Shown here: piece after piece, positions 1 through 31,813 of the stretch
Layout: each line of letters starts with the position of its first letter
Position numbering within the stretch: position 1 is the first letter of the stretch
Source: a virus
Length of the DNA: 31,813 nucleotides
Reading direction: 5' to 3' (one strand)
Virus record (IMG/VR): IMGVR_UViG_3300030329_002390
Span: 1-31,813 of that record
The notes under the pieces: generated by a model
Told to the model about the DNA's origin: nothing
What the model saw: the letters and a program-made list of their open reading frames with translations, nothing else
Database searches by the model: none
Program-made: the position numbers and the translations under genes

Positions 1-416
1 TTTCCGGCAGTAAATGAGCAAAGCTGTGCGCCGGTCTCTGAAAATTCCAGTGTAGTACTATTGTCTATACTTAGACTCTTACGCAATATATTCGGCAGCG
101 AGTTGTGCATCATACTATCCATCTTTCGCAGATGCTTTGCTGACCGTTCGTGGAAACTAATTACACCAAACTTTAAAGGGTCTTTGGTCTGATACGTACT
201 CCATAGCGCATACGCCCTAAGCACGGTACTTATACCAATCTGCCTTGGCTTCAATATGATAACCTTCTTATGCTTCTTTAACTTGCCCAACAATGCTATC
301 TGTTCATTGTTAGGAGTAAAGTTTACCAACTTACCAGAATACTTGTCTTGTATCTTTAACAACTGTATGAACTTTACTGGATCATTTAATACAGGCTCTA
401 ACTCAACACGTATCTT
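1..416. repeat. Imperfect end overlap, left copy
   Basis: These bases align without gaps to 31398-31813. I count 18 differences, at 1, 69, 117, 129, 174, 228, 243, 252, 254, 273, 285, 286, 303, 309, 312, 315, 354 and 357. All fall inside the large terminase gene. Apart from the edge base at 1, all but one protein change (Gly here, Ala in the right copy, from 285/286) are silent. The genome therefore closes to a circle of about 31,397 bp, but the two ends come from slightly different sequence variants. Confidence 0.95.
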
Positions 417-437
417 CTTTGGTAACTTCTCAATCAT
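1..437 (-). CDS. terL: Terminase large subunit, N-terminal part (cut by window edge)
   Basis: This is the first 145 codons of the packaging ATPase, running off the left edge. It is the variant copy of the gene that continues from 31397 down to 30308. Only this copy shows the true start: ATG at 437-435, in an ATGA overlap with the stop of the lysis gene (TGA 436-434). The protein begins MIEKLPKKIRVELEP. The ATPase Walker A-like motif KPRQIGIST lies at about residues 63-71. Joining the two ends gives a protein of 508 residues, a normal length for a large terminase. It is not a separate gene: it appears twice only because the ends overlap. Confidence 0.9.
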   Translation of the reverse strand, partial: MIEKLPKKIRVELEPVLNDPVKFIQLLKIQDKYSGKLVNFTPNNEQIALLGKLKKHKKVIILKPRQIGISTVLRAYALWSTYQTKDPLKFGVISFHERSAKHLRKMDSMMHNSLPNILRKSLSIDNSTTLEFSETGAQLCSFTAG

Positions 438-1042
438 ACATCGCCTAACAAGATAGTATACGTAAATGTATCCCAACCATTGACTCGCCTTTGATCCTGA
501 CACAAATCAATAAACTGGTCAAAGTCATACGGATCCTGAAATACTGTACAACCAGCACTATACCGCTCTACCTTGTCTATCTTCCTGCTTCCACTAGCAC
601 GGTGTATGTTTATTCCAAAATACCCCTCATATTCTGTACCATCCATATCAAGCACTGTATCTTTATTATTATCCCGCCACACCTTTACTTTACCGTTTCG
701 CTGGCAAAGGGCTAGATACTTGCCTCTATGTAAATCTAACTTGTACACGCCTCTACACTGCTGAGGATGCACCAATATAGCAGTACCCTGCACCCTACTT
801 GGCTTATTCAAATGATACTGACCCGGATCTGTTGTACAAGGAAAGTTGTATTCTATCCATCTACCATCTTCCTTATGAATACAGTAAATCCTGTCATCAA
901 AACTATTCGCCTCTGTACTCGTACTACGCAACGCTATTATATTTAAATCATAATCTCTGTCACCTGTAAACGTAACAAAACCAGCATCACGAACCTTCTT
1001 CAACAACGGTGGCTCTACTGAACCATGTATTATCTTTTGCAT
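434..1042 (-). CDS. Putative lysis enzyme with L,D-transpeptidase-like active site
   Basis: A 202-residue protein probably acting on peptidoglycan. The C-terminal half carries GINIHR with His147, followed by YSAGC with Ser162, Gly164 and Cys165. This His...S-x-G-C arrangement is the catalytic signature of the YkuD (L,D-transpeptidase) fold. Similar proteins with the same TTDPG, LHRGKY and SAGC landmarks occur in other phage genomes as hypothetical proteins or lysins; that is from memory. An in-frame ATG lies six codons upstream (1060), but the ATG at 1042 has AGGAG five bases before it, overlapping the stop of the RusA-like gene, so I prefer it. Its stop overlaps the terminase start. No signal peptide or membrane segment is visible, so it would need a holin to reach the wall. 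A structural or other hydrolytic role is possible. Confidence 0.55.
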   Translation of the reverse strand: MQKIIHGSVEPPLLKKVRDAGFVTFTGDRDYDLNIIALRSTSTEANSFDDRIYCIHKEDGRWIEYNFPCTTDPGQYHLNKPSRVQGTAILVHPQQCRGVYKLDLHRGKYLALCQRNGKVKVWRDNNKDTVLDMDGTEYEGYFGINIHRASGSRKIDKVERYSAGCTVFQDPYDFDQFIDLCQDQRRVNGWDTFTYTILLGDV

Positions 1043-1050
1043 CCTATCTC

Positions 1051-1437
1051 CTATATCCATTCTTCTTCAGGCTCAGGAGGATTGTATAAAGCAACATTTA
1101 TCTTAAATCCCCACAAACCCTTCTTGTAACTTTTACGACCCGCAATAAACTGTATCTGACTATCATCCTTGTACACTATACCATTAAGCGCATCACATAC
1201 ACTCCCAAAACAATTCTGTATATCCCTTCTTCTCTTATCACCAAACACCACCTCCACCGTCATACTTACAGGCTCATCCGTCGTTACCCAGCCACACCTA
1301 GCCATACTTTGATTGGCCAACCAAGCAACATAATCCTCAAACTCCTGTAACTCTTTAGGCTTGTACATACGGTTATGACGGATACCCATATTATTCTTTT
1401 TCGACGGTATCTTCTTCTGGCCCACTATCGCCAACAT
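1051..1437 (-). CDS. RusA-like Holliday junction resolvase
   Basis: A 128-residue protein matching the RusA family in size and layout. It opens with a beta-strand and IPSKKN, then has the core motif RRRDIQN...CDALNG...YKDDSQI (Asp72, Asn75, Asp82, Asp91, Asp92). RusA enzymes are Mg-dependent dimers that cut four-way DNA junctions; in phages they can remove branches before packaging. The position two genes before the terminase fits that. In the usual D-x-D-N-x-x-K motif the second Asp is Gln74 and the Lys is Gly78 here, so activity is uncertain. The ATG at 1437 has GGAG six bases upstream. A TTG at 1452 is a weaker alternative. The first 47 bases overlap the end of the preceding gene in another frame. 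Confidence 0.75.
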   Translation of the reverse strand: MLAIVGQKKIPSKKNNMGIRHNRMYKPKELQEFEDYVAWLANQSMARCGWVTTDEPVSMTVEVVFGDKRRRDIQNCFGSVCDALNGIVYKDDSQIQFIAGRKSYKKGLWGFKINVALYNPPEPEEEWI

Positions 1438-1765
1438 CTTCTTCTCCCACAAACCAAGATATAGAACTAACCCCTGTTAACTGATGCTTCTCAAACCAAT
1501 GGTAACTCTTCAAATACCTAGCCTTCCTTCTTCCCTGCCTCGGTATTTCTTCCACCACCAAACGCTGTGTATCACTTATATTACCTCTATGATGCTCACA
1601 ATGTGCAACCACCAAACCTAAGTCAAACACCTTGCCCTTTATCCAATGAGGCACACTGTTAGCATACTTAACTTTATTATATACGTATATGTGATAATCT
1701 CGGTGAGAACCGCACAATAGCACCAACTCATCCATATACAAATCAATCAACTTCTTATCATTCAT
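1391..1765 (-). CDS. Hypothetical protein, first gene of the late unit
   Basis: A 124-residue protein I do not recognise. It has a central HCEHH cluster at about residues 55-59, a basic stretch (RQGRRKAR) and an acidic tail ending EEDTVEKE. The His/Cys cluster could bind a metal, but I do not see an HNH or zinc-finger pattern. It is the promoter-proximal gene of the leftward unit, starting at ATG 1765 just downstream of a 12-bp palindrome (1782-1793), and its 3' end overlaps the resolvase gene in another frame. No good Shine-Dalgarno site precedes the ATG. That position suits a DNA-metabolism accessory or a regulator, but this is inference from context only. Confidence 0.7.
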   Translation of the reverse strand: MNDKKLIDLYMDELVLLCGSHRDYHIYVYNKVKYANSVPHWIKGKVFDLGLVVAHCEHHRGNISDTQRLVVEEIPRQGRRKARYLKSYHWFEKHQLTGVSSISWFVGEEDVGDSGPEEDTVEKE

Positions 1766-1781
1766 AACTAAACCCGCTTAC

Positions 1782-1793
1782 TAGTTATAACTA
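1782..1793. promoter_or_regulatory. 12-bp palindrome upstream of late unit
   Basis: TAGTTATAACTA is a perfect palindrome ending 17 bases upstream of the ATG of the first late gene. Its position suits an operator controlling the late promoter. AT-rich palindromes of this length can occur by chance. Confidence 0.35.
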
Positions 1794-2022
1794 CGCTATC
1801 ACATTTTATAGCAGCCTTAGCAAATTTTTCTGGGAATTTTTTGGGGGTACTACTGCGTAGGAACAGAAGCCGAGTTGGGGGAGGGCCCCTCCTACCAATA
1901 CTGAACATGCGATCCACTGAACATCTGAGTAGTGTCAAGGCCCTTTTCCCTTATCCTTATATGTTCCAAAATAAAATCCCTGTTCTATTCAATTCTTTTT
2001 CAGAGATATACCCCATTCTATC

Positions 2023-2066
2023 GTATCCCTAGACATATCCCTTCCTATCCTTATTGATATATCCCT
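2023..2066. repeat. TATCC-type short repeats in control region
   Basis: Variants of ATATCCCT begin at 2023 (GTATCCCT), 2035 (ATATCCCT), 2045 (CTATCCTT) and 2059 (ATATCCCT), at 10-14 bp steps. Weaker relatives lie at 1951 (TTATCCTT) and 2007 (TATACCCC). Same-strand repeats near one helical turn apart suggest cooperative binding sites for a regulator, or a second origin candidate. Confidence 0.4.
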
Positions 2067-2069
2067 ATC

Positions 2070-2082
2070 ATAACCAGGTTAT
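2070..2082. promoter_or_regulatory. Operator-like inverted repeat
   Basis: ATAACC-A-GGTTAT is a perfect 6-bp inverted repeat around one base, flanked by ATCAT (2067-2071) and ATGAT (2086-2090), which are also mutually complementary. It directly follows the TATCC repeats. The ribbon-helix-helix protein at 4178-4462 is one possible ligand; this is only a guess. Confidence 0.4.
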
Positions 2083-2191
2083 TGTATGATTTGATATGGC
2101 GTTATTGTTTACAGTTGATGTGAGTTTGTTTGATTGATGAAAAATAAATTGATAATGTTGTATGCTCATACTATCCCCGTCCTCTGTGCGC

Positions 2192-2222
2192 TTGACTACT
2201 ATCTTGTTGTTGTTGGTATGAA
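2192..2222 (+). promoter_or_regulatory. Candidate early promoter
   Basis: TTGACT (2192-2197) resembles a -35 box and TATGAA (2217-2222) a -10 box, but the 19-base spacer is long. Alternatives nearby are TTGATT (2130) with TAATGT (2153) at 17 bases, and the TATATT/TATACA boxes at 2265-2277. An early promoter must lie in this area, but the exact site is not certain. Confidence 0.3.
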
Positions 2223-2299
2223 ATAAATTAAAATAGTTTCCCCATACTGGTTCGAATGTGATTATATATTGTATACACTACTAACAACAACCAACAACA

Positions 2300-2315
2300 A
2301 AGGATAAACACCATG
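2300..2315 (+). promoter_or_regulatory. Prototype early-class ribosome binding site
   Basis: AAGGATAA precedes the ATG after a CA-rich, nearly G-free leader (2278-2299). The same octamer precedes other early starts: 2593-2600 (gene at 2604), 2892-2899 (2906), 3169-3176 (3181), 3637-3644 (3649), 4842-4849 (4854) and 7496-7503 (7508). A near copy with AAGGACAA precedes 6463. At 2593 and 3637 its TAA is also the stop codon of the upstream gene. Late genes instead use AGGAG-type sites. Confidence 0.75.
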
Positions 2316-2600
2316 GCAATATATCAACCCAACATAAGCGCATATGAGCGCATTAATAAGCATATACATATGCTTATAGACCTATACCAAAATAACCAGA
2401 TACCCCGTCAATCACCTTACTACCTGCCTGTATCGCGTGTTAATTCGCACCTTGTAATTAACCAAAATCACAGATTAAGATCGCTCGATAACTATACCGA
2501 CAGCGAGCCGGTATTAAATCAAGGATACCAACAGGCCGTAAAATTACTGCAAACAATGATTGCCAATGATTGGCATGTATCACTACTTATCAAAGGATAA
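2313..2600 (+). CDS. Hypothetical early protein
   Basis: A 95-residue protein with no domain I recognise. It has a Tyr/Asn/His-rich N-terminal half and a predicted helix near the C-terminus (GYQQAVKLLQTMIAND). It is the first gene after the early promoter region, with a clear AAGGATAA ribosome site. Its stop TAA forms the last three bases of the next gene's AAGGATAA. First-position early genes in virulent phages often act on the host, but nothing in the sequence proves that here. Confidence 0.75.
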   Translation: MAIYQPNISAYERINKHIHMLIDLYQNNQIPRQSPYYLPVSRVNSHLVINQNHRLRSLDNYTDSEPVLNQGYQQAVKLLQTMIANDWHVSLLIKG

Positions 2601-2603
2601 CCA

Positions 2604-2879
2604 ATGACTATCAAACAAACAATAATACCAGTGTGTTACGACTGTCACATCTATTCAACAGGAGATCTATCACCATTTGACTACTACTATTCTGAAGAGG
2701 ACAGCGAACAAAGAATATCAGATATAGAGAAGGCTATGGACGAAATACAAGAAGAACACCCTAATAGCTGGATAACAGCTGGCAATAAAATAGATGACTT
2801 TTCAATTCATTTTTGCCGGTGCTGCGGTTCTGATCTCGCCGGTGAACGATTCGAACTACTCATAACAACAAACAACTAA
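2604..2879 (+). CDS. Small acidic zinc-ribbon-like protein
   Basis: A 91-residue acidic protein with two cysteine pairs: CYDC near residues 11-14 and CRCCGSDLAGERF near residues 71-83. The spacing would allow one zinc ribbon, with the acidic segment between the knuckles. The second motif (C-x-C-C-G-x-x-L-x-G-x-R) recurs in small hypothetical proteins of many phages, from memory. The start is fixed by AAGGATAA at 2593-2600. The role is unknown; nucleic-acid or protein binding is the usual guess for such ribbons. Confidence 0.75.
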   Translation: MTIKQTIIPVCYDCHIYSTGDLSPFDYYYSEEDSEQRISDIEKAMDEIQEEHPNSWITAGNKIDDFSIHFCRCCGSDLAGERFELLITTNN

Positions 2880-2905
2880 CCAACAAACAACAAGGATAAA
2901 CTACA

Positions 2906-3148
2906 ATGACTACTATAACAATAACCGACAGCAAACCTTCGCCTTTTACAGGTAACATGCGTAACTACATGACCGTCGACGGCTACACTAAGAGAAGCGG
3001 CGCTCCTACCAATTACAAGGTACAAATAGCCGGCTCAAACAAATGGTATCGAGTATATAACTATTGCATCTCAAACAGTGGAACACTTTTCATCAAGACC
3101 AAACTATCTAACTTTACAATTATCTCAAATACTTGGGATATACAATAA
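2906..3148 (+). CDS. Hypothetical early protein
   Basis: An 80-residue protein, probably all beta. The middle and C-terminal part (VDGYTKRSGAPTNYKV, then KWYRVYNYCISNSGTLFIK) looks like a small barrel, and proteins with this pattern occur as unnamed genes in other phages (from memory). The start is supported by AAGGATAA at 2892-2899 and by the CA-only leader before it. It lies in a run of small early genes. No catalytic motif is visible. Confidence 0.72.
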   Translation: MTTITITDSKPSPFTGNMRNYMTVDGYTKRSGAPTNYKVQIAGSNKWYRVYNYCISNSGTLFIKTKLSNFTIISNTWDIQ

Positions 3149-3180
3149 CAACTAACAACTAACTAACAAAGGATAATACA

Positions 3181-3543
3181 ATGACTATGACCATGAACCA
3201 ATACAAAGCCGAAATAAAACAACACATCCTCGATGATATAGAGGAAACTATTGACCTATTCGATGAGGACTTACACCATAACCTATTCAATGCTACCCAC
3301 TATATCATAGGATATTATAACGCCTCGCAGTGGATGAAAGGGAACGTATTCGAAATAATAAGTATCATTAAACAATACGAACTAGATAACTTTGGTGAAC
3401 AATACACTGACCTGTCTTGCCCTGAAAAGATGGCTAACATGTTCGCTTATATTCTAGGCGAAGAAGTGATACGAGACCTTATAGACGAGTATGACTATGA
3501 AGCTAGTATGGAATACCTAGAAGATGAAAGCGAGGAGGCGTAA
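3181..3543 (+). CDS. Hypothetical acidic early protein
   Basis: A 120-residue, very acidic and probably all-helical protein. The core (THYIIGYYNASQWM, then FGEQYTDLSCPEKMANMFAYILGEE) resembles an unnamed protein family found in phage early regions, from memory. Its strong negative charge would be compatible with mimicking DNA or blocking a host protein, but that is inference. It starts after AAGGATAATACA and ends by TAATG overlap with the small membrane gene. The AGGAGG at 3533-3538 inside its last codons is that gene's ribosome site. Confidence 0.75.
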   Translation: MTMTMNQYKAEIKQHILDDIEETIDLFDEDLHHNLFNATHYIIGYYNASQWMKGNVFEIISIIKQYELDNFGEQYTDLSCPEKMANMFAYILGEEVIRDLIDEYDYEASMEYLEDESEEA

Positions 3544-3644
3544 TGAATAAGATCAAGTTTCTCATTGAATGCTGCAATATATTTGCGGCCCTAACACTAA
3601 CCTATTTATTATCAATACTGATAATACAACTAACCCAAGGATAA
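3543..3644 (+). CDS. 33-residue membrane peptide
   Basis: A short open frame of 33 residues beginning MNKIKFLIECCNIF and containing one hydrophobic span (IFAALTLTYLLSILIIQL), so a single-pass membrane peptide with a short basic N-terminus. Support for expression: an AGGAGG ribosome site at 3533-3538, a TAATG overlap with the upstream stop, and a stop codon that merges with the AAGGATAA of the next gene. Coding density is continuous only if this frame is used. The function is unknown; superinfection exclusion or membrane targeting are possibilities for early membrane peptides. Confidence 0.6.
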   Translation: MNKIKFLIECCNIFAALTLTYLLSILIIQLTQG

Positions 3645-3648
3645 AACA

Positions 3649-3822
3649 ATGTATAGAAAATATATACACCTAACCCGCGACCAAATAGAGGACGCTATCG
3701 ATAAAACAGATCTGCAATTGCATGATGCAAGATGCAACCAAGCAAACGAAAGAAGAATACAACGACTAGAAACAAAGATCAACGCCCTATACGAGGCTCT
3801 TAGATACAAGGATTTAAAATGA
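3649..3822 (+). CDS. Small coiled-coil hypothetical protein
   Basis: A 57-residue charged, probably fully helical protein (ends YEALRYKDLK). Heptad-like spacing of Leu/Ile from residue 8 onward suggests a short coiled coil. The initiation site is the 15-mer AAGGATAAAACAATG, identical to that at the internal start of the annealing-protein gene (7496-7510). Its stop overlaps the next start as ATGA (3819-3822). I do not recognise a family. Very short helical proteins like this often work as partners of neighbours. Confidence 0.65.
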   Translation: MYRKYIHLTRDQIEDAIDKTDLQLHDARCNQANERRIQRLETKINALYEALRYKDLK

Positions 3823-4181
3823 GATACCTAGATAAAATGAAAACATTTCGCATAACTGAACCCAAGAAACATCAACTTAGATTCAAGTATTGGCAAGTGA
3901 ACGGGGTGCTCATACCTAAGAAGGAATTCAAGGAGTTAGTTACATCCTGTTATGATGCACTACTTGAGGCGCGGGCCGTGTATGATACCAATGAAGGAGG
4001 TTTCAACCCTCTTAATACTACCAAGATAGACAAAGCAATTGAGTCTATTAAACGTATGTGTGACGATCCAATATGTAGAGAGTGTAACGACCCTATAACC
4101 GAGGACGATAAGCGATGGTGTGGGAAAGACACTAACATATGTCGGGAGTGTCAAGCCGTCCGAAATGGATGGAACAAATGA
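3819..4181 (+). CDS. Hypothetical protein with C-terminal zinc ribbon
   Basis: A 120-residue protein. The N-terminal 80 residues are mixed and unrecognised. The C-terminus has CRECNDPI...WCGKDTNICREC, four or more cysteines in a C-x2-C...C-x2-C arrangement typical of a small zinc ribbon or treble clef. AAGGAT precedes the ATG by seven bases, and the gene is coupled to its neighbours by ATGA at both ends. The ribbon suggests nucleic-acid or protein contacts. It sits directly before a ribbon-helix-helix gene, so a shared regulatory role is possible but unproven. Confidence 0.72.
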   Translation: MRYLDKMKTFRITEPKKHQLRFKYWQVNGVLIPKKEFKELVTSCYDALLEARAVYDTNEGGFNPLNTTKIDKAIESIKRMCDDPICRECNDPITEDDKRWCGKDTNICRECQAVRNGWNK

Positions 4182-4462
4182 AAAAGCGTAGTACAGGATA
4201 TAAAGCACACGGGCAAGGACAGTCTATAGTGCGGAGTACTCGCTTATCTTTGGAGTTAGATGCACGGTTAGACCGTGTGTCTTCCTCCTTGGAGGTAAGC
4301 AAGTCACAGACAATTGCAGAATGTTGTCGTAATTACGTAGTCCAATTGGAATACGAGCACGGGATCGGTTACAATAATGATAGTGATTGCGCTGGCGTTG
4401 TCGATAGTATCGACATTCCAGAGGACACAACAAAGGCGGTTGATAATGATACAAGTGAATAG
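4178..4462 (+). CDS. Ribbon-helix-helix DNA-binding protein
   Basis: A 94-residue protein. Residues about 14-55 match the ribbon-helix-helix pattern: a short strand with alternating polar residues (QSIVRSTRLSLE), then two helices (LDARLDRVSSSLEV and SKSQTIAECCRNYVVQL). Such proteins bind DNA as dimers, usually as repressors. A basic N-terminus and an acidic, probably disordered C-terminus flank the fold. I chose the ATG at 4178 because it forms ATGA with the upstream stop. In-frame ATGs at 4139 and 4169 lie inside the previous gene. It is the only clear transcription-factor-type protein here, so it may act on the palindromes of the control region. Confidence 0.72.
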   Translation: MKKRSTGYKAHGQGQSIVRSTRLSLELDARLDRVSSSLEVSKSQTIAECCRNYVVQLEYEHGIGYNNDSDCAGVVDSIDIPEDTTKAVDNDTSE

Positions 4463-4775
4463 CAATATGCTACCCATCATCATACAACACTACCAGTATT
4501 TCAATGAGCGTTGCTCAAAGAGCAAAGGACTTGCGACAAAGGAATTGTATCGGTCTTATGTTGACGGTTCAGCAAAAAGAGAATGGTCACGAAGTGCAAC
4601 CCGGACAGCCATAACCGGAGTAATGAAAACAGAAACAGATACATATACTCAACTGGTAACTGAGAAGGTAGCAACCTGTTCTTGCCCAGCGTATAAGTAC
4701 AGCGACAAAGGAACCTGCAAGCACATACAAACAATGCTCTTGTTGTTATGGGATAAGGAAATAGTATGGGTATAA
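4446..4775 (+). CDS. Minimal SWIM zinc-finger protein
   Basis: A 109-residue protein ending in a SWIM-type zinc motif: Cys78-x-Cys80 (CSCPAY), then Cys91-x-His93 (CKH), the C-x-C-xn-C-x-H pattern, followed by a helix (IQTMLLLLW). The preceding part has the strand-rich pattern usual before SWIM motifs. SWIM domains occur in bacterial SNF2 ATPases, transposases and eukaryotic recombination factors such as Shu2. A stand-alone version in an early phage operon suggests DNA or protein binding in replication or recombination. I set the start at ATG 4446, overlapping the previous gene by 17 bases. A hairpin follows its stop. Confidence 0.72.
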   Translation: MIQVNSNMLPIIIQHYQYFNERCSKSKGLATKELYRSYVDGSAKREWSRSATRTAITGVMKTETDTYTQLVTEKVATCSCPAYKYSDKGTCKHIQTMLLLLWDKEIVWV

Positions 4776-4781
4776 ATAAAA

Positions 4782-4813
4782 GGGACGGGGCCCCAACAAC
4801 TGAACCCCGTCCC
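4782..4813 (+). promoter_or_regulatory. Strong GC hairpin between SWIM and O-like genes
   Basis: GGGACGGGG (4782-4790) and CCCCGTCCC (4805-4813) form a perfect 9-bp GC-rich stem with a 14-base loop. No run of T follows, so it is not a classical intrinsic terminator. It lies seven bases after the stop of the SWIM gene and upstream of the replication genes. An attenuator, an RNA-processing or stabilising site, or a partial terminator are all possible. Confidence 0.55.
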
Positions 4814-4853
4814 GAATATAACACTAACCTAGAAATCATAGAAGGATAAGCCT

Positions 4854-5711
4854 ATGACTACAAAAAAGATAGCACGGTCTTGCAAGAATGGCAAGCGTAT
4901 ATATGTTATGGTTCCGTTTTACTTGGAGCCTACCGGTCAACCGTACTCTTATATCGAGGCCAGCTTTGAATGGATGAAACTTAATTCATTGAACCGTGTA
5001 CCACCACAAAGACAACTCGCTAGCAAGTGGGGATGGTCTTATCATAAGACTCGCACCTTATGCATAGCAATGCAACAATGGTTAGACAACACGGGCGACA
5101 TAGAAGAATCAACCAAAAGTCATGCAAAAGTCATGCAAGATTCTTCTGATAAACCCGTAGATTCCGATACCCAAAATTTAGAATCGATCAAGATTCAATC
5201 AAGAATCAATCAAACTTTATCAACAGACCACGAAGGACCGGAGGTATCGATGGCCTATAAACATAATAGAATTATAAATATTGGTGCTGTTGTTTATAAG
5301 GCAGAAGACAATACATCAGAAGAACTATATGCATACATAAAGAAGTCAAGTAAAGCCAAACAGATTCTTGCTCATTACATTCAGGTATCAACTGAATGCG
5401 AGTATCCACATCCTGAGACATTGCTAGCACGTGACCTAGGTGTCAGTGCTAGATGTGCTAGGCAATGCAAAATAGAGGATGTTCTGCTCATTATAGACTG
5501 GGTTTTCTATGCTGATACTTGTGGACGTGCTGAGTGGAGGCGCAACACTGGCAACGTACAACTGTATAGCCTACTCAATAGCGGAGCGTATCAAGAGAAT
5601 CTTATCAAGGCTAGAACTTGGAAACAAAAACCAACTAAGAAGCAAACTACTAACACTAACCAGCAACAAATCGTACCACAACAGTATGACGACAAAGGGA
5701 ATCTGATATAA
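4854..5711 (+). CDS. Putative replication initiator (lambda O-like arrangement)
   Basis: A 285-residue protein. Residues about 49-76 (VPPQRQLASKWGWSYHKTRTLCIAMQQW in outline) form a winged or helix-turn-helix DNA-binding segment. A polar, low-complexity linker spans about 80-128. The C-terminal domain includes DVLLIIDWVFYAD and WRRNTGN, like the conserved C-terminal domains of phage replication proteins. The 11-bp iteron array lies in the DNA encoding the linker, as in lambda O, where the origin sits inside the gene. The next gene looks like a helicase loader. Expected role: bind the origin and recruit loader and host helicase. The C-terminal tail is Gln/Thr-rich. The start has AAGGATAA four bases upstream of the ATG. 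Confidence 0.65.
   Translation: MTTKKIARSCKNGKRIYVMVPFYLEPTGQPYSYIEASFEWMKLNSLNRVPPQRQLASKWGWSYHKTRTLCIAMQQWLDNTGDIEESTKSHAKVMQDSSDKPVDSDTQNLESIKIQSRINQTLSTDHEGPEVSMAYKHNRIINIGAVVYKAEDNTSEELYAYIKKSSKAKQILAHYIQVSTECEYPHPETLLARDLGVSARCARQCKIEDVLLIIDWVFYADTCGRAEWRRNTGNVQLYSLLNSGAYQENLIKARTWKQKPTKKQTTNTNQQQIVPQQYDDKGNLI
5104..5211 (+). repeat. Iteron array, candidate replication origin
   Basis: Eight 11-bp units begin at 5104 (AAGAATCAACC), 5115 and 5126 (both AAAAGTCATGC), 5137 (AAGATTCTTCT), 5158 (TAGATTCCGAT), 5179 (TAGAATCGATC), 5190 (AAGATTCAATC) and 5201 (AAGAATCAATC). Steps are 11, 11, 11, 21, 21, 11 and 11 bp, so every unit faces the same side of the helix. Six units contain GANTC. Eleven is not a multiple of three, so the repeat cannot reflect a protein repeat and points to selection on DNA. 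The position inside an initiator-like gene argues for an origin. Confidence 0.72.
5217..5282 (+). other. Possible DnaA-like box and AT-rich unwinding segment
   Basis: TTATCAACA (5217-5225) differs by one base from the E. coli DnaA box TTATCCACA and begins six bases after the last iteron. A 27-base segment at 5256-5282 contains only two G or C bases, which would melt easily. Iterons followed by AT-rich DNA is the order seen in the lambda origin. The box may be fortuitous. Confidence 0.4.
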
Positions 5712-6466
5712 TGGAATACCACGACAAAGTTTATTACGCCCATACTCTATTGGGTATATCAATAGAGGAATTGAATGTACGCCGGATTGAAAACATAACC
5801 TATAACTTATCAAGAATAACAGTAGCTTGGAATCGTAATGATGAATTTATGCAGCGTGCAAGAACCACGTGGATCAAAGCACTGTACAATTCTCCTGACC
5901 GTGCATTGACCGAAGCAATAGACCATTTGATACAACAGCCTAGTCAATTTCCACCGTCACTTGGCGAGATAATGAGCGTGGTAAAACAACGCGTAAAGAC
6001 TCTAGGGTTAGGATCAACGCACGAAGCGGAGCACGACTATCAACTTTGCCCTGATTGTATAGAGCGTGACGGGTACGCCCGCACTGCTATGCATTTTATC
6101 TGGATGGATGAAAAGCAGAACCCAAGGTATAAGCATGGTGAATACTACGTTGTGACAAGGATGTGCATATGCGGGTGTGATGGTAGCATTGAAAGACTAG
6201 GAGCTACAGGTACTAGACTGGCTAGTCATAGAGAAATGTTAGCAAGAAAAGACGAGCGGATTGAATTGCTTGAATGGCATAGAACAGCAGCAGACTTGCC
6301 AACACTAACCCACAAGCAAACAATGAAGCCAAACGAATATAAAGAATTGCAGGAACGGATACAAAACCGTACCGGTAAACAACCGTACAGCACAGTGCTG
6401 AACGTACTAACCAACGCGACTCCCCAACAAAAGGAATCGCTATTTCAAAAAAGGACAAAACAATGA
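5711..6466 (+). CDS. Putative helicase loader (lambda P-like position)
   Basis: A 251-residue protein. The N-terminal half is helical (TTWIKALYN, then SPDRALTEAIDHL) and includes FPPSLGEIM at residues 80-88, comparable to the PFLPSPGQF-type segment of lambda P. The middle has cysteines at 113, 116, 152, 154 and 156 (LCPDC and MCICGC), a likely zinc site that lambda P does not have. It begins by TAATG overlap at the end of the initiator-like gene, an arrangement typical of initiator/loader pairs. Expected role: bring the host replicative helicase to the origin. No ATPase motif is seen, so a DnaC-type loader is less likely. The family call rests on context plus weak local similarity. Confidence 0.5.
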   Translation: MEYHDKVYYAHTLLGISIEELNVRRIENITYNLSRITVAWNRNDEFMQRARTTWIKALYNSPDRALTEAIDHLIQQPSQFPPSLGEIMSVVKQRVKTLGLGSTHEAEHDYQLCPDCIERDGYARTAMHFIWMDEKQNPRYKHGEYYVVTRMCICGCDGSIERLGATGTRLASHREMLARKDERIELLEWHRTAADLPTLTHKQTMKPNEYKELQERIQNRTGKQPYSTVLNVLTNATPQQKESLFQKRTKQ

Positions 6467-6720
6467 CTATAATATATTACGAAGAAGACCGTAACCACGG
6501 GCCCTTTATCATACGGGTATCTGGATCACGCGAATTTGTATCGCGAGTAGACACACGTAGAACGTGCACCATATTTGATGGTATACTGGTATACAGCGAA
6601 GACCCTAACGAAGCCCTTCAGTTTGATGACTTAGACGAAGCAATAGAAGTAGCAAAAGAAGTTTTTGAGCAAGACGATATGCATTTATCTATTGAGATAG
6701 CGGGAGGTTTTTGTGACTAA
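6463..6720 (+). CDS. Hypothetical acidic early protein
   Basis: An 85-residue acidic protein. It starts with beta-strand-like sequence (MTIIYYEED, PFIIRVSGSREF) and ends with a helix (LDEAIEVAKEVFEQDD). I do not recognise a family. The ATG overlaps the loader stop as ATGA and has AAGGACAA upstream, one base different from the early consensus. It overlaps the next gene by 8 bp. Position suggests a replication or recombination accessory, without direct evidence. Confidence 0.7.
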   Translation: MTIIYYEEDRNHGPFIIRVSGSREFVSRVDTRRTCTIFDGILVYSEDPNEALQFDDLDEAIEVAKEVFEQDDMHLSIEIAGGFCD

Positions 6721-6973
6721 GAAACTAACCTGCCACCAACTAACCCGCGAAGAATGGATAGCATTATGGCCTGTCCCTGACAATGCGGTAGTCACTACTA
6801 CGCGCCTTATCAATGGACGGTACATCATATTGTACTACCCTAACACTGACCGCTATGTCCTGATGGATCAATCCGGTACGTTCAAGATACCCTCAGACCT
6901 ATTACAAGAACACTTTAAAAGTAGGATGCACAGGCATCTTATGCCTACCAACAACAGGAGCGACAATGAATAG
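6713..6973 (+). CDS. Hypothetical protein, GTG start
   Basis: An 86-residue protein beginning at GTG 6713, with GGGAGG at 6702-6707 five bases upstream. The sequence looks mostly beta (NAVVTTTRLINGRYIILYY, then YVLMDQSGTFKI) with a short basic helix (EHFKSRMHRH). No family is recognised. It overlaps both neighbours by 8 bp, which implies tight translational coupling within the early unit. No catalytic residues or cysteine motifs are evident. Confidence 0.7.
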   Translation: MTKKLTCHQLTREEWIALWPVPDNAVVTTTRLINGRYIILYYPNTDRYVLMDQSGTFKIPSDLLQEHFKSRMHRHLMPTNNRSDNE

Positions 6974-7352
6974 CCATATACATGAACAATTGAAGGAGGA
7001 TGGTATTTTTACCATAGACCTATGCATTACTAGAGAACCTAAAGATGAATTTGATCTGGAAACTCTACTCAAGGAGGCCCTTATCCGTGACTACCCGCAC
7101 GAGTGGATACTATCTAGGCAGGAGTATTTCGGTAGTGAGGGTCTAGACGAAACCGCAGAATGCATTATTTCAACGGCTGTAATTCAGCACTGGAAACATA
7201 AGAATGATCCGTTAGTCTATGAGATAGAACTAGAGCCTGACGAGTGGATGATAAACGCAGCATATGATGCGTACTACAAAGAGAAGGACGAATACTACCG
7301 CATACAGGCCAAACTAAAGCCATATGTATTACTAACCAAGGAGATAAAATGA
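6966..7352 (+). CDS. Hypothetical acidic early protein
   Basis: A 128-residue acidic protein with no recognised domain. It contains ELEPDEWMINAAYDAYYKEKDEYY-type acidic/aromatic helices toward the C-terminus. AGGAG lies a few bases upstream of the ATG, so this early gene uses the late-type ribosome site. Its stop overlaps the next start as ATGA at 7349-7352. Being directly before an annealing-protein gene, it occupies the place where a partner nuclease or single-strand-binding protein often sits, but I see no motif of either. Confidence 0.7.
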   Translation: MNSHIHEQLKEDGIFTIDLCITREPKDEFDLETLLKEALIRDYPHEWILSRQEYFGSEGLDETAECIISTAVIQHWKHKNDPLVYEIELEPDEWMINAAYDAYYKEKDEYYRIQAKLKPYVLLTKEIK

Positions 7353-8101
7353 AAGACCAACACTATAGTATGAAAGATCCGTCCGACTGGACAAAAGAAG
7401 ACTGGGAAATGTATAAGCGTGACGAGTCACGTACAGAATATACAGAAGAACAAATAAAACAAATTGAAAATGAACTAGATTATGAACAACACATGAAGGA
7501 TAAAACAATGACTACATCATTTAAAGAACTAAACAAAATAGACGTTAATCAACACACTGAAAAGAAGGGTCGGTTCACATACCTGTCTTGGGCTTGGGCT
7601 TGGCAGCAACTACTGGCTCGATACCCTGATAGTACAAGGACAGTTTACGAAAACACTTATGGACAACCATATATTAAAGATACCCACGGGGTTATGGTCA
7701 AGGTAGGTGTAACGGTCAATGGCATAGAACACATTGAATACCTACCAGTTATGAACCACCAGAACAAATGCATACCTGCAGACAAAGCAAATATGATGGA
7801 TATAAACAAGGCTATTCAAAGATGCACAGTAAAGGCGATAGCGCGTCACGGTCTAGGGTTATATATCTATGCCGGTGAAGACCTACCCGATAGTGATACA
7901 GAGTCTAAACCTGAACCACAAAAACAAACGTGGGAAAGTTTAGCCATACCACCACCACAACCAGAAAAGCCTGAGCTGTTACCTGACACCCAACGCTTTG
8001 AACTATGCAAAAACTGGTTACAAAAACCAACTAACACTATACAAAAACTACGTGAACGATATACTATATCAAAGGAGGTAGAACAACTACTATTGAAATA
8101 A
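7349..8101 (+). CDS. Sak/DUF1071-type single-strand annealing protein
   Basis: A 250-residue frame. From residue 54 on it matches the DUF1071 (Sak, Rad52-like) annealing family: FKELNKIDVN, then KGRFTYLSWAWAW, PVMNHQNKC, and DINKAIQRCTVKAIARHGLGLYIYAGEDLP. These proteins anneal complementary single strands in phage recombination. The C-terminal 70 residues are Pro/Gln-rich. Two starts look real: ATG 7349 (AAGGAG site, ATGA overlap with the previous gene) and in-frame ATG 7508 with the full early motif AAGGATAAAACA. The first adds a 53-residue charged extension (DWTKEDWEMYKRDE) not expected in the family. Two isoforms, or a fusion of a small gene to the annealing gene, are both possible. It is the last early gene. 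Confidence 0.8.
   Translation: MKDQHYSMKDPSDWTKEDWEMYKRDESRTEYTEEQIKQIENELDYEQHMKDKTMTTSFKELNKIDVNQHTEKKGRFTYLSWAWAWQQLLARYPDSTRTVYENTYGQPYIKDTHGVMVKVGVTVNGIEHIEYLPVMNHQNKCIPADKANMMDINKAIQRCTVKAIARHGLGLYIYAGEDLPDSDTESKPEPQKQTWESLAIPPPQPEKPELLPDTQRFELCKNWLQKPTNTIQKLRERYTISKEVEQLLLK
7496..7510 (+). promoter_or_regulatory. Internal ribosome site within annealing-protein frame
   Basis: AAGGATAAAACAATG is identical to the initiation site of the gene at 3649. Here it lies inside the longer open frame and sets a start at 7508, exactly where similarity to the annealing family begins. It argues for independent initiation of a 197-residue protein. Confidence 0.65.
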
Positions 8102-8152
8102 CTCTTTGACTTTTATTGAGGGAAAAATAATAACTTAAGAGGGTAAGTATAA

Positions 8153-8177
8153 GGCCGGTCGATTGACCGGTCTTTTT
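8153..8177 (+). terminator. Rho-independent terminator of early unit
   Basis: GGCCGGTC (8153-8160), loop GATT, GACCGGTC (8165-8172), then TTTTT (8173-8177). The 8-bp stem contains one G-U pair. It lies 50 bases after the early stop codon, at the meeting point of the two convergent units, and overlaps the stop of the last late gene. On the other strand no T-run follows, so it acts mainly rightward. Confidence 0.85.
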
Positions 8178-8619
8178 ACTTTATAACTCTCAATGCTTCC
8201 TTCAAGTCTTTCAGTTGTTCAGGCGCTACATCCTGACTATGAACCCAACGCTGATACAGTGTGCTCAATACAAACTTAGAAGCCTGTATCTTAGCCATAT
8301 CATTACTGTTAGGGCTACCCAGTATGTGACCCATTGCTTCTACTGCAGGGCATACCAGTTGGGCCAAACGCTTATCTAACTCTTCAGGAGTATGTTCCCT
8401 CATTGGTAGCAATGCAATGATGTGTTGTTCAGGAGGCTTATACTCATTCATTACTCGCTTGAATATGGGTATCTTCTTCCAGTTCTGTACAGTTTGAGCA
8501 TGCACACCTACTGCTTGTGCAGCCTTGGCACTGCTTAATCCTTCTGCAATCAATTGAGCGCACTTCAATTGCTTGTGAGTTAATCCTGTCTGATAATCAC
8601 GTGGTTCTTTTTTACTCAT
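8176..8619 (-). CDS. Helix-turn-helix protein, candidate small terminase
   Basis: A 147-residue protein. The N-terminus has a helix-turn-helix of the type seen in phage small terminase subunits: LTHKQLKCAQLIAEGLSS, then AAQAVGVHAQTVQNWKKIP, followed by FKRVMNEY. The rest is helical, suited to oligomerisation, and ends in a basic segment. Small terminases recognise the packaging site and regulate the large subunit. The location is unusual: it is the last gene of the late unit, far from the large terminase. No other small-terminase candidate is seen. A transcription regulator is the alternative. The stop falls inside the early terminator. Confidence 0.5.
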   Translation of the reverse strand: MSKKEPRDYQTGLTHKQLKCAQLIAEGLSSAKAAQAVGVHAQTVQNWKKIPIFKRVMNEYKPPEQHIIALLPMREHTPEELDKRLAQLVCPAVEAMGHILGSPNSNDMAKIQASKFVLSTLYQRWVHSQDVAPEQLKDLKEALRVIK

Positions 8620-8689
8620 CTTTACTCCATAATACTAGCAACAATAGCAAAGTTGACATCAACATCAGCACCACCAATTCCTTGATCAT
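8612..8689 (-). CDS. 25-residue membrane peptide in lysis region
   Basis: A tiny frame, MIKELVVLMLMSTLLLLLVL followed by WSKDE, almost entirely one hydrophobic helix. Its ATG (8689-8687) overlaps the stop of the holin-like gene as ATGA, and its own TAA overlaps the start of the next gene by 8 bp, so it fills the gap between them in a coupled chain. Candidate roles are an antiholin, a second holin or a spanin-like lysis helper. Its shortness means it could be fortuitous. Confidence 0.5.
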   Translation of the reverse strand: MIKELVVLMLMSTLLLLLVLWSKDE

Positions 8690-9018
8690 CTTTCGTTTAC
8701 GTTTCTTGCTATGTCTTTCATCCGTAGTTCTTGTACTACCTGACTTATATTATCCACCGAAGTTACCAGAGCGTCAACCTTCTTTTCCAATTGGTCTAAG
8801 GCATATTGTTGTTGTTGTTGTAATACATTCTTCTCAGTAGTTAAATCTGTAATGACTTTATCATAGCGTGACCGTAGATTATCTTCGCGTTCGGTTGCTT
8901 TGTCATTCAAAGTATCCATACGCTTTTGCAATCCCTTGGTCTGGTATACAAGATACCCAGCAAAGGCGGCAAGCGGTGAACCATTTACCAGCAATTCTAG
9001 CAGGGTTGTCTCGTCCAC
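8686..9018 (-). CDS. Holin-like protein (BhlA/UviB type)
   Basis: A 110-residue protein with one N-terminal membrane segment (about residues 5-27, LLELLVNGSPLAAFAGYLVY) followed by a long charged coiled coil with a run of five Gln. This layout matches BhlA/UviB-type holins, which have one membrane helix and a coiled-coil tail. A holin would let the cytoplasmic lysin at 434-1042 reach the cell wall. It starts at GTG 9018 with GGAG six bases upstream. The neighbouring small membrane frame supports a lysis cassette. Confidence 0.6.
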   Translation of the reverse strand: MDETTLLELLVNGSPLAAFAGYLVYQTKGLQKRMDTLNDKATEREDNLRSRYDKVITDLTTEKNVLQQQQQYALDQLEKKVDALVTSVDNISQVVQELRMKDIARNVNER

Positions 9019-9021
9019 AAC

Positions 9022-9234
9022 TTACTCCAGACTATCTGAAATAGTTTCAATCAACGCCGGTAAGATTTGGAAACTTGCTTCTTCAGCAATCGCCCATTTC
9101 TCAGCACTGGTTATTTTGTTACCACCATCCGATTGCTCAGACTTAGCGTTCTCTACTGTACGTAATAGTTGTATAATGATCGGCATCATCTTGCGAACTA
9201 TAGCAATGGTTAGCCGTAAAGCATTCTTATTCAT
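9022..9234 (-). CDS. Small hypothetical protein beside the holin
   Basis: A 70-residue helical protein. The N-terminus is amphipathic and basic (LRLTIAIVRKMMPIIIQLLR), followed by a polar linker (SEQSDGGNK) and a second helix (AEKWAIAEEASFQILPALIETI). It has a strong AGGAGATAAA site before ATG 9234; the site overlaps the stop region of the fibre gene. It may belong to the lysis group or be a minor virion part. I cannot assign a family. Confidence 0.65.
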   Translation of the reverse strand: MNKNALRLTIAIVRKMMPIIIQLLRTVENAKSEQSDGGNKITSAEKWAIAEEASFQILPALIETISDSLE

Positions 9235-9242
9235 TTTATCTC

Positions 9243-10799
9243 CTAATGTAAAGCAGTCCAGGCACTGCCATTATATACCATTAACTTATTGGTTGTTGTG
9301 TTGTACAACATTAAACCAGCAGCAGGTGAACTTATAGCATTTTGCTGAGTTGTAGTCATACGTGGAGGCAACAATCCTTTAGTCGTTGATGTACATTCAA
9401 GTATTGCAGAAGCAGCAGTTGGAGCAGCACCAACGCCCATTGAATCATTTGCAGCATCTACCCGTATAACATTATTAATATTTGAACCTCGTACAATAAA
9501 ATCTACATCAGCATTACTACCATTAATCTGTACAAATGCAGGAGTTCCAAGAGAGTCTTCACCACCTAATGCTAGTATCTCTGTCATTGTTGAAGTTCCT
9601 GCGATTCCTCCAGCCATACAATGAAATTTAATTGCACCTTGTTCTTCATTTGGTGAAGTAACATCACTTGCTGACGCTACAATTTTAGCATACTGGACAG
9701 ATTGATTTTCTGAATCTTTACCCATAAAATCTATCTGACCGATCAACATATCATCTGCTTCTGCAGTATCATCAACCCGATTAAATCTCATTATAGGTGG
9801 CTTATCTGTAGCTGCATTACTATTGATTAGTTCTATTAAAGGATTAACCTCTGCCGCTGTGCTTTCAATAATAACCGAAGCGTTATTGGCTATAGCATCA
9901 TTCTTTAATTGTAATAACGTAGTATTTACAGCAGCAGTATTATCATTTGTTATATCAATCAATGACCGTACAGATGTATCAGCACTATTGGATACTATCT
10001 TAGCAATAACACCAGTAGTTAATGCATCTGCAGTTATATCAATAACATCACCAGTTGTATTACTGGCATTTATATCAAGTAACTTTTCATCAACATCAAC
10101 ATTGTTTAGTTGTAGCAAAGGTACACCAGTTGAAGCGTCACCTGTAACTTCAAGCAATGCTGCTGGGCTATCAGTACTAACACCGATTGATACTCTATCT
10201 GTGCTTGCTTCAGCAAATATTAAGTTAGGATCGTTATCTCCTTCAACACGAAAATCAACATCCCCACCAAAATCATTAACAACAAACTCATCTTGCGTAC
10301 CTTCACTGATTTTAAAGATTTCTACACCACCTGCCTCAAACGCAATAGTATCTCCAGCATCAAAGAATACCATACGTGTATCAGTATCTCCAGCGTGACG
10401 AAGAAACTTTCCAATGTTTACAATGTTTGGAAAGGTCTTAGTTCCAGTAATAGTCTGAGTATCAGTAAGCGTATTTACAACAGATGTATCTACACTAAGA
10501 GTTACATCCCCTGATGCACCACCACCAGACAATCCAGTACCTGCAGTTACGGCAGTAATGTCACCACCACCGCCTCCACCTGCTGCTGCTGCTACCCACT
10601 TAGCCCCATCCCAAGTAAGTACTTCATCGGCTGACGGTGAGTCTTGACCAATCTTAGTTACGTTACCAGTAGCATCAAAAGAAAATACTGCAGTGCTACC
10701 CTCTAATAAATTACCTGCAGCACTAAATACAATATCGCCTGAACGTACTGTTAGTTCACTGACACTGGTATTGCCTCCAAATCGTCTTATTACTGACAT
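9243..10799 (-). CDS. Tail fibre / receptor-binding protein
   Basis: A 518-residue protein rich in Asp, Asn, Thr and Val, with many short beta repeats such as VSIGVSTDSPAALLEVTG and MGVGAAPTAASAILE. It has a Gly-rich hinge (about residues 72-80, AAGGGGGGD) followed by TGTGLSGGG. The C-terminus KGLLPPRMTTTQQNAI, then GLMLYNTTTNKLMVYNGSAW, is a motif common in phage fibres and bacterial trimeric surface proteins. It probably forms a trimeric beta-rich shaft. The N-terminal 70 residues should attach to the tail. No chaperone domain or spike enzyme is visible. GGAGG precedes the start. Confidence 0.75.
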   Translation of the reverse strand: MSVIRRFGGNTSVSELTVRSGDIVFSAAGNLLEGSTAVFSFDATGNVTKIGQDSPSADEVLTWDGAKWVAAAAGGGGGGDITAVTAGTGLSGGGASGDVTLSVDTSVVNTLTDTQTITGTKTFPNIVNIGKFLRHAGDTDTRMVFFDAGDTIAFEAGGVEIFKISEGTQDEFVVNDFGGDVDFRVEGDNDPNLIFAEASTDRVSIGVSTDSPAALLEVTGDASTGVPLLQLNNVDVDEKLLDINASNTTGDVIDITADALTTGVIAKIVSNSADTSVRSLIDITNDNTAAVNTTLLQLKNDAIANNASVIIESTAAEVNPLIELINSNAATDKPPIMRFNRVDDTAEADDMLIGQIDFMGKDSENQSVQYAKIVASASDVTSPNEEQGAIKFHCMAGGIAGTSTMTEILALGGEDSLGTPAFVQINGSNADVDFIVRGSNINNVIRVDAANDSMGVGAAPTAASAILECTSTTKGLLPPRMTTTQQNAISSPAAGLMLYNTTTNKLMVYNGSAWTALH

Positions 10800-10802
10800 A
10801 GT

Positions 10803-11231
10803 TTATTCCTCCCAAATTAAATGTGAATCGGAATCAACTGTTAAAGTCGCATCACCTACTGAATTTCCTGCATACCAAATATAAACGGTATCACCACCAG
10901 CAACATAAATAGGATACTGCGGTACAAATGTAAGACTTCCAGTAGTTGTCGTTTGTCCTAATGTAAATGCACCATTTTCATTATCAGTTAAAATTTTATT
11001 GCCTGCACTATCTTTTGTTATTTTAAATGACAATGCCGTAGCTGCAGTACCAGTACCAGCAGCTATGCTACTTACAAAAATTGTTATTTGTTGTAACTTG
11101 CCAGTAAAAGAAGAACCTGCTGGAAAACTACCCAACGTTACTGTATGCTTTCTATCTGTATGATAAGTATTATTGACACCAGTTATGTCACTATCAAATG
11201 TTACCGGATGTAAAAAACTATTAACTCTCAT
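10803..11231 (-). CDS. Hypothetical virion protein, beta-rich
   Basis: A 142-residue, mostly beta protein rich in Thr, Gly and Val (GSFPAGSSFTGKLQQITIF, DTVYIWYAGNSVGDATL). It probably folds as a small jelly-roll or similar sandwich. It lies between the large internal protein and the fibre gene, so a tail-tip or fibre-junction component is likely. AAGGAG lies upstream of ATG 11231. No specific family is recognised. Confidence 0.65.
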   Translation of the reverse strand: MRVNSFLHPVTFDSDITGVNNTYHTDRKHTVTLGSFPAGSSFTGKLQQITIFVSSIAAGTGTAATALSFKITKDSAGNKILTDNENGAFTLGQTTTTGSLTFVPQYPIYVAGGDTVYIWYAGNSVGDATLTVDSDSHLIWEE

Positions 11232-11266
11232 TCTAATTTCTCCTTGTTATTTTTATTATATATTAT

Positions 11267-14200
11267 TTATCTACTTTCTCTAAGAAGTTGTCGCAAATCT
11301 CTTTCAATCTTTGCTTTATTTCTATTCATTTCTTCAACCAAATCTTTATACGGCAATGATGTTTCAAGACCTAGAAAATAAGCACCAAAATTAGGTTCAT
11401 CATATCTTTTAAGTTCTATATTTTCTTGTGGTTTTAAACCCGCTGCCATTGCTGTTTTACTAAAATCACGAGCATTTCTTGTTATACCAATAATTGTAAA
11501 AATAAGCATAGTTGTTTGAAACATTAAAGCATCTTTTTTGTTTGTAAATCTATATTGTTCACCTTCAAATATAGGTGTTTGTCTGCGCATTTTATCAAGT
11601 TTTTGTACGCGTTTTATATTATACGTAGATACAAAATGATTAAATAATGCTTGATCACCGGGCATTGCTTTTAACAAATAAACTATATCTGCTGGTACGG
11701 ACATCGATGCACTATCAGCAATGGCAGTTTTTAATAAATCTAATGCTGGCCTTTGTCTTGAATTTTGTAAATAATTAATTGCTGCCCTTTGTATATCATC
11801 AGACGCAGCCAACAAAAATGTACTTGTTATAGTATCAAATACCTCAGCAAAAGGATTTACTAAACCATAAGTCATACTAGGCAGTTTGTCTTCTTCATCT
11901 TTAACCATTGCATACAATCGAGTATGCACACTATCATCACCATTTAACCAAGCACCAGCTTGATTAATTTGTTTCATCGATGAGCGTATAACTCTTAAAA
12001 CATATGTATGGCCAGCATCACCAACAACTGCTTTTGTTAAAGCATTAAAACCTTCTGCATGAATTTGTCTCATAAAAGACCAAAACAAAACATATCTATT
12101 AAAAAATTCTTTTTCCTCTTTACTCATTGCACCATAATCAAGAAGAGATCGTTTAGCTAAATCAACTGCTTGTTGTATAGGTAAATCATCTTGAAGTGCT
12201 GAATAAAATGTTGCTCGTCTATATGTTTCATCAGTAGCATCTGCAAACTTACTCCATAAATTTCTTTTACTTGGATTTAATAGACTTACTTTTTTTCCAC
12301 CTTTTGTAAGGCGTTCACCTGCCAAAGAAAGACCAGGCTGTTTTATTGTGCCACCTAATAATTCTTCTGCTTGCCCTTCAAAAAATTCTACTTGACCTCT
12401 AGTTAAACCTAAATTGTATCTGCTTTCTAAAGCACGTAACTCTGCTGCTTTGTATTGCCTACCAGATTTTGAAGTAAATAAAACAACATCATCAGGTACT
12501 TGATTTATTGACAATGCTTGTCTAATTGCATTCTTAATATTTTTAGGTGCTAATGCTGCGCGTGTACGTTTCATACCCACAGTTCCCATCATAATAAAAG
12601 GAGCACTAAATATATTCATTCCTATGTATCTACCATTAAAGAACGGAAAACCACCTAGCATACCCTGTGACATAGAACGCCTACACCAAGTTGCTGCGCT
12701 ATTTATCATAGTTCCAAGTATATCTGCAGCACCTGCATCAGCCTCTATTAAACTATTTATTACAGTATTTAATTTATTTGACTTAGATAGTTCTTCTAAT
12801 TGCAAAAATGATTTCTCAAGTTCTTTGCCATACATAGCAGCATAGTTTGTATTTCTTATGCTTTTAAAGTTTGGCATATTACTATCAAGTGTAGATACAA
12901 TTTGATTGCCTACAGCAAGACCATTAGCACGATAGAACTGCCTTGTGTTATCAACCAAGTCTTGTAATACGCCTATTGTTGGGTCACCGTAATAACGTCC
13001 ATCAGGTTGTTTATATCCAAACAATAAATTCCAAGCTTCATCTTGTGCTTCTTGTATAATTTTATCTATAGGTTTTTCTACGCCTATTTCTTTTGGCGCT
13101 GGACCCGGCAAAGCCACTACACCAGACTCTGCAACTTCATCATCTGTCTGTTTTGCTAATCTTTTAATTGCTCTACGTAGTTCTCTATCTAGGATTTTTT
13201 TTGTAAAAGGTAAATGATTTTGTTTAAAGTCATTTTGCAATTTAAATAAATCAGGTACAAGTGTTTTATCTTCTTGCATTATTCCAACTATATCATTTAT
13301 TATTTTACCACGTTCTTGTGGTGAAACCTTTTTGACTAGATCATAATGTAAGTTTGCAAAACCACTACCAAGCGTTGAAAAACCATCACCACCAATACCT
13401 TCAACCAAGTCATTTTCTAAATCAACATCTACTTCAATACCACTTCCTTTTAGTTTATCAATCGCTCTTTTAAAAATAGTATTGTATGAATTTTGTAATG
13501 GCCTTAAGTTTACTCCTATATTTAAAGAAGTGTAATCAGGATAATACTCTAATCTAAATCTAGGATTTTTATCAATCCAATCTTGTTGATACTTTGCAAC
13601 CTTATCTCCTATATCTGTACCAATAACCCACTCAAGATAAGATACTGGTGTTGCCTCTTTACGAGATTTTTCTCGCAACCCTCGAGTACGTTTAAACTTT
13701 GTATCAGGATGTTTTTTCTTTATTCTATCAACAATAAGTTTTATGTTGGTATATGTTGGTGTCATTACATTACTAGCAATTGGTGTATAATCTACACGAT
13801 CAAAAGGCATTAATAAGTCTCTACGCCTAGTGCCACCAAGTTGATCTATGTTTCCATAAAGTCTATTGTATTCAACAGAACCCATTAAAGAACGCAAGAT
13901 ACTTTCCAGAGAATCTATTTTTGTAAAAAATAATTCATGCTCCATTAAAATATCAAACTCATTTGCATTAGGCTTATCCATTTCCTTTAACAATCTGTTC
14001 CTATACTGTGGTTTAACTACTTGTTCTACATAGTCCCGTATAGAGCCATTAAAACTTCTATCAATAAGTTCAGTTAATCTTGATTGTACTTTGTTTTTAT
14101 GTATTGTGTATGCCTCAAGACCTAGTTCATCTAGTGCGCGGACAGGATTTTTATATTGTTTTGTTAAATCTTGAAACTTCTTTTGTGTTTGTTTGATTAT

Positions 14201-16747
14201 TGTTTCTTTAAGATTGTTTATATTTTTTTCGAGTTCAACAAACTCAATACTAGGTTTTATTCCTTCTTGCATTTGATTAAATACAGATTTGTCTTTTGAA
14301 AATGCTTTAAATGTGTTTCTTGCATCCCTTGTTATTCGAGCCAAAGAACCTTTTGAAAACTGTTGTGATAAATTTTGTTCCGATAAATCTAACAAATCAC
14401 CTTTAAATTCTTCTGCTTTGGCTGCACGTTGATACTGTTCACCTGCTTCACGCAGTCTAAAGCCACCCAAATGTCGTATGGAAGCTTGTGATTTTAAAGC
14501 ATTACCAATCAACAATCTATCATCAAAAGTTATTTCGTTTTTATTAACAAGATTACTTAACAAATCTGTTAAGCCTTCAGACTCTCGTATTCTATTAACA
14601 CCGTAATAATCAATAACATCACGAACTATTTCATCTTTTGCTTTGTCATCTGTAACTTTGTATGTATTAGTTTTGCTGTCAAACTCAATAAACTTTTGTT
14701 TACTTTTTAAATCATTCTTATATGCTTTATAATTTTTTCTGTTTAAAAAGCTTTTTGAACTTGTATTTACAACTGTATCATTTGCAACAAGAGATAAGTT
14801 TCTTGGCATAAAGTTAAGTAATCGTTCTTTTATTGGAGCCTTTAATGTGTCAGTTGCAGCAACAAATATGTCATCTAGGCTGGCAGAAGTAACGTCTAAT
14901 TTTTTTTCTAACGATCCCAATATATCTCTATTTAATAATCGTTTTGTTGTTTTCGCTACATCTTGTGTTGCTAATGAATCAGTTTTTTGTAGTTTGCTTA
15001 AAAGATTAGCAAGGTCTTTGTTTGTTATATTACCTTTATCAAATTCTTTTGCTAACCTATATCGTATTATTTGATTTTGAAACTCTGATGTCAAAGCATC
15101 TGTACGTATTCGAGCAGGGCCATCTTGTAACTCTAATGCTTCTTTTATTTGTTTTTGTATTGCTATGCCTTCATTGTATATTCTTGCAGCATCTACATTT
15201 TGTTTTGCAGCATTTTCAAAAGGTTCAAGCAATCCTGTTACATACTTACCACTGTTTTGTCTGGTCAATACATTAGTGTTAGGGTCAATACTTTTAGCGT
15301 TTCTTTCAATAGCAGCAAATGTTGGTGTTGCTTTTATTGCATCACCTAACTCATCTATCTTTATCTCTTGTCCTGCATCCAAAGCACCGCGTATCGTATT
15401 TGATACAGCAATGTGCTCTGCTACCTTTTCTGTTACTGCATCTTGATAGTTATATTGCCGTGTGTTTTCTACAAAATTTTGAAAAGATTCCTTTACAGAA
15501 CCTTCTGTTTGATTTTGTGCAATTATTTCTTCGACTGATAGTCCACGTACATTTTTTGCAGGATCAACTTCTGCAATCATATTATCCAACATACGCATTG
15601 AAGCTTTATTCTTTAAACTTCTTGTTATTCCTTTCATTGGATACTTTACAAGCAAACCCGGTCCAGCTGGAATTATTAATTCACTTCCAAGACCACCCCA
15701 CCATAATGAATCTTGACCAACAACACCACCTGTATAATCATTAAAGAATGCTTGTGTTCTTTCATTATTAGAAATAACTTCTGGCAAACCTTGTATATTT
15801 ACCATATTTGTAGCAAACTGATCAAGAAACTCACCACTATCTGCTTGTCTATACTTTTCAGATTCAACCATCCCTGGGCTTGCTAAGTCTACACCAGCAG
15901 CAACAGCAGCGGGTAAGGTATTTAAAGAACGAAAGCCAGCACTCAAAGTGCTCTCATAAACAACACCTGCTTCATACTCTGGTGATAAAAATATTTCTTG
16001 TACACCTTGTTCGCTAAGCAAATCCGGTCTGCCTTCTCTACGCTCTTCTGCTTCTCTTTCTTTTCTTAGGTATTCTACAATCTGTTCTTCAGATAATGGT
16101 GGCACTGCATCATCAGGCAATGTAAAACCCTGCTCAACCATATTCCTGTTTATTCGTGCTTGTTCAACATACCTTGCTCTAGCATCTGCTGTTGCTTGGC
16201 GTTCATCTTCACGAACTATTTCTTGACGTTTTAATGACTGTTCATAGTCTTCAATCGATGCAACCTGTTGCCTAAGAAACGGTTGGTAGAGTTTTTCAAC
16301 CGTAGACATTGGACGTATTTGTTTTGTTACAGGATCTCTCATTAATCCTTTTTCAACATCAACAATATCACTCATACCAATAGAAGGATCTTGGTTAAAT
16401 TGTGGTGTTGCTGGTTTTAAAACATTTAATACGTCTTCACGTGCCTTCTTAGATGCTTCTTCATAACTAAGATTTTGATTGTTTTGATAAAAATCAATAC
16501 GTTGTGTATATGCCTGACCTGCAGATTTATCTACATCAACATCAGTTTGATATGGAGGAACTATATTTTCAACAGGTAAATCTTCCATAGGTGTTAACAA
16601 ACTTGCATCTGTTGCAGCCTGTTGCATTTGTTTTGATATGGCTCTTTGAGCAGAATCATACTCGTATGTATCTATTTTACCTGCTAAATACTGTTCACGT
16701 AATGCACGTTTTTGTTTTACAAATGCTTCGTATTGTGCAGGTGTCAT
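11267..16747 (-). CDS. Giant internal virion (ejection) protein
   Basis: A 1826-residue protein, about one sixth of the genome. The first 250 residues are charged and helical. The middle is long, helical and Lys/Glu/Asn-rich. Near residue 1390 there is a hydrophobic stretch (GFPFFNGRYIGMNIFSAPF). The C-terminal region has DATDETYRRATF, then a helix and LLDYGAMSKEEKEFFNRYVLFW, a D-x3-R...DYG...R pattern typical of very large phage virion-associated proteins. Such proteins are packed in the head and ejected to form a channel. I see no lysozyme-type motif. It overlaps the preceding gene by TAATG. Confidence 0.75.
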   Translation of the reverse strand: MTPAQYEAFVKQKRALREQYLAGKIDTYEYDSAQRAISKQMQQAATDASLLTPMEDLPVENIVPPYQTDVDVDKSAGQAYTQRIDFYQNNQNLSYEEASKKAREDVLNVLKPATPQFNQDPSIGMSDIVDVEKGLMRDPVTKQIRPMSTVEKLYQPFLRQQVASIEDYEQSLKRQEIVREDERQATADARARYVEQARINRNMVEQGFTLPDDAVPPLSEEQIVEYLRKEREAEERREGRPDLLSEQGVQEIFLSPEYEAGVVYESTLSAGFRSLNTLPAAVAAGVDLASPGMVESEKYRQADSGEFLDQFATNMVNIQGLPEVISNNERTQAFFNDYTGGVVGQDSLWWGGLGSELIIPAGPGLLVKYPMKGITRSLKNKASMRMLDNMIAEVDPAKNVRGLSVEEIIAQNQTEGSVKESFQNFVENTRQYNYQDAVTEKVAEHIAVSNTIRGALDAGQEIKIDELGDAIKATPTFAAIERNAKSIDPNTNVLTRQNSGKYVTGLLEPFENAAKQNVDAARIYNEGIAIQKQIKEALELQDGPARIRTDALTSEFQNQIIRYRLAKEFDKGNITNKDLANLLSKLQKTDSLATQDVAKTTKRLLNRDILGSLEKKLDVTSASLDDIFVAATDTLKAPIKERLLNFMPRNLSLVANDTVVNTSSKSFLNRKNYKAYKNDLKSKQKFIEFDSKTNTYKVTDDKAKDEIVRDVIDYYGVNRIRESEGLTDLLSNLVNKNEITFDDRLLIGNALKSQASIRHLGGFRLREAGEQYQRAAKAEEFKGDLLDLSEQNLSQQFSKGSLARITRDARNTFKAFSKDKSVFNQMQEGIKPSIEFVELEKNINNLKETIIKQTQKKFQDLTKQYKNPVRALDELGLEAYTIHKNKVQSRLTELIDRSFNGSIRDYVEQVVKPQYRNRLLKEMDKPNANEFDILMEHELFFTKIDSLESILRSLMGSVEYNRLYGNIDQLGGTRRRDLLMPFDRVDYTPIASNVMTPTYTNIKLIVDRIKKKHPDTKFKRTRGLREKSRKEATPVSYLEWVIGTDIGDKVAKYQQDWIDKNPRFRLEYYPDYTSLNIGVNLRPLQNSYNTIFKRAIDKLKGSGIEVDVDLENDLVEGIGGDGFSTLGSGFANLHYDLVKKVSPQERGKIINDIVGIMQEDKTLVPDLFKLQNDFKQNHLPFTKKILDRELRRAIKRLAKQTDDEVAESGVVALPGPAPKEIGVEKPIDKIIQEAQDEAWNLLFGYKQPDGRYYGDPTIGVLQDLVDNTRQFYRANGLAVGNQIVSTLDSNMPNFKSIRNTNYAAMYGKELEKSFLQLEELSKSNKLNTVINSLIEADAGAADILGTMINSAATWCRRSMSQGMLGGFPFFNGRYIGMNIFSAPFIMMGTVGMKRTRAALAPKNIKNAIRQALSINQVPDDVVLFTSKSGRQYKAAELRALESRYNLGLTRGQVEFFEGQAEELLGGTIKQPGLSLAGERLTKGGKKVSLLNPSKRNLWSKFADATDETYRRATFYSALQDDLPIQQAVDLAKRSLLDYGAMSKEEKEFFNRYVLFWSFMRQIHAEGFNALTKAVVGDAGHTYVLRVIRSSMKQINQAGAWLNGDDSVHTRLYAMVKDEEDKLPSMTYGLVNPFAEVFDTITSTFLLAASDDIQRAAINYLQNSRQRPALDLLKTAIADSASMSVPADIVYLLKAMPGDQALFNHFVSTYNIKRVQKLDKMRRQTPIFEGEQYRFTNKKDALMFQTTMLIFTIIGITRNARDFSKTAMAAGLKPQENIELKRYDEPNFGAYFLGLETSLPYKDLVEEMNRNKAKIERDLRQLLRESR

Positions 16748-17985
16748 TACTTCAAAATCTCATTTAAATCTGTTTTTTTAGCTTGTCTATGTTTTTTCAT
16801 TCGATCACGCATAAGTATAGCCAATGCTGCTTGTTGATCTTTTGGATCATCAAATTCTAAATCAATTGCTGCAATAGCGTCTTCTATATTATATGAAGGA
16901 CTATCTAGTTGTTTAAAAGCAAAATCTTGTGGCAGTCCTACATTTAACTCTTCATCAGATTTATCTATAGTATCAAATACTGTTGGTGCAACTTCATATG
17001 CTCTACCTGCATAACTAGGAAGTTGCGACATTAAGTTCTCTTTTGCTTGCGCTTGTGCTTGTTTGTTTGCTTCTATTTCAGCAACACCCTCTTTAAATTC
17101 TTCAGTACCATAAGGTTCGTAGTATTCTGCTGCTCTACGCAATATATCTTTTTCTTGTGGTGGTGCTATCGCTTTAAACTGTGGCAATTCTGACAAAGTT
17201 TGTACATCAGGAGTATCTACTAATCTTTTTTCAAGTATCTTTATACCTTCATCACCCTCTTCAAGTATTGTCAAATACTCTGAATACTTTGTATCTACTA
17301 AATATTTAATTTCACGAGCTGTGCTTCTTGCAGCTGAACCAGCACTAACTTGAACCTTCTTTTGCATTAACTTAACTCTTTGGTCTTTTTCTTGCTGCAA
17401 AGTTCTACCATCAATATATTCTTCACCAGTAGATGCGGCCAATGTTTGTATGTTTTCACCGTCATATATTTCGTCCAATAAAGGCAAATAGGTTGCTAAT
17501 GCTTGTTGTTTGCCTTGATCATTAGGTATTGCTGCAATCGCTGCTTTCAATTGACCTTTTTGGCTTGGTCCCATTGCCATTAATTTACCCGAGCCTGCGT
17601 TTTGTGTTGCTGTTGTTACTATATTATCAAGTTGTAATCGGGCTGCAGAAGGTATTTCATAACTTTTTTCTACTAATCGTTGCGCTTCTAATTTATTTTT
17701 AGCTGAAGAAATACTGGCTCTTAGTTTAAGATCATCATACTTTTCTTGCAACTTAACTAACTCTTGAAATTCTTCTAGTGCAACATCACTTGGAGGATTA
17801 GCAATAAGTTTTAACAATGCTTGATTGTTTTCTTTGTCTATTGTTAACTGGTCATACAACATTTTTTGTACAGCCACTTCACTTTTGTATACATTCATCA
17901 AGTCACGATATGCTGCAGAATACGCATCAACATAGTATTGCTCTCGACCCTTAATCATTTGTGCATAAAATTCATAATTAGGCAT
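16747..17985 (-). CDS. Internal virion protein, coiled-coil rich
   Basis: A 412-residue, mainly helical and charged protein. Residues 20-130 are coiled-coil-like, and a Gln/Ala/Lys-rich helix (EIEANKQAQAQAKENL) lies near 310. It ends with a basic segment (RMKKHRQAKKTDLNEILK). Position between two other internal-type proteins, and coupling by TAATG to the giant protein, suggest one of a three-protein ejection set like gp14-gp15-gp16 of T7. This is by layout, not sequence similarity. No enzyme motif is seen. Confidence 0.6.
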   Translation of the reverse strand: MPNYEFYAQMIKGREQYYVDAYSAAYRDLMNVYKSEVAVQKMLYDQLTIDKENNQALLKLIANPPSDVALEEFQELVKLQEKYDDLKLRASISSAKNKLEAQRLVEKSYEIPSAARLQLDNIVTTATQNAGSGKLMAMGPSQKGQLKAAIAAIPNDQGKQQALATYLPLLDEIYDGENIQTLAASTGEEYIDGRTLQQEKDQRVKLMQKKVQVSAGSAARSTAREIKYLVDTKYSEYLTILEEGDEGIKILEKRLVDTPDVQTLSELPQFKAIAPPQEKDILRRAAEYYEPYGTEEFKEGVAEIEANKQAQAQAKENLMSQLPSYAGRAYEVAPTVFDTIDKSDEELNVGLPQDFAFKQLDSPSYNIEDAIAAIDLEFDDPKDQQAALAILMRDRMKKHRQAKKTDLNEILK

Positions 17986-17986
17986 G

Positions 17987-18946
17987 TCAATTTACTCCTG
18001 CCAATAATCTATCAAATTCGTCATAAACAGCTTTTGTCGTTGAATCATTATTATTTCTATTAAATATTTTTGTAGTTCTTCCATCAGAATATTGAATTGA
18101 TAAAATCTCATTATTACTGTTTACATCCAAAATAGTATATGATGCTTTACCATCTTCTGTTTTTATCATTTGACCTACTAATGGTAAATCTGGATTTATA
18201 CCTGTATTATTATTTTGTTCTTTAGGTTGTGGGGTTTCTTTTGCTGGTTTTTCAGGTGGAGTTAAAACCTGCTGTTTAGTTTCATCAGGCAATACTTCTG
18301 GCATATTTCTTCCAAGCATTTCAACATATTCATTATTTTTTTCATCAGATATAGCCTTTTCTCCTGTTGTTTCTGCTAAGTTTTTCAATAATGCCGCTTC
18401 TCTTGCTTTTATAGATGCTGCCATTTCTGGTGCTGCCTGATAATCTCCATAGGCACTTATAGCTGCACTACCCATTTGTCCTAGGCCACTAGCAATTCTT
18501 TGTCTGTTTTCAACTTGTCTACGTTTTAATGCTGCAAGTTCACGTTGTTGTGCTGCTTTTTCCAACTGATCAAGTTCAGTTATTTGATCACGCGCAGTCT
18601 CTAAAGCTGTTGCTTTTGCTTTATTTTGTGCCTCTAATAATGCTGCTTCACTTCGGGCTGTAGCACCTTGACCAACATCTTCTATAAGACCACGCTGTTG
18701 TTGTCTATTTAATGCTTCACGTAACGACGCTTGTACAGGTTGTAGTTGTTGATTTAATATACGCTGTTCTTGTGCTTCATCCAGACCAAGCAATCCTAAT
18801 GCTTGATTACGCTCAAGTTCTTTCATTCTATTTTTTTCATCAGAAGAAAGCCGGTCTACTCCTTGTAAAGCAGTTGCGCCAGCACTTACACCTTGTACCC
18901 CTGCCGCTAGTGCTTTCATCATTAATGCCATTGTTAACGGATCCAT
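17987..18946 (-). CDS. Internal virion protein with N-terminal hydrophobic segment
   Basis: A 319-residue protein. The N-terminus is a hydrophobic, Ala/Gly-rich helix (MALMMKALAAGVQGVSAGATAL). A long Gln/Ala/Arg-rich coiled coil spans about 40-160, then a Gly/Ala segment (ASGLGQMGSAAISAYG), a Pro/Glu/Lys linker at about 225-250, and a small beta-type C-terminal domain (ASYTILDVNSNNEILSIQYS). The hydrophobic N-terminus and coiled coil resemble the smallest T7-type internal protein (gp14-like), which is ejected into the cell envelope. It is the first of the three internal-type genes. Confidence 0.6.
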   Translation of the reverse strand: MDPLTMALMMKALAAGVQGVSAGATALQGVDRLSSDEKNRMKELERNQALGLLGLDEAQEQRILNQQLQPVQASLREALNRQQQRGLIEDVGQGATARSEAALLEAQNKAKATALETARDQITELDQLEKAAQQRELAALKRRQVENRQRIASGLGQMGSAAISAYGDYQAAPEMAASIKAREAALLKNLAETTGEKAISDEKNNEYVEMLGRNMPEVLPDETKQQVLTPPEKPAKETPQPKEQNNNTGINPDLPLVGQMIKTEDGKASYTILDVNSNNEILSIQYSDGRTTKIFNRNNNDSTTKAVYDEFDRLLAGVN

Positions 18947-18953
18947 ATTTTCC

Positions 18954-19610
18954 TCACATATAAAAACATTCTATTGCCACACTCCAAGATACTTGCTGAC
19001 ACTTACCAGCTGTACTGAAAGCATTTAACCCAATACCGTAGTTTAAAATACCAGAAGATAAATCAAAAAGATTGTGACCATTGGTTAAAAAACTACCGTC
19101 TATTAAAACATTTGCAGTTGATGTGCTAACCTGCTCTGGTACATAATGTACAACGTTATTACCCACATTAAAATCATTTTCATAACAAAAAAATCTTGTT
19201 TCTCCAGTTGTGCTATCATCTTTTTCTGATTGATGATTTATCCACCACTGAAAAAATATAGTTGCTGGTCTTGTTATGTTTAGTTGAATGTTTGTTAATG
19301 GAACAATTCTATTATTATTGGTTCCTGCGTATGTGTTAGGTGACATCCATCTAGTTACATAAGATGTGTTTTGGAACGTGCCACCATTATTTCTGCCACC
19401 AAAAACACCAGACACATTATTAGTAATATTAGTAACACTGTCATACCTTCCTTGCATAATATGTGCAGTTGTAATCCAAGCACTCGATGTATTTACATCA
19501 CCCGCTACTAACTTTTGTGCTTTGTCTCGCATTGCATCAAGGTTATTTTTTGTGTCGGATGCTGTTAACGTTTCACCTGATGACCAAGTTTTAGGAAATG
19601 TAATAGCCAT
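18954..19610 (-). CDS. Collar/tail accessory protein 3
   Basis: A 218-residue protein. The N-terminus WSSGETLTASDTKNNLDAMR, then AQKLVAGDV, is a short helical motif of the kind used to anchor fibre or collar proteins. The remainder is beta-rich (RPATIFFQWWINHQ, NNVVHYVPEQ) and may form a carbohydrate-binding or decoration fold. It overlaps the previous gene by TAATG. It shares the G-[ED]-x-L-T-x3-x-N start motif with the next gene in the map, so the two probably use the same docking mode. No enzyme residues are recognised. Confidence 0.6.
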   Translation of the reverse strand: MAITFPKTWSSGETLTASDTKNNLDAMRDKAQKLVAGDVNTSSAWITTAHIMQGRYDSVTNITNNVSGVFGGRNNGGTFQNTSYVTRWMSPNTYAGTNNNRIVPLTNIQLNITRPATIFFQWWINHQSEKDDSTTGETRFFCYENDFNVGNNVVHYVPEQVSTSTANVLIDGSFLTNGHNLFDLSSGILNYGIGLNAFSTAGKCQQVSWSVAIECFYM

Positions 19611-20473
19611 TATTCATCCTTCATCAAGATATACGAAAGTTGTAAGTTATCTATCTGTATACGATTATTAACTGTTGCTGGCGATGTAGGTGCTGCTGCC
19701 TGTTGTATTCTAAGTATATTGCCATGCACTGCGCCCGCATAAGAAGTATCATACAAGCCTTTACACATAAGTCTTAGCCCATATATTGTTGTATCACTTG
19801 TAAACTTATAGTAGTATTGCCCATAACCCATTCTAGCAGATGGAAACTTTTGTAATTGATTACTGGCTCCAGAACCTATATGGTAATCTAATGAATGATA
19901 GACTACCTCTGTAGCTTTTAAATCTTGTGTTTTAGCACCATAACCACCACCAGTTAAACCTGTATAATCTGTAACCATATCACCTTGACCTGGAACTTGT
20001 GTCCACGAACCACCAGATGACAATTGCCATTCTAACCAGATAACCCAACAGTTATTTGATAAATCTGCATTATACGGTGCTGACTTTGCTGTAACAGCCT
20101 GTGTAAAATGCCTATGTTGCCAATACACACGAAAAATATCATTTTGTTTTGCTATAATAAAAGCAGCACCACCATTATCAAATATACCTAATTGTGTTGC
20201 AGCAGCCGAAGATCCAACTGCATTTTCATTTGCTTCAACATATACAGTGGCTCCACTAAAAGCTATTAAATCTGATGATCCGCTTTGCTTTAAAATAATG
20301 CCTGACTTACCATTTGTTGCAGTTAAATTAAACGCTGGCTGATCTAAACCTTCAGTTCTAAAGTTATCTGCATCCATAGTAAAGGCTGTATTAACTGCTG
20401 TAAACTCTGCGTTTAATGCAGTAGATGTTAACTTATCACCACGTTTTATTCCTGTATTTTTAATAACACTCAT
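19610..20473 (-). CDS. Collar/tail accessory protein 2
   Basis: A 287-residue protein. N-terminal motif IKRGDKLTSTALNAEFTAV, then helix and TEGLDQPAF, followed by beta-rich sequence (SGIILKQSGSSDLIAF, ATVYVEANEN) and a C-terminal YILMKDE. I placed the start at ATG 20473, which overlaps the preceding stop as ATGA; an in-frame ATG 11 codons upstream lies inside the other gene and is less likely. Short N-terminal helices with LT...N occur in virion appendages. It probably forms part of the neck, collar or fibre base. Confidence 0.6.
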   Translation of the reverse strand: MSVIKNTGIKRGDKLTSTALNAEFTAVNTAFTMDADNFRTEGLDQPAFNLTATNGKSGIILKQSGSSDLIAFSGATVYVEANENAVGSSAAATQLGIFDNGGAAFIIAKQNDIFRVYWQHRHFTQAVTAKSAPYNADLSNNCWVIWLEWQLSSGGSWTQVPGQGDMVTDYTGLTGGGYGAKTQDLKATEVVYHSLDYHIGSGASNQLQKFPSARMGYGQYYYKFTSDTTIYGLRLMCKGLYDTSYAGAVHGNILRIQQAAAPTSPATVNNRIQIDNLQLSYILMKDE

Positions 20474-21093
20474 CGCCAACGTCCTATAAATAAATGTGAA
20501 GGACAAACAACATGAAATATACCGTATGTTAATGAATCATATGTTGCATCACCCCTAGGAGCAGCCCTTATAAATACTTTTGCTGTATGACTTCCGCCTG
20601 TAGTTGGAAAAGAAGCGACCAATCTTGTTGATTGTATTGGTTGTGAAATTTTATAACTTTCAAGAACAACTGTATCATCCCAAACCATTCTTACTTCTAT
20701 GTACTTTGTTGCTCCTAGAAATGATTGCACTATGTAATTAAAAAATATAAAAGAATATTCCCAATGGCACATACCTTCTTTAAATTTAGACACAGTAACT
20801 TCATCTATTTGCACCCATCCGCCATTGTAAGTTTCATATGATGGACAGCGCCAGCCTGAATTTGGATCTAATGTTGTATCGGCATTTATAGTTGGATCAC
20901 TACTATTAGTTATTTGTACTTGATGAAAAGCACCAGCAACAACAGATGTTTCACCTATAAAATCATCTGGCAATGTTGTTCTGTCTAAGTCACCATTAAA
21001 AGAACTTTTATATGCGTTAAACCCTGCATTAAATTCTTTGTAATCAACAATAGCCTCATTTTCCGGTGATGCTTCTGTCCACTTCTTGCTCAT
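20470..21093 (-). CDS. Collar/tail accessory protein 1
   Basis: A 207-residue protein. The start MSKKWTEASPENEAIVDYKE, then FNAGFNAYKSSFNGDLDRTTLP, is an N-terminal docking-type segment. The rest is beta-rich and aromatic (CHWEYSFIFFNYIVQSFLG, KYIEVRMVWDDTVVLE). It follows the tail nozzle gene with an ATGA overlap and starts a run of three coupled appendage genes. By order it is likely to bind the nozzle or portal-adaptor region. The fold is not recognised with confidence. Confidence 0.6.
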   Translation of the reverse strand: MSKKWTEASPENEAIVDYKEFNAGFNAYKSSFNGDLDRTTLPDDFIGETSVVAGAFHQVQITNSSDPTINADTTLDPNSGWRCPSYETYNGGWVQIDEVTVSKFKEGMCHWEYSFIFFNYIVQSFLGATKYIEVRMVWDDTVVLESYKISQPIQSTRLVASFPTTGGSHTAKVFIRAAPRGDATYDSLTYGIFHVVCPSHLFIGRWR

Positions 21094-23177
21094 GACAACC
21101 TCTTACCAGCAATAATACGTGTACCAGATACTGTATAATCAACAGCATAACCAATAACGATAACATCTACTGTTGTTTGTATTCTCCATCGGAACCAAGA
21201 ACAACTACCGTTATGTACATCAAACCGTATTGGTGTAACCATAGGCTCTTCCCAGAACTTATCATCATCTAACTTTACCAAGTCATATACATTCTGGTCA
21301 GCAAAGTCTGCACGTTGTAACTTTACTCCGGTTGTGGTGCTGTAGGTGTTGTAATCATAATCTCTATAAACATCCATAGATATGGTTGTGTCTCCTCCTG
21401 TTCTAATAAACAGGTAAACACCGTGTACTTTCTTTTTAAAGGAAGGATCGCCCATATCCAGCCAAGCAGAAGCCATAGTACTAGTTGGTGGATCATCATC
21501 TACTATATTTTCTGATACAATCTTTTGCCCTAGTGACCTACGTTTTGATATAACAAACAATCCTGCAGGGTCATCATTAGATGCAGCACCACCGTTTCTT
21601 CCAAAGATTAAATCACCATCTGGATTTTTAACTATATTATTTACTGGGAAGCCTTCACGAACTGACCATACTTGTTTGTCTGTATGAAATATAATCCCTA
21701 TATTATTTATAGAAGAACCATCTACACAAAAGTAACAATGCCATTCACGATGTTTTTCAGAATACACAGCAGTTGCTTGCGCTATGTTTGTTACATTCAT
21801 ACGTGATATTGTTTCTTGTATACCGTGCGAAATCTTTTTAACGTTAGTTGTATCTGAGTATTCTAAGTTACCACCAACAGCATAAACCCCATCAACAGTT
21901 AAAAATACTACACCTAGACCTGGCACCATTGTTACAGTATCTATTGCCCTAGTTCCTATGTGTTGTTGAAATGGTGTAGCAACAAAGTTCGGAAAGTCAC
22001 CTTGAATAACATCTATGCTATTCTCTCTAAATACTAACATATAGCCAAAGTAACCAAAGAACCCTGTTATTCCTCCACCTTGCCTATTGCCAACAGTAAT
22101 AAAATTTAATGCTTGATACTGGTCTGGCTTAGTAGGATTAGAATAATAAATAACTGTATCATTTGATTTACCACCATCAATAAACAAACAATCTTTATAT
22201 ATGCCAGTAAATCTACAATCTGTAGCAGGAAATAATACACTATCACTATTATCAGGCGCTACTGAGCCTAACGCTAAATCTGGTGTAGAATCAATATATA
22301 ACCCTTCAAAGTTATTTGGTATATCGTTAACATAATAATATATGTCACCACTATTACCTGCATCATCGCTAAAGTTTTTTGTGCGATAAATACGTCTAGC
22401 AACTATATCATTATCACCTAATGGTATTTCTACTGCTAAAGCATATTTATATTCCGTAGCTGCTGTTGTCCATTCGACTATATTTGATGGAGAAGATAAA
22501 GGCGATTCAGAACCTGCATTATTAATATAAGAAACCCTGTATCTGTATTTGTTCTTTTTTGCATCTGTTGCAATACCCAAGCCTAATTCATTGTTTGTAA
22601 ACCATACTGAAATACCATTTAAATTATTACTTGTTTGAGTTGGATCAACTATAACTTCCCATACTACAGGCGTGCCCGGCACTCTATGAAAACCTAAAGG
22701 ATATATTTCCGGTTTAAAAGGATGTGAACTTGCACTATGATGTATAATTGGCCAAGCCCTATATTTTATTGGTTTATCATAACCATTAACTATACAAACA
22801 AACTGACCAAATGGTAAATACTGTGTAGATTGCTCGACTGCACCGGGTATAGTTCTATCAGATACTAATGCCTGTTTTGTAGGTGTCGCGCCGTGTTCAA
22901 ACAAATGATACAACACACCACCAGCCTCAAACAAAATGCTGTCTTGTGCTCCTTGATGTCTGTTAAAATAAAACAAACTATCTACTTTAGCCATAGACTG
23001 AAAAGGAACCCAGTCATTACGATAGGTAAAATACATTTCATAGCCAAGTTTACTAGACCATCCACCAGTTATATCATCTGTTTTCCAGTTTACTAACTCA
23101 GATAAATGACTTGGTGTTTGTGGTTCTAACTCATTTATACCCGCAAGTTCATTGACTATTTGTTGTTTGTTTTCCAT
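21090..23177 (-). CDS. Tail nozzle / tubular protein B-like
   Basis: A 695-residue beta-rich protein. The N-terminus (INELEPQTPSHLSELVNW) and WSSKLGYEMYF resemble podovirus tail nozzle proteins, which start with a short description of bound sequence followed by a beta-propeller. Mid-protein FTGIYKDCLFIDGG, MLVFRENSIDVIQG and VFLTVDGVYAVGG are propeller-blade-like repeats. A fibronectin-like insertion (RYRVSYINNAGSESPLSSPS) lies near residue 230. Following directly on the adaptor gene fits the T7/P22-type order adaptor then nozzle. It should form the hexameric tube at the tail tip. Confidence 0.7.
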   Translation of the reverse strand: MENKQQIVNELAGINELEPQTPSHLSELVNWKTDDITGGWSSKLGYEMYFTYRNDWVPFQSMAKVDSLFYFNRHQGAQDSILFEAGGVLYHLFEHGATPTKQALVSDRTIPGAVEQSTQYLPFGQFVCIVNGYDKPIKYRAWPIIHHSASSHPFKPEIYPLGFHRVPGTPVVWEVIVDPTQTSNNLNGISVWFTNNELGLGIATDAKKNKYRYRVSYINNAGSESPLSSPSNIVEWTTAATEYKYALAVEIPLGDNDIVARRIYRTKNFSDDAGNSGDIYYYVNDIPNNFEGLYIDSTPDLALGSVAPDNSDSVLFPATDCRFTGIYKDCLFIDGGKSNDTVIYYSNPTKPDQYQALNFITVGNRQGGGITGFFGYFGYMLVFRENSIDVIQGDFPNFVATPFQQHIGTRAIDTVTMVPGLGVVFLTVDGVYAVGGNLEYSDTTNVKKISHGIQETISRMNVTNIAQATAVYSEKHREWHCYFCVDGSSINNIGIIFHTDKQVWSVREGFPVNNIVKNPDGDLIFGRNGGAASNDDPAGLFVISKRRSLGQKIVSENIVDDDPPTSTMASAWLDMGDPSFKKKVHGVYLFIRTGGDTTISMDVYRDYDYNTYSTTTGVKLQRADFADQNVYDLVKLDDDKFWEEPMVTPIRFDVHNGSCSWFRWRIQTTVDVIVIGYAVDYTVSGTRIIAGKRLS

Positions 23178-23178
23178 A

Positions 23179-24477
23179 CTATGTTTGTATCAAAGGTGTG
23201 TAAAGAGGAACAGGATCAGTTCTACCACCATCCATAAATCTTTTAATGTACCGCTTAGCAATTGAGTTAAGGTATCTTTGCTCTATCTTGAGCATTTCTT
23301 GTGCAACTTTACGGTCATACAACGCCGCTTGTTGTTCATTGTTGTGCTTTATAAATACATCTCGAAGAGACATATATGCTAGCACGTGGTGACTTGCTGA
23401 GGGAAACTCAGGTGTATCGGCATCATCAATAAGTTTTTTGGGTCTGTACATATATCGTACTGTTAGTTCATAGTCCTGATCCTGCCGGGGATACATTCTT
23501 ATTCTTTGTACATTACCATCAACACCATCATAAGCAGTATATGTTAACTCAAATGAATCATTAAAAGAAGTTAAATCAGTATCTGTAGCATATTGTAATG
23601 TACCATTACTGGTAGGCAAATACTCCAATTGCGCATTACCACTACTGCTTTCAGGTATATTGTAAAATTTGTTTATTCCTGCTTCTGTGCATCGAACATA
23701 GACACGTCTTTTCATTCCTGATGTATTGGGTATTGCTGTTATTGTTAATGCAGGTATTTGTGTATCAGCCAATACAATACTTGTAACTGGAGACAAAGCA
23801 CTTTCTCTTCCAGCAAAGACATATGATACAGCAAACTCTAGTGTTCTTGCACCTCTACCAGAGCCACTGGTTACTGCTGTTATTGTTGGTGCTTTTGGTG
23901 GTACTAATGAATAATCATCAAAAGGAACCCAGTAGTTCGGTATATTAACTTCGTTTAATGGTAGGTTCCAATACTCATCTTCATACCGTGTAACAGGAAC
24001 CATACGTCCAGGTTCTGCAGGTGTCATTTGCATAGACCGTTTAAGGACTTGCATAATCTCTACGCAATCTTGTGGCATATCAAGATAACGGTACTTTACT
24101 GTAGCATCTGGTGTACCACTAGCAGCAACGTATGCAGAAGTTAAATAGGCTGTTGTTGCTGAAGCAACCCACGCTACTGTATATTCTACATCCAGTATAT
24201 CTATAACCTGTCCATCCATACTACCATCAGTAGGAAACTGACCAGCACCACCAGTAGTTATAGTAGCAGAGTTTTGAATTACAGTTACTGTAGTTAAAGA
24301 CAAATCTTTTGTGGCATCAACAAGAACTTGTTTCTGTGCAAACGTAAATGGTTTCTCAGAAAATAGTTTAAAGTAGTTTTCGTTTATTATGTCGTTTAAC
24401 TGATTTTGATAAGAAGTAATAGAAGGTTGGTAATCCAATATGTTACCGATATATTCACGGATTTCAGATAGTTTCAT
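23179..24477 (-). CDS. Tail adaptor / tubular protein A-like, with Ig-like insertion
   Basis: A 432-residue protein. N- and C-terminal parts (LSEIREYIGNILDY, then HHVLAYMSLRDVFIKHNNEQ and AALYDRKVAQEML) are helical and match the podovirus head-tail adaptor pattern. In the middle, PPKAPTITAVTSGSGRGART to SYVFAGRESALSPVTS reads like a fibronectin/Ig-type beta domain inserted in the adaptor fold. RYLDMPQDCVEIMQVLKRS is also typical of this family. The adaptor forms a dodecamer under the portal. GGAGG precedes the ATG. It is the first gene after the capsid terminator. Confidence 0.75.
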   Translation of the reverse strand: MKLSEIREYIGNILDYQPSITSYQNQLNDIINENYFKLFSEKPFTFAQKQVLVDATKDLSLTTVTVIQNSATITTGGAGQFPTDGSMDGQVIDILDVEYTVAWVASATTAYLTSAYVAASGTPDATVKYRYLDMPQDCVEIMQVLKRSMQMTPAEPGRMVPVTRYEDEYWNLPLNEVNIPNYWVPFDDYSLVPPKAPTITAVTSGSGRGARTLEFAVSYVFAGRESALSPVTSIVLADTQIPALTITAIPNTSGMKRRVYVRCTEAGINKFYNIPESSSGNAQLEYLPTSNGTLQYATDTDLTSFNDSFELTYTAYDGVDGNVQRIRMYPRQDQDYELTVRYMYRPKKLIDDADTPEFPSASHHVLAYMSLRDVFIKHNNEQQAALYDRKVAQEMLKIEQRYLNSIAKRYIKRFMDGGRTDPVPLYTPLIQT

Positions 24478-24491
24478 ACCAACCTCCCATT

Positions 24492-24521
24492 AAAACAAAC
24501 TGCCCGTTGCGGGGCGGGCAG
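24492..24521 (-). terminator. Terminator behind capsid and decoration genes
   Basis: Read leftward, CTGCCCG (24521-24515), an 8-base loop and CGGGCAG (24506-24500) form a 7-bp GC stem, followed by TTTGTTTT (24499-24492). This is a normal intrinsic terminator shape inside the late unit, between the decoration and adaptor genes. It would reduce transcription of the tail genes relative to the capsid genes. Confidence 0.8.
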
Positions 24522-24536
24522 ACCCCATTAGGGTTT

Positions 24537-25016
24537 TTAGAATTGTTTCAAAAAGATAACAGTAGATTGTGCCGCAGCAGCCCCACTTGCTACATCATCA
24601 ACTGCAATTGCAACAGGCATTTTGTCGTTAGCGTGATGACCATACAGGTACAAAGTACCAGCAACAGCACCAACACAAAGATAATCTCCAGCTGAGATAG
24701 CAGCAGAACCTGCTTGATCTTTACCTTCGACCTGTGCTTCACAGATACCGCTAATGCAAACACGAATGTCCTCACCAGAAGCAACTGTTTCTAAAGCAAC
24801 CCCAATGGCTGCTTTATTTGCAGGTGACTCAATAACTTTAATGGCACATTCAGAACCACCGCCATCAACAACGTCAAATACTACAAGATCACCTTCTGAA
24901 ATAGCACCATCAGCAACAAATGTTTCTATTTGCCGTCTGTTGGAAGTATCAACATCAAGAGCGACACCATCAGAATCTGTTATATCAAGTTTTTGTAATA
25001 AAGTACTAGTAGCCAT
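24537..25016 (-). CDS. Capsid decoration / head-stabilising protein
   Basis: A 159-residue protein, rich in Ala, Gly, Val and Asp, of beta-barrel type. Segments SEGDLVVFDVVDGGGSE, AAIGVALETVASGEDIRVCI and SAISAGDY-like turns are typical of small capsid decoration proteins (DUF2190-like). It starts just after the capsid gene and ends before the terminator, so it should be made at the same high level as the capsid protein. GGGGAGG precedes the ATG. A minor head-completion role is the alternative. Confidence 0.7.
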   Translation of the reverse strand: MATSTLLQKLDITDSDGVALDVDTSNRRQIETFVADGAISEGDLVVFDVVDGGGSECAIKVIESPANKAAIGVALETVASGEDIRVCISGICEAQVEGKDQAGSAAISAGDYLCVGAVAGTLYLYGHHANDKMPVAIAVDDVASGAAAAQSTVIFLKQF

Positions 25017-25018
25017 GA

Positions 25019-26071
25019 TTAAGCCTCCCCATTCAGTAACACACCCAAACCAGCAAGGTGACTTGTGGCTAACTGTGTACGAACCATAATGTTAGAAGAT
25101 GCAGCAGCGTATCCTGAGATACGTTCCATATCACTCATTTCAAAGTGAGCATCTTTATCGAAATAAACTGTAAATAGTTTAGAGTTTAAGAAGTACATAG
25201 ATACATCGTTTGTATTGGTTGCATCTTTAAATCCAAGACCATTATCAATATACATTGCCGCGCCATTGTACATAAGAATAAGTTTACCTACAATGTCTTT
25301 AGTTTGTTCAGCAGAAGTATATCTTTCTTGATCTGTTAACTCATTACGATACAATTCGTAAGAAGTTGGAGAAGCAAGAATAATATCTATTTCGCCTTCT
25401 GGTGCATAAATCTGTGTATTAATCATAAGATTACTCATAGATTTTAAACCAGTTGTTGCAAAATCAGTAGTTACTTTTGCAGTTTGATTATTCCAACTAT
25501 CTTTAAATGTATTTCGACTAATACCACCAACATTACCTGAAGTTTGAGAACCAAAATCTTCTTGATGTAAAAATCCACTTGTATTAGCAGCAGCAACAGC
25601 ACCCCAAGCACCTGCAGTTTTTACCCCAACACCATTCAGTGTATTAAGTTCACTTAGTACTGTTGAGTTACCAGTTACAGTTTGCTTACACCATTCACGT
25701 TTCAACATACCCATAACAGATTTAAGACGCGCTTCAGCAATACGAATGATTGCACGGCTACCCTTATTACTAAGTTGTTCTTTCTCAGTAATAACTACAG
25801 GAGCCACAAAATCACACCAGTCAAAAGAAGCAGTGCGAAGTGCATCTTTAACGGCTAGATTAACGCTTTCATAACCAGTTGCTAATTGTGTAATGTTAGA
25901 ATGTTCAGCAAGAATTACAGGATGGTCTACTTTTTGACCACCGTCTACCATCTCGACATTACCGGCTCTTTGAACTGCTTCAAGTAGCGGTATAGTACGA
26001 AATGTATTGTCAACCTCTCGATCACGCAAAATACGTAGGGTCGACGCCAGAATATCATATTGGATACCCAT
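25019..26071 (-). CDS. Major capsid protein
   Basis: A 350-residue protein with features of an HK97-fold coat protein: helical N-terminus (ILRDREVDNTFRTIPLLEAV), a spine-helix region around SRAIIRIAEARLKSVMGML and a domain with DIILASPTSYELYRNEL, then a C-terminal part with MERISGYAAASSNIMVRTQL. The assignment rests on position between scaffold and decoration genes and on overall pattern. It is the expected length without a fused delta domain, and a separate scaffold is present. I start at ATG 26071, where GGTGA lies upstream; ATG 26083, four codons earlier, has no ribosome site. Confidence 0.8.
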   Translation of the reverse strand: MGIQYDILASTLRILRDREVDNTFRTIPLLEAVQRAGNVEMVDGGQKVDHPVILAEHSNITQLATGYESVNLAVKDALRTASFDWCDFVAPVVITEKEQLSNKGSRAIIRIAEARLKSVMGMLKREWCKQTVTGNSTVLSELNTLNGVGVKTAGAWGAVAAANTSGFLHQEDFGSQTSGNVGGISRNTFKDSWNNQTAKVTTDFATTGLKSMSNLMINTQIYAPEGEIDIILASPTSYELYRNELTDQERYTSAEQTKDIVGKLILMYNGAAMYIDNGLGFKDATNTNDVSMYFLNSKLFTVYFDKDAHFEMSDMERISGYAAASSNIMVRTQLATSHLAGLGVLLNGEA

Positions 26072-26083
26072 ATCGTTCACCAT

Positions 26084-26184
26084 AAAATAAGATTATATTT
26101 TTGTATTGCGCGTGTCCGTGTTCGGGGCGGTGCCGTCAGCGTATCCTTTAGAGGGTCTTATGGCACACTAATTTAATACACAAA
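26084..26184. other. Capsid leader gap with GC-rich island
   Basis: About 100 bases separate scaffold and capsid genes, the longest gap in the late unit. It has AT-rich ends and a GC-rich centre (26108-26140) with short self-complementary pieces such as CGGGGCGGTGCCG. A capsid promoter or structured leader is plausible. A weak leftward -35/-10 pair (TTGTGT, TAAGAC) is visible at the start but unconvincing. Confidence 0.35.
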
Positions 26185-27054
26185 TTATTTCTTTTGTGCA
26201 AGTAAATACTCATATATATCTTGTGCAGACATTTTTGTACCTTCGGGAGGTGCGGTCATACCCGACTTTTTGCCACTACCAATACGTGCGGCTACCTGTC
26301 GATTTATTTCCTTGCGCTGTTTTTGTTGCTGTTGTTGTTGCAGTGCGCTTTGCTTTGCTCTCTTACCTGATACTATCCAATAACCTTGTTCTAGGTTTAG
26401 GCTATCATCTGACTTTAACAACTCATAAACTTCTTTTCGTAAGCTTTCATCTGTGCGCAATTCTGGATGCTCATTCATAAAGTCATCTACCTTGCGACTT
26501 GATTGTGCTTTCATTTGCTCTTGATACATAGGTTCTAATACAGCCTGCAGTTTCTGAGCAACAAGTGAGTTAATATAGTTTTCCATACTCTTGTTATCAA
26601 AAGGATCAAACTCTTGTCCTTCTGCTGCTGCTGCTTGAGCCTGTGACTGCAACGCTTTAAATGCTTCTGAGTTAGTAAGACTAGATTGTAAATCTTCTAC
26701 TTTCCTACGCTCTTGAGATAGTGCTTGCATCTTACGAGTATAATCAGCACGTAAAGAACCCATTGCTCTTTGAACTGATTCAGGCATAGAACTATAAACG
26801 CTGTCCCAACTTTCACCTTCTTGTAAAGTTACATTCTCGTACGATTTATTTTGTTCTTCTTTTTTGTTCTGCCAATTTTGTTTTTGATGTTCTTTTTTCT
26901 TTTCGTGATGCTTGAGTATAGCCTCAACACGTTGTTCATACTCATCTTGTATTGGTGGAGCACCGGATGATGCTTCTATATTCTCTGCTAATGTTGGTGC
27001 TTCTGCTTGCTCTGCTGCTTCTACAGTACCGCTATTTGTAGCTTCTTCAGACAT
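26185..27054 (-). CDS. Scaffold protein
   Basis: A 289-residue, highly charged and helical protein. The first 60 residues are acidic and disordered, then a Lys/Glu/Gln coiled coil (HHEKKKEHQKQNWQNKKEEQ), and a further helix rich in Gln (AFKALQSQAQAAAAEGQE). A basic C-terminal segment (QQQQQQKQRKEINRQVAARI) ends in a helix (SAQDIYEYLLAQKK) that could bind the capsid inside. Location just upstream of the major capsid gene is typical. The site AGGAGAATAA is the late-class type. No protease domain is found. Confidence 0.75.
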   Translation of the reverse strand: MSEEATNSGTVEAAEQAEAPTLAENIEASSGAPPIQDEYEQRVEAILKHHEKKKEHQKQNWQNKKEEQNKSYENVTLQEGESWDSVYSSMPESVQRAMGSLRADYTRKMQALSQERRKVEDLQSSLTNSEAFKALQSQAQAAAAEGQEFDPFDNKSMENYINSLVAQKLQAVLEPMYQEQMKAQSSRKVDDFMNEHPELRTDESLRKEVYELLKSDDSLNLEQGYWIVSGKRAKQSALQQQQQQKQRKEINRQVAARIGSGKKSGMTAPPEGTKMSAQDIYEYLLAQKK

Positions 27055-27094
27055 TTATTCTCCTATAGTTTATAAAATTTATTTTTAAATCGTG

Positions 27095-27775
27095 TTAACG
27101 CTGCCGGTGCATACTTGACGAACTCTGCACTCCTCTGCCTGCTGGCCCGCTACTTCCTGACCACCTTTCTTTGTAATAATTAAGAACTGGTTGAATTGCT
27201 GGATTAGTAGGTGTGTTTTTATATTCAGGCCAATATTTAACACTATCATCATCATACCTTGGGTGTCTCCATTGATAACTTTCTAGTTCATCTATATCTA
27301 CAGCATTAACTCTTTCATTTGCCCAACGGGCAGCATATTGGTCTATAAGGTAAAGCTCTAGAATGAAATCTTTTTGATCTGCTGGTTGCAGTTTATCAAT
27401 TTCTTTTCCAAACTGTTCTTTTTCAAAATTCGGAACTTGCATACCAGCAGCCAACCTGTATTCATCAAAGTCTGGACCATAAGTAGGTGCTCTACGTATC
27501 TTTTCTTCTAACAGAGTGTCACCCTCGATTATATTTCCAGTCCAGCGCCTATACGGAAGGCCAAACCCTTCTAGGTCAGTTCCCTCTGGCCATCTTGTTT
27601 TTAAATAATCATACGCACTTTTCGTTACAATTTCTCCCGGAGGAAATTCTTCTACTGATAATTGCTCAATAGCAAAATCTTGTGGATTACCTACACCGTA
27701 TTCTTTTTCAACCAAGCGCATTGCTTGTTTATCACCTTGCGCTGCTTTTTCCATAACGTCCATTGGTACTGGCAT
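27095..27775 (-). CDS. Hypothetical head-region protein
   Basis: A 226-residue protein rich in acidic, Pro, Tyr and Trp residues (EGFGLPYRRWTGNIIEGDT, YQWRHPRYDDDSVKYWPEY), ending in a Ser/Gly-rich tail (WSGSSGPAGRGVQSSSSMHR). I do not recognise a family. It lies between the small acidic protein and scaffold and is coupled to the former by a TAATG overlap, so a head-assembly role is likely. A GGGAGA site precedes the ATG. The last residues are probably disordered. Confidence 0.65.
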   Translation of the reverse strand: MPVPMDVMEKAAQGDKQAMRLVEKEYGVGNPQDFAIEQLSVEEFPPGEIVTKSAYDYLKTRWPEGTDLEGFGLPYRRWTGNIIEGDTLLEEKIRRAPTYGPDFDEYRLAAGMQVPNFEKEQFGKEIDKLQPADQKDFILELYLIDQYAARWANERVNAVDIDELESYQWRHPRYDDDSVKYWPEYKNTPTNPAIQPVLNYYKERWSGSSGPAGRGVQSSSSMHRQR

Positions 27776-28242
27776 TACATTCTCCCTGCAAACATAGCGT
27801 CCATATCTTCTGGCATAGGCTCTTCTACTACCACTTCTTCTTCAACAACTTCTTCGTCACCCATTATAGTATTGCTTTCCAAGAACTTTTTAAATGTCTT
27901 GTCTTTGGCTAGATTACGTAGTTGTCCAGCGACCATTGCTAAGTCTCTGTCATCACGAATAGACTGCATATCTAATTCAAAATCAACACCAGCATCAGCG
28001 GCAGCAGTAGCAACCATATTCAATAAAGTAACAAACTCTTCTGGAAAGATTGTTATATCCTCTTCAAACTCCGGATAACTTTGCTGAAACATTTCGAGTA
28101 CAACATTAAGTTCTTTAACCAAACGGTTTAGTGCGTTTTTTGTAAACTTGCCTTCTGGTACAATCATAGTTGCTTCTCTGAGGACATCTTGTTCTGCACC
28201 AACCTCTTGTGCTTGTGCTAGTAAATCAGTGGGGATACTCAT
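27775..28242 (-). CDS. Hypothetical acidic head-region protein
   Basis: A 155-residue acidic protein, all-helical by pattern (NALNRLVKELNVVLEMF, then FVTLLNMVATAAADAG), with a very acidic C-terminus (DEEVVEEEVVVEEPMPED). No recognised family. The acidic tail and location among head genes suggest an assembly chaperone or inner-capsid component. AGGAGAATAAA precedes the ATG, and its stop overlaps the next start. Confidence 0.65.
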   Translation of the reverse strand: MSIPTDLLAQAQEVGAEQDVLREATMIVPEGKFTKNALNRLVKELNVVLEMFQQSYPEFEEDITIFPEEFVTLLNMVATAAADAGVDFELDMQSIRDDRDLAMVAGQLRNLAKDKTFKKFLESNTIMGDEEVVEEEVVVEEPMPEDMDAMFAGRM

Positions 28243-28243
28243 T

Positions 28244-28633
28244 TTATTCTCCTGTTATGGCTTTTGCTGCTTCAGCAAAAGAACCAGTTTGTTTTTTAAC
28301 TCTTTGAAATGTTTCTACTTGTTTATCGTGCTCAATGCCGTCATTATGAACAACCTGTTGATGATCGTCTAGTTCCTTTTGTGATACTGGACGTAGGTTT
28401 TTTTCTTTCATAACCTTTTCGCGATGCATACTGTTTTCAATATACATACCAAGGCCACGATCAAAATAGCCGTGACTATCACCCCATCTTGCAGGAGTGT
28501 TAGCCCATAACGAGATTTGCCGCTCAACTTTTTTATCACATATTTCACATATCTGTTGATCTGCCTCTTCCCAGTCACAAATAATTTGTTGAGGTTTATC
28601 GCAAGATTTACAGTAATAATCATAAATAGGCAT
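28244..28633 (-). CDS. FmdB-like zinc-ribbon protein
   Basis: A 129-residue protein opening with MPIYDYYCKSCDKP and, further on, QICEICDKKVERQIS: two C-x-x-C pairs about 19 residues apart, matching the FmdB/YxxC small zinc ribbon found in regulatory proteins and in some phage genomes near the portal. The C-terminal half is helical and basic/acidic (HREKVMKEKNLRPVSQKEL). Its role in phages is not established; being between portal and head genes, it may accompany the head or act on RNA. An upstream AAAGATAA-like site precedes the ATG. Confidence 0.7.
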   Translation of the reverse strand: MPIYDYYCKSCDKPQQIICDWEEADQQICEICDKKVERQISLWANTPARWGDSHGYFDRGLGMYIENSMHREKVMKEKNLRPVSQKELDDHQQVVHNDGIEHDKQVETFQRVKKQTGSFAEAAKAITGE

Positions 28634-28643
28634 AGTTTATCTT

Positions 28644-30311
28644 TCACGGTAGGAATTGTTGTATGTCTTGCGGTGACGGTTGACCCTGCATACCAGCAGA
28701 TGTTGTTTGTTGTTCTTGTGCTGGTGCTGGTTGTTCTTGCTGAGGTTGCTGTGCTGCACCTTCCAAAGCCTCTAAGAACGATTGCGGTAAATCCATCATA
28801 CGCACTAAGTGTTGTAGTATTTCAGGAAGAGGAACGCCCAGTTCAACAAGTGTTGGCATAACTGCTAGAAACTCTTGCTTCTTAACGGCTTCTGATACTG
28901 GAGTAGCACCACTATCATTTGCATAAAATCTAAAGTCACCTGTTATGTCATCAACATTTATTGTTTTAGGCATACCATTAATAATAATAACATCACCATC
29001 ATCTTTGATATACAACTTCATTATTGAGATATATACTTCAGCAATGTATTCAATAGCACTGTCTCGCTCTCTGGCTAAACGTCCTATCTCGGAAGAAGAA
29101 TATGCAGCAAGAGCAGTTATCTCTGTAGCGGTTGCCCGTGAGGATTCACCTCTTGTAAACGGAGCTAGTACAGAACCGCGCTCGAAATCATCTTGAACCT
29201 GCTGCACATAACGTTCAAGTTCGGCAGGTACTGGAGTATGTGGCACGGGAGATATAGACCCTGATAAAGTCTGTCCTTGGCTTAGTTCTACCTCGATAAA
29301 TTCCCCATCTACCCCTTGAGATAATTTTGACATTGCCTCCGCATCAAAAACACCAGCCTCTACCACCCACTGTCTCGCAGCTCTACGAACCATCGAAGCC
29401 TGATAGGTACGTAGTATGTTCACTTCCTGAACTTGATCGTATACTCTACGTAAAGCGGAATAACCACGCATAGGCACATCTGGCTGCCTACTGTAATACA
29501 ACGGTATAATGGGGCTTATCGGATGCCCCGATGCATCTTTAAATGGTATCTCACTATACTTAACTTCTTTTATTTCGTCTGTTCCTTCTGGCACCAAAAT
29601 ACCATCATACAAGTATTTATCTCCATCTTGGTAGTCAGGGGACCAGACCATCATTTTGTCATTCACTAGGTCATAGAACTCTATAATCTCAACGTATTGA
29701 AACTCTGGTTCACTATCTTCTAAACCTTGTTTGTTGTAGCCGTCATCTTCATCTACTCTATCAAGAAAGCGTATAAGAGGATGAGCACTAAACTTCTTCG
29801 GCCCATATTTGTCTCTGGCTTCTTTAAGCGTCAAATAATAACGATGTCCAATAAACTTTTGATCTCTCCATCCTGTTGCATCTGTATCAACAATTATATC
29901 CCAAGGGGCTACGGCGCATATGGTAACTCTTTGAAATGGGTCTGGGTGATCATTGGGTATTAACTTTAAATAAGCATTGGGGTAGATAAGCGCTAAACGA
30001 GAAGCATCTTCTAACTGTGTCCGTATGTTATCCATAAAGTTATTGCACAACGTCTGAACGATTTGAGCATTACCTTCACCACGCACATCACTCTGTACTA
30101 CAACGGAAGGGGAGCGAGCAAACAGCGAAGCGATGTATCCCTCTACAAACTCGTAAGCACGGGACGTTTCGATAACTACCTGCTGTGGTGCCTCTAGTTT
30201 ATTCCAATACCGTGTCATATATGCGGCGCGTAATTGTCTAAGTTCTGCTCTGGCTTCATCCCAATACTTAGAATGATTGCGGTAATACATTTCAACGATA
30301 CGTGGCTTCAT
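28644..30311 (-). CDS. Portal protein
   Basis: A 555-residue protein directly after the large terminase, the usual place. It has portal-type features: a helical N-terminus (MKPRIVEMYYRNHSKYWDEA), beta segments (VAPWDIIVDTDATGWR), the helix-rich clip/stem area with RAARQWVVEAGVF, and ATEITALAAYSSSEIGRLAR in the crown-proximal part. The C-terminus is Gln/Pro-rich (QQPQQEQPAPAQEQQ), common in podovirus portals. I start at ATG 30311, in ATGA overlap with the terminase stop; an in-frame TTG at 30326 is less likely. It forms the dodecameric DNA channel. Confidence 0.85.
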   Translation of the reverse strand: MKPRIVEMYYRNHSKYWDEARAELRQLRAAYMTRYWNKLEAPQQVVIETSRAYEFVEGYIASLFARSPSVVVQSDVRGEGNAQIVQTLCNNFMDNIRTQLEDASRLALIYPNAYLKLIPNDHPDPFQRVTICAVAPWDIIVDTDATGWRDQKFIGHRYYLTLKEARDKYGPKKFSAHPLIRFLDRVDEDDGYNKQGLEDSEPEFQYVEIIEFYDLVNDKMMVWSPDYQDGDKYLYDGILVPEGTDEIKEVKYSEIPFKDASGHPISPIIPLYYSRQPDVPMRGYSALRRVYDQVQEVNILRTYQASMVRRAARQWVVEAGVFDAEAMSKLSQGVDGEFIEVELSQGQTLSGSISPVPHTPVPAELERYVQQVQDDFERGSVLAPFTRGESSRATATEITALAAYSSSEIGRLARERDSAIEYIAEVYISIMKLYIKDDGDVIIINGMPKTINVDDITGDFRFYANDSGATPVSEAVKKQEFLAVMPTLVELGVPLPEILQHLVRMMDLPQSFLEALEGAAQQPQQEQPAPAQEQQTTSAGMQGQPSPQDIQQFLP

Positions 30312-31813
30312 ACGTTTTTCTTCCAAGGTATAGGTTGATCTTTAATCTTCTTTGCTCTTGATTCAGAAATTAGCACATCCATTAAGTTACGTCTAGCCAA
30401 AGTTAATTTGCGCCTTGGTATATCACGTAGGCATCGATAGGCTAACGCAAGAGACATAGCCAGGTCATCGTGCATACCTCTTGGGGCTTCTGGACATATC
30501 TTAGTAACAACCAATGCTCTTAGTTCAGCAAGGACTTGTATGTCCATCTTCATTATCATTCCTTGTGTTACATACTCGCGCAAAGTTTCATAAGCATCAA
30601 GTTTTGATTTTGTTGTTGTTGTCCAATCTTTCATATTGTGGTCTAGCCATAAGTTCTTATATCCCATATGTCTTAAACGATATAAGACAACGTGACCGTG
30701 GTTATTGCTTTCACATAAGACACGAGCATCATTAAACCATTGTGCTATCTTTAATACCACATCAGCAAATCCAGAAGGACTAATTAGATTATTACGATAG
30801 TGATAAATAGGCTGTAGTGTAGCCATAGAAATAACAGATATAGTAGAGTAATCACCACCAACACCAGCAGCAACATCAACACCGATTGCGTAAACGTCAT
30901 CGTCACGGGGTTCTTCGTACAATCTTTCGTTTCCATCAAAATGTATTCCCTCTATTTCACGTATATCATCTAAGGTAAAATAAGTAGAAGCAGCAAAATG
31001 GAACGCATCATCTAGGCAACCCGGATATTCTCTACGAAACTTTTCCAATCCGATGGTGGCTATTTGTTGTCTTCTCCAGTTTAACTGGTCATATGAACAA
31101 CCATAAGAACGTATCAAATACTTTTCCTCTTCGGTTGGTTCAAAGTCTTTTGGTGCTGGTAATCTATACTTCTCGTGATCGTGCCACCAGTAACTGATTA
31201 GATGCCAGCCATTCTCAGGAGCACCCATAATAAGGCGATGAAAGACATCACCGGGCTTATTAGGAGTACTTTCAATAATAATCTGGCCTTCGCCAATCGT
31301 GGCGATAACCTGCGCCAACATCTCTTCCCCGTCATCATAAAATGCAAACTCCGATAAATGAACTGAAGACAAAGTAAACGATCTGGTACCACCCTTACTT
31401 CCGGCAGTAAATGAGCAAAGCTGTGCGCCGGTCTCTGAAAATTCCAGTGTAGTACTATTGTCTATGCTTAGACTCTTACGCAATATATTCGGCAGCGAGT
31501 TGTGCATCATACTGTCCATCTTTCGTAGATGCTTTGCTGACCGTTCGTGGAAACTAATTACACCAAACTTCAAAGGGTCTTTGGTCTGATACGTACTCCA
31601 TAGCGCATACGCCCTAAGCACGGTGCTTATACCAATCTGTCTTGGCTTAAGTATGATAACCTTCTTATGTTTCTTTAACTTAGCCAACAATGCTATCTGC
31701 TCATTATTGGGCGTAAAGTTTACCAACTTACCAGAATACTTGTCTTGTATTTTCAACAACTGTATGAACTTTACTGGATCATTTAATACAGGCTCTAACT
31801 CAACACGTATCTT
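30308..31813 (-). CDS. terL: Terminase large subunit (5' end cut by window edge)
   Basis: The packaging motor. This copy lacks only the first seven codons, which appear at the left end (start at 437). Full numbering gives Walker A KPRQIGIST at about 63-71, Walker B-like region HLSEFAFYDD, and nuclease-domain acidic motifs GVDVAAGVGGDYS, a Glu in VLCESNNHG, and the C-terminal MHDDLAMSLAL. Both ATPase and nuclease parts are intact. Full length is 508 residues. ATG at 31759 is not the true start: the frame stays open upstream to the edge. It is followed by the portal gene with an ATGA overlap. Confidence 0.93.
   Translation of the reverse strand, partial: KIRVELEPVLNDPVKFIQLLKIQDKYSGKLVNFTPNNEQIALLAKLKKHKKVIILKPRQIGISTVLRAYALWSTYQTKDPLKFGVISFHERSAKHLRKMDSMMHNSLPNILRKSLSIDNSTTLEFSETGAQLCSFTAGSKGGTRSFTLSSVHLSEFAFYDDGEEMLAQVIATIGEGQIIIESTPNKPGDVFHRLIMGAPENGWHLISYWWHDHEKYRLPAPKDFEPTEEEKYLIRSYGCSYDQLNWRRQQIATIGLEKFRREYPGCLDDAFHFAASTYFTLDDIREIEGIHFDGNERLYEEPRDDDVYAIGVDVAAGVGGDYSTISVISMATLQPIYHYRNNLISPSGFADVVLKIAQWFNDARVLCESNNHGHVVLYRLRHMGYKNLWLDHNMKDWTTTTKSKLDAYETLREYVTQGMIMKMDIQVLAELRALVVTKICPEAPRGMHDDLAMSLALAYRCLRDIPRRKLTLARRNLMDVLISESRAKKIKDQPIPWKKNV
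31398..31813. repeat. Imperfect end overlap, right copy
   Basis: The partner of bases 1-416, inside the 5' part of the large terminase gene. The two copies are about 96% identical by direct count. Coordinates in the left copy plus 31397 give the matching position here. Confidence 0.95.

Follow-up and report, generated by a model that had tools for sequence, protein, structure and literature searches.

The origin of phage lambda contains four iterons of 18–19 bp, which are imperfect inverted repeats (PMC7466680, PMC3349717). In phage L, six imprecise 11-bp repeats (TGTCCAACGGA) are present in gene 18 and have been proposed as the origin of replication (PMC8022706). This is the one explicit 11-bp precedent that we found in the literature, and a broader earlier description is possible. 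The record of Sf6 annotates a putative rep_origin, and analysis of HK022, Sf6, ST160, one Klebsiella phage and one Yersinia phage reveals two trios of repeats 66 bp apart, with the least stable tract located directly after them. Iterons of the RepA_N plasmids and of the RepA origins of PLE are mostly semi-palindromic direct repeats (PMC7145576).

Here we describe an array of 11-bp repeats in the IMG/VR virus record IMGVR_UViG_3300030329_002390, of which the whole stretch of 31,813 bp (the window) was analysed. A first-pass annotation of this DNA had proposed that the linker codons of an initiator-like protein contain an iteron origin, and this core claim is supported by our analysis, which finds that the units are kept, that their synonymous positions are constrained and that the linker peptide drifts. 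Judged from the sequences compared, the array is real and acts at the level of DNA, and it is very probably a phage replication origin embedded in its initiator's gene.

The replication locus and its initiator-like protein

Both ends of the window record repeat each other directly over about 415 bp (1–415 and 31399–31813, 96% over the first 300 bp), and the record is therefore circular or terminally redundant. We treat it as a circular phage record, which looks complete. Genes located between 2.3 and 8.1 kb run rightward and encode, among others, a SWIM-finger protein, the initiator-like protein of 285 aa, a P-like helicase loader and a Sak-type annealing protein, while the structural genes are oriented leftward. 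The loader gene (Table 1) overlaps the stop codon of the initiator-like gene by one base and adjoins this gene in all the relatives. No helicase, primase or polymerase gene of the phage was recognised among the proteins scanned, which makes host-dependent theta replication likely.

Scans of viral contigs with the initiator returned close relatives only (91–94% identical), and the loader and initiator scans together returned the same lineages only. A terminase scan followed by whole-record searches led to two distant relatives, L029 and L030, whose initiator proteins are 41% and 35% identical to that of the window, respectively. Five origin sequences were aligned (window, L001, L003, L029 and L030); L002 was also found and is like L001.

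The sequence of the initiator protein has no detectable homolog in Pfam, PHROGs, the PDB or named phages. AlphaFold2, given the five sequences, yields a model with low overall confidence (mean pLDDT 55.5). It has helices at residues 33–81, a low-confidence linker at residues 79–147 with pLDDT below 50, to which the codons of the array map, and a helical C-terminal part with values mostly of 80–90. Residues 25–90 resemble generic helix-turn-helix-like folds with Z below 5 (VIA-align), which is no evidence of family, and a Foldseek search with this low-confidence model (pLDDT 55.5) gave no match at E below 0.001. Comparison with O-like and DnaD-like initiators using hhalign yielded probabilities of 0.2–9% from a profile of five sequences only. 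The gene had earlier been called O-like, but with at most 9% in this profile–profile comparison and no Pfam or PHROG match, homology to lambda O is undemonstrated. It is the architecture of the locus and the neighbouring loader gene that point to the gene at 4854–5711 encoding a replication initiator.

Table 1. Positions of the iterons, the associated elements and the two adjoining genes in the window
Feature	Sequence	Position	Strand	Evidence
Strong hairpin and T tract, just upstream of initiator-like gene		4782–4813	-	Stem and T tract in sequence; hairpin of different sequence near this place in L029 and L030
Initiator-like gene, 285 aa		4854–5711	+	ORF; predicted HTH-like N-terminal part, linker with array, helical C-terminal part
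Iteron 1, left trio	TCAACCAAAAG	5109–5119	+	Periodicity, core pairs; aligned unit in all five genomes
Iteron 2, left trio	TCATGCAAAAG	5120–5130	+	Periodicity, core pairs, alignment
Iteron 3, left trio	TCATGCAAGAT	5131–5141	+	Periodicity, core pairs, alignment
Spacer between trios		5142–5183	+	Gapless alignment, length fixed across five genomes; trio-to-trio 75 bp
Iteron 4, right trio	TCGATCAAGAT	5184–5194	+	Alignment, core pairs
Iteron 5, right trio	TCAATCAAGAA	5195–5205	+	Periodicity, alignment, core pairs
Iteron 6, right trio	TCAATCAAACT	5206–5216	+	Periodicity, alignment, core pairs
AT-rich tract, least stable 40-mer of gene; candidate unwinding element		5256–5295	+	Duplex stability, synonymous conservation
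P-like helicase loader gene		5711–6466	+	PHROG 109 'P-like helicase loader', E=4.5e-6; PHROG 2289 'helicase loader', 2e-4

An 11-bp array in the codons of the linker

Scored in 110-bp windows, no other part of the 31.8-kb window has a lag-11 signal as strong as that of the 11-bp periodicity at 5104–5222, and lags 11, 21 and 22 are those with a clear excess of matches in the array. At lag 11 the array has 55 matches, against 37.0 ± 4.7 with a maximum of 54 in 5000 synonymous-codon shuffles, and the earlier statement that the period is not that of a peptide repeat is confirmed. Core pairs spaced 11 bp number 13 in the window, where 5.6 are expected and one of 100 shuffles reaches 13, and they cluster only at the 5104–5222 array.

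The best register is TCAAnCA(n4), common to the relatives, with six units arranged as two trios. Eight units had previously been proposed, all of them separated by 11 or 21 bp. Six units, starting at 5109, 5120, 5131, 5184, 5195 and 5206, are retained, whereas those at 5137 and 5158 are rejected because they are degenerate and do not recur in the alignment of the relatives; most of these two lies in the spacer between the trios. The starts of the six units are therefore 11, 11, 53, 11 and 11 bp apart and do not form a chain of 11s and 21s. However, since the 53-bp gap is close to five turns of 10.5 bp, the proposed phasing of all units on the same face is still plausible. The left trio of the window is degenerate (TCATGCA). 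The 11-bp unit contains no dyad, and no inverted pair has both arms inside the array.

Both trios are present at the matching position of the linker in all five genomes. The two trios are 75 bp apart in the window, L001, L029 and L030, and L003 aligns without gaps between the trios. In L029 and in L030 all six cores are perfect copies of TCAATCA, and the two trios of L029 are identical copies (33/33 at lag 75). For identical amino acids in the codon alignment, we compared the share of same codons in the array with that in the folded domains. Same-codon use is 27/27 in the array versus 50/98 in the domains between L029 and L030 (P=2e-7), and between the window and each relative it is 24/26 versus 135/196 for L001 (P=0.007), 32/34 versus 156/200 for L003 (P=0.018), 12/14 versus 34/79 for L029 (P=0.003) and 9/12 versus 27/65 for L030 (P=0.03), in tests which are not independent because the genome pairs share branches. 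The AT-rich tract follows a similar trend, with 14/15 same codons between L029 and L030 (P=0.001), 7/7 between the window and L030 (P=0.004) and 15/17 between the window and L001 (P=0.07). The stronger conservation of third codon positions in the array than in its flanks, which had been suggested as a check, is thus found.

None of the relatives has the linker without the 11-bp phasing; it is the units that are kept and the linker peptide that drifts. Between the window and L001, amino-acid identity is 0.68 in the array, the lowest of the gene regions (0.98 and 0.94 in the others). In L001, an identical G-to-C change has occurred in two adjacent left units at different codon positions, and both changes are non-synonymous (S to T and V to L). 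This fits the selection or homogenisation of a DNA repeat, and not of a peptide, by concerted evolution at the DNA level.

The AT-rich stretch noted earlier at 5256–5282 is confirmed and lies inside the least stable 40-mer of the gene, and the gene-wide stability minimum is located at the matching place in all five genomes. Synonymous conservation and this stability minimum in the five genes locate the DNA-level constraint at the array and the AT-rich tract. The DnaA box noted at 5217 exists as a one-mismatch 9-mer, but such DnaA-like sites are at chance level in the window (10 versus 11.6 expected) and that of 5217 is lost in L001, L029 and L030; a DnaA-dependent origin with a conserved box by the iterons was rejected on these grounds. 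GC skew, another check suggested earlier, has no inflection at the array and follows the direction of the genes.

In all five genomes a strong hairpin precedes the start of the initiator gene by about 20–75 bp, with stem sequences that differ among them. It is located at 4782–4813 in the window, within the 110 bp upstream of the initiator in L001 and L003, at about 795–825 in L029 and on the reverse strand at about 120–155 in L030. T-rich DNA follows the hairpin on the minus strand in all five, in the manner of a leftward intrinsic terminator, and the minus-strand hairpin possibly ends a leftward transcript. This region is reminiscent of the leftward oop transcript region beside lambda O, and the putative origin region may give rise to a leftward transcript.

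Arrays of 11 bp in other phage initiator genes

A scan of viral contigs for three TCAATCA cores at 11-bp spacing returned 20 stretches, Lactobacillus-type phages among them, and 12 of the 20 lie inside initiator-like genes by inspection. A relaxed four-unit pattern gave 47 matches in viral contigs. Both scans together comprise 57 stretches, 39 of which lie within an ORF of 140 aa or more on the same strand, a strand bias that is partly forced, since the reverse complement TGATTGA contains TGA stop codons and steps of 11 bp pass through every frame, and that was excluded from the evidence. When proteins of these ORFs were scanned singly, 17/20 matched replication or primosomal PHROGs. In cellular genomes, matches to the triple TCAATCA motif are mostly outside long ORFs and include some minisatellite-like runs; its use there as a stand-alone origin marker was rejected, and the motif alone is therefore not diagnostic outside initiator genes. 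L036 and L047 contain a minisatellite of TCAATCATCGC units with interspersed TGGCCTTAA, outside long ORFs and unrelated to this origin type, although it fits the same motif pattern.

Named phage initiators were found by homology to two array-bearing proteins and then tested for period without the motif. The best period is 11 bp (once 22) in 15 of the 20 genes, at 35–49% of the gene, against 11 or 22 bp in 3 of 107 non-initiator control ORFs (six initiators having been removed from the control loci), and 15/20 is not an unbiased frequency because several of the genes are closely related and the seeds had been selected for their arrays. A core NCMANCR, picked after viewing the data, is phased three or more times in 10/20 of the named initiators versus 0.6 expected from synonymous shuffles. 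By sequence, the unit cores across the surveyed helix-turn-helix initiator genes look related (NCMANCR).

Direct iterons of 11 bp in the linker (viral-contig loci L037–L092 and named phage initiators L216–L235) were observed in phages of Lactobacillus, Staphylococcus, Listeria, Bacillus, Cellulophaga, Shewanella, Pseudomonas and enterics. In L060, TCAAACA units at 11427–11540 form two trios, 77 bp apart, with an AT-rich stretch after them; its lags 66 and 77 are both high, and its initiator-like gene has no PHROG match. In the Lactobacillus-type locus L041, a 185-aa ORF from 5780 onwards (+) is a second gene in which 11-bp units (GAACAAAGTGC-like) form an array, and it may encode a further initiator that has a separate origin. 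A larger initiator-like protein (501 aa in L070, L073 and L080; 309 aa, cut, in L074) has 11-bp arrays located before the helix-turn-helix part, in successive blocks whose unit sequence drifts.

The presence of the 11-bp period in most of the sampled phage initiator genes, from Gram-negative as well as Gram-positive hosts, suggests a general rule. It is even conceivable, although we regard this as rather doubtful, that same-face 11-bp direct iterons located in the initiator linker, with related cores (TCAAnCA, TCCAACG, ACAAGCA, GCCAACA and others), are the prevailing origin type of phages whose initiators are of this helix-turn-helix kind, in many bacterial hosts, and reflect one ancestral mode of reading DNA. 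If this is true, the 18–19 bp dyad iterons of lambda would be a derived exception, and origins of uncultured phages could be located from sequence alone.

A candidate origin, its alternatives and its relation to known origins

The comparisons show at this locus an array that is conserved as DNA, an architecture that stays fixed, a stability minimum in AT-rich sequence and an adjoining loader gene, whereas binding to the array, melting of the duplex, loading of the helicase and activity as an origin are inferred. In the 285-aa protein, it would be the helix-turn-helix-like N-terminal part that binds the six 11-bp direct repeats with core TCAAnCA. Because the sites in a trio are about one helical turn apart, the bound protomers would stack on one face, and the two trios, five turns apart, may wrap or loop to give an O-some-like complex. 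This complex might then melt the AT-rich tract at 5256–5282, and the C-terminal part of the protein would pass on to the P-like loader (5711–6466), which would position DnaB of the host for theta replication.

Alternatively, the repeats could be an operator at which this protein or another phage regulator controls transcription of the replication operon, with replication starting elsewhere; the linker lies inside the transcribed operon, and direct repeats recognised by a DNA-binding protein are compatible with such a role. We consider such an operator array unlikely, given that the array lies about 250 bp into the gene with no promoter-like site there on the + strand, that the AT-rich tract is co-conserved with it and that the architecture recurs in O-like initiators, which is unexpected for operators. 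The persistence of position, count and 75-bp spacing at 35–41% protein identity likewise argues against a neutral tandem repeat that slippage has produced in a linker where any polar residue would do. Although the linker is polar and poorly conserved, and slippage can generate 11-mers, as the identical trio copy of L029 might suggest, synonymous codons of the array are better conserved than those of the folded domains and the 11-bp period recurs in 15/20 named initiators versus 3/107 controls, which leaves slippage a very small chance.

The region folds somewhat better than its shuffles (z −2.47), mainly through a stem flanking the left trio, and the conserved feature might thus be an RNA structure in the operon mRNA. 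However, this stem (AGAAGAATC/GATTCTTCT) is disrupted in L001 and missing from L029 and L030, no compensatory changes are seen in the five sequences, no Rfam family matches and the 11-bp period lacks an RNA rationale; RNA structure was rejected as extremely improbable. A partition (centromere-like) site is hardly credible either: iterons are found in parC-type sites too (PMC6669507), but the proteins scanned include none recognised as ParA-, ParM- or ParB-like, and iterons in an initiator-like gene beside a loader gene are typical of origins. Against the preferred reading as an origin stand the degenerate left trio, the missing GC-skew inflection, the lack of a detectable homolog of the initiator, its weak profile match with O-like proteins and the number of origin sequences, which is five.

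Read as an origin, the array narrows the start of replication in this lineage of uncultured phages to a segment of about 190 bp. Its partner is an initiator for which searches of protein families, PDB sequences and named phage records gave no match. An origin would thus be findable from its period, its constraint at synonymous positions and the stability of the duplex where protein homology fails.

As in the lambda ori, the iterons are located in the middle of the initiator gene, the AT-rich tract is 3' of them and a helicase-loader gene is next. The window differs from lambda in having six 11-bp direct repeats without a dyad in place of imperfect inverted repeats of 18–19 bp. It thus lacks the dyad iterons of a lambda-type origin proper, while the neighbouring P-type loader agrees with such an origin (PHROG 109, E=4.5e-6). 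The earlier view that the locus reproduces the logic of the lambda origin with an apparently unrelated sequence holds in that it would work like the lambda origin, but the 11-bp form is not new, being present in phage L and the Sf6/HK022-type phages.

With the lambdoid type of phage L, Sf6, ST160 and HK022, in which the origin is inside an O-like initiator gene (gene 18 / 43), the window shares 11-bp direct repeats in the codons of the initiator linker, two trios and an AT-rich tract. The unit, however, is TCAAnCA(n4) in the window and (TG)TCCAACG in that type, the trios are 75 bp apart compared with 66 bp, the AT-rich tract is about 40 bp further from the array, and the initiators are not detectably homologous. 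The gene downstream is a P-like loader in the window and a DnaB-type helicase (gp12-like) in the phage L type, and the window therefore has an analogous architecture and is not a member of that replication module. By analogy, the origin would work like those of lambda and phage L, and we claim membership in neither module, since the dyad iterons of the former and the DnaB-type neighbour of the latter are both lacking.

The DnaD-like and O-like initiators of phiAT3 (Lactobacillus) and of Staphylococcus, Listeria, Bacillus and other phages also have 11-bp direct repeats in the linker, and the core of phiAT3 is TCAATCA, the same as here. These phages differ in having mostly a single block of 3–6 units, other protein families and, in several, a DnaC-like loader or DnaB-like helicase as neighbour. 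RepA_N plasmid and PLE RepA origins resemble the window in combining iterons with an initiator that has a DNA-binding N-terminal domain; however, the iterons of the PLE satellites are in noncoding DNA and those of the window are inside coding sequence. The candidate origin described here is a known arrangement, in its 11-bp double-trio form, in a phage lineage with an orphan initiator.
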